From positions 1 to 62,218 of the forward strand of contig JACPGK010000020.1 in the NCBI GenBank assembly GCA_016182495.1: DNA of 62,218 bases, written 5' to 3'. Positions 1-62,218 of the stretch are shown here, piece by piece. This stretch comes from Candidatus Kerfeldbacteria bacterium. Lineage in GTDB: Bacteria; Patescibacteriota; Patescibacteriia; UBA9570. The notes under the pieces are model-generated. The model did no database searches. It worked only from the letters and a program-made list of their open reading frames with translations, and was not told the origin of the DNA. Within the stretch, counting starts at the first letter, position 1. Every line of letters begins with the position of its first letter. Position numbers and translations under genes: made by a program.

Positions 1-1
1 C

Positions 2-961
2 AGCACTATTGCTAACAATCAAAGCGGTGGCAAAGCTCTGTACACAACTGGCGGTACAACAACCATCACGAACAACACCATCTCTGGGGAGTATGGTATT
101 TATATGTCAGATGCTTCACCCACCGTGACCAACAACACGATCAGCAATTCGAGTGTGGGAATCTACGCTACCAACAACTCTAATCCAGTAGTCACCAACA
201 ACCGTATCTACTCTAACACTAGTTACGGTCTCAACAACACATCCAATGCAGTCACCATCAACGCTGAATCCAACTGGTGGGGTGATGCTTCTGGACCATA
301 CCATGCCGTGGATAACCCCACTGGACTAGGTAATAAAGTGAGTAACTATGTCGATGTGAACCCCTGGCTGACAACTGACCCAGCGTTAGGTGATATCACC
401 CCACCAGCCAACGTCACCCTGGGTACCATCACTAAAGATGTTTGGAACAAAACCATCAGCCTTAACTGGACCAATCCAGGAGATGCTGATTTTGATCATA
501 TCCGCATTGATCGCACCAGTCCCACTGGTACCGAAACTATGGCTGATGATGAAACAGGCACCAGCTACAGTGATACCACTCCTAACTACACCATCATCTA
601 TACTTACACTCTCTATGTGGTGGATACATCAAACAATAGTAGTTCTGGAGTAGTTACTCCAAACCAAAAACTGAAAAATCCAGCTCCAACCAACCTCACC
701 CTCACCCCTGGTGATACCACCATTATTGCTAGTTGGGTAGCCTCATCTGCCCCAGCCAATACCCTTGGTGGGTATACCATTTACTATGGCACCAATGCTG
801 ATAACCTCAACCAGAGCATTGACGTCAATAAAACAGAAACCAGTACAACTATCACTGGTCTCATCAATGGCCGTAAACATTACGTAGCCGTATCCGCCTC
901 GAATAAAGCTGGTGTTGAAAGTACTCGCACACCGGTGAAGAGTGCGCGGCCGAATTTGTAG
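2..961 (+). CDS. Parallel beta-helix repeat plus fibronectin type III surface protein, 3' fragment
   Basis: Frame open from window start; NNxIxxN beta-helix repeats then FnIII-like domains (ITGLINGRKHYVAVSASN). Confidence 0.75.
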   Translation, partial: STIANNQSGGKALYTTGGTTTITNNTISGEYGIYMSDASPTVTNNTISNSSVGIYATNNSNPVVTNNRIYSNTSYGLNNTSNAVTINAESNWWGDASGPYHAVDNPTGLGNKVSNYVDVNPWLTTDPALGDITPPANVTLGTITKDVWNKTISLNWTNPGDADFDHIRIDRTSPTGTETMADDETGTSYSDTTPNYTIIYTYTLYVVDTSNNSSSGVVTPNQKLKNPAPTNLTLTPGDTTIIASWVASSAPANTLGGYTIYYGTNADNLNQSIDVNKTETSTTITGLINGRKHYVAVSASNKAGVESTRTPVKSARPNL

Positions 962-965
962 AGAG

Positions 966-994
966 TTGACGCTATCATTTATATAGTATATAAT
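966..994 (+). promoter_or_regulatory. Promoter of AbiE-like module (TTGACG-N17-TATAAT)
   Basis: TTGACG 966-971, 17-nt spacer, TATAAT 989-994. Confidence 0.75.
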
Positions 995-1027
995 GGAAGT
1001 AAGAATATTTATTACTTCCATTATATA
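987..1027. promoter_or_regulatory. Perfect 16-bp inverted repeat overlapping -10; candidate autoregulatory operator
   Basis: TATATAATGGAAGTAA (987-1002) / TTACTTCCATTATATA (1012-1027). Confidence 0.7.
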
Positions 1028-1034
1028 AAATGAT

Positions 1035-1607
1035 ATGGATAGTGCAATTGTTAAGTTGTATCAATCCTCAAAAACCGTTCTGACGAATAAGGATCTAGCT
1101 TTAATTTGGGGTGAAACTCATCAGAACAACCTAAAGGCGAAAGTGGCGTATTACGTTAAACGAGGTACACTCATTCGGCTCACACGGGGTATTTTTGCAA
1201 AGGATAAAAATTACAATCCTAAAGAATTGGCGACAAGTATCTATACCCCTTCATATGTTAGTTTTGAAACAGTCTTGCGCGAAACCGGTATTATTTTTCA
1301 ACATTACGATACTATTTTTGTTGTTGGGCCGTGGACAAAAACAATCACTATAGATCGGTACACATTTACTTTCAGAAAATTAAAAGATGATGTGCTGTAT
1401 CATCCGGCTGGCATCGATCATCAGAGTAACTATAGTATTGCCACGCCCGAACGTGCTTTTTTAGACATGATTTATTTATTCCCCACATATTATTTTGATA
1501 ATCTTAGGCCATTGCACTGGGAAATTTGTTTTGCACTTGCTACGGTGTACAATAACAAACAGTTGATAAAGCGTTTACATAACTACCGTAAATCATATGC
1601 TCAATAG
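1035..1607 (+). CDS. AbiEi-like antitoxin / transcriptional regulator
   Basis: N-terminal wHTH-like region, 'RGTLIRLTRGIFAKDKNYNP' typical of AbiEi-type antitoxins; partner NTase overlaps downstream. Confidence 0.75.
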   Translation: MDSAIVKLYQSSKTVLTNKDLALIWGETHQNNLKAKVAYYVKRGTLIRLTRGIFAKDKNYNPKELATSIYTPSYVSFETVLRETGIIFQHYDTIFVVGPWTKTITIDRYTFTFRKLKDDVLYHPAGIDHQSNYSIATPERAFLDMIYLFPTYYFDNLRPLHWEICFALATVYNNKQLIKRLHNYRKSYAQ

Positions 1608-2340
1608 AGAAAAACACCAATTGATCATGGGCCGTATATTGCGAGACGTCTATAGTGATACCACTATTGCGCCGTTATTAGGATTTAAAGGTGGAACGTG
1701 CGCGTATTTTTTTTATCATCTTCCGCGATTTTCTGTGGATTTGGATTTTGACATACTGCAACAAGTTGATGATACGATCTGTCAGCAGGTATTTGGGAAG
1801 TTGAAAAATATTTTAAAACCATACGGTGAAATTAAAGATAGCCAGATCAAACGTTTTACAATATTTTTATTTTTGTCATACGGTGATTCCGATCACAATA
1901 TTAAATTTGAAGTAAATCTGCGTTCACACAATGCCGATGTAATAATGCACTATGAACTGAAAGAATACCTGGGTATTTCCATGTTGGTCGGAAAAAAAGA
2001 CTATTTATTTGCAACCAAATTAGCCGCTCTGACATTGCGTACCGAAATTGCTATGCGCGACATTTATGATATCTGGTTTTTTGCAAAAAATAATTGGGAT
2101 ATAAATGTTGAGTTGGTAGAAACGTTAACAGGAAAAAGCCTGGTTGATCATTTAGCCGATGTCATTACAACAATTGAACAAGTCAAGGACAACCAAATTT
2201 TACAAGGTTTAGGTGAGTTGATAAGCGAACCAGAAAAAATTTGGGCAAAAAAACATCTGCGGCAAGAAGCGATATTCTTTATTAGAAATTATCAAGCAGT
2301 GCTGACACAACGCCCCAGACCAGCCGTTGATATAAGTTAA
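1597..2340 (+). CDS. AbiEii-like nucleotidyltransferase toxin
   Basis: 'LGFKGGTCAYFFYHLPRFSVDLDFD' NTase motif; overlaps AbiEi ORF. Confidence 0.8.
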   Translation: MLNREKHQLIMGRILRDVYSDTTIAPLLGFKGGTCAYFFYHLPRFSVDLDFDILQQVDDTICQQVFGKLKNILKPYGEIKDSQIKRFTIFLFLSYGDSDHNIKFEVNLRSHNADVIMHYELKEYLGISMLVGKKDYLFATKLAALTLRTEIAMRDIYDIWFFAKNNWDINVELVETLTGKSLVDHLADVITTIEQVKDNQILQGLGELISEPEKIWAKKHLRQEAIFFIRNYQAVLTQRPRPAVDIS

Positions 2341-2394
2341 GATGTTTCAAGTTTTTTAATTGCCAAGCGAACAAAAATTTGCTATACTTTGTTA

Positions 2395-2817
2395 ATGTTT
2401 ACATTAAACCAACAGGTGCGTGAACAATTAGCCAGCCTTGGCGTACTAGCGTTATATTTTTTCGGATCCCGTGCCTATGGCTTAGCCACTACCAGATCTG
2501 ATTTTGATTTTGGGGTATTGTTACGCGATCCTCTGGCAGTGACCCAAACGAGTCTAGAATTGTATCAACCAATCTATAATATTTTATCTAGCTTGATTCA
2601 TCCAGAAACATTAGCAGCAGATGTTATTGATATTGTATTCTTGGATAGTCCTCGTGTTCCATTAGAACTGAAATTTCATATTATTAGTCATGGCCAAGTA
2701 ATGTATGATATTGATCCCCAGCAACGTATCATCAGGGAAGAAAATTTTATGATCCAGCATGCTGATTTTGCCCCACTAAGAGTACAAATGAGGCAAGCTT
2801 TGTTAGCTCGTTTATGA
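2395..2817 (+). CDS. MntA-like minimal nucleotidyltransferase (antitoxin)
   Basis: 'LYFFGSRAYGLATTRSDFDFGVLL' GSxxxG..SDxD motif; ATG 6 nt after TATACT. Confidence 0.8.
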   Translation: MFTLNQQVREQLASLGVLALYFFGSRAYGLATTRSDFDFGVLLRDPLAVTQTSLELYQPIYNILSSLIHPETLAADVIDIVFLDSPRVPLELKFHIISHGQVMYDIDPQQRIIREENFMIQHADFAPLRVQMRQALLARL

Positions 2818-3272
2818 ATGTGTTAGCCTTACAGCGAACTGCGATCGAGCCACGGTTAGATGGCATTCAAAAAGATCTTGAATTACTACGGCAGTTTGCT
2901 CATTTATCGTTTATTGAATTTACCAACGATGTCATTATTGATCGTGCTCAACTACACCTACGTTATATTTTAGAGGGAATTTTTCATATTGGTTCTCATA
3001 TTTTATCTCGCATACCAGGCGGTCGTTATACTGAATATAAAGAAATTGCCAGAAAACTTGGTGAATATAATATTGTGCCAAAAACATTCGCCGAACAAAA
3101 TTTGGTGAAAATGGCTGGCTATCGCAATCGCTTGACTCATTTTTATGCTGAAATTACCCCAGACGAACTGTACGCCATACTACAACAACACCTTAGTGAT
3201 GTAGAACTATTTCTCAAGGCAGTGAAGAAAGTAGTAGAACAACCAGAGCAATTTGGCTTAACCATTGAATAA
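2814..3272 (+). CDS. HepT-like (DUF86) protein
   Basis: 'YRNRLTHFYAEITPDELY' resembles RnxxxHxY HEPN motif; overlaps MntA-like ORF. Confidence 0.8.
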   Translation: MNVLALQRTAIEPRLDGIQKDLELLRQFAHLSFIEFTNDVIIDRAQLHLRYILEGIFHIGSHILSRIPGGRYTEYKEIARKLGEYNIVPKTFAEQNLVKMAGYRNRLTHFYAEITPDELYAILQQHLSDVELFLKAVKKVVEQPEQFGLTIE

Positions 3273-3280
3273 TTTTTTGC

Positions 3281-4042
3281 ATGTTGTTTCTGTTCGCCGC
3301 CCTGCTGGGCTTAGGCATTGGTAGTTTTTTAAATGTAGTGATTATACGATTGCACAGCAACGAGCCTCTCACTGGTCGATCGCACTGTGTGTATTGTCAG
3401 AAGCAGTTGCGTTGGTTTGAATTACTACCGGTAGTATCATTCGTTGCCCTGGGCGGACGCTGCCGATATTGTCAGCAAGCTATTTCTTGGCAGTACCCAT
3501 TAGTTGAGTTAATTACCGCTGCCGTATTTGCCACTATTACTGTTTGGTTCAGTACCGATCCACTGCGATTAGGTGTTTATTTAGTGTATAGTGCTATTTT
3601 GATTGTGCTGTTTGTGTATGATGCGCGTTATTATTTAATTCCCGATATCATTACTTTACCGGCTATTATTTTTAGCATCATTATTAGCCTGCTATTGGGT
3701 AATCACTGGCTTAATATCATGCTGGCGCTAGCCGTTGGTAGCGGTGTTTTTTTACTGCAGTATGTAGCATCGGGCGGGCGCTGGATTGGTGGGGGCGATA
3801 TTCGCTTAGGCGCCTTAATGGGTGCTATGCTAGGTTGGCCAAATATTGTGGTGGCTTTGTTTTTGGCTTATTGTGGCGGTGCCATCGTAGCGGTAACACT
3901 GATGATTTTAGGCAAAAAAAAGATGACAGATCGTCTGCCGTTTGGTACATTTTTGTCAGCCAGCACCATTATTACATTATGTCTTGGTAATCAATTAGTA
4001 TATTGGTATCTCTATGAATTCCTCCGGCTTTACCATCGTTGA
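3281..4042 (+). CDS. pilD: Prepilin peptidase / methyltransferase
   Basis: CxxC pairs, GxGDI(R), polytopic. Confidence 0.9.
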   Translation: MLFLFAALLGLGIGSFLNVVIIRLHSNEPLTGRSHCVYCQKQLRWFELLPVVSFVALGGRCRYCQQAISWQYPLVELITAAVFATITVWFSTDPLRLGVYLVYSAILIVLFVYDARYYLIPDIITLPAIIFSIIISLLLGNHWLNIMLALAVGSGVFLLQYVASGGRWIGGGDIRLGALMGAMLGWPNIVVALFLAYCGGAIVAVTLMILGKKKMTDRLPFGTFLSASTIITLCLGNQLVYWYLYEFLRLYHR

Positions 4043-4589
4043 AGTACTAGTCACCGCAGCCATTATTGCTATTTTGGCTACGATTACGTCATTACAAACC
4101 GGTCGGCGCGACCCCGGTGGTTATGTACATGAAAGCAAAGAGTTATTGCGCTCAACCACCGAATTAGCTCGTACCTACGCTATGACTGGACATTTGTGTT
4201 GTAATAATTCCTATCCCCCGGATGGCTACGGAGTATTTTGGACCATGGATGGCGCTCCAGATCAAAGCTATATGTTGTATGCTGATTTAGATAATAATCA
4301 ACGCTACGATAGTGACGGTGTTGATCAAGTAATTACCAACCATAGTCTCGATGACGTGGTCAATTTTACCAGCTGTAGTGATGGTGCTACCACAATTACT
4401 CCCAATGCCTCACCACCCAATACCTGCGATATTCATTTTTCATTTGGTCAAGAAAACCAAGCTTACCATGTGTATTGGAATGGCATTGGCACTGGCATTG
4501 CAACGTTGGAAGCAACTGTGCAACATCAATCTGCCACCACTGAAACCGATACCATGACGGTGTTTACTAAAACATTTTTAATTGAATGA
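4014..4589 (+). CDS. Type IV pilin-like / pseudopilin (GspH-like)
   Basis: N-terminal GFTIVEVLVTAAIIAILATI. Confidence 0.85.
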   Translation: MNSSGFTIVEVLVTAAIIAILATITSLQTGRRDPGGYVHESKELLRSTTELARTYAMTGHLCCNNSYPPDGYGVFWTMDGAPDQSYMLYADLDNNQRYDSDGVDQVITNHSLDDVVNFTSCSDGATTITPNASPPNTCDIHFSFGQENQAYHVYWNGIGTGIATLEATVQHQSATTETDTMTVFTKTFLIE

Positions 4590-5230
4590 AATTGAACCAG
4601 GCTGGTCAAACGTTATTAGAATCACTCATTGCCATCGCCATTATTTTAATTGGTTTGGTTAGTTTAATTGGGTTACTCATCAGTATCAATCGCACAACTA
4701 TCGATGCTATTGACCAAGCCAAAGCTTTAGTGTTAGCACAAGAGGCCGTTGAAGCGATCCATTCAATGCGTGATAGTAACTGGTTAGAACGCGAAGCTGG
4801 GTTCGATGTTGATGATAGTGATGGGCTGCGTTCGGGCACCAATTACACTGGTGTTTACGTGTGGGACCCAACGGCTGATCCCTTGAGCGTGGCTATTATT
4901 GGTGGTACAGATATTAATCATCCTACGGCGATAGTGTATCAGGATGCTAACGGCTATTACCGTCAAAATGGTAGTTCACCCGAACCGAGTTGGACGCCAA
5001 CTATCTTTCGGCGTTGGCTTACGTTGTATCCTATTTGTCTTGATACCGTCACTAGTGTTGAATTAATTGTAAGCAATAATGGCACGGCCTGTAGTAATTA
5101 CACCTCTGGTTCCGGACCACCGTATCAAGAGATTGGTTTTCAAGTAGTCAGCACAGTGCAATGGACAAAACGCGGTACGCATAGCGTAACCGATGAAGAA
5201 TTACTATATAATTGGAAATATGCCGATTAA
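4586..5230 (+). CDS. Pseudopilin (PilV-like)
   Basis: GQTLLESLIAIAIILIGLVSL N-terminus. Confidence 0.75.
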   Translation: MKLNQAGQTLLESLIAIAIILIGLVSLIGLLISINRTTIDAIDQAKALVLAQEAVEAIHSMRDSNWLEREAGFDVDDSDGLRSGTNYTGVYVWDPTADPLSVAIIGGTDINHPTAIVYQDANGYYRQNGSSPEPSWTPTIFRRWLTLYPICLDTVTSVELIVSNNGTACSNYTSGSGPPYQEIGFQVVSTVQWTKRGTHSVTDEELLYNWKYAD

Positions 5231-5801
5231 ACGTTGGCGTCAACCAAGCGGTATGACCCTGATTGAAGTTTTGATCTCTGCCAGCGTGTTTATTATTGTC
5301 ATCGTTGTGGTGGTTGATCTCTTTTTATTGTTTTACCGATCATCGTATAACCAAGCCGAGCAAGAACAATTGCAAGCCGGCGTATTATATTTTTCACAGA
5401 TTATGTCTCGCCATGTGCGTACCAGTAAAATTGATTACGATCGTTATGGATCAAGTATAGTCAATCCAGTTAACGTACTCTATTTAGCCGAACAATACGA
5501 AGATATTAGTATCCAGCTGGGTGATAGTGCTAGTGGTATTGGTAATGATGGCCAAGTGTATTTATATGAATTTGATAGCAATACGTTATCACCACTTACG
5601 TCGGATGCCATCAATGCGGTGTATGTTGATACTGTACAGTTTTTTATTTATCCAGCCACTGATCCATTTGATCGATTAAACTTGAATCCACCCAATACTC
5701 AACCAACTGTGATGCTGGTGGTATCAGCGCATCACGTGGATGATCCTAGCCTGACTATTCAATATCAAACCTTAATTAGTTTGCGCCAATATGAACGATA
5801 A
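5220..5801 (+). CDS. Pseudopilin (PilW/GspJ-like)
   Basis: GMTLIEVLISASVFIIVIVVV N-terminus; ATG at 5220 more likely than upstream start. Confidence 0.75.
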   Translation: MPIKRWRQPSGMTLIEVLISASVFIIVIVVVVDLFLLFYRSSYNQAEQEQLQAGVLYFSQIMSRHVRTSKIDYDRYGSSIVNPVNVLYLAEQYEDISIQLGDSASGIGNDGQVYLYEFDSNTLSPLTSDAINAVYVDTVQFFIYPATDPFDRLNLNPPNTQPTVMLVVSAHHVDDPSLTIQYQTLISLRQYER

Positions 5802-6615
5802 TCGCGGTTCAGTATTGGTAATTACGATGTTTATTTTACTAACCATCGGCCTTATGGCTGGAGTATTAACGGCTATTGTGGTGAATCAGTTAAAAATTAC
5901 GGTTAATTATTCTGGAGCTGCTAAAGCCTACTATGGCGCCGAAAGTGGCATTGAACGTGGGTTATTTTACGCTCAGCGGGCTCGCCTGCAAAAAACCATT
6001 GGTGCCACTGCCACGGCTGACACCATTAATCTGTTGAGTGGCTTTTTAAGTAATGGCGTTGGCTATCAAGTCGACGCCACGGCCCAACAAAATTCTTTCA
6101 CCTTCAATTTACCAGAAGATAACAGTACCCAGTTTGATATTTTTGCCGAAGATTATACTGATGGGTTTTTAACCATTGTGCCATTGAGCGGTGCCAAAAA
6201 TCTTACTGTCAATTGGATTGAACAATGTACCACGGCCACCCCACCATCACAGCTGGAATTAACCCTCTACCAATGGGAACCTACCCAATGGGAAGATTTA
6301 ACCGATCCAGCGGCGGTGCGCACCAATTACGTAGCCAGTTGCGCTGGAACGCCGTGTCAGTTTAATTTAGGCATGGATGATACGCATTTATATCGGGTGC
6401 GCTTAAAAGCCCTGCGCTGCGATTTAACCCAAGGCTTTGCACAAGTACTGAATGATACTTTCACACCATTAAATCTTACTACCACCATGACCATTGAAAG
6501 TACCGCTTTTTTTTCGATCAATGGTCAACGTATCACTGTGCAGAGTTTATGGAATCCGCCGGTCAATAGCTATGTCGACTACGTACTATTTTCTGAAGAC
6601 ACTATTACTAAATAA
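5791..6615 (+). CDS. PilX-like minor pilin assembly protein
   Basis: GSVLVITMFILLTIGLMAGVLTAI N-terminus, cluster position. Confidence 0.65.
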   Translation: MNDNRGSVLVITMFILLTIGLMAGVLTAIVVNQLKITVNYSGAAKAYYGAESGIERGLFYAQRARLQKTIGATATADTINLLSGFLSNGVGYQVDATAQQNSFTFNLPEDNSTQFDIFAEDYTDGFLTIVPLSGAKNLTVNWIEQCTTATPPSQLELTLYQWEPTQWEDLTDPAAVRTNYVASCAGTPCQFNLGMDDTHLYRVRLKALRCDLTQGFAQVLNDTFTPLNLTTTMTIESTAFFSINGQRITVQSLWNPPVNSYVDYVLFSEDTITK

Positions 6616-8607
<1,992 letters not shown>

Positions 8608-8625
8608 CATGCTATACTAGCTGAC

Positions 8626-8925
8626 ATGTCATTAAGTCGCGATCAAGTTATTCATATCGCTGGGTTGGCTCGCATCGCCTTAACCGAAGCCGAAATTGAA
8701 AAGTTTCAAAAGGAATTGTCATCTATTTTAGACTATGTACAACAGCTGCAATCAGTTAATACTACTGGTGTGCAACCGACTAGTCAGGTGACTGGTTTAG
8801 AAAATAGACGGCGGGCCGATATAGTGAATGCTCAATTCACTCGCGAACAAATGCTAGCCTCGGCAATCGAAACAGCCGAAGACCACCTTAAAGTGAAGAG
8901 TATTTTTAAAGGCTATGTTAGTTGA
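8626..8925 (+). CDS. gatC: Asp/Glu-tRNA amidotransferase subunit C
   Basis: Family-typical sequence; followed by gatA. Confidence 0.9.
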   Translation: MSLSRDQVIHIAGLARIALTEAEIEKFQKELSSILDYVQQLQSVNTTGVQPTSQVTGLENRRRADIVNAQFTREQMLASAIETAEDHLKVKSIFKGYVS

Positions 8926-10330
8926 TTTACGTCGGCAACTTGATAGTAAAACCATTTCAGCCGTGGAATTGACCGAGCAGTTTTTACGTACCATTGCCGA
9001 GAAAAATCCCCAACTCAATGCTTATGTCTCCGTACTAAACGACTATGCTATCGAACAGGCCAAGCGTTGCGATGATGATATTGCCCAAGGCCAAATTCAA
9101 CCGCTCACTGGTATTCCGTATGCTTTGAAAGATATATTTTGCGTTAAGGGTATTGAAACTACGGCGTGTTCGAATATATTACGTGGTTATATTCCACCAT
9201 ATAGTGCCACTGTCGCCGAACGATTACGCGCCGGTGTACTGTTAGGCAAAACCAATACCGATGAATTTACCATGGGTAGTTCTACAGAAACATCAGCCTT
9301 TGGCGTAACGCATAATCCGTACGATGCTGATCGCGTATCGGGTGGTTCATCGGGTGGTTCGGCTGCGGCGGTAGCCGCTGGGTTAGCCACGTTTGGTTTA
9401 GGCACCGATACGGGCGGATCAATTCGACAGCCAGCCGCTTTTTGTGGCGTAGTGGGTTTGCGTCCAACTTACGGGCGAGTATCACGCTATGGCGCCATTG
9501 CCATGGCCTCATCGCTGGATACGGTAGGGCCAATCACCGCTACGGTGGAAGATTGCGCCATTGTGCTAGAGCAGATTGCTGGTTTCGATGCCCTTGACGG
9601 CACTACCAGTGATCGACCAGTAGAACAGTATCAAGCCATATTACGCAATGTACCCACTGGCCTGCGAATTGGTTTACCAACCGAATATTTTGAAACGGAA
9701 GGTTTGCACCCCGGTATTCGACAAGCCATTGAACAGATTGTGCAGCAATTAAAGCAAGCTGGCCACACTGTGCAAGCGGTATCAATTCCGCATACCAAAT
9801 ACGCTGTACCAACTTATTATATTATTTGTCCGTGTGAGGTAAGTTCAAATCTAGCTCGTTATGATGGTATTAAATATGGTTTTCGAGCCGATTCAGCTGA
9901 AGAATTATTAGAAATTTATCAACAATCACGCGCTCAAGGTTTTGGTGTAGAGGCCAAACGTCGCATCATGATTGGTACGTATGCATTATCGGCTGGTTAT
10001 TACGATGCGTATTATCTCAAAGCCATGCAGGTACGCACTTTATTGCGACAAGATTTTGCCGCAGCCTTTAATGAAGTTGATGTGATGATTGCTCCGGTAA
10101 CACCCCAGCCAGCCTTTAAAATTGGAGAAAAAACAACCGACCCCATCCAAATGTTCTTAGAAGATGTGTTTACTATTCCTAGTAATTTGGCTGGTTTGCC
10201 AGCGATCACTGTGCCTTGCGGAAAAATTGATCAGCTCCCCATTGCCTTGCAAGTGATTGGTCCACAGTGGTCAGAAGGTCGATTATTGCAATTAGGCTAT
10301 CAAATTGAACACTTGCCACATGACTCATAA
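8915..10330 (+). CDS. gatA: Asp/Glu-tRNA amidotransferase subunit A
   Basis: Amidase signature GGSSGGSAAAVAAG. Confidence 0.97.
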   Translation: MLVDLRRQLDSKTISAVELTEQFLRTIAEKNPQLNAYVSVLNDYAIEQAKRCDDDIAQGQIQPLTGIPYALKDIFCVKGIETTACSNILRGYIPPYSATVAERLRAGVLLGKTNTDEFTMGSSTETSAFGVTHNPYDADRVSGGSSGGSAAAVAAGLATFGLGTDTGGSIRQPAAFCGVVGLRPTYGRVSRYGAIAMASSLDTVGPITATVEDCAIVLEQIAGFDALDGTTSDRPVEQYQAILRNVPTGLRIGLPTEYFETEGLHPGIRQAIEQIVQQLKQAGHTVQAVSIPHTKYAVPTYYIICPCEVSSNLARYDGIKYGFRADSAEELLEIYQQSRAQGFGVEAKRRIMIGTYALSAGYYDAYYLKAMQVRTLLRQDFAAAFNEVDVMIAPVTPQPAFKIGEKTTDPIQMFLEDVFTIPSNLAGLPAITVPCGKIDQLPIALQVIGPQWSEGRLLQLGYQIEHLPHDS

Positions 10331-10377
10331 TTTGCTATACTAATATCAATAGTTATTTTAATAAGTGATTTAAAATT

Positions 10378-10746
10378 ATGCCAAAAGTATTATTGGTTGA
10401 AGACGACGAGATGCTGCACGGCATGTATATTCATAAGTTTAAGAATCAAGGATACGAGGTAATTTCAGCGTATAATGGCGCTGAAGGGATAGAAAAATCT
10501 ATTACCGAAAAGCCGGATATTATTTTACTCGATGTGATTATGCCTAAAATGGATGGCTTTGTGGCTTTAAAAAAGATGCGTAAAAATAGTGATACCGCCA
10601 AAACACCCATCATCATGTTAACGAATTTAGGCCAAGATGAAGATATTCGTAAGGGTAAAGAACTCGGCGCTGATGATTATTTCATTAAAGCGAACCATAC
10701 CCCACAAGAAGTGGTTGATAAGGTAAAAACATTGCTCAATGGTTGA
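10378..10746 (+). CDS. Single-domain response regulator (REC)
   Basis: LLVEDDEML, LLDVIMPKMDG, K motif; 122 aa. Confidence 0.9.
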   Translation: MPKVLLVEDDEMLHGMYIHKFKNQGYEVISAYNGAEGIEKSITEKPDIILLDVIMPKMDGFVALKKMRKNSDTAKTPIIMLTNLGQDEDIRKGKELGADDYFIKANHTPQEVVDKVKTLLNG

Positions 10747-11203
10747 ACGCTCGCTGATTATTGTTAAGCCCGATGCTTTGCAGCGTAATTTATTGGGTGA
10801 GATCATTCATCGTTTTGAACGTAAAGGCCTTAAAATTGTTGGCCTAAAAATGGTGGCGATTGATGATATCAAAATTGTCGAACACTATTCGCATCATGCC
10901 GACAAACCTTTTTTTGCTGATTTAAAACGATTTATGCAGTCGTCGCCGGTGGTGATGTTTGTACTGGAAGGCTTTGAAGCGATTGACGCTATTCGTTTAA
11001 TTGTTGGTCCAACCAAAGGCCGGGCAGCTGATGCCGGCAGTATTCGGGGAGATTTTGCCATGAGCGTGCAGTATAATATTATTCACGCTTCCGATTCGGC
11101 TGAATCAGCTAAAGCTGAAATTGCTCGATTTTTTAGCAACAACGAATTATTTGCCTATAACAAAATTGACGTCGATTATATTTACGGCGCCGACGAACGG
11201 TAA
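10739..11203 (+). CDS. ndk: Nucleoside diphosphate kinase
   Basis: RSLIIVKPDALQRN start; IHASDSAESAKAE. Confidence 0.93.
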   Translation: MVERSLIIVKPDALQRNLLGEIIHRFERKGLKIVGLKMVAIDDIKIVEHYSHHADKPFFADLKRFMQSSPVVMFVLEGFEAIDAIRLIVGPTKGRAADAGSIRGDFAMSVQYNIIHASDSAESAKAEIARFFSNNELFAYNKIDVDYIYGADER

Positions 11204-11216
11204 AAACGCCAGGCAA

Positions 11217-11267
11217 TTGACAATATCTTAAAGTCATTATATGATGTATGTGTATGATACATACATC
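11217..11267. promoter_or_regulatory. VapBC promoter (TTGACA-N17-TATGAT) with overlapping inverted repeat operator
   Basis: TTGACA 11217-11222, TATGAT 11240-11245; GATGTATGT (11243-11251)/ACATACATC (11259-11267). Confidence 0.7.
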
Positions 11268-11514
11268 ACAAAGAACTCAAGTTTTACTACCGGTTGATCT
11301 TCGTAAGAAGATTGATCGCATGTGCAGTATAACTTCAGAGAGTTTGGGAGAGTTTTTGCGTAAGGCGGCACAGGAAAGGCTGGAAAGAGAGTTGCAAAAA
11401 AAGGCTTCTCTTACTAAACTCGCAGAAGAAGTGATTGGATCTCTGCACCAAGGTTCTTGGAAAGATATGGATGTAGTAGCTTGGCAGCGAGACATGCGAG
11501 CAGATCGAAATTAA
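11248..11514 (+). CDS. VapB-like antitoxin
   Basis: Ribbon-helix-helix-like N-terminus; upstream of PIN gene. Confidence 0.7.
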   Translation: MCMIHTSQRTQVLLPVDLRKKIDRMCSITSESLGEFLRKAAQERLERELQKKASLTKLAEEVIGSLHQGSWKDMDVVAWQRDMRADRN

Positions 11515-11515
11515 T

Positions 11516-11887
11516 ATGTTTTTAATTGACACTAATGTTTTGATCCTTGGCTTGGCAGGGAAAATGCCAGATGCCAAGTTTTTGCAACACGTCATAGAAG
11601 ATGAAACGTTCTGTCTCTCGGTTATTACAGTGGCGGAGTTTTTTACCCGAGCTTCGGGAGACGAGGAGAAAATTCTTGAAAAATTATTTCATGTTTTCCT
11701 ACCACTGGCTATTGATGAAAATGTGGCTAAACAAGCCGGTTGGTATAGAAAAAAATATTTTAAAAAAAGCCAAGCAAAACTGCCTGATTATTTTTTAGCT
11801 GCCCAAGCAAAAGTGTATCGTTGCACACTCGTGACTCATAATACTCGTGATTTTCCTATGAAAGATATTGAAATTGTTTCACCATAA
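11516..11887 (+). CDS. VapC-like PIN-domain toxin
   Basis: MFLIDTNVLI, LPDYFLAAQA, VTHNTRDF. Confidence 0.85.
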   Translation: MFLIDTNVLILGLAGKMPDAKFLQHVIEDETFCLSVITVAEFFTRASGDEEKILEKLFHVFLPLAIDENVAKQAGWYRKKYFKKSQAKLPDYFLAAQAKVYRCTLVTHNTRDFPMKDIEIVSP

Positions 11888-11910
11888 AATTTTTATAGTT
11901 CATCAAAAAT

Positions 11911-11939
11911 TTGACAAAAAAAATACTCTGCTTTATACT
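11911..11939 (+). promoter_or_regulatory. Aromatic operon promoter
   Basis: TTGACA 11911-11916, N17, TATACT 11934-11939. Confidence 0.85.
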
Positions 11940-11950
11940 TCGGTAACACT

Positions 11951-12034
11951 ATGAATAATTCGCACTCATTTAACTGGTACTGGTTTTATAAGCCGCTCCG
12001 ACAGGTGCTAGGGTTATTATTGTCCACACGCTAA
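11951..12034 (+). CDS. Aromatic operon leader peptide MNNSHSFNWYWFYKPLRQVLGLLLSTR
   Basis: 27-codon ORF with F-N-W-Y-W-F-Y run, 11 nt after -10, followed by attenuator hairpin and aromatic operon; absent from the ORF track. Confidence 0.88.
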   Translation: MNNSHSFNWYWFYKPLRQVLGLLLSTR

Positions 12035-12060
12035 ATCGCATTCATTCCAGTGCAATTACC

Positions 12061-12097
12061 CAGACCTTTCGGAGCTTTTCCGGAAGGTCTGTTTGTA
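12061..12097 (+). terminator. Attenuator terminator upstream of aroF
   Basis: CAGACCTTTCGG (12061-12072)/CCGGAAGGTCTG (12080-12091), 12 bp with one G-U, then TTTGTAT (weak U-tract). Confidence 0.7.
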
Positions 12098-12124
12098 TAG
12101 GCCTGGTATATTAATCACAATTTT

Positions 12125-13141
12125 ATGATCATCGTTATGCAAGAAAACTCACCTAAACAAGATGCCCTCAACGTGGTTGAACATGTACGGCAACTCGGCC
12201 TGCAGCCGGTGTTGTTAGAAGGTACCGAGCGCAATGTTATTGCCGTGATTGGTGATGAGCGCATTTTGGATGTGCCAGTGTTGAACGCCATGACCAGCGT
12301 AGAAAAAGTCATGCCAGTGCTAGCCCCGTTTAAACTAGCCTCGCGCGAACATGCCAAAACCAAAACGGTTATCACCGTTGCCCCTAACGTTAGCATCGGT
12401 GGAACTCGCCTGGCCATTATGGCCGGCAACTGTGCCGTGGAAACCTTGGATGTTTCCTTACGTACCGCTCAAGCTGTACAGCACGCTGGCGCTACCATTC
12501 AACGCGGTGGCGCTTTTAAACCACGCACCTCACCCTATTCATTTCAAGGTTTGGGTGAAGAAGGCCTATTTATTTTACGCGAGGTGAAAAAACAAACTGG
12601 CTTACCGATTATTACCGAAGTGCTCGACCCACGCCAAATTGAATTGGTCGCTGAACACGCTGATATTTTGCAAGTGGGCACACGCAATATGCAGAATTTT
12701 GAATTATTACGTGAGCTGGGTAATTGTGGTAAACCGGTGCTATTAAAACGTGGCATGGCTGCTACCCTTGATGAATTTTTAATGTCAGCTGAATATATTC
12801 TATCGAGTGGTAATCCTAATTTAATTCTGTGTGAGCGCGGTATTCGCACCTATGAAACCGCCACGCGCAATACTCTTGATATTTCTGCCATTCCCGTACT
12901 CAAAGTTAAAACGCACTTACCGGTAATTGTCGATCCATCCCATGCGGCCGGTAAGCGTGCCTATGTGGCTGCGCTCGCTAAAGCCGCCATTGCCGCCGGG
13001 GCGGATGGTTTATTGTTAGATGTGCACCCCGATCCGGCGCGGTCGTTAGTTGATGCCGATCAAGCCTTAAGTTTTGAACAGTTTGATGATTTAATGACAG
13101 ATATCACCTTAATTGCCCAAGCAGTTGATCGAACCATTTAG
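12125..13141 (+). CDS. aroF: 3-deoxy-7-phosphoheptulonate (DAHP) synthase, type I-beta
   Basis: N-terminal ferredoxin-like domain, [33 protein letters not shown]. Confidence 0.95.
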
Positions 13142-13142
13142 T

Positions 13143-14414
13143 ATGTTTTACCGTAAGTTTGTTCAATCGATTGATTATCAACCGGCCAGCACTGCTTTCC
13201 GCGCCTATAGCGAGGCGGTACCTGGCATTTTGTTTGAATCGGTTGATGTGGCGCCGATTTACGGTCGGAAGAATGTATGGTTTGTTGATCCAATTGTTGC
13301 CATTACCGAACAAGCTGGTGCTGTACAGTTCGAATCATTGCATCCGGCTGGCGATATTGTGCGTCAACAACTCACCCAATCCATTCCCACTTTGCGCAGT
13401 ATCTTTGAACAAATTCACACACCTGATCCATACTTTGGCCTGTATGGTCTGTTCAGTTATGATTACGTTCGTCGATTTGAAACTTTACCGGATTTGCATG
13501 CTCGCGGCACCGTGCCAGATTTTCAGTTGTATATTCCGGATGTTATTTTTGTGTATGATCATTTAAAAGAAACGGCCGAAGTGCATTACTATCAACTCAC
13601 CCAGCTCACCTTAGCGGAACGACTGCAACAATTACCTGAGCAAGCCCAGCAATATATGAAAATTGGGGACGTGTTCGAATTAGTACTATCGCGCCGGTTA
13701 ACTGGATCGTTTGCTGGTTCGGCCCTTGGTTTATACGATGCCTATCGCAACGTTAACCCTTCGCCGTATATGTTTTTTATTAGAACACCGCAGCGAACTA
13801 TAGTAGGAGCCTCACCCGAAATGTTTGTGCGAGTTGAAGATGGTGAAGTGATGACGCGTCCAATCTCTGGCACCGCTGCCCGCAGTATGGATCCCATTGC
13901 CGATTATGAACACATGCTTACCTTATTGAATAGTCCAAAAGAAAAAAGTGAACTTGATATGCTTATTGATTTAGCTCGTAATGATGTTGCTCGAGTATGT
14001 CAACCGGGCATTACAGTATCCGATTATCGTTACGTAGAAAAATATTCAAAAGTAATGCACACCATTGCCCAAGTAACTGGTCGGTTAGATACTAGCCAGT
14101 ATTTGGCCTTCGATGCACTGGTGGCCTGTTTGAATGCTGGCACCTTAACGGGTGCTCCTAAAATTAGAGCAATGGAACTGATTGAGCAGCTTGAACCAGA
14201 GCGGCGGGGTTGTTATGGTGGTTGCGTTGGGTATATCACGTTTAATAATGAATTGAATACTGGCATTACCATTCGGTCGGCCGTGATTGAAGATGCTACC
14301 ATCACTATTCAAGCTGGTGCTACTGTGTTGTATGATTCTAATCCAACCGCCGAGTTTACAGAAACCGAACATAAAGCGGCGGCTTTACTGCAGGCTGCCA
14401 CTGCTACCCTATGA
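13143..14414 (+). CDS. trpE: Anthranilate synthase component I
   Basis: RPISGTAARS, ELDMLIDLARNDVARV, GTLTGAPKIRAMELI. Confidence 0.92.
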   Translation: MFYRKFVQSIDYQPASTAFRAYSEAVPGILFESVDVAPIYGRKNVWFVDPIVAITEQAGAVQFESLHPAGDIVRQQLTQSIPTLRSIFEQIHTPDPYFGLYGLFSYDYVRRFETLPDLHARGTVPDFQLYIPDVIFVYDHLKETAEVHYYQLTQLTLAERLQQLPEQAQQYMKIGDVFELVLSRRLTGSFAGSALGLYDAYRNVNPSPYMFFIRTPQRTIVGASPEMFVRVEDGEVMTRPISGTAARSMDPIADYEHMLTLLNSPKEKSELDMLIDLARNDVARVCQPGITVSDYRYVEKYSKVMHTIAQVTGRLDTSQYLAFDALVACLNAGTLTGAPKIRAMELIEQLEPERRGCYGGCVGYITFNNELNTGITIRSAVIEDATITIQAGATVLYDSNPTAEFTETEHKAAALLQAATATL

Positions 14415-14998
14415 AACATGTTGTGATGATTGATAATTTTGATTCTTTCACTTTTAATTTGGTGGATTATTTTAAGCAAGGCGGTGTTCGTATTACTGTG
14501 CAACGCAATACTGCTGCAGTGAGCACGATTAAGCAACTCAAGCCCAACATGATAGTGTATTCTCCTGGGCCGGGTAACCCCAAGCAAGCTGGCAATTTGT
14601 TAAAATATATTGAATTTTTTAGCCAGCAGCTGGTGGTGCCACAATTTGGAGTGTGTTTAGGCTTACAGGCTATGATTGAGGCATTTGGTGGCAGTTTACG
14701 AGTACTGCCGCACCCCATCCACGGTAAAGCCTCATACATTCATCATCAGGGTGAGGGTATATTTCAATCGTTACCCAACCCGTTATTGGCCGGACGTTAC
14801 CATTCCTTAGCGGCTGAACATGTGCCGGCTGATTTTGACGTTACCGCCACGACCCAAGATGATCGTAATGGCGAAGTGGTCATGGCTATTCAACATCGAC
14901 ACCTGCCACTGGTTGGAGTGCAGTTTCATCCTGAATCAGTCTTAACTATGCACCATCAGGCCGGCCTGCATTTAATTCGTAATGTCATTGCTCAATGA
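14411..14998 (+). CDS. trpG: Anthranilate synthase glutamine amidotransferase
   Basis: GVCLGLQAM, VGVQFHPESVLT. Confidence 0.94.
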   Translation: MKHVVMIDNFDSFTFNLVDYFKQGGVRITVQRNTAAVSTIKQLKPNMIVYSPGPGNPKQAGNLLKYIEFFSQQLVVPQFGVCLGLQAMIEAFGGSLRVLPHPIHGKASYIHHQGEGIFQSLPNPLLAGRYHSLAAEHVPADFDVTATTQDDRNGEVVMAIQHRHLPLVGVQFHPESVLTMHHQAGLHLIRNVIAQ

Positions 14999-15010
14999 TG
15001 AACAATTTGT

Positions 15011-15997
15011 ATGAATAACATTATACAACAATTGCAACGTGGTGAAGATTTAACCATTGCTCAAGCCGAGCAGGTGATGGATCAATTAATGGCTGGTCAA
15101 ATTGAGGCCGTACCCATGGCTGCCATTTTAATGGGCCTAGCCACCAAAGGTGAAACCACCGATGAATTGGTCGGCATGTTACACAGTGTGCATAAACATA
15201 TGATCGCCCTAGATTTAGGCCAACCATTATTAGATACCTGTGGCACTGGTGGGGATCATGCCAACACCATTAATCTATCTACCATGGCAGCCTTGGTATG
15301 TGCGGCTCTGGGCGTATCAGTAGCGAAGCACGGCAATCGAGCGGTTAGTTCTCAATCGGGCAGCGCCGATGTACTGGCTGCTTTAGGTGTACCAATTGAT
15401 TTAACTGGCCAAGCTGCCCAGCAGTATTTTAAACAGCATCACTTTGTGTTTTTGTTTGCGCCGTTATATCACCCAGCTTTTAAACAGCTGGCTAGCGTTC
15501 GTAAACAATTGGGTATTCGTACCATTATGAACCTGCTTGGACCATTAGCTAATCCAGCTCGGGCCAGTCACCGCTTGTTAGGAGTAGCTGATTTGGGGCT
15601 AGCTGATATGCTGGGTCAAACCTTAATGGAATTGGGCGTTCAGCATGCCGTGGTAGTGCATAGTGCCGATAATTTAGATGAAGTAAGCATTGCTGCTCCT
15701 ACTACGGTATTTGATTTTACGCAACAGGGTAGCAATCGTTTTCGCATTGAACCCGATACGCCATTCAGGGTAGATGATATGGCCGGTGGCACGGCTAAAC
15801 ACAATGCCGCCGTCATTCGACAGTTAGCCGAAGGTAAAGCTAGCCGAGCAGTTATTACCGCGGTGGCAATGAACGCTGGGTTAGCCTTATATGCGGCCGA
15901 TCAGGCCACTAGTTACGAGGCAGGTAAAACCATGGCTGAACAGTGCTTACGCTCGCATACCTTTGGAGCGTATCTACAAAAACTGACACCACAATGA
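15011..15997 (+). CDS. trpD: Anthranilate phosphoribosyltransferase
   Basis: DTCGTGGDHANTINLSTMAA, KHGNRAVSSQSGSADVLAALG. Confidence 0.97.
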   Translation: MNNIIQQLQRGEDLTIAQAEQVMDQLMAGQIEAVPMAAILMGLATKGETTDELVGMLHSVHKHMIALDLGQPLLDTCGTGGDHANTINLSTMAALVCAALGVSVAKHGNRAVSSQSGSADVLAALGVPIDLTGQAAQQYFKQHHFVFLFAPLYHPAFKQLASVRKQLGIRTIMNLLGPLANPARASHRLLGVADLGLADMLGQTLMELGVQHAVVVHSADNLDEVSIAAPTTVFDFTQQGSNRFRIEPDTPFRVDDMAGGTAKHNAAVIRQLAEGKASRAVITAVAMNAGLALYAADQATSYEAGKTMAEQCLRSHTFGAYLQKLTPQ

Positions 15998-16728
15998 CCA
16001 TCCTTGATACTATTTACCAGTATAAACAGCACGAGCTGGACCAACAATTACAACCGCAGCGCGATTTTGCCGCAGCCTTACGCAGTGCTACCGGCCTAGC
16101 CGTGATTGCCGAATTTAAACAGGCCTCGCCCAGTGCCGGCATGATTCGTACCGGAGCAGTGCTGGCCAATATTGTCACCCAATATTATCAAGGTGGAGCC
16201 CGAGCCTTATCAATTTTAACTGACCAACATTTTTTTCAAGGCCAATTAGATTATATTAATCAAGCCAAACAAGCCGTACCGTTACCGGTGTTGCGCAAAG
16301 ATTTTATTTTTCATCCTTTTCAAGTATACGAAAGTAAATTGGCCGGCGCCGACGCTATTTTATTAATCGCTGCCAAGTTGACAGGGCCACAATTACAACA
16401 GCTGGTAGCGTTAGCCCATAGCCTGGGTTTACAAACCTTGGTTGAAATTCATACCACCACTGAAGTTGATCGAGCCATCGCCTGCCAACCAACCATGTTT
16501 GGAGTAAATGCCCGTAATTTACACACCATGATCATTGATTTGCATACCATCGCCCGGATTGTGCCATTACTGCCGAGCAGTAGTTTGATTGTGTTCGAAT
16601 CAGGTATTACCAGCCGAGCCGATGTAGCGTATGTTCGGCAAGCTGGTGTCAAGGCTATTTTGATTGGCACAACGTTAATGCAGGCCGAGCATCCACAATT
16701 GGCTTTAGAGCAATTGATTGAAGCATAA
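15994..16728 (+). CDS. trpC: Indole-3-glycerol phosphate synthase
   Basis: AEFKQASPSAGMI, LPVLRKDFIFHPFQVYE, GVNARNL. Confidence 0.95.
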   Translation: MTILDTIYQYKQHELDQQLQPQRDFAAALRSATGLAVIAEFKQASPSAGMIRTGAVLANIVTQYYQGGARALSILTDQHFFQGQLDYINQAKQAVPLPVLRKDFIFHPFQVYESKLAGADAILLIAAKLTGPQLQQLVALAHSLGLQTLVEIHTTTEVDRAIACQPTMFGVNARNLHTMIIDLHTIARIVPLLPSSSLIVFESGITSRADVAYVRQAGVKAILIGTTLMQAEHPQLALEQLIEA

Positions 16729-16732
16729 TGCT

Positions 16733-17371
16733 ATGTTGTTATATCCTCTAAAAATTTGTGGAATTACTAACGAAGCCGATGCTTTTTCGGCCGCTCAAGC
16801 TGGTGCCAGTTACTTGGGCTATATTTTAAATGCTCCAACCAGTCCACGCTATATTAGGGTTAATACGGCGGCTGCTATTATTAAGCGGGTGCGTCAAATT
16901 TATCCAGCAGTGAAACACGTTGGAGTATTTGTTGATGCTTCTTCGGCTGTGATGGATCAGGTTATCAGTCAATTACAGCTTGATGTTGTACAATTACACG
17001 GCCAGGAATCATTACAAGATATTGAACAACTGATTGCGCCAGTCATTTGGAAAACTGTTATTGTATCTACTCCGGACGATCTTCAGCAGCTTCATCTTTT
17101 TCAGCGTTCTTTAGCACGTTCAGCTTGCTCGGCGATTTTGTTAGATAGCGGCCAAGGGTCTGGCCAAACTATTGCCTCGACATTATTGGATCAGGTGACT
17201 GATTTTTCTACTATTATTTTAGCCGGCGGCATTACGCCTGATAATGTGACTGAACTGATCCAGCGTTATCATCCAGCTATTATCGATGTGAATAGTGGGG
17301 TAGAAGCTGTTCCTGGCAAAAAGGATATTTTTAAAATAAAACAATTAATCCAACGATTAAATCGTTTATGA
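16733..17371 (+). CDS. trpF: Phosphoribosylanthranilate isomerase
   Basis: LKICGIT, VQLHGQE, LAGGITPDNV. Confidence 0.93.
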   Translation: MLLYPLKICGITNEADAFSAAQAGASYLGYILNAPTSPRYIRVNTAAAIIKRVRQIYPAVKHVGVFVDASSAVMDQVISQLQLDVVQLHGQESLQDIEQLIAPVIWKTVIVSTPDDLQQLHLFQRSLARSACSAILLDSGQGSGQTIASTLLDQVTDFSTIILAGGITPDNVTELIQRYHPAIIDVNSGVEAVPGKKDIFKIKQLIQRLNRL

Positions 17372-18597
17372 AGAGCAGTATGAAAAAACTTTTTTTTAAA
17401 ACTCAATATGAGCCAGATGAGCACGGTCATTTTGGTGAATTTGGTGGCCAGTATGTACCAGAATTATTAATTCCAGCTCTAGAAGAATTAACTCAAGCCT
17501 ATGAACAGGCCAAGGCTGATCCAAGTTTTGTGGCGACTGTTCATGAGGTGTTTAAAAACTATGTTGGCCGACCATCACCGTTGTATTTTGCTGAACGCTT
17601 AACCAAGCAGTTAGGTGGCGCCAAAATTTTTTTAAAGAATGAAGGGCTCAATCATACCGGTGCGCATAAAATTAATCACTGCGTTGGGCAAGCCTTATTA
17701 GCCCAGCGGTTGGGTAAAACTCGTTTGATTGCCGAAACGGGGGCTGGTCAACATGGTGTCGCCACGGCCACGGTGGCCGCCAAGTTTGGTTTGCACTGTA
17801 CCGTGCATATGGGAGCAGTTGATGTACAGCGACAAGCGCCCAATGTATTTTGGATGCAACAGTTAGGCGCCGAAGTACGAGTGGTGCACGACGGTAGCCA
17901 AACTTTAAAAGATGCTGTCACCAGTGCCTTACAAGATTGGATGACCGACCCGATTGGTAGTTACTATTTACTTGGTTCAGCCCTGGGACCACATCCGTAT
18001 CCGGTAATGGTGCGGGATTTTCAAAGTATTATCGGTATCGAAGTGGCTGAACAATTTCAAGCCTATGAAGGCCAGGGATCCGTACCAGATTATTTGGTGG
18101 CGTGTGTTGGTGGTGGCAGCAATGCCATTGGTTTATTCAACGCTTTTTTGGATGATAAACAGGTGAAATTAATTGGCGTAGAAGCTGGTGGCCGTAACCC
18201 AAACCAAGTTGGCGAACATGCCACTCGGCTAGGGCGGCAACCCCAGGTAGGTGTGATTGAAGGCTATAAATCATTTTTTTTGCAAGATGACGATGGTAAT
18301 TTGCAACCAACCCACAGTGTGTCAGCTGGGTTAGATTATCCCGGCATTGGGCCAGAGCATGCCTATTTATATCAACAAGGTCGAGCCCAGTATGTAGCCG
18401 TGACTGATGTTCAAGCTGTGCAAGCCTTTCGGGCATTGGCCAACACCGAAGGTATTGTACCGGCTTTGGAATCGGCTCATGCGGTGGCCTATGCTATACA
18501 GTTAGCCCCCACCTTGCCACCGAAAAAAACCATCGTGGTGAATATTTCCGGGCGAGGGGATAAGGATTATTTTATTTTGCGGGAATTGATTCATTAA
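17368..18597 (+). CDS. trpB: Tryptophan synthase beta chain
   Basis: FGEFGGQYVPE, LNHTGAHKIN, CVGGGSNAIG. Confidence 0.97.
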   Translation: MKSSMKKLFFKTQYEPDEHGHFGEFGGQYVPELLIPALEELTQAYEQAKADPSFVATVHEVFKNYVGRPSPLYFAERLTKQLGGAKIFLKNEGLNHTGAHKINHCVGQALLAQRLGKTRLIAETGAGQHGVATATVAAKFGLHCTVHMGAVDVQRQAPNVFWMQQLGAEVRVVHDGSQTLKDAVTSALQDWMTDPIGSYYLLGSALGPHPYPVMVRDFQSIIGIEVAEQFQAYEGQGSVPDYLVACVGGGSNAIGLFNAFLDDKQVKLIGVEAGGRNPNQVGEHATRLGRQPQVGVIEGYKSFFLQDDDGNLQPTHSVSAGLDYPGIGPEHAYLYQQGRAQYVAVTDVQAVQAFRALANTEGIVPALESAHAVAYAIQLAPTLPPKKTIVVNISGRGDKDYFILRELIH

Positions 18598-18600
18598 ATT

Positions 18601-19374
18601 ATGTCCCGCACCATTTCCGAACAACTTACCATCATCAAACAACAGCACCGCCTTGGTGTAATGACGCACGTGGTGATGGGCTACCCATCGCTGCATGAAA
18701 CCAAACAACGCGTACTAGCGATGGCGGCGGCTGGCGTTGATAGTATTGAATTACAAATTCCATTCTCGGATCCGTTAGCCGATGGCCCAGCCATTACTAA
18801 GGCTAATCAGCAAGCTTTAGCCGCCGGTGTTACTGTACAGCAGTGTTTACAGCTGGCTGAACAACTCACCAGAGCAGTTGATATCCCTTTACAATGTATT
18901 GGGTACTATAATACGATCCATCATTTTGGCGTACAACAATTTGTGCAGGCTAGCCAAGCAGCTGGTATTCAAGGATTCACCATTCCTGATATGCCACTCA
19001 CTGAAGAGCCCTATGAACATTTTTATGCTTTGGCCGCCCAAGCTAACCTGCCAGTAATTCAACTGATTTCACCAGCTACTCCTATTGAACGTTTACGCTT
19101 GATCAATCAGCACGCCCAGGCCATGGTGTACTGTGTCAGTCGCTTTGGTGTCACCGGCGCTCACACCACCTTACCAGATCATCTCATCACCTACCTACGC
19201 ACGGTTCGGCAATATGTTACACTACCATTAGCGGTTGGCTTTGGTATTTCAACGCCCAAACATATTCGCGCTCTGCATGGGCTAGCCGATGTGGCCGTGA
19301 TTGGCAGTGCGTTATTGAATGTGTCACTCGAAAATTTAACACAACAATTAACTAACTTATGCGCCGAACGGTAA
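18601..19374 (+). CDS. trpA: Tryptophan synthase alpha chain
   Basis: IELQIPFSDPLADGPAI. Confidence 0.95.
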   Translation: MSRTISEQLTIIKQQHRLGVMTHVVMGYPSLHETKQRVLAMAAAGVDSIELQIPFSDPLADGPAITKANQQALAAGVTVQQCLQLAEQLTRAVDIPLQCIGYYNTIHHFGVQQFVQASQAAGIQGFTIPDMPLTEEPYEHFYALAAQANLPVIQLISPATPIERLRLINQHAQAMVYCVSRFGVTGAHTTLPDHLITYLRTVRQYVTLPLAVGFGISTPKHIRALHGLADVAVIGSALLNVSLENLTQQLTNLCAER

Positions 19375-20375
19375 CAACCAACCAGCAAAGTTATCCAGTA
19401 ATTATTCAAACCGGCAGCAGCGAACGGTTCAATTTTTCCACACCAGCGGTGGTCGTGTGTGATCGTCAGGTGCAACGGTCGTATCCTAAACTATTGCCGC
19501 AATATCGCCGTGTTATATTGCCAGATGGCGAGGCCAACAAACGTTTACGTACCATTGAGTGGTTGTGCTTGCGGCTACTCAAATTAGGCTGTGATCGTTC
19601 AACTAGTCTGATCGGTATTGGTGGCGGGGTGGTAGGTGATATGGTTGGTTTTACTGCCGCTGTGTTTATGCGCGGGGTGCCGTATTATCACGTACCAACG
19701 ACCTTGTTAGCCATGGTTGATTCTAGTATTGGCGGCAAAACAGGTGTTGACCTTAGCCTTGGTAAAAATTTGATTGGTACTACCTATCAACCAATGGCCG
19801 TAATTAGTGACCCACGGTTTTTATTAACCTTATCGGCTGAACAATTTAGTAATGGCCTAGCCGAGGTGATTAAGCATGCTGTGCTGGAACCAAGCCTGCT
19901 TAGCTGGATCGAACAACACCGTAGTCAAATTCAGCGGCGACACCTGCCAACCTTACAACAGCTGATTAGTCGTAATGTTGAAATTAAAGCCGCTATTGTG
20001 GCGGCCGATGAGCACGAAACTTTACAACGGATGCTATTGAATTTGGGCCATACCTTTGGTCATGCCTTCGAAAAATTAAGTCGCTATACCATACCGCATG
20101 GCCAAGCGGTGGCGATTGGTTTAATGTATGCCATGAGCTACACTGCTATGCCGCAGCATCAGCGGGTGGCCAAATTATTACAGCAGTTCGATTTGCCAAT
20201 TCGTTTGCCCCGGCCGTATTCTCCCCGGGCCATTGTACAGGCGATGCACCATGATAAAAAACATCGCGGTAACTATATTACTCTGGTTGTGCCATTACAG
20301 CTTGGTCATGTGCGCATTGATCAAACGGTCACACCAGCTCACTTGCTACGCTTTTTGCAGCACTACCATGGCTAA
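19359..20375 (+). CDS. aroB: 3-dehydroquinate synthase
   Basis: GIGGGVVGDMVGFTAAVFMRGVPYYHVPTTLLAMVDSSIGGKTG. Confidence 0.96.
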   Translation: MRRTVTTNQQSYPVIIQTGSSERFNFSTPAVVVCDRQVQRSYPKLLPQYRRVILPDGEANKRLRTIEWLCLRLLKLGCDRSTSLIGIGGGVVGDMVGFTAAVFMRGVPYYHVPTTLLAMVDSSIGGKTGVDLSLGKNLIGTTYQPMAVISDPRFLLTLSAEQFSNGLAEVIKHAVLEPSLLSWIEQHRSQIQRRHLPTLQQLISRNVEIKAAIVAADEHETLQRMLLNLGHTFGHAFEKLSRYTIPHGQAVAIGLMYAMSYTAMPQHQRVAKLLQQFDLPIRLPRPYSPRAIVQAMHHDKKHRGNYITLVVPLQLGHVRIDQTVTPAHLLRFLQHYHG

Positions 20376-21951
20376 GCCAATTAAATACACTGTTACGGTA
20401 CCTGGTTCAAAATCATTTATGAATCGGGCTTTAATTTGTGCCGCCCTAGCCAAGGGTCAATCAACGTTATTGAATCCCGTGTATTGTGATGATACCAATT
20501 ACATGATTAAAGCCTTGCGGGCTTTAGGCGTGCACATTAATACCACGGCTCGGCAGGTGACAATTCGCGGCCTGAACGGAAAATTCAAACTACCCAAACC
20601 GGGGCGTGGTACACGGCGAATTTATATAGGCAATGCCGGCACGGTGATACGTTTTTTAACACCACTGCTGCCAGCCGGTACAAGGTTGGTTGGTAATCAG
20701 CGTATGCAGCAACGCCCGTTGCAGGAATTAATTGAGGCAGTGGCACAGATCAAACACGACAATCACATAACTATTACTGGTACAGTCAGCAGTCAATTTA
20801 TTTCGGCGCTTTTATTAGTTGCACCCACACTGCCACACGGCTTAACGATTATGGTGAAAGGTAAATTGGTATCAGCTCCGTATGTTCAAATGACTTTAGC
20901 CGTGATGCATCAATTTGGCATTAAAGTTACAAGGCGCAATGATCAATTTACAATTTATAAACAAGACTACCAAGCAAACAACTATACCATTGAAGGCGAT
21001 GCCAGCAGCGCCACCTACTGGTGGGCACTGGCCGCCATCACCGGTAGTCATATCACTGTGCCGAATATTCCATTGGATACTCTACAACCTGACGCAAAAT
21101 TTAAACAGTTATTAGAAAAAATGGGTTGCACAGTGAAGGCTAATACGGTGATTGGTCCATGGAATAAAGCACTCAAACCGATGACAGTGAATATGTCCGA
21201 TTATCCTGATGCGGTTTTAGCTGCGGCCGTAGTGATGACACAAGCCAGCGGTAGAAGCACCATTACCGGGATTGGTCATTTAACTCATAAAGAAACTGAT
21301 CGATTGACATTGTTAAAAAAAAATTTACGGAAATTAAAATCAACACACCCAATTGTCATTGATACTGGTGCTGATCATCGGTTCGCGATGGCGTTCAGTA
21401 TTTTAGGTTTAGCTATTGGTAAGATCACTGTGGATAATAAACAGTGCGTCAAAAAAAGTTATCCAACATTTTGGTCTGATTTTAAAAAGGTTGAACAACA
21501 AGTCAAACGTCAAACCATCGTGCTCACCGGCCTGCGCGGCGTGGGTAAAACCACCTATGGTAAAATATTAGCCAAGCAATTCAAGATGAAATTTGTTGAT
21601 ACGGATACGATGATGGGTAAAAATATTTCCACATTGGTTCAGCAACACGGTTGGAAACAGTTTCGCAATCAGGAACATGTTGTGGTCAAACAAATGTGTA
21701 AGAAAAAAAATGCGATTATCGCAACGGGCGGTGGCACATTAATGTATCCACGTAATTTCACAGTATTAAAAGAGCACTATATTATCTTATTAACGGCACC
21801 ACTGGCTGTGATAAGACAGCGCTTATCAAAACAATCACATCGTCCAGCTTTGCTGAAACGTCAGACTGTTGTGACTGAATTAAATCAGGTTTGGCAACAA
21901 CGCAAAAATAAATACTATCAAATAGCCGACAATATCTATGATAGCCGTTAG
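20368..21951 (+). CDS. aroA-aroK: EPSP synthase - shikimate kinase fusion
   Basis: EPSPS motifs VPGSKSFMNRA, GNAGTVIRFLT, RMQQRP, DASSATY; C-terminal kinase GLRGVGKTTYGK, ATGGGTL; ATG 20368 overlaps aroB stop. Confidence 0.93.
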   Translation: MAKPIKYTVTVPGSKSFMNRALICAALAKGQSTLLNPVYCDDTNYMIKALRALGVHINTTARQVTIRGLNGKFKLPKPGRGTRRIYIGNAGTVIRFLTPLLPAGTRLVGNQRMQQRPLQELIEAVAQIKHDNHITITGTVSSQFISALLLVAPTLPHGLTIMVKGKLVSAPYVQMTLAVMHQFGIKVTRRNDQFTIYKQDYQANNYTIEGDASSATYWWALAAITGSHITVPNIPLDTLQPDAKFKQLLEKMGCTVKANTVIGPWNKALKPMTVNMSDYPDAVLAAAVVMTQASGRSTITGIGHLTHKETDRLTLLKKNLRKLKSTHPIVIDTGADHRFAMAFSILGLAIGKITVDNKQCVKKSYPTFWSDFKKVEQQVKRQTIVLTGLRGVGKTTYGKILAKQFKMKFVDTDTMMGKNISTLVQQHGWKQFRNQEHVVVKQMCKKKNAIIATGGGTLMYPRNFTVLKEHYIILLTAPLAVIRQRLSKQSHRPALLKRQTVVTELNQVWQQRKNKYYQIADNIYDSR

Positions 21952-23137
21952 TCTAACGCGCCCCCAAGATTATCAACAAGCCTTACGTAGTGGGGCAGAT
22001 TATGTAGAGTTGCGTACGGATTATTTTACCGATCAACAACTCAAACACTTTGTGGAACATAGCACGTTGCCCGTGATCTACACCATCAAACGTCCCACAG
22101 CTTATTTACCCAAGGTTGCCTATGTAGACATAGATGATCAATCCAAACAACATCTTTCAGGAAAAGTTATTCGGTCTTTTCATGATTATAAACGCACTCC
22201 CCATTTTTCAACATTAAATCAGCTGGTGCAGAGCATCTTAAAACAAAAATCAATTCCAAAAATTGCTACGCACGTTCAGACAGTAGCTGATCTTTATACG
22301 TTAGCCAGACTGCAAAAGAAATATGGTAAAAAGATTATTGTGGTTGGCATGGGCGAATTAGGCATGATGACCAGAGTGTATAACAAAAGTTTATTGACGT
22401 ATGCTAGCGTTTCTAGAGCTGCCACTACAGCCACCGGACAGTTAACGATGAAGGAAATGAAGACCACTCAACTATTTGGTTTAGTTGGTGATGCTATCCA
22501 ACATAGTTTAAGTCCAAAGCTGCATCAGCAGTTTTATCGGCAAAAGCATTTACCGTATGATTATCAATTATGGGAAACAGTTGATTTGGCAAAGATGATG
22601 TTTGTGTTTGATTTTTTTGAACTACCAGGTGCGTCGGTAACCAAGCCATTCAAACGTCAGGTGATGCAGTATTGTGATCAGATTGATCGGCATGCCAAAA
22701 AAATTGGGGCAGTCAATACGGTAGTGCGCCGGGGCAACACGTTGCTTGGTTATAATACCGATTGGCTTGGTGTACAAAACAGTATTGGTCGTTACCTAAC
22801 AGGTAAACGAGTGTTGATACTAGGTAGAGGTGGCACAGCCAAAGCCATAGCTTATGCCGCCAAACAAGCTGGATCAAAAAAAATAACCATGCTGGGTCAT
22901 CAACAATTACCAACTAGCACAACTGATTATGATGTTGTCGTGAATGCTACTCCAGTAGGTGATCAATTATTAGTGCCAGCCAATAGTTTAAAAGGTAAAG
23001 TGGTGATGGATTGTATTTATGGTCAGCAGACTGAATTATTGAAACAGGCCAGGTATAATGGTGCCAAGGTTGTGCTCGATGGCCTGCCTATGTTACGGTA
23101 TCAAGCAACAGAACAGTTTAGATTAATGAAAGTTTGA
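21938..23137 (+). CDS. aroD-aroE: Type I 3-dehydroquinate dehydratase - shikimate dehydrogenase fusion
   Basis: VELRTDYF, RSFHDYKRTP, KIATHVQ; then SLSPKLH, GASVTKPFK, GAVNTVV, NTDWLG. Confidence 0.92.
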   Translation: MIAVSLTRPQDYQQALRSGADYVELRTDYFTDQQLKHFVEHSTLPVIYTIKRPTAYLPKVAYVDIDDQSKQHLSGKVIRSFHDYKRTPHFSTLNQLVQSILKQKSIPKIATHVQTVADLYTLARLQKKYGKKIIVVGMGELGMMTRVYNKSLLTYASVSRAATTATGQLTMKEMKTTQLFGLVGDAIQHSLSPKLHQQFYRQKHLPYDYQLWETVDLAKMMFVFDFFELPGASVTKPFKRQVMQYCDQIDRHAKKIGAVNTVVRRGNTLLGYNTDWLGVQNSIGRYLTGKRVLILGRGGTAKAIAYAAKQAGSKKITMLGHQQLPTSTTDYDVVVNATPVGDQLLVPANSLKGKVVMDCIYGQQTELLKQARYNGAKVVLDGLPMLRYQATEQFRLMKV

Positions 23138-23140
23138 ATT

Positions 23141-24115
23141 ATGCCCGGTAATACCTTTGGAACAATTTTTCGCTTAACTACTTGGGGTGAATCTCATGGT
23201 GTTGCTATTGGCGGAGTAATAGATGGCTGCCCGGCTGACATTGCTTTATGTGCAGCTGATATTCAAAAAGATCTCGATCGCCGTAAGCCTGGTCAAAGCA
23301 GTATTACCAGTGCTCGCAAGGAACCTGATACAGTGCAAATTTTGTCTGGCGTGTTTCAGGGCAAAACTACCGGTACGCCAATTAGTCTGATTATGTACAA
23401 TCAAGATCAACGCTCCAAAGATTACGAAAAGCTAGTATACAAATATCGTCCTGGTCATGCTGATGAAGTATACGATTTGAAATATGGCTGGCGTGATTAT
23501 CGTGGCGGTGGGCGAGCCAGTGCCCGTGAAACGGCTATCCGTGTAGCCGCTGGCGCCATTGCCAAAAAAATCTTGCCCCGAAAAACCGCAGTGATTGCCT
23601 ACACCAAACAAATTCAAGATTTAGTTGTCACCACACCAAAATTGAATCAGATTGAACAAAACACCGTGCGTGCAGCTGATAACGTCATTGCCAAAAAAAT
23701 GGTGGCACTGATTAAAACGGCTATGCGCCAACAGGATTCGTTAGGCGGTGTGATTGAAATTGTAATCAAACATTGCCCGATAGGATTAGGCGAACCGGTA
23801 TTTGATAAATTGAAAGCCGATTTGGCCAAAGCTTTATTAAGTATCAATGCTGTAGTCGGATTTGAATATGGCGCTGGCTTTGGCGTGGCGCAGTTGTACG
23901 GTTCAGAACATAATAAAATTGAAGTGGGGATGTATGGCGGTATTTCGAATGGAAAAACGATAACTATGCGTGTGGCGGTGAAACCAACTTCATCCATAAA
24001 AATAGGCGGCCGGCACGATCCATGTTTATTGCCGCGGGCTGTGCCAATTTGTGAAGCCATGGTTAATGTGGTGTTAGCGGATCATTATTTACGGAATGCC
24101 ACTGCTACCGTATGA
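23141..24115 (+). CDS. aroC: Chorismate synthase
   Basis: [37 protein letters not shown]. Confidence 0.97.
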
Positions 24116-24669
24116 TCATAGCCGTAGCCGGTAATCAGGGCAGTTTTTCACATCAAGCTGGGCAATTGTATGCCACTGGCCAGCAATTGGCTGATGTTCA
24201 GTTTGTGTATGCTATTGATAGCGCTGGAGTGTTTGCCGCTGTACAAACTGGTGCGGCCGAATTAGGCATTATGCCCTTGTATAATCCCACGGGCGGAATA
24301 GTGCAAATGACACTGCAAGCTATGGGTGAACATCGTTTCAAAACTGTGGCTTCGTTCACTATGCCGGTGCAACACTGTTTGCTGTGCTTACCCAATGTGC
24401 GGCCCGATGAACTAAAAACTATTGTGTCGCACGAACAAGCCTTGGCCCAATGTCGGCAGTATGTCGATGTGAATTGGCCAGAGTGTCAGTTGCAACCCTA
24501 TAGCGATACTGCTCAAGCCGCTGCTGATTTAGCTGCTGGTAAATTTGCGCTGGAAACAGCTGTGTTGGCTCCAAAAATGTGCGTGGAATTATATGGTTTG
24601 CGCTTGATTGCCGAAGGGGTGCAAGATGATAAAAGTAATGGAACGGTGTTTATAGTGATTGGCTCATAA
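24112..24669 (+). CDS. pheA: Prephenate dehydratase, catalytic domain only (no ACT domain)
   Basis: 185 aa; [11 protein letters not shown]-terminal NGTVFIVI in place of canonical NxTRF. Confidence 0.82.
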
Positions 24670-24672
24670 TGT

Positions 24673-25629
24673 ATGAACATAGCAATAATAGGCGCTGGTC
24701 GTTTCGGCACAGTATTACAAAAACATTTATCAACGGATAATGATGTGGTGATGGTAGGAGTAGAGTATCATTCTGCCCTTACCTCGGAATTATCGGAATG
24801 CAACCTAATCATTTTTGCGGTACCCAATCGTGCCTTGGCTGAAGCGGTTCAACAATGGAAACCGTTGATATCTGATACAGCCATTATTATGGATGTTGGT
24901 TCAGTCAAACTGTTGCCCTGCCAAATTTTATTAGAAGCTTTTCCCGAGCATAATGTCATCGGTACGCATCCATTATTCGGACCCGACAGTGCAGCTGAAT
25001 CATGGGACGGTCAAAAAATGGTGTGGTGTAAATTACACTGTGCCGACGATATCTATAACAATGTCCAAACATTATTTACCAGCCGTGGTGTTACTACTAT
25101 TGAAACTACACCGGAACAGCACGATCACATGATGGCGCAAACTCAAGCTCTGGTTCATTTTATTGGCCGGGCACTAACCGGTTTACAACCTCAAACTATT
25201 GCCACACCCGATTACGCTAATTTACTGCGCATGATGGAAAAAGTGACCAATGATACCTGGGAGTTATTTTATGATATGCAAAATTTAAATCCGTATACCA
25301 AACCGGTGCGGCAAGAATTTATAAAAAATATTGAAAAGTTGGAACAGGAGATTAAGAAAGAAAGCCAGGGTGAAAAATCGATTAATGAAATCCGTTCCCA
25401 AATAGATACTATCGATGAACAGATTGTGGCCCTGGTGGGGGAGCGGTTCAAATTGGCGCAACAGATTGGGCAACGTAAAAAAGATATTCAAGCTGACGTT
25501 CAAGACCCAAAACGCGAAACTGAATTATATTTGCGCATGCACCAGTTATCGCAACAATACCAGGTGCCGTTAGAAGTGGTGACACATCTCTATGATTATT
25601 TAATGGATCAAGCTCGCCGGATGCAATAA
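24673..25629 (+). CDS. tyrA: Prephenate dehydrogenase with C-terminal AroQ-type chorismate mutase
   Basis: N-terminal Rossmann IGAGRFGTVL, GTHPLFGPD; C-terminal INEIRSQIDTIDEQIVALVGERFKLAQQIGQRKK. Confidence 0.9.
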   Translation: MNIAIIGAGRFGTVLQKHLSTDNDVVMVGVEYHSALTSELSECNLIIFAVPNRALAEAVQQWKPLISDTAIIMDVGSVKLLPCQILLEAFPEHNVIGTHPLFGPDSAAESWDGQKMVWCKLHCADDIYNNVQTLFTSRGVTTIETTPEQHDHMMAQTQALVHFIGRALTGLQPQTIATPDYANLLRMMEKVTNDTWELFYDMQNLNPYTKPVRQEFIKNIEKLEQEIKKESQGEKSINEIRSQIDTIDEQIVALVGERFKLAQQIGQRKKDIQADVQDPKRETELYLRMHQLSQQYQVPLEVVTHLYDYLMDQARRMQ

Positions 25630-25635
25630 TTGCTC

Positions 25636-25664
25636 TTGACATGAAAATACTGTATTAGTACACT
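25636..25664 (+). promoter_or_regulatory. Promoter TTGACA-N17-TACACT
   Basis: TTGACA 25636-25641; TACACT 25659-25664. Confidence 0.75.
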
Positions 25665-25675
25665 ACTATTAACTT

Positions 25676-25783
25676 ATGCATCAACTAGCCGTTTGTGTAA
25701 CCTTTAACTGGAACCTCCGCAAGGTAGGTACTATTAATATTACAGTTAGCCAGCGGGTTAAAACGGACTATGCTCATGCTTAA
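25676..25783 (+). CDS. Putative third leader peptide MHQLAVCVTFNWNLRKVGTINITVSQRVKTDYAHA
   Basis: 35-codon ORF, 11 nt after -10; 3' part contains the antiterminator arm. Confidence 0.55.
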   Translation: MHQLAVCVTFNWNLRKVGTINITVSQRVKTDYAHA

Positions 25784-25843
25784 GTAAACAGAGTAGCTAG
25801 TAGAGAATAACCGTTTTAACCCGCTGACCAGCGGGATTTTTTT
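25751..25843 (+). promoter_or_regulatory. Overlapping antiterminator/terminator (attenuator-like)
   Basis: CAGCGGGTTAAAACGG (25751-25766) pairs perfectly with CCGTTTTAACCCGCTG (25811-25826); competing terminator CCCGCT-GACC-AGCGGG + ATTTTTTT (25820-25843). Confidence 0.8.
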
Positions 25844-26024
25844 GAAGTTCAATCCGCCCTTTGTCAATTAGGAGGAAGTATAGGCAACGTAGTATAAACC
25901 GGGAGTGAGATAAGGTCACTATTATTATATTGGCTTTATTCCACTCCCGGTTGGCAGACAAAGACTGTCCTGCCGGGAAAGCCGGGTACACACTTCACCG
26001 TGCGTGCCCACCGGAGAACGACCC

Positions 26025-26325
26025 CATGACCCCTGAGAAGTACCTGCAGCGCAAGACCATCGCTCGAACCAACAAGCTCCTCCGCCTGGCCTGGCTGGAG
26101 CTCAACGCTCCGCTCAAGTTCCAGTTCAAGGTCCAGGGCTGGAAGTCCGAGATCATGAAGCTGGCGGAGCTGGTCGGTTCGGGTATCACGTTCGAAGATG
26201 TTCGAGTGTTCGCTGTGCAGGTGGGAGTGAACGTGGAGGAGGTGCTCTCGCACCCCTTCCCGTGGGCCCCCAAGCCCACCCCCCGCCGGCCGCCGCACGA
26301 CTGCTACGACTATTCGAACATCTGA
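26025..26325 (+). CDS. GC-rich hypothetical protein
   Basis: MTPEKYLQRKTIART...; GC-ending codon usage unlike neighbours; GGAG upstream of ATG. Confidence 0.6.
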
Positions 26326-26335
26326 TATTTAAATA

Positions 26336-26513
26336 GCGCATTCAGCGCGGAAGGTTGTAGGGGTATTAGGCCCTGCATGTGGAATCATCCACAAGGCAAC
26401 CCTGTTTAACGACCTCCCCCGGACTACGTTGCCTACCTTCTTGTGTGAAGAACTTAACCCTAGAGGTGACGAGGTTCTGCATACAAACCAGGTAAACATT
26501 CCGGCTTCACAAC
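26336..26513 (+). ncRNA. Candidate structured RNA with a four-way junction
   Basis: GAAGGT 26350-26355/ACCTTC 26435-26440; GTAGGG 26357-26362/CCCTGC 26371-26376; TGTGGA 26378-26383/TCCACA 26388-26393; AGGCAAC 26394-26400/GTTGCCT 26428-26434; second domain GTGAAG 26445-26450/CTTCAC 26505-26510. Confidence 0.55.
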
Positions 26514-26534
26514 TCCTTTAATTCCCAGTACACT
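26506..26534 (+). promoter_or_regulatory. Promoter of M20 peptidase
   Basis: TTCACA 26506-26511, N17, TACACT 26529-26534, ATG 9 nt later. Confidence 0.7.
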
Positions 26535-26543
26535 GCTACCAGT

Positions 26544-27638
26544 ATGCAGCGCTTGTTAAAAAATTTTTTACGGTTGGTAAAAATTTCTAGCCCATCAGGT
26601 AGCGAGGCAGTGATTCGTAAAGTAATGATTACTCAACTTCGCCAGTTGGGTGTAAAAATTACCGTCGATCACGCCGGTAATGTCATTGGCCGGCTGGCCG
26701 GATACGGCCAGTTAAAATCAGCCCCACCGTATTTGTTATCGGCTCATTTAGATACAGTTCAACCGTGTAGTAAAGTAAAACCGGTAGTGCGCGGCAGTGT
26801 TATTATGTCGGATGGCAGCACCATTTTAGGAGCCGATGATAAAGCCGGTTTAAGCATTATTATAGAAGTGTTACAGCAGTTACATGATCAGCCGGTGGCT
26901 CACCTACCACTTGAGATTGTGTTGACTGTTGGTGAAGAAACCTACACCGCTGGCGCTCGCCAACTTGATATCAGCAAATTACATTCCGCTACCGGTGTGA
27001 CAGTGGATGGCACTACCATTAACTGCCTGAACAATGCGTCACCCGGCATTGCCTTAATTGATGTAACAGTGCAAGGCAAAGCTGCTCATTCGGGTATGGA
27101 GCCTGAACAAGGGATTAGTGCCATTCACATTGCTGCCGCTGGCATTGCCCGCATGAAACTTGGCCGCATTTCAAGCAGCACTACTGCTAACATCGGGTTT
27201 ATTAGTGGTGGCAGCAATCGTAATTCCATTCCTGATCGCGTTACCATTCAAGGTGAAGTGCGCAGTCATTCACCCGTGCAGTTAGAACAGCAACTCGAGC
27301 GCATGCACAAAGCGTTAGAAGATGCCGCTGAACAGTATGGTGGTACTTTGCATATTAACAGCCAGTTCGTAGTACCAAGTTACAGCTTAAAACCAATTAA
27401 TCCAGCTTTGCGCAAAGTACGCACGGTGTTAGAACGCCAGCTTGGGCAAGCGGTTGATTTAATCCAAAGTTGCGGTGTATCCGATGCCAATATTTTTAAC
27501 CATAAAGGTATTACCGTGGTTGATGTTGGTACCGGCGTGCAGCGGCCACATACGGTAGCCGAGCAGATTGATTTACGTGATATGGAAATGATTACCCGAG
27601 TGGTGTTTGATTTAATTGACACAAGCAATGTCTTTTGA
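26544..27638 (+). CDS. M20 family metallopeptidase (PepT/YqjE-like)
   Basis: LLSAHLDTV, GADDKAGLSIIIE, TVGEETYTAGA. Confidence 0.9.
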   Translation: MQRLLKNFLRLVKISSPSGSEAVIRKVMITQLRQLGVKITVDHAGNVIGRLAGYGQLKSAPPYLLSAHLDTVQPCSKVKPVVRGSVIMSDGSTILGADDKAGLSIIIEVLQQLHDQPVAHLPLEIVLTVGEETYTAGARQLDISKLHSATGVTVDGTTINCLNNASPGIALIDVTVQGKAAHSGMEPEQGISAIHIAAAGIARMKLGRISSSTTANIGFISGGSNRNSIPDRVTIQGEVRSHSPVQLEQQLERMHKALEDAAEQYGGTLHINSQFVVPSYSLKPINPALRKVRTVLERQLGQAVDLIQSCGVSDANIFNHKGITVVDVGTGVQRPHTVAEQIDLRDMEMITRVVFDLIDTSNVF

Positions 27639-27773
27639 TAGTCTGTGCGGCAATATTGTTATTGCATCCAGGAGCGTGTTTATAAGGCTTTTTTGTAGCT
27701 ATACTTGTAAATACACTCCCGGCTGCGCACCCGAAGAACTGGGTCGCGTGTTGCCCGGGGGAGCAAGAAGATC

Positions 27774-27923
27774 ATGACCACTCCCACTCCATCCACCCCT
27801 CCCGACCATCCTCCGACCCCTACCCCCACCCCCGTTCCCGCCGCGCCCCTGGTCACTCCGCCGCCCCCCCCGCGGAACGTCTCCCCCCAGGATGAGGAGG
27901 CGTGGCGCCACCACTTCGAGTGA
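27774..27923 (+). CDS. GC-rich proline/threonine-rich 49-aa peptide
   Basis: MTTPTPSTPPDHPPTPTPTPVPAAPLVTPPPPPRNVSPQDEEAWRHHFE; GGGGGAG upstream; hairpin GGGGACGG(27934-27941)/CCGTCCCC(27960-27967) downstream. Confidence 0.5.
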   Translation: MTTPTPSTPPDHPPTPTPTPVPAAPLVTPPPPPRNVSPQDEEAWRHHFE

Positions 27924-28078
27924 CAACCGGGAAGGGGACGGTACGCTACACTAAGCGCGCCGTCCCCAACCCCCTTCTAATAAAATTTTCAAAATACATC
28001 ACCATGGCAGCATTTTTCACCTAACCTTTGCCGTTTTCTTGTCAATGCTGGCCGGTGCACATTCTGTAGAAAAAAGCA

Positions 28079-28107
28079 TTGAAATTACTGGCCAAAAATG
28101 ATACACT
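28079..28107 (+). promoter_or_regulatory. Promoter of candidate ncRNA
   Basis: TTGAAA 28079-28084, N17, TACACT 28102-28107. Confidence 0.7.
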
Positions 28108-28113
28108 ACCATT

Positions 28114-28312
28114 GCCTTATCTTGAACCTTACACCACTTTCTACAATCCTTTCTCTTCGGGAGTCTAACATCGTTGTGATCTAGTGAGACGACAACCATT
28201 CAGCCGTTGTTTCAAATGATTGCACCTGCAGACACCCACCTAAAACCAGAGGGGAGTGGATTTGGTCTCGGATAAGGCCCAAATGATCCCAGCACACTGC
28301 TGGGGTTTTTTG
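28114..28312 (+). ncRNA. Candidate rod-shaped small RNA with intrinsic terminator (6S-like shape, family unassigned)
   Basis: Predicted +1 at 28114; closing helix GCCTTATC 28114-28121/GATAAGGC 28271-28278; CCACT 28134-28138/AGTGG 28255-28259; terminator CCCAGCA-CAC-TGCTGGG-GTTTTTT. Confidence 0.6.
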
Positions 28313-28319
28313 TAACTAA

Positions 28320-28422
28320 AACCTCATCCCCGACCCTTCTCCTATTTAGGAGAAGGGTGCCCGTACAGCAATATTCCCCCCCCTTCTCTTCAGTAGGAGA
28401 AGGGGGTTAGGGGGATGAGGTT
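28320..28422. repeat. Three-stem REP-like inverted repeat element
   Basis: Outer arms AACCTCATCCCC 28320-28331/GGGGATGAGGTT 28411-28422; hairpins 28334-28357 and 28379-28406. Confidence 0.85.
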
Positions 28423-28471
28423 CTTGAAGATAACAGGCAAATCTGTTAAACTTGTTAAAGTAATGATGAGC

Positions 28472-28493
28472 GCTCCCGGATGGGGGCTTTTTT
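28472..28493 (+). terminator. Terminator-like hairpin abutting DUF559 start codon
   Basis: GCTCCC-GGAT-GGGGGC-TTTTTT then ATG 28494. Confidence 0.6.
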
Positions 28494-28889
28494 ATGCGCT
28501 ATTATCAAAGTACTGCTCAAGAACGTCAGTTGCAAAAACAACTTCAAATACTAGCACAACAGTTGCGTTACGAACCTACTTTGGCAGAGCAGTTATTGTG
28601 GCAGTATTTAAAGGGTTATAAGACGTTTCCAGTACGATTTCGACGCCAATATGTAATTCATACTTTTATTGTCGATTTTTGTTGTGTTGCTAAAAAATTA
28701 GTGATCGAACTAGATGGAGCAATACATAACAAGCAACGAATTCGAGATCATGCCCGAGATGATATTTTAAAACAGTATGGTTTTACAGTACTACGCTTCA
28801 GTAATGAAGCAGTACTCTATACTATTAATGCTGTAGTAGAAAAAATTTCCTCACTCCTGAAAAGAAGAGGAATACAAGGGAGGGGTTAA
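28494..28889 (+). CDS. DUF559 / VSR-like endonuclease-fold protein
   Basis: LRYEPTLAEQLLWQYLKG, FRRQYVIHTFIVDFCC, VIELDGAIH, ILKQYGFTVLRFSNEAV. Confidence 0.9.
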   Translation: MRYYQSTAQERQLQKQLQILAQQLRYEPTLAEQLLWQYLKGYKTFPVRFRRQYVIHTFIVDFCCVAKKLVIELDGAIHNKQRIRDHARDDILKQYGFTVLRFSNEAVLYTINAVVEKISSLLKRRGIQGRG

Positions 28890-29011
28890 GATAGGGGAAG
28901 TGGGACGATGAGGTGTTTATGTTAACGTCCATTGACATAAACGTAAAAATCGGCACAATGTGTGGGCTTTCAACAGCCGCTGCCTGACGGACGGCGGACA
29001 AAGGAGATCAC

Positions 29012-30802
29012 ATGGCTATAACGACACTGCCTGTGATTAATATTGGTCGTAGTCCGTCACAGTCTTCGGACGTGGCGGATGTTGGAGTTGGTAATTTCAT
29101 CGCCATGGAAAGCTACCTCCAAAGCGAGCAATTCGCTGTTGGTGGTATTGACTTTTCCACGGCACTAACGCGGCTATGGGCAGCGTTGCCTACCGGCTGG
29201 ACACGTGAACACGTGTTCGATGCCAAGTGGGTGCCGTTGTCGGTGTATGCCGCGGTAGAGCTGCAGCTGGCTCGCCTGGTAGGTGACCCAGCTAGGTTGG
29301 TTGAGGCAGCCCAGTATGGGGCGGTGCGCTCCAAGTATGGCGGCAAGTTCGCCATTTCGGATCGCTTCACCCTTGGGTTGTACGCAATCAGCCCGCAGAT
29401 GTTTCATGCCCAGGTAGTGCCTCGGGCCACTGGGATGTTCAATATCAACAAGAGAACAGAAGTGCTACAGAGTTCTCCCACCAGTGTGACCTATCGCCTG
29501 ACGTACGTTCAGGAGTCAACTGGTGTGCGGTTGCGTAGCCCCCGCGAGGATCATCGCTCTCTGCAGTGGTGGGCTCCTGGGTTTACGTCCGCTCCTTCCA
29601 AGGAACGGGGAGAGTTCTCTCACATCACCAGGGTGTTGGTCGAACTCGATCTGCCCTGGTTGTTCGAGGACAACCGCGAGTTCATCGCTGATTCGTGTCA
29701 CTACGAAATCATCGGCGATGAGCTCTGTCTTAATGGGCAAGTGGTGGCTCAACGTATTTCGCTTTTTTTAGATGACTCCGGTTACTTCACTGCGCGGGAA
29801 AATATCGGCAGACCAAGCCGACCCGCTTGGGAAGTAATCAAGGATGTCATCGTGACTGCTCCAGATGGGCATGCCTGGGTGGTAGCTTACCAAGGAGAAT
29901 TGTATTGCCCCGAAGCTGGGTGTAGCATCTTCCGCTATACCTGGAATCGGATCGGCAAGATTTTCTCTTGGCGGTTGTTCACCATCCTGCTGCATATGAT
30001 CTCAAAAAAGCGGGCGCAAAAGGGCGAACAGGAAATCCTGGAACGCCTTGACGTAGCGCTGGCTCAAGAGATCGCAGCGCTGGAGCGACTCGGTTTGCAG
30101 TCAAGTGAGGCCGGGCTGTATCCAGATGCCCGCTTCATGAAGGCTGCTGCCGATGGCCGGTTGGAAGGCATTGCCATTGAGCGCCCGGTGGTGCTGGTGT
30201 TCGACATCCGTGGCTGGACGCGGACATCGCGAGCCATGGGTTCCGAACAGGTGGCTGCACGAATCATGCAGCCGTTCATGAATCGGGTGAATCAGGCAAT
30301 TGCTGCCTACCGGCCAAATGTGTGGGATACGAACCCCCCATACGGCGTACCAATCGCCTACCTCTTCAATCATACTGGAGATGGTGTGGCCATTGTGTTC
30401 TACAACGCCGAAGAAGGGTCTCTCGTGAATCTTAGCCTCACTGTGGCGCAGCAACTCCATGCTGCCATCGGTGAGCTGATGGATCACGAGAGTCGTCCCA
30501 TGGTCGGGCGGTGTGGTATCGCTTCGGGTGACCAGGTGGTCATGTACGAGGTTGGTACCGCGCAAGGCAGCCGTCGGTTGTGCTTCAACGGCAACGCCAT
30601 TAACCTGGCGGCCCGTTGCGAAGCAGCCGGTAAGTTGCCTGATATGGCTGCCCCTGAAACTTTCCCCACCACCCTGATGCCGACTGCTTTGGCCGATCTT
30701 GAGATCGTGTCACAGCATGCGGCCTTCGTGAATGTGGGGGCGACTGACCTGCCCGGTGTTGGGTTAGTCCGCCTTTCTCGGGTGGTGGATCCGCGGGAGT
30801 GA
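29012..30802 (+). CDS. Class III nucleotidyl cyclase-domain protein with uncharacterised N-terminal region
   Basis: VVLVFDIRGWTRTS, HTGDGVAIVF, GIASGDQVVMYEVG, GNAINLAARCEAAGK; SD AAAGGAGATCACATG. Confidence 0.75.
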   Translation: MAITTLPVINIGRSPSQSSDVADVGVGNFIAMESYLQSEQFAVGGIDFSTALTRLWAALPTGWTREHVFDAKWVPLSVYAAVELQLARLVGDPARLVEAAQYGAVRSKYGGKFAISDRFTLGLYAISPQMFHAQVVPRATGMFNINKRTEVLQSSPTSVTYRLTYVQESTGVRLRSPREDHRSLQWWAPGFTSAPSKERGEFSHITRVLVELDLPWLFEDNREFIADSCHYEIIGDELCLNGQVVAQRISLFLDDSGYFTARENIGRPSRPAWEVIKDVIVTAPDGHAWVVAYQGELYCPEAGCSIFRYTWNRIGKIFSWRLFTILLHMISKKRAQKGEQEILERLDVALAQEIAALERLGLQSSEAGLYPDARFMKAAADGRLEGIAIERPVVLVFDIRGWTRTSRAMGSEQVAARIMQPFMNRVNQAIAAYRPNVWDTNPPYGVPIAYLFNHTGDGVAIVFYNAEEGSLVNLSLTVAQQLHAAIGELMDHESRPMVGRCGIASGDQVVMYEVGTAQGSRRLCFNGNAINLAARCEAAGKLPDMAAPETFPTTLMPTALADLEIVSQHAAFVNVGATDLPGVGLVRLSRVVDPRE

Positions 30803-30911
30803 AAAAATCAATGGAGGACGATGGCCCTAGGCGTGCGCAACTAATGCACCCGGGGCCTCGTTCATATCTAGACAAGCTCTTAAAAAAATGCTATACTGTG
30901 GCAAAATATTT

Positions 30912-32357
30912 ATGGATGAAGTCGAGTCGATTACTATTCGAGATAAAATTTTAGGCCTAAGAGTATTTATACTATTCAGCGCCTTATTAACAGCGGAAAT
31001 TATTCCGCTGCTTTTATTTGAAAAATTATTAGCCACCGAACAGCGCAGTGCCCTATGGCGTTTAGTCGCTCAACACAATTGTAAAATTTTTTTAAAGCTG
31101 TGGGGCGTACAACTTACCACCGTGGCCCAACCACAACATTCATCGCCGGTGATTTACACCTGTAATCATCCCAGCATGATTGATGGTTTTATTTTGTTCG
31201 GCTTGCTAGGTTCGAATGTAATTGCCTTAACGGCGCCCTTTACCAGTTTTGGATTCCCGTTTAATTATTGGTTTAAACAGATGGGTTTTATTGATATTCA
31301 ACGCGATAAAGATGATGTGTTTAATCATCCCACAGCCAATACCCGCGAACAAGCTTTCCGTAAATTGTTTAACTATTTGACCGAAGGCAAATCGTTGTTG
31401 ATTTTTCCGGAAGGGCACGTCGAGCGCGCCCATCAGTTACACTATGTGCACACTGGCGTAGCCCGCATTTCATTACAGGCCAAAGTGCCGGTGCAAGTAA
31501 TGACGTTATCGGGCATGGAACAAGTGTACCTTAATAATTTTGCTTTGCGACGTGGTCAATTAACGGTGCGATTTGGTCGTTGTTTAGAACCGCCAGCCGT
31601 ATCACACTATGTGCCGTTTCGCAAAGTGGTGCCGTTTTATGCCAAAGATATGGAGCGCAGCCTAGTAGCTATTTTACCGCTGCGTTATTTGCCGGAATAT
31701 TATCAAACTGTCGGGCAAGGAGTAGCGGCCTTTGTTGATATCGACCATACGTTATATGAAGGCTATTCACAAAAAGATTTTGTGCGTTATTTATTAAAAC
31801 ATAAATATGTGTCGCGGACGTTACCATTAAAAGCGCTGTGGTGGATTATGTTAGAAAAAATGCAGCTGATGCCTCACCACCAATTGATGCGCCAATCATT
31901 GGGGTTGCTAAAAGGTTTATCAGTGAAAGAGGTTGATCAATGGTGTGATGATTTTTTTAAGGATATTGCCGTGCATAAAATTAATCACCACCTGATGCCT
32001 AATTTGAAAGATCATTTAGCCCAGAACCACATTGTTATTTTAGTGAGCGAGGCCATTCACCCGTTAGCTAAATTATTTAAAGAGTACGTTAAAGCTTCAG
32101 TATCACTCGATACGGTGTTGCAAAAACGGGCTGGCCATTATACCGGTACCGTTGAACGCTTAAATTACCATTTCACTAAAGCCGAACTGGTCGAAAAATT
32201 CGCTCACGATTTTGGCATTGATTTGAAAAAAAGTTACGCTTACACCGATTCTATTAACGATCTGCCGTTGTTGTATTCTGTGCGCCATAAAATGGTGGTG
32301 AATCCCGATAAAAAATTGCGCCCAGTTGCTCAACAACAGCGTTGGCAAGTGTTGTAA
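30912..32357 (+). CDS. PlsC-like acyltransferase fused to C-terminal HAD hydrolase
   Basis: NHPSMIDGF, FPEGHVERAH; then AAFVDIDHTLYEG and AYTDSINDLPLL. Confidence 0.85.
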   Translation: MDEVESITIRDKILGLRVFILFSALLTAEIIPLLLFEKLLATEQRSALWRLVAQHNCKIFLKLWGVQLTTVAQPQHSSPVIYTCNHPSMIDGFILFGLLGSNVIALTAPFTSFGFPFNYWFKQMGFIDIQRDKDDVFNHPTANTREQAFRKLFNYLTEGKSLLIFPEGHVERAHQLHYVHTGVARISLQAKVPVQVMTLSGMEQVYLNNFALRRGQLTVRFGRCLEPPAVSHYVPFRKVVPFYAKDMERSLVAILPLRYLPEYYQTVGQGVAAFVDIDHTLYEGYSQKDFVRYLLKHKYVSRTLPLKALWWIMLEKMQLMPHHQLMRQSLGLLKGLSVKEVDQWCDDFFKDIAVHKINHHLMPNLKDHLAQNHIVILVSEAIHPLAKLFKEYVKASVSLDTVLQKRAGHYTGTVERLNYHFTKAELVEKFAHDFGIDLKKSYAYTDSINDLPLLYSVRHKMVVNPDKKLRPVAQQQRWQVL

Positions 32358-32367
32358 AGTAGCAGTC

Positions 32368-32396
32368 TTGACAGCTCCAGAGTTATGGTTTAGGGT
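32368..32396 (+). promoter_or_regulatory. leu operon promoter
   Basis: TTGACA 32368-32373, N17, TAGGGT 32391-32396 (weak -10). Confidence 0.6.
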
Positions 32397-32403
32397 AGAT
32401 GTA

Positions 32404-32478
32404 ATGTTCAACCAAACTTTTCAACAACTCCTTAGCCTTCTTACCCTTCGCACACCGGTGGGCAGTGAGGCCTTGTAA
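32404..32478 (+). CDS. leuL: Leucine leader peptide MFNQTFQQLLSLLTLRTPVGSEAL
   Basis: 24-codon ORF with CTC CTT AGC CTT CTT ACC CTT; starts about 7 nt after -10; followed by attenuator and leuA. Confidence 0.88.
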   Translation: MFNQTFQQLLSLLTLRTPVGSEAL

Positions 32479-32507
32479 TTAAGAACAACTAGCAATTCGT
32501 TCTGCAG

Positions 32508-32538
32508 CTTCCCACACCGGGAGGTATTTTTTATTTTA
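32508..32538 (+). terminator. leu attenuator terminator
   Basis: CTTCCC (32508-32513)/GGGAGG (32519-32524) then TATTTTTTATTTT; competing CCGGTGGG (32455-32462)/CCCACACCGG (32511-32520). Confidence 0.8.
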
Positions 32539-32553
32539 GTACTACATCAAACT

Positions 32554-33708
32554 ATGGAAAAATTATACATTTTCGACACCACCATGCGCGACGGTGAACA
32601 AGTGCCTGGTGCTAAATTGAACGTAGAGCAAAAAGTGATCATTGCTGAACAGTTATTAAAATTAGGGGTCGATGTTATTGAAGCTGGTTTTCCTATTTCC
32701 AGCCCCGGTGATTTTGCAGCGGTTGAGGCCGTATCTCAATTAGTTGGTGATCGAGCCGTTGTTTGCGCTTTAACTCGAGCCGTCGAGGCAGATATTGATG
32801 CGGCGGTGGCGGCTTTACGTCCAGCGCAACGTCCGCGTATTCATACTGGGATTGGTTCATCCGATATCCATATTCAATATAAATTTAAGTCAACGCGCCA
32901 GCAAGTGTTAGCCCGTGGTGTGGCGGCTGTTGCTTATGCAAAAAAATCGGTTGAGGAAGTGGAATTTTATGCCGAAGATGCCGGTCGCGCTGATAATGAT
33001 TTTCTGGCCCAGATGATTGCAGCGGTGATTGCGGCTGGTGCCACCCATGTCAATATTCCCGACACTACCGGTTACTGTATGTCGGAAGATTTTTATGAGA
33101 AAATTAAATACCTATGTGATCATGTCAAGGGAATTGAAAATGTCATCATCAGCGTGCACTGTCATAACGATTTAGGCTTAGCCACGGCTAACACCTTGGC
33201 CGGAATTCGGGCCGGTGCCCGGCAAGCGCAAGTGACAGTCAATGGCATTGGTGAACGGGCTGGCAATGCTGCACTTGAAGAAGTGGTGATGGCTTTAAAA
33301 ACCCGACGTGATCAGCCATTTGAGATCAATGTTCATACAAAAGAATTAATCCCAATTAGTCAGCTAGTATCACAAACCATGGGTTTACCGGTGCAAGCTA
33401 ATAAAGCGATTGTTGGAGCCAATGCTTTTGCCCATTCTTCCGGTATTCATCAAGATGGGATATTAAAACACCGTCAGAATTATGAAATTATTGATCCCAA
33501 AGATGTTGGAGCAGATGAATCAAAAATTATTTTAACCGCCCGATCCGGCCGAGCCGCCTTGCGTTATCGTTTGCAGCAGTTAGGGTTTGTTAATCAGCAA
33601 CCGGAACAGGTGGAACAAATCTATCAGCATTTTTTACAGGTGGCGGATCAACAAAAAGAAGTCGTGGATCATGATTTAATGACTATTGCAACGAATGTAA
33701 AGGCATAA
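32554..33708 (+). CDS. leuA: 2-isopropylmalate synthase lacking C-terminal regulatory domain
   Basis: FDTTMRDGEQVPGAKLN, HCHNDLGLATANTLAG, AFAHSSGIHQDGILK; 384 aa. Confidence 0.9.
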   Translation: MEKLYIFDTTMRDGEQVPGAKLNVEQKVIIAEQLLKLGVDVIEAGFPISSPGDFAAVEAVSQLVGDRAVVCALTRAVEADIDAAVAALRPAQRPRIHTGIGSSDIHIQYKFKSTRQQVLARGVAAVAYAKKSVEEVEFYAEDAGRADNDFLAQMIAAVIAAGATHVNIPDTTGYCMSEDFYEKIKYLCDHVKGIENVIISVHCHNDLGLATANTLAGIRAGARQAQVTVNGIGERAGNAALEEVVMALKTRRDQPFEINVHTKELIPISQLVSQTMGLPVQANKAIVGANAFAHSSGIHQDGILKHRQNYEIIDPKDVGADESKIILTARSGRAALRYRLQQLGFVNQQPEQVEQIYQHFLQVADQQKEVVDHDLMTIATNVKA

Positions 33709-33710
33709 GT

Positions 33711-35048
33711 ATGGGCAGAACGTTGTACGAAAAATTATGGCAGGCGCATGTGGTGCGGGCAGTGGTTGATGAACCAACGCTGTTGTATATTGATTTACAT
33801 TTAATCCACGAAGTCACCTCACCACAAGCCTTTGCTGGCTTAGCTAAACGTGGTTTGCCGGTGCGTCGTCCAGATTTAACCATCGCTACCATCGATCATG
33901 CTGTGCCAACGCGAGCTATTACGCAAACTTGGTCAGATACTCTTGCCCGTAAGCAAGTTGACACTCTGATTACGAACTGCCAACAGCACACTATTAAATT
34001 ATACGGATTAGATAGCGATCAGCGTGGCATTGTGCATGTGATTGGCCCAGAGTTAGGTTATACCCAGCCAGGTAAAACCATTGTGTGTGGTGATAGTCAT
34101 ACGTCTACCCATGGAGCCTTTGCTGCTCTAGCTTTTGGTATCGGTACTTCGGAAGTGGAACACGTCTTAGCTACCCAGTGTCTGTTGCAAACTAAAACAA
34201 AAACTATGGCCATCACCGTGAACGGCACATTAGCACCGGGTATTTCGGCTAAAGATATTATTTTGAGAATTATTCACGATATCGGCATTGCTGGCGCTAC
34301 TGGCTATACCATTGAATATCGTGGTTCAACCATCGAACAACTATCAATGGAAGGCAGAATGAGTTTATGCAATATGAGCATTGAAGCTGGTGCCAGGGCC
34401 GGGTTAGTGGCGGCCGATCAAGTGACAGCCGATTATTTAGCCGCCCGCGGAATTGTTCAAGATTGGAGTCATTGGCATAGTGCTGTTGATGCTGTATTTG
34501 ACCAGGAAATAATCATTGATGCTACCACTATTCAACCAATGGTGACGTGGGGAACTAATCCAGCTATGTCGGTTGCTATTACTGATCTGTTACCTGTACC
34601 CACCAATGCCGATGAACAAGCGGCTTATGATTATATGGGGTTACAACCCGGTCAATCGTTGCAACATCAACCTGTTCAGGTTGCTTTCATTGGTAGTTGC
34701 ACCAATGCACGTATTGAAGATTTACGAATTGCCGCCACAGTGTTGCAGGGCAAGCAAGTGAACGTAACAACTTTGATTGTGCCAGGATCCTATTCTGTCA
34801 AACATCAGGCTGAACAAGAAGGTCTAGATCAAATCTTTATGGCGGCAGGTTGTGACTGGCGTGAACCAGGTTGCAGCATGTGTATTGCTATGAATGGTGA
34901 TGTGGTTCAAGCTGGCCAGTATTGTGCTTCCACCTCGAATCGCAATTTTATTGGGCGGCAAGGTAATGGTGCCCGGACGTTTTTAATGTCACCACGCATG
35001 GTGGCGATGGCTGCAATTCATGGAACCATTCAAGATGCCAGAATGTGA
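33711..35048 (+). CDS. leuC: Isopropylmalate isomerase large subunit
   Basis: VCGDSHTSTHGAFAALAFGIGTSEVEHVLATQ. Confidence 0.95.
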   Translation: MGRTLYEKLWQAHVVRAVVDEPTLLYIDLHLIHEVTSPQAFAGLAKRGLPVRRPDLTIATIDHAVPTRAITQTWSDTLARKQVDTLITNCQQHTIKLYGLDSDQRGIVHVIGPELGYTQPGKTIVCGDSHTSTHGAFAALAFGIGTSEVEHVLATQCLLQTKTKTMAITVNGTLAPGISAKDIILRIIHDIGIAGATGYTIEYRGSTIEQLSMEGRMSLCNMSIEAGARAGLVAADQVTADYLAARGIVQDWSHWHSAVDAVFDQEIIIDATTIQPMVTWGTNPAMSVAITDLLPVPTNADEQAAYDYMGLQPGQSLQHQPVQVAFIGSCTNARIEDLRIAATVLQGKQVNVTTLIVPGSYSVKHQAEQEGLDQIFMAAGCDWREPGCSMCIAMNGDVVQAGQYCASTSNRNFIGRQGNGARTFLMSPRMVAMAAIHGTIQDARM

Positions 35049-35058
35049 TCATTCAATA

Positions 35059-35622
35059 ATGATTATGAAAAAATTTGAAACTATTATATCTATCGTCACA
35101 CCGATATTGATCGATAACATCGATACTGATCAGATTATTCCTGCTGAATTTTTAAAAGTGATCAATAAAAAGAATTTAGGTGCACATTTGTTTGCCAATT
35201 GGAGACAAGACCCCAATTTTGTCTTCAACCAACTAAAGTACCAGGCCAGTCAAATCTTAGTAGTTGGAAAAAATTTTGGTTGCGGATCGTCGCGCGAACA
35301 TGCTCCTTGGGCTCTACTCGATTATGGTTTCAAAGTGATCATCGCTTTATCTTTTGCTGATATTTTTAAAAATAATTCTTTTCATAATGGTTTATTGCCA
35401 ATCACTGTACCGGATCATATTCAACAAAAATTAATGAACCAAATGGTTACGGTAAATTTGGAAGAACAAACAATCAGTTGGAATCGCCAGCACTATAGCT
35501 TCGATATTAGCTCATTTAACAAAAAACGACTGTTACATGGCGTAGATGATATTGGTTACACATTACAATTTAATGATTTAATTTCTTGTTATGAACAAAC
35601 GCATCCTGGTGTTGCCCGGTGA
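35059..35622 (+). CDS. leuD: Isopropylmalate isomerase small subunit
   Basis: NIDTDQIIPAEFLK, GKNFGCGSSREHAPWAL. Confidence 0.95.
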   Translation: MIMKKFETIISIVTPILIDNIDTDQIIPAEFLKVINKKNLGAHLFANWRQDPNFVFNQLKYQASQILVVGKNFGCGSSREHAPWALLDYGFKVIIALSFADIFKNNSFHNGLLPITVPDHIQQKLMNQMVTVNLEEQTISWNRQHYSFDISSFNKKRLLHGVDDIGYTLQFNDLISCYEQTHPGVAR

Positions 35623-36661
35623 CGGTATTGGGCCAGAAGTAATGACTGTAGCCACTGCCGTACTACAAGCTATAGCTGTTCGTTTTGGACATAATTTTAT
35701 TGTCACACAAGGTTTGATTGGCGCAGCCGCTCTGGCAGTTACCGGCGAACCATTACCAAAACAAACCATCGCCCAATGTCAGCAGATTGAAGCTGTTTTG
35801 CTTGGTGCTGTTGGTGATCCACACTATGAACACAATGCAGTTAGCTTGCGTCCAGAACAAGGTTTGCTGGGCTTACGTCAGCACTTGGGTGTCTATGCCA
35901 ACATTCGTCCAGTGCAAGTGTGGCCGCAGTTACAGGCAGCTTCCTCACTTAAAACGGCAGTGATCGAGGGCGTTAATTTTATATTTTTTCGTGAGTTGTT
36001 GGCTGGTCTTTATTTTGGCAAACCGCGTGGCAGGAGTTCTGATGGTGAAACGGCTGTTGATACCATGCGTTACAGTAAAGCTGAAGTGCGCCGGATTGTA
36101 CGCTTGGCGTTTCAAGCGGCTCAGCAGCGTTCTAAAAAATTGTGTTCAGTTGATAAAGCCAATGTGTTGGAATGTTCGCGCTTGTGGCGTGAGGTTGTGA
36201 TAGAGCAGGCTAAGCAGTGGCCAGATGTTGCTGTGACGCACATGTATGTGGATAACGCCGCCATGCAGATTATTCGTCAGCCAAAACAGTTTGATGTGAT
36301 TGTCACCGAAAATATGTTTGGTGATATTCTAAGTGATGAAGCGGCTCAAGTAGCTGGCAGTTTAGGGTTGTTAGCTTCAGCCAGTTTGGGTGATCGCATC
36401 GCTCTGTATGAACCAGTCCATGGCTCGGCACCAGATATCGCTGGACACAATCGGGCTAATCCAATTGGAGCCATAGTGTCGGTTGCTCTCATGCTTGAAT
36501 ATTCATTCGGACTCAAGGCTGAAACCGCTGCTATTCACACAGCTCTTAGTCAAACTCTCACAGCTGGTTGGCGTACAGCTGATCTCGCCACCGCTCTCAC
36601 TCCACCAGATCACGTTCTTGACACCAGCGTCTTTGGTCAAAAACTTATTCAATACATTTAA
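35591..36661 (+). CDS. leuB: 3-isopropylmalate dehydrogenase
   Basis: LPGDGIGPEV, TENMFGDILSDEAAQVAGSLG. Confidence 0.95.
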   Translation: MNKRILVLPGDGIGPEVMTVATAVLQAIAVRFGHNFIVTQGLIGAAALAVTGEPLPKQTIAQCQQIEAVLLGAVGDPHYEHNAVSLRPEQGLLGLRQHLGVYANIRPVQVWPQLQAASSLKTAVIEGVNFIFFRELLAGLYFGKPRGRSSDGETAVDTMRYSKAEVRRIVRLAFQAAQQRSKKLCSVDKANVLECSRLWREVVIEQAKQWPDVAVTHMYVDNAAMQIIRQPKQFDVIVTENMFGDILSDEAAQVAGSLGLLASASLGDRIALYEPVHGSAPDIAGHNRANPIGAIVSVALMLEYSFGLKAETAAIHTALSQTLTAGWRTADLATALTPPDHVLDTSVFGQKLIQYI

Positions 36662-36674
36662 TTTTTACACAGCC

Positions 36675-37607
36675 ATGTTTCAATACAATCAATTAAAAGT
36701 GTATTTCCGCGATCAGTTCGTTGATTTCTCGCAAGCCAATATCAGCATTGCTAACACCGGTTTTTTGTATGGTTTAGGGGCTTTTACCGGCATCCGAGCT
36801 CACTATAATACCAAACACAAACAGCTCTATTTATTTCGACCGCATGATCATTTTCAGCGTTTATATCAGGCTTGTAAATTGTGTTATTTTGATTCGTTTA
36901 CAACTAATTTTACAGCTGAAAAATTTATCACTGTTTTATTAGAATTATTGGGTTGTAACAACATTAAAGAAGATGCCTACGTTCGAGTGACTACTTTTGT
37001 TGATGAACAGAGTATTGGAGTGCAGTTTAATGGCTATAAAGATGCTTTGGCGATGTTTTTATATCCGCTTGGTGATTATGTTGCCACCACTGGTATGAAG
37101 TGTACAGTATCAAGTTGGCGCCGAGTGGATGATAATGCTATGCCATCACGCGCCAAGATTGTTGGTGCCTATGTCAACACTGCTTTTTCCAAAACCGAAG
37201 CCTTGTTAAGCGGTTTTGATGAAGCCATTGTGTTAGATCAAACTGGTAATGTGGTAGAAGGCAGTGCCGAGAATATTTTCATTGTGCGTGATGGTACCAT
37301 TATTACTCCGCCGGTAACTGATAATATCCTGGAAGGAGTCACCCGCCGCAGTGTTATTACCATTGCCCGTGATCAGGGTTGGCAAGTAATTGAACGCTCG
37401 ATTGATCGCTCGGAGCTGTATTTTGCTGATGAAATTTTTTTAACGGGCACGGCCTGTCGGGTAGCCCCAGTGGTACAGGTTGATCATTATCCAATTTCTG
37501 ACGGCACCATCGGTCCGATTGTTCAACAATTACAGACGTTATATAGTGCGATTGTTAAAGGCGATCAGCCTGATTATAATAACTGGTTAGTGCCGGTTTA
37601 TCAATAA
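36675..37607 (+). CDS. ilvE: Branched-chain aminotransferase
   Basis: SRAKIVGAYVNTAFSKTEALLSGFDEAIVLD, EGSAENIF. Confidence 0.92.
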   Translation: MFQYNQLKVYFRDQFVDFSQANISIANTGFLYGLGAFTGIRAHYNTKHKQLYLFRPHDHFQRLYQACKLCYFDSFTTNFTAEKFITVLLELLGCNNIKEDAYVRVTTFVDEQSIGVQFNGYKDALAMFLYPLGDYVATTGMKCTVSSWRRVDDNAMPSRAKIVGAYVNTAFSKTEALLSGFDEAIVLDQTGNVVEGSAENIFIVRDGTIITPPVTDNILEGVTRRSVITIARDQGWQVIERSIDRSELYFADEIFLTGTACRVAPVVQVDHYPISDGTIGPIVQQLQTLYSAIVKGDQPDYNNWLVPVYQ

Positions 37608-37633
37608 TAAAATTCATGATATACTCTGAGCCT

Positions 37634-38803
37634 ATGAAAATTAATGCTCTCACTCTCGATCTCCAAGCCGATGGCTGGAGCAGTTCGCGTGGGTTTATTA
37701 AGCGTACCGTGCCACGGCCGATACTGGATGAAACCGTTCAAGCCAGTGATGCTACCGCGGTGATTATTAAAGTACAGTATGCCGGCGTCTGTGGTTCTGA
37801 TCGTGGTATTTGGAACCGAGTGGCTTTTTCCGAAATGGTGCAACAGTCACTTGAACATGAACAAAAAAGTCTACGCATTTTAGGCCACGAATTTGTTGGC
37901 GCAGTCATTCAAGCTGGCAGCATGGTACAACATTTGTATGGCATTACTGTTGGTAACACTGTATCAGGAGATTCACACGTCACCTGTGGGCGTTGCTATC
38001 AATGCCGTTTGGGTGAGGCCGAAGTGTGCCAAGATCAAGCCATTTTAGGTATTAGTACCGATGGCATTTTTGCCCAGTATGTAAAAATTCCAGCCAAAAA
38101 TTTGTGGCCGGTCGATTTAACTCGAGTGCGGCCTGAAGTATGTGCCGTGTATGATCCATTCGGTAACGCCGTGCATGCCTTAACCAAAGTTGATGTGCGA
38201 GGAGCGCGCGTAGCCATTTTTGGTTGCGGCCAAATTGGTTTGTTTGCCATTCTGCTGGCTCGTCATTTTGGAGCAGCTAAAGTGATTGGCGTTGATACCA
38301 ACGCTGCTAATCTGGCCATGGCCAAAACGCTTGGGGCCCACGAAGTGATTCACTTGCAACCAACTGAAAAAATGCATGACTACGATGCCGATGCTGTTGT
38401 ACTGAAACAAATTCAATCACTCACCCATGGCAAAGGCGTTGATGTCAGTTTAGAAATGGCCGGCTTTAATTCCTCTGTCAATAATTGCCTTGCCGCTACC
38501 AGGTTTGGTGGTCACATAATTTTGTTTGGTATTAAAGATGGTGATTTCACGATCCCAGGTTTTTCGCGCATGATTGTGAAAGGCTTAACCATACATAATA
38601 TTATTGGTCGGCAAATTTTCTACACTTGGCAAATTGCTCAACGCGTGATGTCGGATAAATCCAACGGGATACAAGATAGTATTTGGGAAATTATTTTAAA
38701 GCAGGGCAACGGTACTATCATCACATTATCTGATTTTGCGCCAGATATCATGGAACAAAAAATGGCCGAGCATCCAAAATTATTGTTTGATATGCAACCA
38801 TGA
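37634..38803 (+). CDS. tdh: Threonine dehydrogenase-like Zn-dependent alcohol dehydrogenase
   Basis: GVCGSDRGIW, GHEFVG, CGRCYQCRLGEAEVC; precedes kbl. Confidence 0.8.
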   Translation: MKINALTLDLQADGWSSSRGFIKRTVPRPILDETVQASDATAVIIKVQYAGVCGSDRGIWNRVAFSEMVQQSLEHEQKSLRILGHEFVGAVIQAGSMVQHLYGITVGNTVSGDSHVTCGRCYQCRLGEAEVCQDQAILGISTDGIFAQYVKIPAKNLWPVDLTRVRPEVCAVYDPFGNAVHALTKVDVRGARVAIFGCGQIGLFAILLARHFGAAKVIGVDTNAANLAMAKTLGAHEVIHLQPTEKMHDYDADAVVLKQIQSLTHGKGVDVSLEMAGFNSSVNNCLAATRFGGHIILFGIKDGDFTIPGFSRMIVKGLTIHNIIGRQIFYTWQIAQRVMSDKSNGIQDSIWEIILKQGNGTIITLSDFAPDIMEQKMAEHPKLLFDMQP

Positions 38804-39984
38804 ACGATCTTCTTCGACAAACTTGTCACGACACTATTACAGAAATCAAGCATGCTGGCCTGTATAAAAATCAGCGCGTCATTAGCACACGGCAGGGCAC
38901 GCACGTCACCGTTGCTGGCCAAGACTATCTTAATTTCTGCGCCAATAATTATTTAGGGCTATCTGGTAAACAAGAATTGGTTGATATTGCCAAACAAGCG
39001 GTTGAGCAGTATGGCTTTGGTTTATCATCAGTCCGTTTTATTTGCGGCACGCAAACTATTCACCACGAACTCGAACAAAAATTAGCCAGCTGGTTTCATA
39101 AAGAAGCTGCCATTACCTTTACGTCATGTTGGGATGCGAACGAAGCTGTGTTTGCCACTTTGCTCACCGCTGCTGACGCTATCATTACCGATGAACTGAA
39201 TCACGCCAGTTTGATTGATGGCATGCGGTTATGCAAAGCTGACCGTCATATTTTCAAACACATGGATATGGCCGATCTCGAGCAACAGCTCAACGATACA
39301 CAAACGAAACGGTTACGCTGTATTGTGACTGACGGTGTTTTTAGTATGGATGGCGATGTGGCACCACTCAAAGCCATTTGTGATTTGGCTGACCACTATA
39401 ATGCCTATGTGGTGGTTGATGATTCCCATGCCAGCGGTTTTATGGGCGCAACCGGTCGGGGAGCCGTTGAACAGGCTGGTGTGTTAAATCGGGTGGATAT
39501 TATTACAACAACATTCGGTAAAGCCTTAGGCGGTTCTAATGGTGGCTGTATTATTAGTTCAGCCAGTGTCATCGAGCTATTACACCAGCGGGCTCGCACT
39601 ACCTTGTTCACCAATTCGTTATCACCAATGATAGCGGCGGTAACGATGTTTGTGCTTGATTATGTCGATCAGCATCCGGAATTGCGCGAACAACTGTGGG
39701 CCAACACCGATTATTTTCGATCAGGTATGATTCAGGCTGGCTTTACGGTGCCAACATCAGTGCATCCAATTGTGCCGGTAATGATAGGGGATGGTAAAAT
39801 TGCCAATGCCATGGCTAACGATATGTTAAATGAGGGGATTTACGTTATTGGGTTTAGCCACCCGGTAGTACCCATGGGTAAAGCCCGTATTCGTGTGCAA
39901 ATTTCAGCCAGCCATACCACCGATCAAATCGATCAATTGTTAACAGCATTTACGAAATTAGGAAAAAAATATAAGATTATTTAA
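38800..39984 (+). CDS. kbl: Glycine C-acetyltransferase
   Basis: FCANNYLGLSG, VVDDSHASGFMG, TTTFGKALGGSNGG. Confidence 0.92.
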   Translation: MNDLLRQTCHDTITEIKHAGLYKNQRVISTRQGTHVTVAGQDYLNFCANNYLGLSGKQELVDIAKQAVEQYGFGLSSVRFICGTQTIHHELEQKLASWFHKEAAITFTSCWDANEAVFATLLTAADAIITDELNHASLIDGMRLCKADRHIFKHMDMADLEQQLNDTQTKRLRCIVTDGVFSMDGDVAPLKAICDLADHYNAYVVVDDSHASGFMGATGRGAVEQAGVLNRVDIITTTFGKALGGSNGGCIISSASVIELLHQRARTTLFTNSLSPMIAAVTMFVLDYVDQHPELREQLWANTDYFRSGMIQAGFTVPTSVHPIVPVMIGDGKIANAMANDMLNEGIYVIGFSHPVVPMGKARIRVQISASHTTDQIDQLLTAFTKLGKKYKII

Positions 39985-40262
39985 TGCCTAAAGTTACATT
40001 CATTGCCGATAACAAAATTGTCGAAGCCGAAGCCGGCGAATTGATGCGCGAAGTGTGTCAGCGGAATGATTTTACTATTCCATTTGGCTGCGAAAACGGC
40101 GTGTGTGGCACGTGTTTAATTAGCATCAAAGAAGGGGCCGACCATTTAACCGAACCAACCAATCAAGAAAAAGAAACCCTCGATGTCATCATGGCCTATC
40201 CCGATCAACGCTTGGGCTGTCAGTGTCAAGTCCAAGGCGATGTCACGTTTGATTTAGAATAA
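39984..40262 (+). CDS. 2Fe-2S ferredoxin
   Basis: GCENGVCGTCLISI, LGCQCQV. Confidence 0.9.
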   Translation: MPKVTFIADNKIVEAEAGELMREVCQRNDFTIPFGCENGVCGTCLISIKEGADHLTEPTNQEKETLDVIMAYPDQRLGCQCQVQGDVTFDLE

Positions 40263-40264
40263 TC

Positions 40265-40900
40265 ATGCTATTACATTTGCTCCAAACTCAACCATTGTAT
40301 ATTTTCCCCTGGTTAATTACGGTATTAATTTCCATTGGTATTCATGAATTTTGTCATGCCTTAGCCGGGTATCTGCAAGGCGATGATACCGCTCAACGCG
40401 AAGGCCGCTTAACATTAAATCCATTAGCGCACATTGATTGGCTAGGGTTGATGTTGTTAGTGGTAGCTGGTTTTGGCTGGGGCAAGCCAACTCCCTTTAA
40501 CCCGTATAATTTAAAGTACAAAAAATGGGGTAGTGCCATAGTATCTATGGCCGGTCCGGCCTCGAATGTGGTGTTAGCGCTAGCGTCGCTTACCGCATAC
40601 AAACTGGCTGGTTTTTCTAACCCACTATTCGATCAAATCAATTTATTAGCCGTCTTTTTATTATTCATGGTGCAAATGAATGTGGTGTTGTTTGTATTCA
40701 ATCTTATTCCAATTCCACCGCTTGATGGTTCAAAAGTATTGTACACTTTTTTAGGATATCGTCGGCAAAACATCATTGTGTGGCTAGAACGTAATGGTTT
40801 TTGGCTGCTGTTGGGCTTGGTTTTTTTAGGGCAGGGAATATTACAATGGTTAATGGGCTTTGTGTTGTTAGGGTTATACCAACTGTTTGGCTTTTTATAA
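40265..40900 (+). CDS. M50 site-2 protease family protein
   Basis: IGIHEFCHALAG, NLIPIPPLDGSKVL. Confidence 0.92.
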   Translation: MLLHLLQTQPLYIFPWLITVLISIGIHEFCHALAGYLQGDDTAQREGRLTLNPLAHIDWLGLMLLVVAGFGWGKPTPFNPYNLKYKKWGSAIVSMAGPASNVVLALASLTAYKLAGFSNPLFDQINLLAVFLLFMVQMNVVLFVFNLIPIPPLDGSKVLYTFLGYRRQNIIVWLERNGFWLLLGLVFLGQGILQWLMGFVLLGLYQLFGFL

Positions 40901-40986
40901 AAGATTTTTCAAACCGCAAACTATCCATCGAATAGAAAAAATGGTATACTGCCATTAAGCAATTAACCATAACACTATATAATTTT

Positions 40987-41694
40987 ATGCGTCGTTTTGT
41001 AATGTTCAGTCTACTCGTTAGCCTGATGATCGTTGTACCTACTATGGCCGTGCGAGCACATGATTTATCTTTCACCACCAGCCCTGAAGTGTTGAGCACC
41101 GAACGGGTTGGCACCAAACCTGTTCCAACACTAATCACCTGGGCACAATCTGGTAACGCCGATGATGGCACTGTGATGGTGGATCATTTCGAAGTGGTAG
41201 TAGAAGATGATAACAATATTGAAATGGGGCGAGTCACCGTAGCCGCCGATCAGTTTAGTGTGGAAATCAACAAAACCAACCTGCCAGAATTAAAAGTGTA
41301 CGAACGCTACCACGTGTATATTGTAGAAGTGCATACCGATGCTACCGAGTACGAAGGTTATGATGAAAGTTTTTACACCGGCGTACCGAAATTGGAAAAT
41401 CTCCGAGTAAAAAATAAAGTATCCGAATTGGATGGTACGGTATCAGTCACCTTAAAGTGGCGTAAACCGACTGCTTTAAACGGTGAATATGTCACGTACG
41501 AATATAAAGTAGCTTTAAAGAAAAACGCCAGTAGCCTGGTTAAAGAAAGTAGCGACTTTGGTGACTTGAATAGTACCGATATCACTGGTTTACCGCACAA
41601 AAAATTACGCGTCAAAGTACGCGGTACCGATACCAACTACGGCACCGGTGAATGGTCAGCCTGGAAAACCTTCAGTACTCCAGCCGCCGATTAA
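40987..41694 (+). CDS. Secreted FnIII-like protein
   Basis: Signal peptide; FnIII-like repeats ending GTGEWSAWKTFSTP. Confidence 0.65.
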   Translation: MRRFVMFSLLVSLMIVVPTMAVRAHDLSFTTSPEVLSTERVGTKPVPTLITWAQSGNADDGTVMVDHFEVVVEDDNNIEMGRVTVAADQFSVEINKTNLPELKVYERYHVYIVEVHTDATEYEGYDESFYTGVPKLENLRVKNKVSELDGTVSVTLKWRKPTALNGEYVTYEYKVALKKNASSLVKESSDFGDLNSTDITGLPHKKLRVKVRGTDTNYGTGEWSAWKTFSTPAAD

Positions 41695-41718
41695 AGTATT
41701 ATCAATCAATACATTATT

Positions 41719-42387
41719 ATGTTGCGTGTCACCGGCGGTTTACTAGCCATTGTTATCACTGGCCTTTGGTGTAATTCAGCCCAGGCTTTAATTAGTCAAC
41801 CAGTAGTTGAAGCCGAAGGGTTAGGTCCAAAGCGAGCCAGTATTATTTGGGATGTACCCTCCGAAGCCACTGGTGATAAAGCCATTGTATCGTGGCAATT
41901 GCAACTGGCTGATAATTTGTCGTTTAGTGATGCTACCACTCTTACTTATGCGGCCGCTACAATTACCACTGAACTCACCCGTGATAATGGTTTGCACAGT
42001 ATCGACTTATTCTATGTGCGAGTAAAAGGCTTATACGCTGATGGTGATACCAGTAATTATGGTAGTACTACCTTTTACACTCGCCCCGGAAAATTAACCG
42101 GTTTAAAAGTGAAAGAAAAAGCCGCTACTACGGTCAGTGTTAAATGGACTAAACCCGTGCGCGAGGCTGATCAGTTGCACTACGATATTAAACTGTATCG
42201 GATTAAATCCGGCGGCAAGAAAAAATTAGTAGCCGAAGATGATGTTTATGGCATTAATAATGCTCAATTTACTGGATTAGCACCAAATAAAACTCGCTAT
42301 GCCTTTAAAGTACGGGCCCGGCACGATTCCAAGTATGGCACCGGTAAATGGTCTGATGTAAAATATTTTCGTACAGCCACTAATTAG
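41719..42387 (+). CDS. Secreted FnIII-like protein (paralogue of preceding)
   Basis: Signal peptide; [13 protein letters not shown] end. Confidence 0.65.
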
Positions 42388-42433
42388 CGTGCGTGTTGAC
42401 AGATATTATTCGTTTGCTATAGTAAGCGGCGCT

Positions 42434-42847
42434 ATGCCAACAATTAATCAGCTCGTCCGCCAGGGGCGTCGCCAAATTACTAAAAAATCAACCGTACCGG
42501 CATTGACTAGTCATTTTAATGCTTTACAGCGGCGGCGACGTATGTTACCGCAAGGTAGTCCGTTTAAGCGCGGTGTTTGTACTAAGGTTACCACCACTAC
42601 TCCTAAAAAACCAAACTCGGCCTTACGTAAAATTGCTCGGGTCCGATTATCCAACGGCATGGAAGTCACTGCCTATATTCCAGGCGAGGGCCATAATTTA
42701 CAAGAACACTCTATTGTGTTAGTGCGTGGCGGCCGGGTACACGATTTACCAGGGGTACGTTATCATATTGTACGCGGTGTCTATGATACCGCTGGCGTGG
42801 ATAATCGCAAACGCAGTCGTTCCCTATACGGTCGTAAGAAAAAATAA
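42434..42847 (+). CDS. rpsL: Ribosomal protein S12
   Basis: [24 protein letters not shown] 42434 preferred. Confidence 0.97.
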
Positions 42848-42852
42848 TATTT

Positions 42853-43317
42853 ATGCGCGGAAAATCAGCTCCTAAACGATCAATCCTGCCCGATCCAGTG
42901 TACAACAACACTGCGCTGGCTAAGTTTATGAATTATATAATGGTTAATGGTAAAAAAACCATTGCCCGAGCCGTGGTGTATGGTGCTTTTAAATATATTG
43001 AAGATAAATCTGGTGAAAAAGGATTAGATGTATTCGATAAAGCCATGCGTAATGTTTCACCGTTAGTGGAAGTACGTGCCCGCCGCATTGGTGGGGCGAA
43101 CTATCAAGTGCCCGTTGAAGTAAAAGGTGATCGTCGTTTTAATCTAGCTTCGCGTTGGTTAATTCAAGCAGCTCGATCTCGTAAAGGTAAGCCAATGCGT
43201 GAAAAATTAGCTCTCGAACTAATGGATGCCGCTCAAAATCAGGGTGATGCCGTTAAAAAACGGCAAGATGTGCATCGCATGGCCGAATCCAATCGCGCCT
43301 TTGCTCACTTTGCTTAA
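42853..43317 (+). CDS. rpsG: Ribosomal protein S7
   Basis: VEVRARRIGGANYQVPVEV. Confidence 0.97.
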   Translation: MRGKSAPKRSILPDPVYNNTALAKFMNYIMVNGKKTIARAVVYGAFKYIEDKSGEKGLDVFDKAMRNVSPLVEVRARRIGGANYQVPVEVKGDRRFNLASRWLIQAARSRKGKPMREKLALELMDAAQNQGDAVKKRQDVHRMAESNRAFAHFA

Positions 43318-43329
43318 GCAAAGCTGCAT

Positions 43330-43358
43330 TTGTCAAAGTATTTAAAAAATGCTATAAT
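43330..43358 (+). promoter_or_regulatory. Promoter TTGTCA-N17-TATAAT
   Basis: TTGTCA 43330-43335; TATAAT 43353-43358. Confidence 0.75.
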
Positions 43359-43392
43359 TATTATATTCTAAGTATTTATCATATTTCATAAT

Positions 43393-43818
43393 ATGAAACA
43401 CGCCATTACTCGAGCAGGCATTACTTTGCTTGCTTTAGCTGCCCCGGCCCTAGCCTTAGGCCAAACCTACGACTACGATTATAATTATGACGATTATAAC
43501 TACGACTATAATTATAATTACGATGATTATAATTATGACTATGATGAAGAAGCTGGTGCAGCCTTTGCTGCTTTAGGTATTGGCTTTATGATTTTTGCCT
43601 TCTTTGCCGGTTTAATTGGTTTGGTTTGTTTTGTGTTTACCATTTGGATGATTATTGATGCGGCTAAGCGCAATTTTGATCAAAAAGTATTGTGGATTTT
43701 ATTAATGGTATTTCTAGGCTTTATTCCAGCCGTGATCTACTATTTCATGATCAAACGTAAAAACGTCACCGGTGCTGGTAAATCTGCTGCTGCAACTGTG
43801 ACACCGCCAAAACAATAA
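43393..43818 (+). CDS. Secreted/membrane protein with Tyr-Asp-Asn low-complexity tract
   Basis: Signal peptide, TYDYDYNYDDYNYDYNYNYDDYNYDYDEE, two TM segments. Confidence 0.7.
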   Translation: MKHAITRAGITLLALAAPALALGQTYDYDYNYDDYNYDYNYNYDDYNYDYDEEAGAAFAALGIGFMIFAFFAGLIGLVCFVFTIWMIIDAAKRNFDQKVLWILLMVFLGFIPAVIYYFMIKRKNVTGAGKSAAATVTPPKQ

Positions 43819-43858
43819 ATTAATCACATTTTATTAACCATCATGTATTGTATGGCCC

Positions 43859-46009
43859 ATGCCTAATTCAGAATTCAACCTACAAAGGGTCCGTAACATT
43901 GGTATTATCGCTCACATTGATGCCGGAAAAACCACTGTTAGTGAACGGATTTTATTTTATACCGGAAAAAAACATAAAATCGGTGAAGTTCATGAAGGTG
44001 AAGCCACTATGGATTGGATGGAACAAGAACGGGAGCGTGGTATTACCATTACGGCCGCTGCTACCACTGCTTTTTGGGCCATGCCCGAATGGTTAGGCGG
44101 TGGCAAAACTTGGATTAATATTATCGATACACCTGGCCACGTTGATTTTACGGTAGAAGTCGAACGATCACTGCGCGTACTGGATGGCGGCGTGGTCGTG
44201 TTTGATGGTGTAGCCGGAGTAGAGCCGCAATCTGAAACGGTTTGGCATCAAGCCGATAAATATAATGTACCGCGCATTTGTTTTATTAATAAACTCGATC
44301 GCACCGGCGCAGATTTTTATGCTGACCTGGCTTCTATCCACGAACGCTTAACTAAAAAAGCCTACCCGATTCAGTTACCAATTGGCACCGAAGATAATTT
44401 TCGAGGCATGGTTGATTTGATTGAACAAAAAGCCATTCTCTATAAAGATGATCTCGGTAAAGAAATTGATATTACTGATGTGCCAGCCGAGATGGTTGAT
44501 AAAGTAGCCGAATATCGGGGTAAACTAGTTGAGGCCGTGGTTGAACATGACGAAGCCTTAATGAATGCCTATTTAGAAGGTACCGAACCCACCGTGGAAC
44601 AGTTGAAAAAAACTTTACGCAAAGCCGTGGTCAGCAGTCAACTTATCCCAGTACTATGCGGTAGTGCTTTAAAAAATAAAGGTGTCCAATCATTACTTGA
44701 TGCCGTGGCTGCCTATTTACCATCACCGCTCGATTTACCTCCAGTCACTGCCCATGATTATAAAAATCAGGAAACCATGGTTACGCGAGAGCCAAATCCC
44801 ACCGCTCCAGTGGCCGCGTTGGCATTTAAAGTAGCCACCGATCCATTTGTTGGGCGATTAATTTTTGTCCGGGTATATTCTGGCACTCTTAAATCTGGCA
44901 CCTATGCTTTAAATACCACTTCAGGCAGTAAAGAACGTATTTCTCGCATCTTACGGATGCACGCTAATCATCGTGAAGAAATCGATGAGATTCAAGCCGG
45001 TGACATTGCTGCGGTAGTTGGATTAAAAGATACGGTCACCGCTGATACTTTGTGTGATCCGGATCAGCCAGTAGTTTTAGAAAAAATTATTTTTCCTGAA
45101 CCAGTGATTGCCGTTGCCATTGAACCGAGAACTAAGGCCGATCAAGAAAAAATGGCCATTGCGTTACAAAAATTGGGCGAGGAAGATCCCACTTTTCGAG
45201 TAGAAAGTAATCAAGAAACCGGCCAAACGCTTATTTCTGGTATGGGTGAATTGCACTTAGAAATTATCGTCGATCGCATGAAGCGTGAATTCAATGTTGA
45301 GGCCAATGTCGGTAAACCGCAAGTCGCCTACAAAGAAACGATTCGAGCTCAAGCTGAAGCCGAAGGCAAATATATTAAACAAACTGGTGGCCGTGGCCAA
45401 TATGGTCATTGTTACTTAACTATTGAGCCGCTCACCCAAGCTGATAAAGATAAAGCCGAGGATAAAGATTTGAACTTTTTGTTTGTTGACGCGGTTAAAG
45501 GTGGACGTATTCCTAAAGAATATATTGGCCCAGTAGAAAAAGGCGTTAAGGAAGCCATGGATAAAGGCGTCTTAGCCGGTTATCCATTACTGAATATTAA
45601 AGTGACGGTGACGGATGGTAGTTACCACGAAGTTGATTCATCTGAATTAGCTTTTAAAATGGCTGGTTCAATGGCTTTTCAGGATGGCGTGCGTAAAGCC
45701 AGCCCAGTGTTACTAGAACCAGTGATGCGAGTAGCTGTGGTAACGCCCGAAGATTATATGGGTGACGTGATTGGTGATTTAAACTCAAAACGTGGTCAAA
45801 TTTTAGAAATGGGCAATCGCGGCCAAACCAAATTGATTGATGCGTTCGTACCACTGGGAGAAATGTTTGGGTACGCTACCCAGTTACGGTCTATTTCTCA
45901 AGGCCGAGCCTCCTATTCCATGCAATTCGAAAAATACGACGAAGTACCGCACCATGTGGCTCAAACCATGATCGAAAAAAGCCTAGCCGCCCGCGCCAAA
46001 GGTAGATAA
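43859..46009 (+). CDS. fusA: Elongation factor G
   Basis: GTPase motifs [18 protein letters not shown]. Confidence 0.98.
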
Positions 46010-46052
46010 TAATATACCCAAGTGTTCGTTAAGTCGTGATATACTAATTAAT

Positions 46053-47195
46053 ATGTTACGATTATTTTCTTCATACGCCGATCCTTTTGAAAAAATTGTT
46101 GATCGTTTTTTTAAAAAAATTTCCAACCGCAGTAATCCGCGCGTGGTGCATCAGCAGCTCGAGCGTCTATTACAGCACAATGTGGTAATCGTGAATTTGT
46201 TCATGGAAAAAAAGTTTAAAAATTATCGCTACCTTACCACTGCCACTCGTCAACGCTTGTATACGAATACTCAAAAACTGGCTACGGCCTTTGATCAGTT
46301 TGTGCAACAGTATCAGGTTGATGCCAATCTGTTTCCTAAAGTTTTTGAACAATACCAGGTAGGTTGGCAATCCAATTGGACCGATCAGTTGAGGTATCTT
46401 TCCGCTATCATGGCTTTTTTAAAGCCCGGGCAGCGGTATCAGTATATTAAGTCGGCTAGCTTTGGTAAATTATTGCAAGATCCAGCCAACACCATTTTGC
46501 AAGGGGATTGTAATCAAATTGTGACGTTGTATACCTATTTGTATGCTCGTAAATTTCCGATTACCGATTTACAAGCCAAAGTTCTGCCCGAGCACGTCTG
46601 CTTACATTTTCATGGCATTGATATCGAAGCTACCAATGCCACCTTTACCTATTATCCCAGCTATGATTACCTGGTGCAGATTTCAGAATTAACAGCTATT
46701 AATTTGTTGGATGTCAGTGATTTTCGCGAAAACACCGCTCCGATCAGTAAAAAAACGTTATTAAAAAGTGCCCAACTGGCCTATGTCATTAGCAGCTTGC
46801 GCGATTTAGTAAAGCGCAATCTCACCGTGGCATATCACAATTTAACATTGTATGCCGTTGAGCGGCACGATTATCGTAATGCTCTATTGTATGCTAAAAC
46901 TATTCGGCAAAAACAGTTATTCACCTATGTACTGCAGGCCCAAGCTGCTCATTATTACAACGCTAACCAACTCGGCCAGGCTCGCAAACTTTACCAGCAG
47001 TTACACGATGTCAAAATGATCCAGGCTACCTATCAAAAAGAGTACAATCAATTAGCCAGTCGTATGCCAACCACTCGCACCATAGCCGATCTTAAACGTT
47101 ATCGGTCACGCTATAAAAAATTACTGCAAATTGCTACCAAGGCAGGGCTAACCGAGCAGGTGAATCAAATTAAATCAGTATTAAGACAGATTTAG
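46053..47195 (+). CDS. Transglutaminase-like domain protein with helical C-terminus
   Basis: GDCNQIVTLYTYLYARKF, LPEHVCLHFHGIDIEATN resembles Cys-His-Asp/Glu transglutaminase-like core. Confidence 0.55.
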   Translation: MLRLFSSYADPFEKIVDRFFKKISNRSNPRVVHQQLERLLQHNVVIVNLFMEKKFKNYRYLTTATRQRLYTNTQKLATAFDQFVQQYQVDANLFPKVFEQYQVGWQSNWTDQLRYLSAIMAFLKPGQRYQYIKSASFGKLLQDPANTILQGDCNQIVTLYTYLYARKFPITDLQAKVLPEHVCLHFHGIDIEATNATFTYYPSYDYLVQISELTAINLLDVSDFRENTAPISKKTLLKSAQLAYVISSLRDLVKRNLTVAYHNLTLYAVERHDYRNALLYAKTIRQKQLFTYVLQAQAAHYYNANQLGQARKLYQQLHDVKMIQATYQKEYNQLASRMPTTRTIADLKRYRSRYKKLLQIATKAGLTEQVNQIKSVLRQI

Positions 47196-47366
47196 TTTAA
47201 TTTGTCAAATATAGGACAAAATTTAGCCTACTTATCCACAAGCCTTCCAGAGGGTATGTCTTTACACCCAAGCAAACATTGCTATAATAACCCAGCTATC
47301 TTTGCAAAAACCAGTCCTTGGTTTATTTAATTTGTTTGCATATAACCTTTTCTTAATACTAACAAT

Positions 47367-48560
47367 ATGGCAGCAGAAGTCTTTGTACGGAATAAGCCTC
47401 ACTTAAATGTAGGCACACTTGGTCACGTGGATCATGGTAAAACCACTACCACCGCGGCTATTTTAGCAGTATTAAATGCCCAGGGTGGTAAGGCTACTTC
47501 GAAAAGCGTAGATCAAATTGATAACGCTCCAGAAGAACGGGAACGTGGTATTACTATCAACACTGCTCACGTTGAATACGAAACCGAAAAGCGTCACTAT
47601 GCCCATATTGATTGTCCCGGACACGCTGACTACATCAAAAACATGATTACTGGTGCAGCTCAAATGGACGGTGCTATTTTAGTGGTATCAGCCGCCGATG
47701 GCCCCATGCCACAAACGCGAGAGCATATTTTGTTAGCTCGTCAGGTAGGCGTACCAACCTTTGTAGTGTTTTTGAATAAAGTTGATCAAGTAGAAGATGA
47801 AGAGTTATTGATGTTAGTTGAAGAAGAAGTTCGCGATTTACTTAAAAAATATGGTTTTGATGCAGAGAAAATTCCAATTGTACGCGGATCGGCCTTAAAA
47901 GCCTTAGAAAATCCTAGCGATGCAACTGCTACCAAACCAATCATGGATGTGTTGAATGCTTTAGATGAGCATATTCCTGAACCATCTCGCCCAGTTGATA
48001 AGCCATTTTTGATGGCCGTGGAAGACGTGTTATCAATTGAAGGTCGTGGTACCGTAGTGACCGGGCGTATTGAAAGCGGTATGGTGAAAGTAGGCGATGA
48101 AGTAGAAATCGTTGGGATTCGCGAAACACAAAAAACCACCGTCATTGGTATTGAAATGTTCAATAAAACGTTGAATGAAGGCCAAGCCGGTGATAACGCT
48201 GGTATTTTACTGCGCGGTATCAAGAAAGAAGAAGTAGAACGTGGCCAAGTGTTATGCAAAGCTGGCACAATTACACCACACACTGAATTTGAAGCCGAAG
48301 TGTATATTTTGTCCAAAGAAGAAGGTGGTCGCCACAAACCGTTCATGAATGGCTATAAACCTCAATTCTACATGCGGACAACCGATGTGACTGGTGAAAT
48401 TGTGTTACCGCAAGGCACCGAAATGGCTATGCCAGGCGATACCTTAAATTTGGTGGTAAAATTAATCGTACCAGTCGCCATGAATGAAAAACAATCCTTC
48501 TCCATTCGCGAAGGTGGAAAAACAGTCGGAGCGGGCGTTGTTACCAAGATTGTAAAATAA
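47367..48560 (+). CDS. tuf: Elongation factor Tu
   Basis: [13 protein letters not shown]. Confidence 0.98.
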
Positions 48561-48563
48561 AAA

Positions 48564-48908
48564 ATGACTGTTAAAAAAAACGTTGACAATTCAGAAGAAG
48601 AAGTCGAGCAGCGTATTCGGGTGAAAATTCGAGCCTACGACAGTAAAATTATCGATCAATCCTGCAAAACGATTCGTGAAACAGCTAAACGGACTGGGGC
48701 AGAAGTACGCGGCCCAATTCCGCTGCCGACCGAAAAAAATCGTTACACGGTACTGCGTTCAACTTTCGTACACAAAAATGCTCGTGATCAATACGAAATC
48801 AGAACGCATAAACGATTGATTGATATCTACAACCCAACGGCCAAAACTATTGATGAACTGTCGCATCTCAACTTGCCAGCCGGCGTGGATGTTGAAATAA
48901 AAATGTAA
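48564..48908 (+). CDS. rpsJ: Ribosomal protein S10
   Basis: Family-typical sequence. Confidence 0.95.
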
Positions 48909-49052
48909 AATAAAAACCATCTTATTACAGTGTCTGTATCGGCGCATGAGAATGATCCACCATTGAACCGGATATCGCTCAAGTACTAGTACAAACAACA
49001 GGAGCTAACCCAGCAGTCAATAAATTTTAGCCAATTCAACCGTGATAACTGT

Positions 49053-49081
49053 ATTGTGATCGGGTGCATCACAATTTTTTT
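49053..49081 (+). terminator. Intrinsic terminator/attenuator abutting rplC start codon
   Basis: ATTGTGAT-CGGGTGC-ATCACAAT + T tract; ATG at 49082. Confidence 0.75.
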
Positions 49082-49690
49082 ATGAAAAAATTCATTGTCG
49101 GAAAAAAACTCTCCATGGATCAAATTTTCAATGATGATGGTGTTATTGTACCAGTCACCGTGATTGGTATTGAACCATGTGTGGTGACTCAAGTAAAAAC
49201 AGTTGATCACGAAGGTTATCAAGCAGTGCAAATTGGTTATGGTAAGCGCAAAGCAAAAAATATTGCTAAACCGCAACGTGGACAGTTTAAAGAGTTAGGC
49301 AATTTTGCCGGCGTACGTGAATTTCGAGTAGATGATGTTAGCTGTCAGGTTGGTGATAGTCTCAACGTGGAACAATTTCAAGTTGGCGACAAGGTGAAAG
49401 TCACAGGCACCAGTAAAGGCCGTGGTTTTCAGGGGGTCGTCAAACGGCATCATTTTCATGGCTCGCCCGCTAGTCATGGTCATAAAGATCAATTGCGTCA
49501 TTCGGGTTCAATTGGAGCGGGTGGTGTGCAGAAGGTGTTTAAAGGGATGCGCATGGGTGGACAAATGGGCAACAGTACCAGCACCGTAACTAATTTAACG
49601 ATTGTCAAAGTTGATGCCGATCAACAACAGTTGTATGTGCGCGGAGCCGTTCCTGGTGCTCGTCATTCTATTTTAGCTATTTATGCCTAA
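49082..49690 (+). CDS. rplC: Ribosomal protein L3
   Basis: KGRGFQGVVKRHHFHGSPASHGHKDQLRHSGSIG. Confidence 0.96.
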   Translation: MKKFIVGKKLSMDQIFNDDGVIVPVTVIGIEPCVVTQVKTVDHEGYQAVQIGYGKRKAKNIAKPQRGQFKELGNFAGVREFRVDDVSCQVGDSLNVEQFQVGDKVKVTGTSKGRGFQGVVKRHHFHGSPASHGHKDQLRHSGSIGAGGVQKVFKGMRMGGQMGNSTSTVTNLTIVKVDADQQQLYVRGAVPGARHSILAIYA

Positions 49691-50318
49691 ACTCAAAGTT
49701 TACGATACTAGTGGGCAAGTGATGCAAGAACAAGAGGTTAGTGCCGCAGTGTTTGCTGTACCAATGAAAACTACCGTTGTGCATCAAGTAGTTGTAGCCC
49801 AACAAGCCAATAGTCGACCAGTGTTAGCGCACACCAAAACTCGAGCTGAAGTGCGTGGTGGTGGTAAAAAACCTTGGAAACAAAAACACACCGGCCGAGC
49901 TCGAGTTGGTTCAAGTCGCTCACCGATTTGGCGTGGTGGTGGCGTAACCTTTGGCCCACGTAATGATCGTAACTTTTCCTTGCGGGTGAATAAAAAAATG
50001 AAAATGGTAGCTCTGCGTATGGTGTTATCTGATAAAGTGGCTCATGATCATTTTATTATACTTGAAAATTTTAATAGTAGTGATGGCAAAACCAAAACCT
50101 TACGTGATCAATTAGCTAAATTACCCAGCAAAGCCGGCAGTACAATTTTAAGCATGGCTAAAAAAGAACCCAAGGTAGTACGAGCAGCCCAAAATTTACC
50201 GCGGGTGGGGGTGATTGCCGCTGATAGTTTAAATGTGGTTGACTTACTTAAGTACGATTATGTCATTGTTGATCGCGCTGCCATCGCCGTGATTGAACAC
50301 ACCTATGGGAATTCTTGA
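49683..50318 (+). CDS. rplD: Ribosomal protein L4
   Basis: GGGKKPWKQKHTGRARVGSSRSPIWRGGG. Confidence 0.96.
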   Translation: MPKLKVYDTSGQVMQEQEVSAAVFAVPMKTTVVHQVVVAQQANSRPVLAHTKTRAEVRGGGKKPWKQKHTGRARVGSSRSPIWRGGGVTFGPRNDRNFSLRVNKKMKMVALRMVLSDKVAHDHFIILENFNSSDGKTKTLRDQLAKLPSKAGSTILSMAKKEPKVVRAAQNLPRVGVIAADSLNVVDLLKYDYVIVDRAAIAVIEHTYGNS

Positions 50319-50688
50319 TCGTTTTAAAAAAACCAATCCTGTTTCTGTTCCGGTATCAACGCCAGTCGTTACACCAGCCACTCAAACGGTGGTGACCAAG
50401 CCTATGACAGCGATGTATTCAACCAAAACAGTATTACTAGGGCCAGTGATCACTGAAAAGGCCACTCAAACCGGAGTGTACTATTTTAAAGTGGCCGGTT
50501 CAGCGACACGTAACGAGGTGAAAAAAGCCATTAAACAATTATATGGAAAAACACCTCGTCGGGTAAACATCATGAATGTGACCGGTAAAGTAGTACGTTT
50601 TGGTCGATCAGTTGGGCGGCGAGCCAATTGGAAAAAGGCCATTGTATATTTGGCCAAAGGCGATACTATTGATGTGATTGCTAAATAA
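50305..50688 (+). CDS. rplW: Ribosomal protein L23 with N-terminal extension
   Basis: LLGPVITEKAT; about 40 extra N-terminal residues. Confidence 0.9.
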   Translation: MGILDRFKKTNPVSVPVSTPVVTPATQTVVTKPMTAMYSTKTVLLGPVITEKATQTGVYYFKVAGSATRNEVKKAIKQLYGKTPRRVNIMNVTGKVVRFGRSVGRRANWKKAIVYLAKGDTIDVIAK

Positions 50689-50693
50689 CATCT

Positions 50694-51530
50694 ATGGGTA
50701 TAAAGATCTACAAACCAACTTCAGCTGGTCGGCGCAAATCAAGCGTTGATGATTTTGCTGACATTACTAAAACCACGCCAGAAAAATCTCTTACCGTAGC
50801 GTTACAAAAAAATAGTGGGCGCAATAACCAAGGTAAAATTACGGTGCGTCATCGTGGTGGGGGAGAGCGTCGCCGTTATCGGTTGGTTGATTTTTCGCGT
50901 GATCGGTTTGATCAAACTGCCAAAGTATTAGCCATCGAGTACGATCCTAACCGAAACGCTCGCATTGCTTTACTGCAGTATCAGGATGGTACCAAATCTT
51001 ATATTATTGCCCCCAATCAACTGCCGGTTGGCCAAACTGTAGTCTCTTCACAAAAAAAAGTAGATATCACCGTGGGCAATCGTATGCCAATTGGCTATGT
51101 GCCACCTGGCATGATGGTACATGCTGTTGAATTACAACCCGGGAAACGGGCCATGGTAGCCCGCTCGGCCGGTAACGGAGTAATGGTGATGGCCGCTGAA
51201 GGTGATTTTGTTCAAGCCAAATTACCATCTGGTGAAATTCGTATGTTTCATCGGTCATGTTTAGCCACTGTTGGTCAGGTTAGTAATCCAGATTTTTCCA
51301 AGATTCGTTGGGGTAAGGCTGGACGCATGCGTCATCGCGGTTTTCGACCATCAGTGCGCGGTAAAGCCATGAACCCAGTTGATCATCCTCATGGTGGTGG
51401 TGAAGGTAATCAACCAATTGGTTTGAAGCATCCTAAAACTCCACAAGGTAAGCCAGCTCTGGGTGTGCGTACACGTAAACCAACTCGATCATCCAATAAA
51501 TTCATTATTAAGCGGCGCAATGCTAAATAG
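50694..51530 (+). CDS. rplB: Ribosomal protein L2
   Basis: [12 protein letters not shown]. Confidence 0.98.
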
Positions 51531-51535
51531 TTGTT

Positions 51536-51871
51536 ATGGGAAGAAGCTTAAAGAAAGGTCCGTATATTCATCCTAAACTGCTCAAAAAAATGGGGCAGAT
51601 GGTTGCTAGCGGCAAAAAACAACCAATCAAAACTTGGGCGCGAGCTTCTACCATTACGCCTGATATGGTGGGCTGGAAGTTCCAGGTGCATAATGGTCGT
51701 CAATTTATTGAAGTGTTAGTGAATGAAAATATGGTTGGGCATCGGTTAGGTGAATTCGCTCTGACGCGTAAATTTATTAAACATGGCGGTAAAATGCAGA
51801 AAGAACAGGAACGAGCCGCCGCCGAAGCTGCTAAACCACCCGCTGCCACAGCCCCGGCTGCTAAAAAATAA
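51536..51871 (+). CDS. rpsS: Ribosomal protein S19
   Basis: [16 protein letters not shown]. Confidence 0.96.
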
Positions 51872-51879
51872 TTTTTGTT

Positions 51880-52239
51880 ATGGAAGTAACCGCCCAATTA
51901 CGACAACTGCGCATTGCTCCCCGAAAAGTTCGGCTGGTGGCTAACGTGATTCGTGGCTTATCAGTGATTGATGCCGAAACACAATTATTGTATTTGGATA
52001 AACGCGCTGCTGCTCCTTTGTTAAAATTAATTCGATCAGCCGCGTCTAATGCAGAACATAATTTCAAAATGAAACGTGATGATTTAGTGGTTAAAAAAAT
52101 ACAAGTCAACAAAGCAGTCACGCTGAAACGCTGGAAACCACGGGCCATGGGCCGAGCCACGCCTATTGCCAAACAGTCTGCGCATGTGGTAGTAGTACTT
52201 GATACTAAAGTAAAACGATCCAATGGGAAAAAAGATTAA
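51880..52239 (+). CDS. rplV: Ribosomal protein L22
   Basis: Family-typical sequence. Confidence 0.94.
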   Translation: MEVTAQLRQLRIAPRKVRLVANVIRGLSVIDAETQLLYLDKRAAAPLLKLIRSAASNAEHNFKMKRDDLVVKKIQVNKAVTLKRWKPRAMGRATPIAKQSAHVVVVLDTKVKRSNGKKD

Positions 52240-53014
52240 TCCAAAAGTATTACGGTTAAACATTGTCACGGAGCATACTTCGAAATGGTTTGCGTCCAAG
52301 CAACTTTTTCCAGTGTATCTGAAGCAAGATATTATGTTACGCAAAATGATCAAGGAACGGTTAAAAGATGCTGGCTTATCACGCGTGGAGATTCGTCGAT
52401 CTGGTAAAAAAATTGAAATTGTGATTGCTTCATCAAAACCCGGTGTCATTATTGGTCGCAATGGGGCGGGCATTGATGATTTAAAGAAAACACTGAAACG
52501 TCAATTTTTTGGATCCGAAAAAGTAGCAGTTGGCATTGAAATTGAAGAAGTACGTCGCCCTGAACTTGATGCCCAATTAGTACTACGCAATATCATTAAT
52601 CAATTGGAAAAACGAGTACCGTTTCGTCGGGCGATGAAGCGATCCATTGAGACGGTGATGGGTGCCGGAGCCAAGGGCATTAAAATTATTTGCGCCGGGC
52701 GATTAAACGGCGTAGAAATTGCCAGAACGGAAACCTTAGTTGAAGGCTCGGTGCCGACTCACACTTTACGAGCCGATATCGATTACGCTCGAGCAGCAGC
52801 TCATACCATTTACGGAAGCATTGGCGTAAAAGTGTGGATTTACCGTGGTCAAATATTTGCTGATTCTCCCAAACCGGTCGAACGCGCTGAACCACGCGAG
52901 CGCCGCAATCGTCAACCTCGTCAACCCCAAGTTGATCGTAGCGGGACTAAAAAACGCACCGTTGTTAAAGCTGGACAAGTAAAATCATTCTATGTTGACA
53001 CCCCGGAAAGTTAA
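52223..53014 (+). CDS. rpsC: Ribosomal protein S3
   Basis: KH domain GVIIGRNGAGID. Confidence 0.96.
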   Translation: MGKKINPKVLRLNIVTEHTSKWFASKQLFPVYLKQDIMLRKMIKERLKDAGLSRVEIRRSGKKIEIVIASSKPGVIIGRNGAGIDDLKKTLKRQFFGSEKVAVGIEIEEVRRPELDAQLVLRNIINQLEKRVPFRRAMKRSIETVMGAGAKGIKIICAGRLNGVEIARTETLVEGSVPTHTLRADIDYARAAAHTIYGSIGVKVWIYRGQIFADSPKPVERAEPRERRNRQPRQPQVDRSGTKKRTVVKAGQVKSFYVDTPES

Positions 53015-53399
53015 ACATCGTAAATGGCATCGAGCGCACGTTCGTGGCACCGCCAGTCAACGGATTGATTTGAGTTTTGGTGACTACGGCTTAAAAGCTA
53101 CCACCGGTGCCTGGATTACGGCTCGCCAAATTGAAGCAGCTCGTCGAGCCATGACTCGGTTTGTGCAACGGGGCGGTAAAATCTGGATTCGTATTTTTCC
53201 ACATACCCCAGTTACTATTAAAGGCGGTGAAGTTCGGATGGGTGGCGGTAAAGGAGCAGTGGATCATTTTATTGCTGAAGTTAAACCTGGTACCGTGTTA
53301 TTTGAAATTGCTGGTATTAATAAAGATCAAGCTGAAGAAGCGATGCGTTTAGCGGCTCATAAATTACCGGTCCGTACTAGATTTTTAAGCAAAATATGA
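52992..53399 (+). CDS. rplP: Ribosomal protein L16
   Basis: [14 protein letters not shown]. Confidence 0.96.
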
Positions 53400-53605
53400 A
53401 ATTTACTGAACTGACCAATAAATCTGTAGCAGAGCTCAATCGACTATTGTCTGATACCAAGCTTGAATTGCAGCAATTGAATTTTAAAGTACGAGCTGGC
53501 CAACTGCAGCAAGTTCGAAAAATTCGCCAAGCTAAGCGGACAGTGGCTCGTATTTTAACGGCTCTTAATCAGTCTAATGTTCACAGCCATGATCGCAAAA
53601 ATTAA
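53396..53605 (+). CDS. rpmC: Ribosomal protein L29
   Basis: Position and sequence. Confidence 0.9.
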   Translation: MKFTELTNKSVAELNRLLSDTKLELQQLNFKVRAGQLQQVRKIRQAKRTVARILTALNQSNVHSHDRKN

Positions 53606-53837
53606 ACGACATTTTCAAGGCCAAGTGGTATCCGATGCCATGGATAAAACTATTGTTGTAAAAGTTTCTCGTGTGCGCACTCATCCAATGTACAAAAAAC
53701 GGTTTACTGTTACAAAAAAATTTAAAGTGCACGATGAAAAAAATCAATTTAAAGTGGGCGATACCGTTGAGTTTGTTGAATGTCGACCAATCAGCAAAGA
53801 TAAAAAATGGCGAGTGATCTATCCTCAAACCGTATAA
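53589..53837 (+). CDS. rpsQ: Ribosomal protein S17
   Basis: GQVVSDAMDKTIVVKVSR. Confidence 0.93.
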   Translation: MIAKIKRHFQGQVVSDAMDKTIVVKVSRVRTHPMYKKRFTVTKKFKVHDEKNQFKVGDTVEFVECRPISKDKKWRVIYPQTV

Positions 53838-53843
53838 ACTATT

Positions 53844-54215
53844 ATGATTCAATTACGCACCATCATATCAGTAGCCGATAACAGTGGAGCTCGCATCGCC
53901 CAGTGCCTTCGTGTTCATGGTGGTTATAAAAAACGGTATGCCCGCATTGGCGATATTATGACCGTGGTGGTAAAACAAGCTCAACCACATACGCAAATGA
54001 AAAAAGGTATGGTGGCCCACGCCGTAGTTGTTCGCACTAAAAAAGAGCAGCGTCGTAAGGATGGTAGTTATATTCGATTTGACGATAATGCCTGTGTTAT
54101 TATTGATAAAAATAATAAAGAACCAAAAGGTACTCGTATTTTTGGTCCCATTCCCCGCGAAATAAAATTAAAAGGTTTTGCTAAAATTGCATCATTAGCC
54201 CCTGAAGTATTATAA
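53844..54215 (+). CDS. rplN: Ribosomal protein L14
   Basis: [24 protein letters not shown]. Confidence 0.96.
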
Positions 54216-54220
54216 TCTCT

Positions 54221-54529
54221 ATGAAGCTTAAAACAGGCGATCTGGTAAAAATTATGAAAGGCAAAGATTCTGGAAAAACCGGTAAACTGGTTCAAGTATT
54301 GCCCGTCGATCATAAAGTAGTGGTAGAAGGTTTGCATAAAATAATAAAACACTTAAAACCTCGTAAGCAAGGCGAAAAAGGTCAACGCTTTGAATTTTCT
54401 GCTCCCATGGCAGCTGCCAATGTTCAAATTGTTTGTCCGAAATGTAATACAATCACCCGCGTTGGTATGCAAATTTTAGCGGATGGTAAAAAACAACGCA
54501 TTTGTCGTAAATGTAATAATGCTCTATGA
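54221..54529 (+). CDS. rplX: Ribosomal protein L24
   Basis: KOW motif; C-terminal CxxC pairs. Confidence 0.93.
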   Translation: MKLKTGDLVKIMKGKDSGKTGKLVQVLPVDHKVVVEGLHKIIKHLKPRKQGEKGQRFEFSAPMAAANVQIVCPKCNTITRVGMQILADGKKQRICRKCNNAL

Positions 54530-55071
54530 ACCGATTATTTGAACGATACAAAACTAACATCGCTCCAACTATCCAAAAAGAATTTGGTATTGGTAACGTG
54601 TATGCTGTCCCTCGCTTGAAAAAAATTACCGTTAATGTTGGCGTGGGTAAAATAGCCGCCGATCAAAAAATGCTCGATGCTGTAGTTAGTACCATACAAC
54701 GTATTACTGGACAAAAACCGGTGTTGATTAAATCTACTAAATCGATCTCTAACTTTAAATTGCGTAAAGGCATGATTGTTGGAGTAATGGCCACCTTGCG
54801 CGGTCGGCGAATGTATGATTTCCTTGATAAGCTCATTAACGTGGCTTTGCCTCGGGTGCGCGACTTTCAGGGCATTAATCCCCAATCAGTTGATGGGCAC
54901 GGTACCATTACCATTGGTTTTAAAGAGCACATTGTGTTTCCCGAAATTCGGTCAGATGAAATTGAAGCCATTCATGGATTAGAAGTTTGCATTACAACCA
55001 CTGCGACCAATTCGGCTCAAGGACATCGTTTGTTAGAGTTATTAGGCATGCCTTTTAAGAAAAAACAGTAA
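54526..55071 (+). CDS. rplE: Ribosomal protein L5
   Basis: Family-typical sequence. Confidence 0.96.
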
Positions 55072-55078
55072 ATCACTT

Positions 55079-55264
55079 ATGGCAAAAATTTCTCAAGTTA
55101 TCCGCGCTCGGCGCAAACCAAAATTTTCCTCGCGTAAAGTTAATCGCTGTTGGCGCTGTGGTCGAATTCGCGGATATATCAGAGATTTTGCCCTATGTCG
55201 TATTTGTTTTAGAGAATTAGCTGAACAAGGCGCTATCCCCGGAGTGCGCCGCGCCAGCTGGTAA
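55079..55264 (+). CDS. rpsN: Ribosomal protein S14 type Z (zinc form)
   Basis: [25 protein letters not shown]. Confidence 0.96.
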
Positions 55265-55284
55265 CTATCAATCATTATTTTTCT

Positions 55285-55677
55285 ATGACCGACCCAATTG
55301 CTGACATGCTTACTCGAATCCGAAACGCTCAAGCTGTTCGAAAAACAGTAGTGCTATTGCCGTCTTCAAAATTAAAGCGCCATTTAGCCTTGATTTTGAA
55401 ACAAGAAGGTTATTTATCCGACGTGGTTAATGAAACAGTGGCCGGTAAGCCAACCTTAACCCTAACCTTGAAATACGCGGCTGATGGCAGTTGTGTGATT
55501 CGATCGTTAAAACGAATTAGCAAACCCGGCCGCCGCATCTATTCCCAGAAAAAAATGTTACCACACGTGTTGAATAACATGGGTATTGCCATTATTTCTA
55601 CCTCACAAGGGTTGATGACTAACCGAGAAGCCCGTCAAAAGAATATCGGTGGCGAAATAATTTGTGAAGTGTACTAA
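55285..55677 (+). CDS. rpsH: Ribosomal protein S8
   Basis: MTDPIADMLTRIRNAQ. Confidence 0.96.
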   Translation: MTDPIADMLTRIRNAQAVRKTVVLLPSSKLKRHLALILKQEGYLSDVVNETVAGKPTLTLTLKYAADGSCVIRSLKRISKPGRRIYSQKKMLPHVLNNMGIAIISTSQGLMTNREARQKNIGGEIICEVY

Positions 55678-55682
55678 CCACT

Positions 55683-56231
55683 ATGTCACGTAAAGCGAAT
55701 AAACCAATTGTCTTGCCCGCTGGAGTAACTGCCACTGTTACTGGCCAGATGATTACTGTGCAAGGACCAAAAGGCGAGCTGCAGCTCAACGTCCATCCAT
55801 TAGTAAACGTCGTCATGACGGATGCTGGTGTGGTATTAACTGTACGTCAGCCAGACGATACTACAGAACGATCCCTATGGGGCACCATGGGAGCGCTGGT
55901 CCGGAATATGCTCATCGGTGTCAGTGTTGGTTATACTGTCCAGCTAGAAATCAACGGGGTCGGCTATGGTTTTGAAGTATCTGGCAAGAAATTGACTATT
56001 CGAGCTGGTTTTTCTCACCCGGTAATCATGACCTTGCCAGAAGGGGTGACCGTAAAACAGGAAAAAAATGTTTTAACATTATCATCGCACGATAAACAAC
56101 TAGTCGGCCAGCTGGCAGCTGAAATTCGGAAAGTGCGTAAACCCGAGCCATACAAAGGCAAAGGTATTAAATATATCGATGAAGTGATTATCCGGAAGCA
56201 AGGTAAACAAGCTGCCGGAGCTACCAGCTAA
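55683..56231 (+). CDS. rplF: Ribosomal protein L6
   Basis: Family-typical sequence. Confidence 0.96.
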
Positions 56232-56247
56232 CCAACTACTTAACTGT

Positions 56248-56601
56248 ATGGATCGCATTATCAAAAAACGAGCAAACTATCAACGCCGAAAACAACGGGT
56301 ACGTGCCCGGGTGACTGGCACAGCCAGTCGACCACGCTTAGCCGTATACCGCAGTGTTAAACGGATTTACTGTCAATTAATTGATGATGTGGCTGGTGTA
56401 ACAGTGGCGGCGACATCTGATGTGGCTCTAAAAGCCACTGGCACAAAAAGTCAGCGCGCTAAAGCAGTTGGTAAAAAAATTGCCGAATTGGCTCAAGCCA
56501 AAGGAGTAAAACAGATTGTATTTGATCGGGCTGGACGGTTATATCATGGTCGAGTTAAAGCCATCGCCGATGGAGCTCGTGAAGCTGGTTTAGAATTTTA
56601 A
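56248..56601 (+). CDS. rplR: Ribosomal protein L18
   Basis: Family-typical sequence. Confidence 0.95.
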
Positions 56602-56610
56602 TATTGTTAT

Positions 56611-57090
56611 ATGAGAAAAGCACGCAAATCAAACGCCAAAGATCTCGCCAAGGATGATTTTGAACAACGTATTGTTGATTTAGCTCGGGTGACCCGCGTT
56701 ATGGCTGGTGGTAAACGGATGCGCTTTCGGGCTTGTGTGGTAGTAGGCGATCGTCGCGGCCGAGTAGGTATTGCTATTGCCAAAGGCAAAGATGTTACGG
56801 TAGCGGTGAATAAAGCTGCCAGTAAAGCCCGCCGTCACTTAATTACTGTTCCAATCGTTAACGGCACCATCCCGCACCCTGTCCAAAATAAATATTCTAG
56901 CGCTGTTATTTTGTTAAAACCAGCCCCGTTAGGACGTGGTGTCATTGCTGGTGGAGCTGCTCGAGCAGTGCTAGAATTATCTGGCGTTCCAAACATTGTC
57001 AGTAAAATGTTAGGCTCTCGTAATAAAATTAATAATGTGTATGCTGTGATGTATGCTTTAGAATCTTTGCGTACACACCGTAGCCAATAA
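56611..57090 (+). CDS. rpsE: Ribosomal protein S5
   Basis: GVIAGGAARAVLELSGV. Confidence 0.96.
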   Translation: MRKARKSNAKDLAKDDFEQRIVDLARVTRVMAGGKRMRFRACVVVGDRRGRVGIAIAKGKDVTVAVNKAASKARRHLITVPIVNGTIPHPVQNKYSSAVILLKPAPLGRGVIAGGAARAVLELSGVPNIVSKMLGSRNKINNVYAVMYALESLRTHRSQ

Positions 57091-57105
57091 TCCAGAAGTA
57101 TCTGT

Positions 57106-57510
57106 ATGTTGAAACTGAATTCTCTTCCAACCCAATCAGGTAAACATAAACGCCGCCTTGGCCGTGGTAATGGCTCTGGTCGCGGTAGTTATGCCGGCCG
57201 TGGTATTAAAGGGCAAAAAGCCCGCACGGGCAGTCGTAAGGGTTTACAATTGAAAGGGTTAAAAGCCACTTTTAAAAGTATTCCAAAGTCCAAAGGCTTT
57301 ACTAGTATTACCAAAAAAATACCCGCGTTGAATGTTGGTGAATTACAGGAACGATTTACTACAACAGCGGTAGTGCATGCGGAAAACTATAAAATTCTTG
57401 GTCAAGGTGATTTGAAAAAAGCTTATACTGTCTTTGCCAAAGGTTTTTCCGTATTGGCCAAACAAAAAATCGAACAAGCCGGAGGAAAAGTAGTGCCATG
57501 TGGCAAATAA
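57106..57510 (+). CDS. rplO: Ribosomal protein L15
   Basis: RLGRGNGSGRGSYAGRGIKGQKAR. Confidence 0.94.
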   Translation: MLKLNSLPTQSGKHKRRLGRGNGSGRGSYAGRGIKGQKARTGSRKGLQLKGLKATFKSIPKSKGFTSITKKIPALNVGELQERFTTTAVVHAENYKILGQGDLKKAYTVFAKGFSVLAKQKIEQAGGKVVPCGK

Positions 57511-58775
57511 TCGTTAAAGTTTGGAAGCAGCGCGATTTACGCAATAAAGTGTTGTATGTGTTAGGTTTGCTAACAATTTTTCGATTCGCTGCTCATATTC
57601 CCATTCCCGGAGTCGATATTACTGGACTGCGCGCCTTTTTTAACAGTAATGCTTACCTGGGAATTTTGAATGTTTTTTCTGGTGGCGCCCTAGAAAATTT
57701 TTCCATCGTTATGTTGGGGGTGGGGCCATATATTACGGCTTCTATTATTTTTCAGTTGCTCACCATGATTGTGCCAAAACTGGAAGAAATGCAAAAAGAA
57801 ACTGATGGACATCGTAAAATTCAGCAATGGACTCGATATTTAACCGTACCACTAGCCGCTATTCAGGGGTATGCCACTATCACCTTACTGCAGCGCACCG
57901 GCCAAGGCGTGCTGGGTGAAATTGGTCCTTGGCAGCTGATTACGGCCATTGCTTTAATTACCGGTGGAAGTGTGTTTATGATGTGGCTAGGTGAGTTAAT
58001 CACCGAGAAAAATATCGGTAATGGTATTTCAATTGTTATTTTTGCAGGGATCGTAGCCCGTATTCCAACATCATTGCAACAGGTGTTTGCTACCTATGAA
58101 TCAAGCCAGTTATTTACTGTACTAGTATATGTAGTCTTAACGCTGTTGGTGATTTTTGCAGTGGTGTATATTACCGAAGGCCAACGTAATATTCCAATCG
58201 CTACGGCTCGTCCAGCAGCCGGCGGCCGGGGTGGGAATATTCCAGCCACTCATTTACCAATTCGGATTAATCAAGCCGGCGTAATTCCCATTATTTTTGC
58301 TATCTCACTAGTTTTGTTCCCCCCAATTATCGGACAATACCTTACTACTACTCGGTATTTATGGTTAGTGGATGTTGGTCAATTTATTCAAAATGCTTTT
58401 AACAATCAACTGATTTACGGTCTCATTTATTTTGTACTAGTATTTGCCTTTAGTTATTTTTACACTTCAGTAGTATTCAAGCCCGATCAAATTGCCGAAA
58501 ATTTACAAAAACGTGGAGCTTTTATTCCCGGTATTCGGCCGGGCAAACCAACATCAGAATATTTGCAGTATGTTTCAAATCATTTATTACTGACCGGCGC
58601 TGTCTTTTTGGGACTGATTGCAGTATTGCCTGTCATCTTACAAGCCTTTGCCAGCGGTACCAGTACAGCCTTAATTGTTGGCGGAACATCTTTATTGATT
58701 GTGGTATCGGTAGCGCTTGAAACAGTTCAACAAGTTCAAGCCCAGTTACAAGTGCGCGATTACGAACAATTTTAA
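57498..58775 (+). CDS. secY: Preprotein translocase subunit SecY
   Basis: GVGPYITASIIFQLLT, multi-TM. Confidence 0.97.
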   Translation: MWQIIVKVWKQRDLRNKVLYVLGLLTIFRFAAHIPIPGVDITGLRAFFNSNAYLGILNVFSGGALENFSIVMLGVGPYITASIIFQLLTMIVPKLEEMQKETDGHRKIQQWTRYLTVPLAAIQGYATITLLQRTGQGVLGEIGPWQLITAIALITGGSVFMMWLGELITEKNIGNGISIVIFAGIVARIPTSLQQVFATYESSQLFTVLVYVVLTLLVIFAVVYITEGQRNIPIATARPAAGGRGGNIPATHLPIRINQAGVIPIIFAISLVLFPPIIGQYLTTTRYLWLVDVGQFIQNAFNNQLIYGLIYFVLVFAFSYFYTSVVFKPDQIAENLQKRGAFIPGIRPGKPTSEYLQYVSNHLLLTGAVFLGLIAVLPVILQAFASGTSTALIVGGTSLLIVVSVALETVQQVQAQLQVRDYEQF

Positions 58776-58779
58776 AACC

Positions 58780-59415
58780 ATGCGTGGCATTTTATTATTT
58801 GGTCCGCAAGGCTCTGGTAAAGGCACTCAAGGGGAAAAATTGAGTGCTTGGTTACAATTACCGTTGGTAGTGACTGGTAATATTTTCCGATCAAATATTA
58901 AATCAGGCACTGCTCTGGGTCAGCTGGCTCAAGGCTATATTCAGCGTGGTGAATTAGTGCCAGATGAAGTGACCAATCAAATGATCCAGCAGCGTTTAGC
59001 CGAACCAGATTGTGTCAACGGTTTTGTGCTTGATGGCTTTCCGCGCAGTGTTGCCCAGGCTGAAGCTTTACATAACTTTACCACCGTAACGCATTTACTG
59101 CATATCAGCATTAGCGATGCCGAAGCGGTGCGGAGAATTGCTGAACGTCGCACTTGTGTAGCTAATGGGCATGTCTATCATGTATTGTATAATCCTCCTA
59201 AGCAGGCTGGAGTGTGCGATAGCGATGGTTCGCCGCTGCAACAACGCGAGGATGATACTGAAACTGCTCTACGTCGTCGTCTGGATATTTATCATCGGGC
59301 CACTGAACCATTGCTGAACTATTATCGTCAGCGTCAGCTGGTGTTTGATATCAATGGTGAACAACTCATTGCCAAAGTGTGGACTGATATCCAAGCTATT
59401 TTTCAAACAGTATGA
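58780..59415 (+). CDS. adk: Adenylate kinase
   Basis: GPQGSGKGTQ, DGFPRSVAQAEAL. Confidence 0.95.
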   Translation: MRGILLFGPQGSGKGTQGEKLSAWLQLPLVVTGNIFRSNIKSGTALGQLAQGYIQRGELVPDEVTNQMIQQRLAEPDCVNGFVLDGFPRSVAQAEALHNFTTVTHLLHISISDAEAVRRIAERRTCVANGHVYHVLYNPPKQAGVCDSDGSPLQQREDDTETALRRRLDIYHRATEPLLNYYRQRQLVFDINGEQLIAKVWTDIQAIFQTV

Positions 59416-60161
59416 TCACGCGATTATCCGCGGATGAACAAGTGGCTTTGCGCGCCAGCGGTGCAATTTTAGGCCGAGTGATGAACGAATTAGTCGCCCT
59501 GGTACGGCCTGGTATACGCTTGCTCGATTTAGAAATAGCCGCCGACCGGTTGATTACTGAAGCTGGCGCCGTGTCAGCTTTTAAGGGGTACAAAGGCTAT
59601 GTTAATGTATTATGCACATCGGTGAATGAAGAAGTGGTGCATTGTCCACCATCGGCCAGATTGTTGCAAGACGGCGATATTATTAGTATTGATAACGGAG
59701 TGGTTTATCAGGGGATGTATTCCGATTGCGCGGTAACTGTACCAGTTGGCACGATTTCAACAGCAGCACAACGATTGTTGCAAGTGACGCGTGATGCTTT
59801 GTATGTTGAGGCCATCAAAATGCTCAAGCCCGGTAATACCATTGGTGATATTGGTCAAGCTGTGCAAAGGTTTGTTGAACGAGCGGGCTTATCTGTGGTA
59901 CGATCGCTGGTGGGTCATGGTATTGGCCATCACTTGCATGAAGAACCATCTATTCCTAACTACGGCACAGCTGGGCGAGGCGCTAAATTAGTGCCTGGCA
60001 TGGCTATTGCCATTGAACCAATGGTGAATATTGGTGGCGCCGAAGTAGAATTTATGGACGATGGTTGGCGAGTAGTAACAGCCGATGGTTCATTGAGTGC
60101 GCATTTTGAACATACCTTTTTAATTACCAACGATGGCTACGAACTCATCACCAAGCTCTAG
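59412..60161 (+). CDS. map: Methionine aminopeptidase type I
   Basis: NVLCTSVNEEVVHCPP, GHGIGHHLHEEPSIPN. Confidence 0.96.
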   Translation: MITRLSADEQVALRASGAILGRVMNELVALVRPGIRLLDLEIAADRLITEAGAVSAFKGYKGYVNVLCTSVNEEVVHCPPSARLLQDGDIISIDNGVVYQGMYSDCAVTVPVGTISTAAQRLLQVTRDALYVEAIKMLKPGNTIGDIGQAVQRFVERAGLSVVRSLVGHGIGHHLHEEPSIPNYGTAGRGAKLVPGMAIAIEPMVNIGGAEVEFMDDGWRVVTADGSLSAHFEHTFLITNDGYELITKL

Positions 60162-60570
60162 CACTCCCCTAAAACTGTTATGCTTAGATTACGGTCAAGC
60201 TCGAGTAGGCTTAGCCATTGGTGACACCAGCACCAATATTGCCTTAGGCAAAGGCGTGCTTGAAGGCCTCACCCAAAATCGTTTAATTGCCAAAATTAAA
60301 GCGATTGTTAATTTAGAACATATTGATCGAGTTATTATTGGATTACCGTTAAACATGGCTGGCGCAGCTACTGCCATGACAGATGAAGTGCAACGCTTTG
60401 TTGAAAAATTACGTAATCATTTAACTATTCCAGTGCAAACGCTTGATGAACGCCTTACTTCGCAAATGGCAGATCGTTTAATTGTTGATCTGCCTAAGGA
60501 TCAGCGCAAGCAAGATCAAGTAGCTGCTCAAATTATTTTGCAAAATTATCTTGATCAATTAGCTCACTAG
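60133..60570 (+). CDS. ruvX: YqgF/RuvX-type Holliday junction resolvase
   Basis: LLCLDYGQARVGLAIGD, IIGLPLNMAG; exact start uncertain. Confidence 0.88.
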   Translation: MATNSSPSSSTPLKLLCLDYGQARVGLAIGDTSTNIALGKGVLEGLTQNRLIAKIKAIVNLEHIDRVIIGLPLNMAGAATAMTDEVQRFVEKLRNHLTIPVQTLDERLTSQMADRLIVDLPKDQRKQDQVAAQIILQNYLDQLAH

Positions 60571-60578
60571 CTTGGCCT

Positions 60579-61670
60579 ATGTGGTGGTATAGCACTATTT
60601 TTATCGGTGCGGCTGTCCTAGCGGCCGGGCTGACAGTAGTAGTAATGTATCTGGCCACTCAAGCTGGTATTGTTGATCAATCAAGTACGGCTCCACAGCG
60701 TAAACGACAACGCCAAGCCAAACCCTTACTAGGAGGCCTGGCTATGTATGGAGCAATCACGGCATTGACTGTATACCTATGGCCATATATCACCACAGGC
60801 TACTTGTTACCGAAACACCTGCTTGGTGTACTGGTCGCAGGGGGCGTGGTGATGATTGGTGGAGTGTGTGATGATATTTGGCAGTTATCACCCAAGCAGC
60901 AGATTATTTTTCCGCTGCTGGCCTGTTTCATTATCATCGCTAGCGGTATTGGCATTGACTATATTACCAATCCACTGGGTGGAATTTTGAATGTACAGCA
61001 GTGGGAAATTGTGTTGGTTGAATGGCGAGGCTTACCATATCACCTTACCTGGTGGGCCGATTTGTTTACGCTGCTATGGTTGATGGGCACAATGTACAGT
61101 ACAAAAATGCTTGATGGTTTAGATGGCCTAGTACCCGGCATTGGTGTGATTGGTGGCCTGATTATTTTTTTATTGAGTATTTCTACAACTGTTGCTCAAC
61201 CCGAAACCGGCTTGTTAGCTTTGCTTTTTGCTGGAGCCGCCGCCGGATTTTTAGTATGGAATTTTTCACCGGCCAAAATTTATTTAGGCGAAGGTGGTTC
61301 ACTGCTATGTGGTTTAATGTTAGGAACACTCGCAATTCTATCTGGTAGTAAAATTGCCACTGCCGTATTGATTTTAGGGTTGCCAATTATTGATATGGTA
61401 TGGGTGATTGTACGCCGCCTCCTCATTGAAAAACGGTCACCATTTAGCGGCGATACTTTGCATTTACATTTTCAATTGCAGGCGTTAGGGTTATCTGATC
61501 GCACAATCGCTGTGATATTTTATGCTATTACCGCAGTGTTTGGTGTGAGTAGCTTGGTAGTAGCTGGTCCGCAAAAGATGGCTATCTTGGTGGTATTAAT
61601 ATTATTATCTGTTAGTTTGATAACATGGCTGTATATTCGCGTGCAGCGGGAGCAATCATCTTCATCATAG
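60579..61670 (+). CDS. MraY/WecA-family glycosyl-phosphate transferase
   Basis: KMLDGLDGLVPGIGVIGG, GGVCDDIWQL, multi-TM. Confidence 0.88.
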   Translation: MWWYSTIFIGAAVLAAGLTVVVMYLATQAGIVDQSSTAPQRKRQRQAKPLLGGLAMYGAITALTVYLWPYITTGYLLPKHLLGVLVAGGVVMIGGVCDDIWQLSPKQQIIFPLLACFIIIASGIGIDYITNPLGGILNVQQWEIVLVEWRGLPYHLTWWADLFTLLWLMGTMYSTKMLDGLDGLVPGIGVIGGLIIFLLSISTTVAQPETGLLALLFAGAAAGFLVWNFSPAKIYLGEGGSLLCGLMLGTLAILSGSKIATAVLILGLPIIDMVWVIVRRLLIEKRSPFSGDTLHLHFQLQALGLSDRTIAVIFYAITAVFGVSSLVVAGPQKMAILVVLILLSVSLITWLYIRVQREQSSSS

Positions 61671-62083
61671 GTTTGGTGGGATGTGGTTCGTCAACTGTTA
61701 GTACGACGGTACAATTTTCAAATCCTAGTAATACCCAAGTAACTGTTACTATCGCCGATACTGCTACTGAACGCAGTCAGGGTTTGGCTGGAACTCGCCA
61801 ACTAGCCCAAGATCACGGGTTATTATTTGTGTTTCCTAGCAAAGCTAGCCATGCCTTTTGGATGAAAGGAGTAAGTTATCCCATTGATATTATTTGGTTG
61901 GACGATAGTACGATTGTTGATGTTACCGCCCAGGTTCAGCCGGAACTGGCCGCTACTCCAGAAACAGCTTATCAACAGTATTTACCTAACCAGCCAGTCA
62001 ACCAAGTGCTGGAAGTACCGGCTGGTTTTATCACCGAGCAGGGCATAATGGTTGGTCAGCAGATTACCATTCGGACGAGGTAA
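61625..62083 (+). CDS. DUF192 putative lipoprotein
   Basis: Lipobox VGC; MKGVSYPIDIIWLDD. Confidence 0.85.
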   Translation: MAVYSRAAGAIIFIIGLVGCGSSTVSTTVQFSNPSNTQVTVTIADTATERSQGLAGTRQLAQDHGLLFVFPSKASHAFWMKGVSYPIDIIWLDDSTIVDVTAQVQPELAATPETAYQQYLPNQPVNQVLEVPAGFITEQGIMVGQQITIRTR

Positions 62084-62141
62084 CTATTCACCTTTATCCA
62101 GCACCCTTTAAAACACTGAAGATTTTTGCTAAACTGTAAGT

Positions 62142-62218
62142 ATGACCATGCAGGAAGAATTAGGGAAACTACGTGTTGAAGCCGGTGGTTTACGTAAGAA
62201 ATTTGCAGATACCTGGAA
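62142..62218 (+). CDS. 5' fragment of next gene, possibly peptide chain release factor
   Basis: MTMQEELGKLRVEAGGLRKKFADTW; ATG 6 nt after TAAACT. Confidence 0.35.
   Translation, partial: MTMQEELGKLRVEAGGLRKKFADTW

Follow-up and report, generated by a model that had tools for sequence, protein, structure and literature searches.

How is the synthesis of all three aromatic amino acids controlled from a single operon in bacteria about which little beyond genome sequences is known? The question is raised by a contig of 62,218 nucleotides (hereafter, the window) from a Candidatus Kerfeldbacteria bacterium (GCA_016182495.1, JACPGK010000020.1), one of the 38 contigs of a 1.3-Mb genome that is 96% complete.

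Operon, promoter and leader ORF

The window contains a 13.5-kb aro/trp/phe/tyr operon of 14 genes, beginning with DAHP synthase, for which the closest named relative (81% identical) was found in a Candidatus Kerfeldbacteria genome. The gene content attributed to the operon in an earlier note on this DNA was borne out (Table 1); pheA encodes prephenate dehydratase, and the tyrA fusion encodes a prephenate dehydrogenase-chorismate mutase. The gene order is identical at loci L166 and L167, where the contigs are long enough.

A promoter, a leader ORF and a 13-pair hairpin all lie in the interval from a PIN-domain gene, the end of which is at 11886, to the DAHP synthase gene, which begins at 12125. 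The cluster of Phe, Trp and Tyr codons described earlier (FNWYWFY) was found at 11969-11989, and every coordinate of the earlier note was correct on rechecking. Of the 1540 short ORFs on the two strands of the window, none but the leader ORF has a run of seven residues with six or more aromatic ones. A short ORF rich in codons for the products of the biosynthetic genes that follow it is the mark of a leader-peptide attenuator, and counterparts were identified at L015, L016, L017, L008, L106 and other loci. The -10 element lies 11 nt from the ATG; the distance is 8-11 nt in all four members of the family (the window and three genomes searched). Of the 14 Patescibacteria leaders, 11 have a spacing of 5-11 nt. 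The 5' UTR of the leader mRNA is therefore predicted to be only a few nucleotides long, with a near-leaderless translation start.

Table 1. Coordinates of the leader, its pairing arms and the operon in the window.
Feature	Position	Strand	Basis or remarks
Predicted sigma70-type promoter, TTGACA-17 nt-TATACT	11911-11939	+	Sequence; spacing kept in relatives
Leader peptide ORF, MNNSHSFNWYWFYKPLRQVLGLLLSTR	11951-12034	+	ATG 11951, stop 12032-12034, 27 codons; counterparts in relatives
Aromatic control codons TTT AAC TGG TAC TGG TTT TAT (F N W Y W F Y)	11969-11989	+	Reading, folding
B, antiterminator left arm, GCTCCGACAGGTG	11995-12007 (core; weaker pairing to ~12028)	+	Inside leader ORF
C, arm common to antiterminator (right) and terminator (left)	12061-12075	+	Pairing
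D, terminator right arm, B-like, TCCGGAAGGTCTG	12079-12091	+	Pairing
Predicted intrinsic terminator, weak U tract TTTGTATA	12061-12099	+	Hairpin 12061-12091
Operon: DAHP synthase, trpEGDCFBA, aroB, aroA-K fusion, aroD-E fusion, aroC, pheA, tyrA-chorismate mutase fusion	12125-25629	+	Predicted to be regulated

Antiterminator and terminator

The pairing reported earlier between GCTCCGACAGGT (11995-12006) and ACCTTTCGGAGC (12064-12075), which overlaps the left arm of the terminator, was reproduced with 11 pairs in 12 positions. The B:C pairing (B taken as 11994-12028) had an energy of -28.7 kcal/mol, compared with -15.2 ± 3.0 kcal/mol for dinucleotide shuffles, none of 300 being as good. The terminator hairpin comprises 13 pairs (-20.8 kcal/mol), and its tail TTTGTATA is indeed weak, as the earlier note had cautioned. 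Antiterminator and intrinsic terminator share arm C and are mutually exclusive, as in an attenuator.

A scan of the whole genome (1.30 Mb) returned 930 terminator-like sites, five of which were outstanding (z < -4 and 0/50 shuffles as good); the aromatic leader ranked second among these five. In a control set of 127 natural terminators, eight had 0/100 shuffles as good, and these included two aromatic leaders (window, L167) and three instances of a second element downstream of the aro operon (see below). The arrangement of leader, B:C and terminator in the window is not due to chance.

Conservation in relatives and other lineages

The leader, B:C and terminator were present in all four family genomes, each with the DAHP synthase of the operon, and the leader peptides of the other three are MNNTQQYFSWFWYTMLRRVRVFSVVND, MTTQHNYFDFYWFTKLRKVLDISVS and MIHLNKNFWFYFSYIQLRKVCAFDVS. 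Relatives that carry the operon and lack the peptide or hairpins, which the earlier note had named as evidence against attenuation, were absent from this set. In samples of the class and phylum, ten further Patescibacteria have an aromatic leader ahead of the DAHP synthase gene, and 19-45 nt separate its stop codon from a terminator (example blocks: NYFWFYF in L008, KFYTYFWY in L106, NFWYFYF in L132), and a planctomycete (L033) has the aromatic leader YFAYFWF with a terminator. Phe, Trp and Tyr are all present in 13/14 Patescibacteria leaders, L143 having no Trp. Many other DAHP synthase genes of Patescibacteria have no aromatic leader nearby; the leader is thus widespread, not universal. A link between Trp codons in the leader and trp genes in the operon was considered and dropped, as Trp-containing leaders also occur where trp genes were not found. 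DAHP synthase serves all three aromatic pathways.

The B:C pairing outperformed 300/300 shuffles in the window, L015, L016, L017, L008, L106, L033, L132 and L037. It was weaker in L124, L126, L140, L143, L061, L063 and L075 (1-12/300 shuffles as good), weaker still in L073 (18/300), and not significant by the same test (300 shuffles) in L127, L128, L133, L042 and L079. The Lachnospiraceae leader L042 and L079 had been tried as cases of the same layout and, having failed the test, are not claimed as such. The letters of B and C are unrelated to those of the window in L008 (GTTTGGGAGATTTGTCG), L106 and L033, and in L106 the two arms form a helix of 22 nt in which, by eye, about two positions are mismatched. 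Members of the family differ at the pair next to CTCCG, which is A-U in the window and L015 and G-C in L017, both sides having changed. B:C is kept as a pairing, not as a sequence. The codon block, B:C and terminator are maintained in independent lineages while the sequence changes, which supports the earlier proposal of ribosome-mediated attenuation with a Phe/Trp/Tyr leader; covariation of leader and hairpins was a check that the same note had suggested.

The same genome contains a Thr leader. L236 1506-1565 codes for the leader MIDRSIQITTTTTTTTSGG, with eight Thr codons, behind a TTGACA-17-TAAACT promoter of the same spacing as that of the aromatic leader, and the whole element spans L236 1506-1627 (G000:C21 ~101506-101627). 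The B:C/terminator pair has a z-score of -6.3. The genes that follow encode aspartokinase-homoserine dehydrogenase, aspartate-semialdehyde dehydrogenase (asd) and threonine synthase; the thrA behind this leader was absent from the relatives. This independent match between leader codons and pathway strongly supports the attenuation reading.

Folding with a ribosome on the leader

Each leader was folded with the ribosome footprint blocked, codon by codon. In RNA that does not yet include D, B:C dominated without a ribosome or with a ribosome in the aromatic block (0.91 in the window), and fell after the ribosome had passed this block (0.29-0.33 at K14-L16). Stalls at F7-F12 left B free, and the Phe, Trp and Tyr codons all fall within the stretch in which a stalled ribosome leaves B free. 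In blocked-footprint folding, a ribosome stalled at the control codons leaves the antiterminator arm open, and one that moves on covers it; in the window this holds only for RNA before D. In the finished RNA of four leaders, the antiterminator gave way to the terminator where the aromatic block ends: L016 (F13/T14), L017 (Y14), L106 (A12) and L008 (T18). In the finished leader of the window, the terminator was favoured at equilibrium at every ribosome position, so antitermination there could only be kinetic. In several leaders, B re-paired when the ribosome stood on the stop codon, in a model without hindrance from the ribosome inside the B:C loop. The timing of release would therefore matter and would set the basal level, as has been described for trp (PMC1183508).

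Proposed mechanism and alternatives

The computed results comprise the parts and how they are conserved, pairings that exclude each other, and the position of the switch. We consider these results to be best explained (probability of roughly 0.85) by a ribosome-mediated transcription attenuator of two-state layout that senses a shortage of any aromatic amino acid. RNA polymerase would start a few nucleotides before the leader ATG, followed by a ribosome translating the leader ORF. With Phe-, Trp- or Tyr-tRNA in short supply, translation would stall within the F-N-W-Y-W-F-Y block, before B is reached. Arm B would then pair with the emerging C, presumably as the kinetically dominant pairing in this species, D would be left partnerless and transcription would enter the operon. 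When all three tRNAs are plentiful, the ribosome would advance over B as far as the stop codon, B:C would be blocked, and the C:D terminator would form and probably end transcription in vivo. The sensor logic would be an OR over Phe, Trp and Tyr, with a response expected for each. Covariance models found no riboswitch, T-box or Rfam leader family match in the leader region; an Rfam snoRNA match to the leader (E 0.95) was judged to be due to chance.

In a classical four-segment attenuator of the trpL type, polymerase and ribosome are kept in step by a 1:2 pause hairpin, and segment 2 is masked by a ribosome that has reached the stop codon. In RNA that ends before C, B can pair with upstream leader sequence in the window (P 0.57 vs 0.21 shuffled) and in L017 (0.80 vs 0.25); however, this hairpin was not above background in L015 (0.08 vs 0.19 shuffled) and was near background in L016, L008, L106 and L033. 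The stop codon is downstream of B in all family members. With neither a conserved 1:2 hairpin nor a stop before segment 2, the trpL subtype is unlikely, and the earlier description of an antiterminator arm inside the ORF, in a layout other than that of textbook trpL, was upheld.

It is considerably less probable that there is no regulation at all, with the hairpin acting as a plain terminator of the PIN-domain gene that precedes it and the ORF remaining untranslated. A near-consensus promoter separates that gene from the hairpin, and the codon block, B:C and terminator are kept together where the upstream sequence differs. We give the least credence to the nascent peptide as sensor, arresting the ribosome through an LRKV motif in the manner of TnaC or erm leaders. 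While LR(K/Q/R)V is common to the four family peptides, LRKV is the translation of B, itself constrained by pairing; moreover, L008, L106, L033 and others have the same architecture without the motif.

Beyond the window, we lean slightly towards the view that the two-state attenuator is widespread in Patescibacteria, with a near-leaderless peptide sensing Phe, Trp and Tyr, an ORF-internal antiterminator arm and readthrough as the default without translation, opposite to trpL. If true, the Patescibacteria radiation would thereby gain its first described case of amino-acid-sensing attenuation, along with evidence for transcription-translation coupling in these bacteria.

Comparison with known systems

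The ilv and thr leaders of E. coli sense more than one amino acid. The E. coli trpL and pheL leaders each respond to one main amino acid and have an antiterminator arm past the stop codon, a 1:2 hairpin and a Shine-Dalgarno start. The window leader has in common with them the control codons in a leader ORF and the antiterminator and terminator with a common arm (trp attenuation is outlined in PMC1183508), but differs in having B inside the ORF, codons for three aromatic amino acids, a predicted near-leaderless start and no conserved 1:2 hairpin. The trpL leader of S. meliloti is leaderless, its ORF being at the 5' end of the transcript (PMC7298713), and resembles the window in its start; however, it is specific to Trp and to trp genes.

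According to the accounts of Neshat et al. 2014 given in PMC11802643 and PMC4046766, the AroR leader before aroF in C. glutamicum has a Phe-Tyr-Phe sequence and acts in attenuation by ribosome stalling. It shares with the window leader more than one kind of aromatic codon before DAHP synthase and ribosome-stalling attenuation, which is proposed here, but in these accounts it has no Trp and a response reported under Phe limitation, and it belongs to another phylum. Given AroR and the E. coli ilv and thr leaders, the sensing of more than one amino acid by a leader is not new. The uORFC-13-1 motif that precedes aroF in Acholeplasma, represented by 24 sequences and noted to have Phe codons, is likewise a predicted uORF plus terminator before DAHP synthase; in contrast to the window leader it has an RBS, and it is limited to Acholeplasma and environmental sequences (PMC8632094). 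Phe/Tyr leaders before DAHP synthase are already on record, and the window leader is a variant of known attenuation. Apart from the atypical ermC leader, the demonstrated leader-peptide systems known to Naville and Gautheret in 2010 all came from Proteobacteria and Actinobacteria, and they added one in bacilli. No earlier report of a leader-peptide attenuator in Patescibacteria was found in the open-access full-text literature, the single paper retrieved being on another topic as judged from title and abstract; this is not proof of absence.

The locus provides a concrete example of amino-acid sensing, open to experiment, in a lineage for which there is little to go on except genomes. A working attenuator needs tight coupling of ribosome and polymerase, which is difficult to examine by other means in uncultured bacteria with small genomes. 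The OR sensor for three amino acids, on one operon making all three, would put multivalent attenuation to the test. From the ORF-internal arm, the phenotype of a start-codon mutant is predicted to be opposite to that of trpL.

Other elements

Directly after the operon, at 25636-25842 of the window, a second attenuator-like element was noted, with the promoter TTGACA-17-TACACT and a near-leaderless ORF (25676-25783, MHQLAVCVTFNWNLRKVGTINITVSQRVKTDYAHA) whose internal B arm pairs with a terminator arm (z -6 to -9). In L166 (near 16209) and L167 (near 16577), the matching place is likewise occupied by an ORF, a B arm and a terminator, with different peptides. The stretch 25872-26445 of the window is GC-rich with a long closing stem (TAGGCAACGTAGT...ACTACGTTGCCTA), has a fold z-score of -8.0 and matched nothing in Rfam or Pfam. 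In L166 and L167, too, the second element is followed by GC-rich stretches.

Phe/Tyr-rich leaders with strong terminators were also seen upstream of DAHP synthase in Blautia, Anaerostipes and other Clostridia-type genomes (L042, L051, L054, L063, L064, L073, L080; peptides such as SYFYYCFLGFY and CFYFRGFYFYP), and similar leaders, MRRFFxGRYFFYGGDDPA, precede DAHP synthase in L079 and L084. An Rfam scan gave no leader family match for L042, L063, L073 and L079. A second DAHP synthase copy, L170 (G583:C8), adjoins trpF and trpB-trpA and contains an in-frame TGA, which may reflect a broken gene or TGA reassignment.
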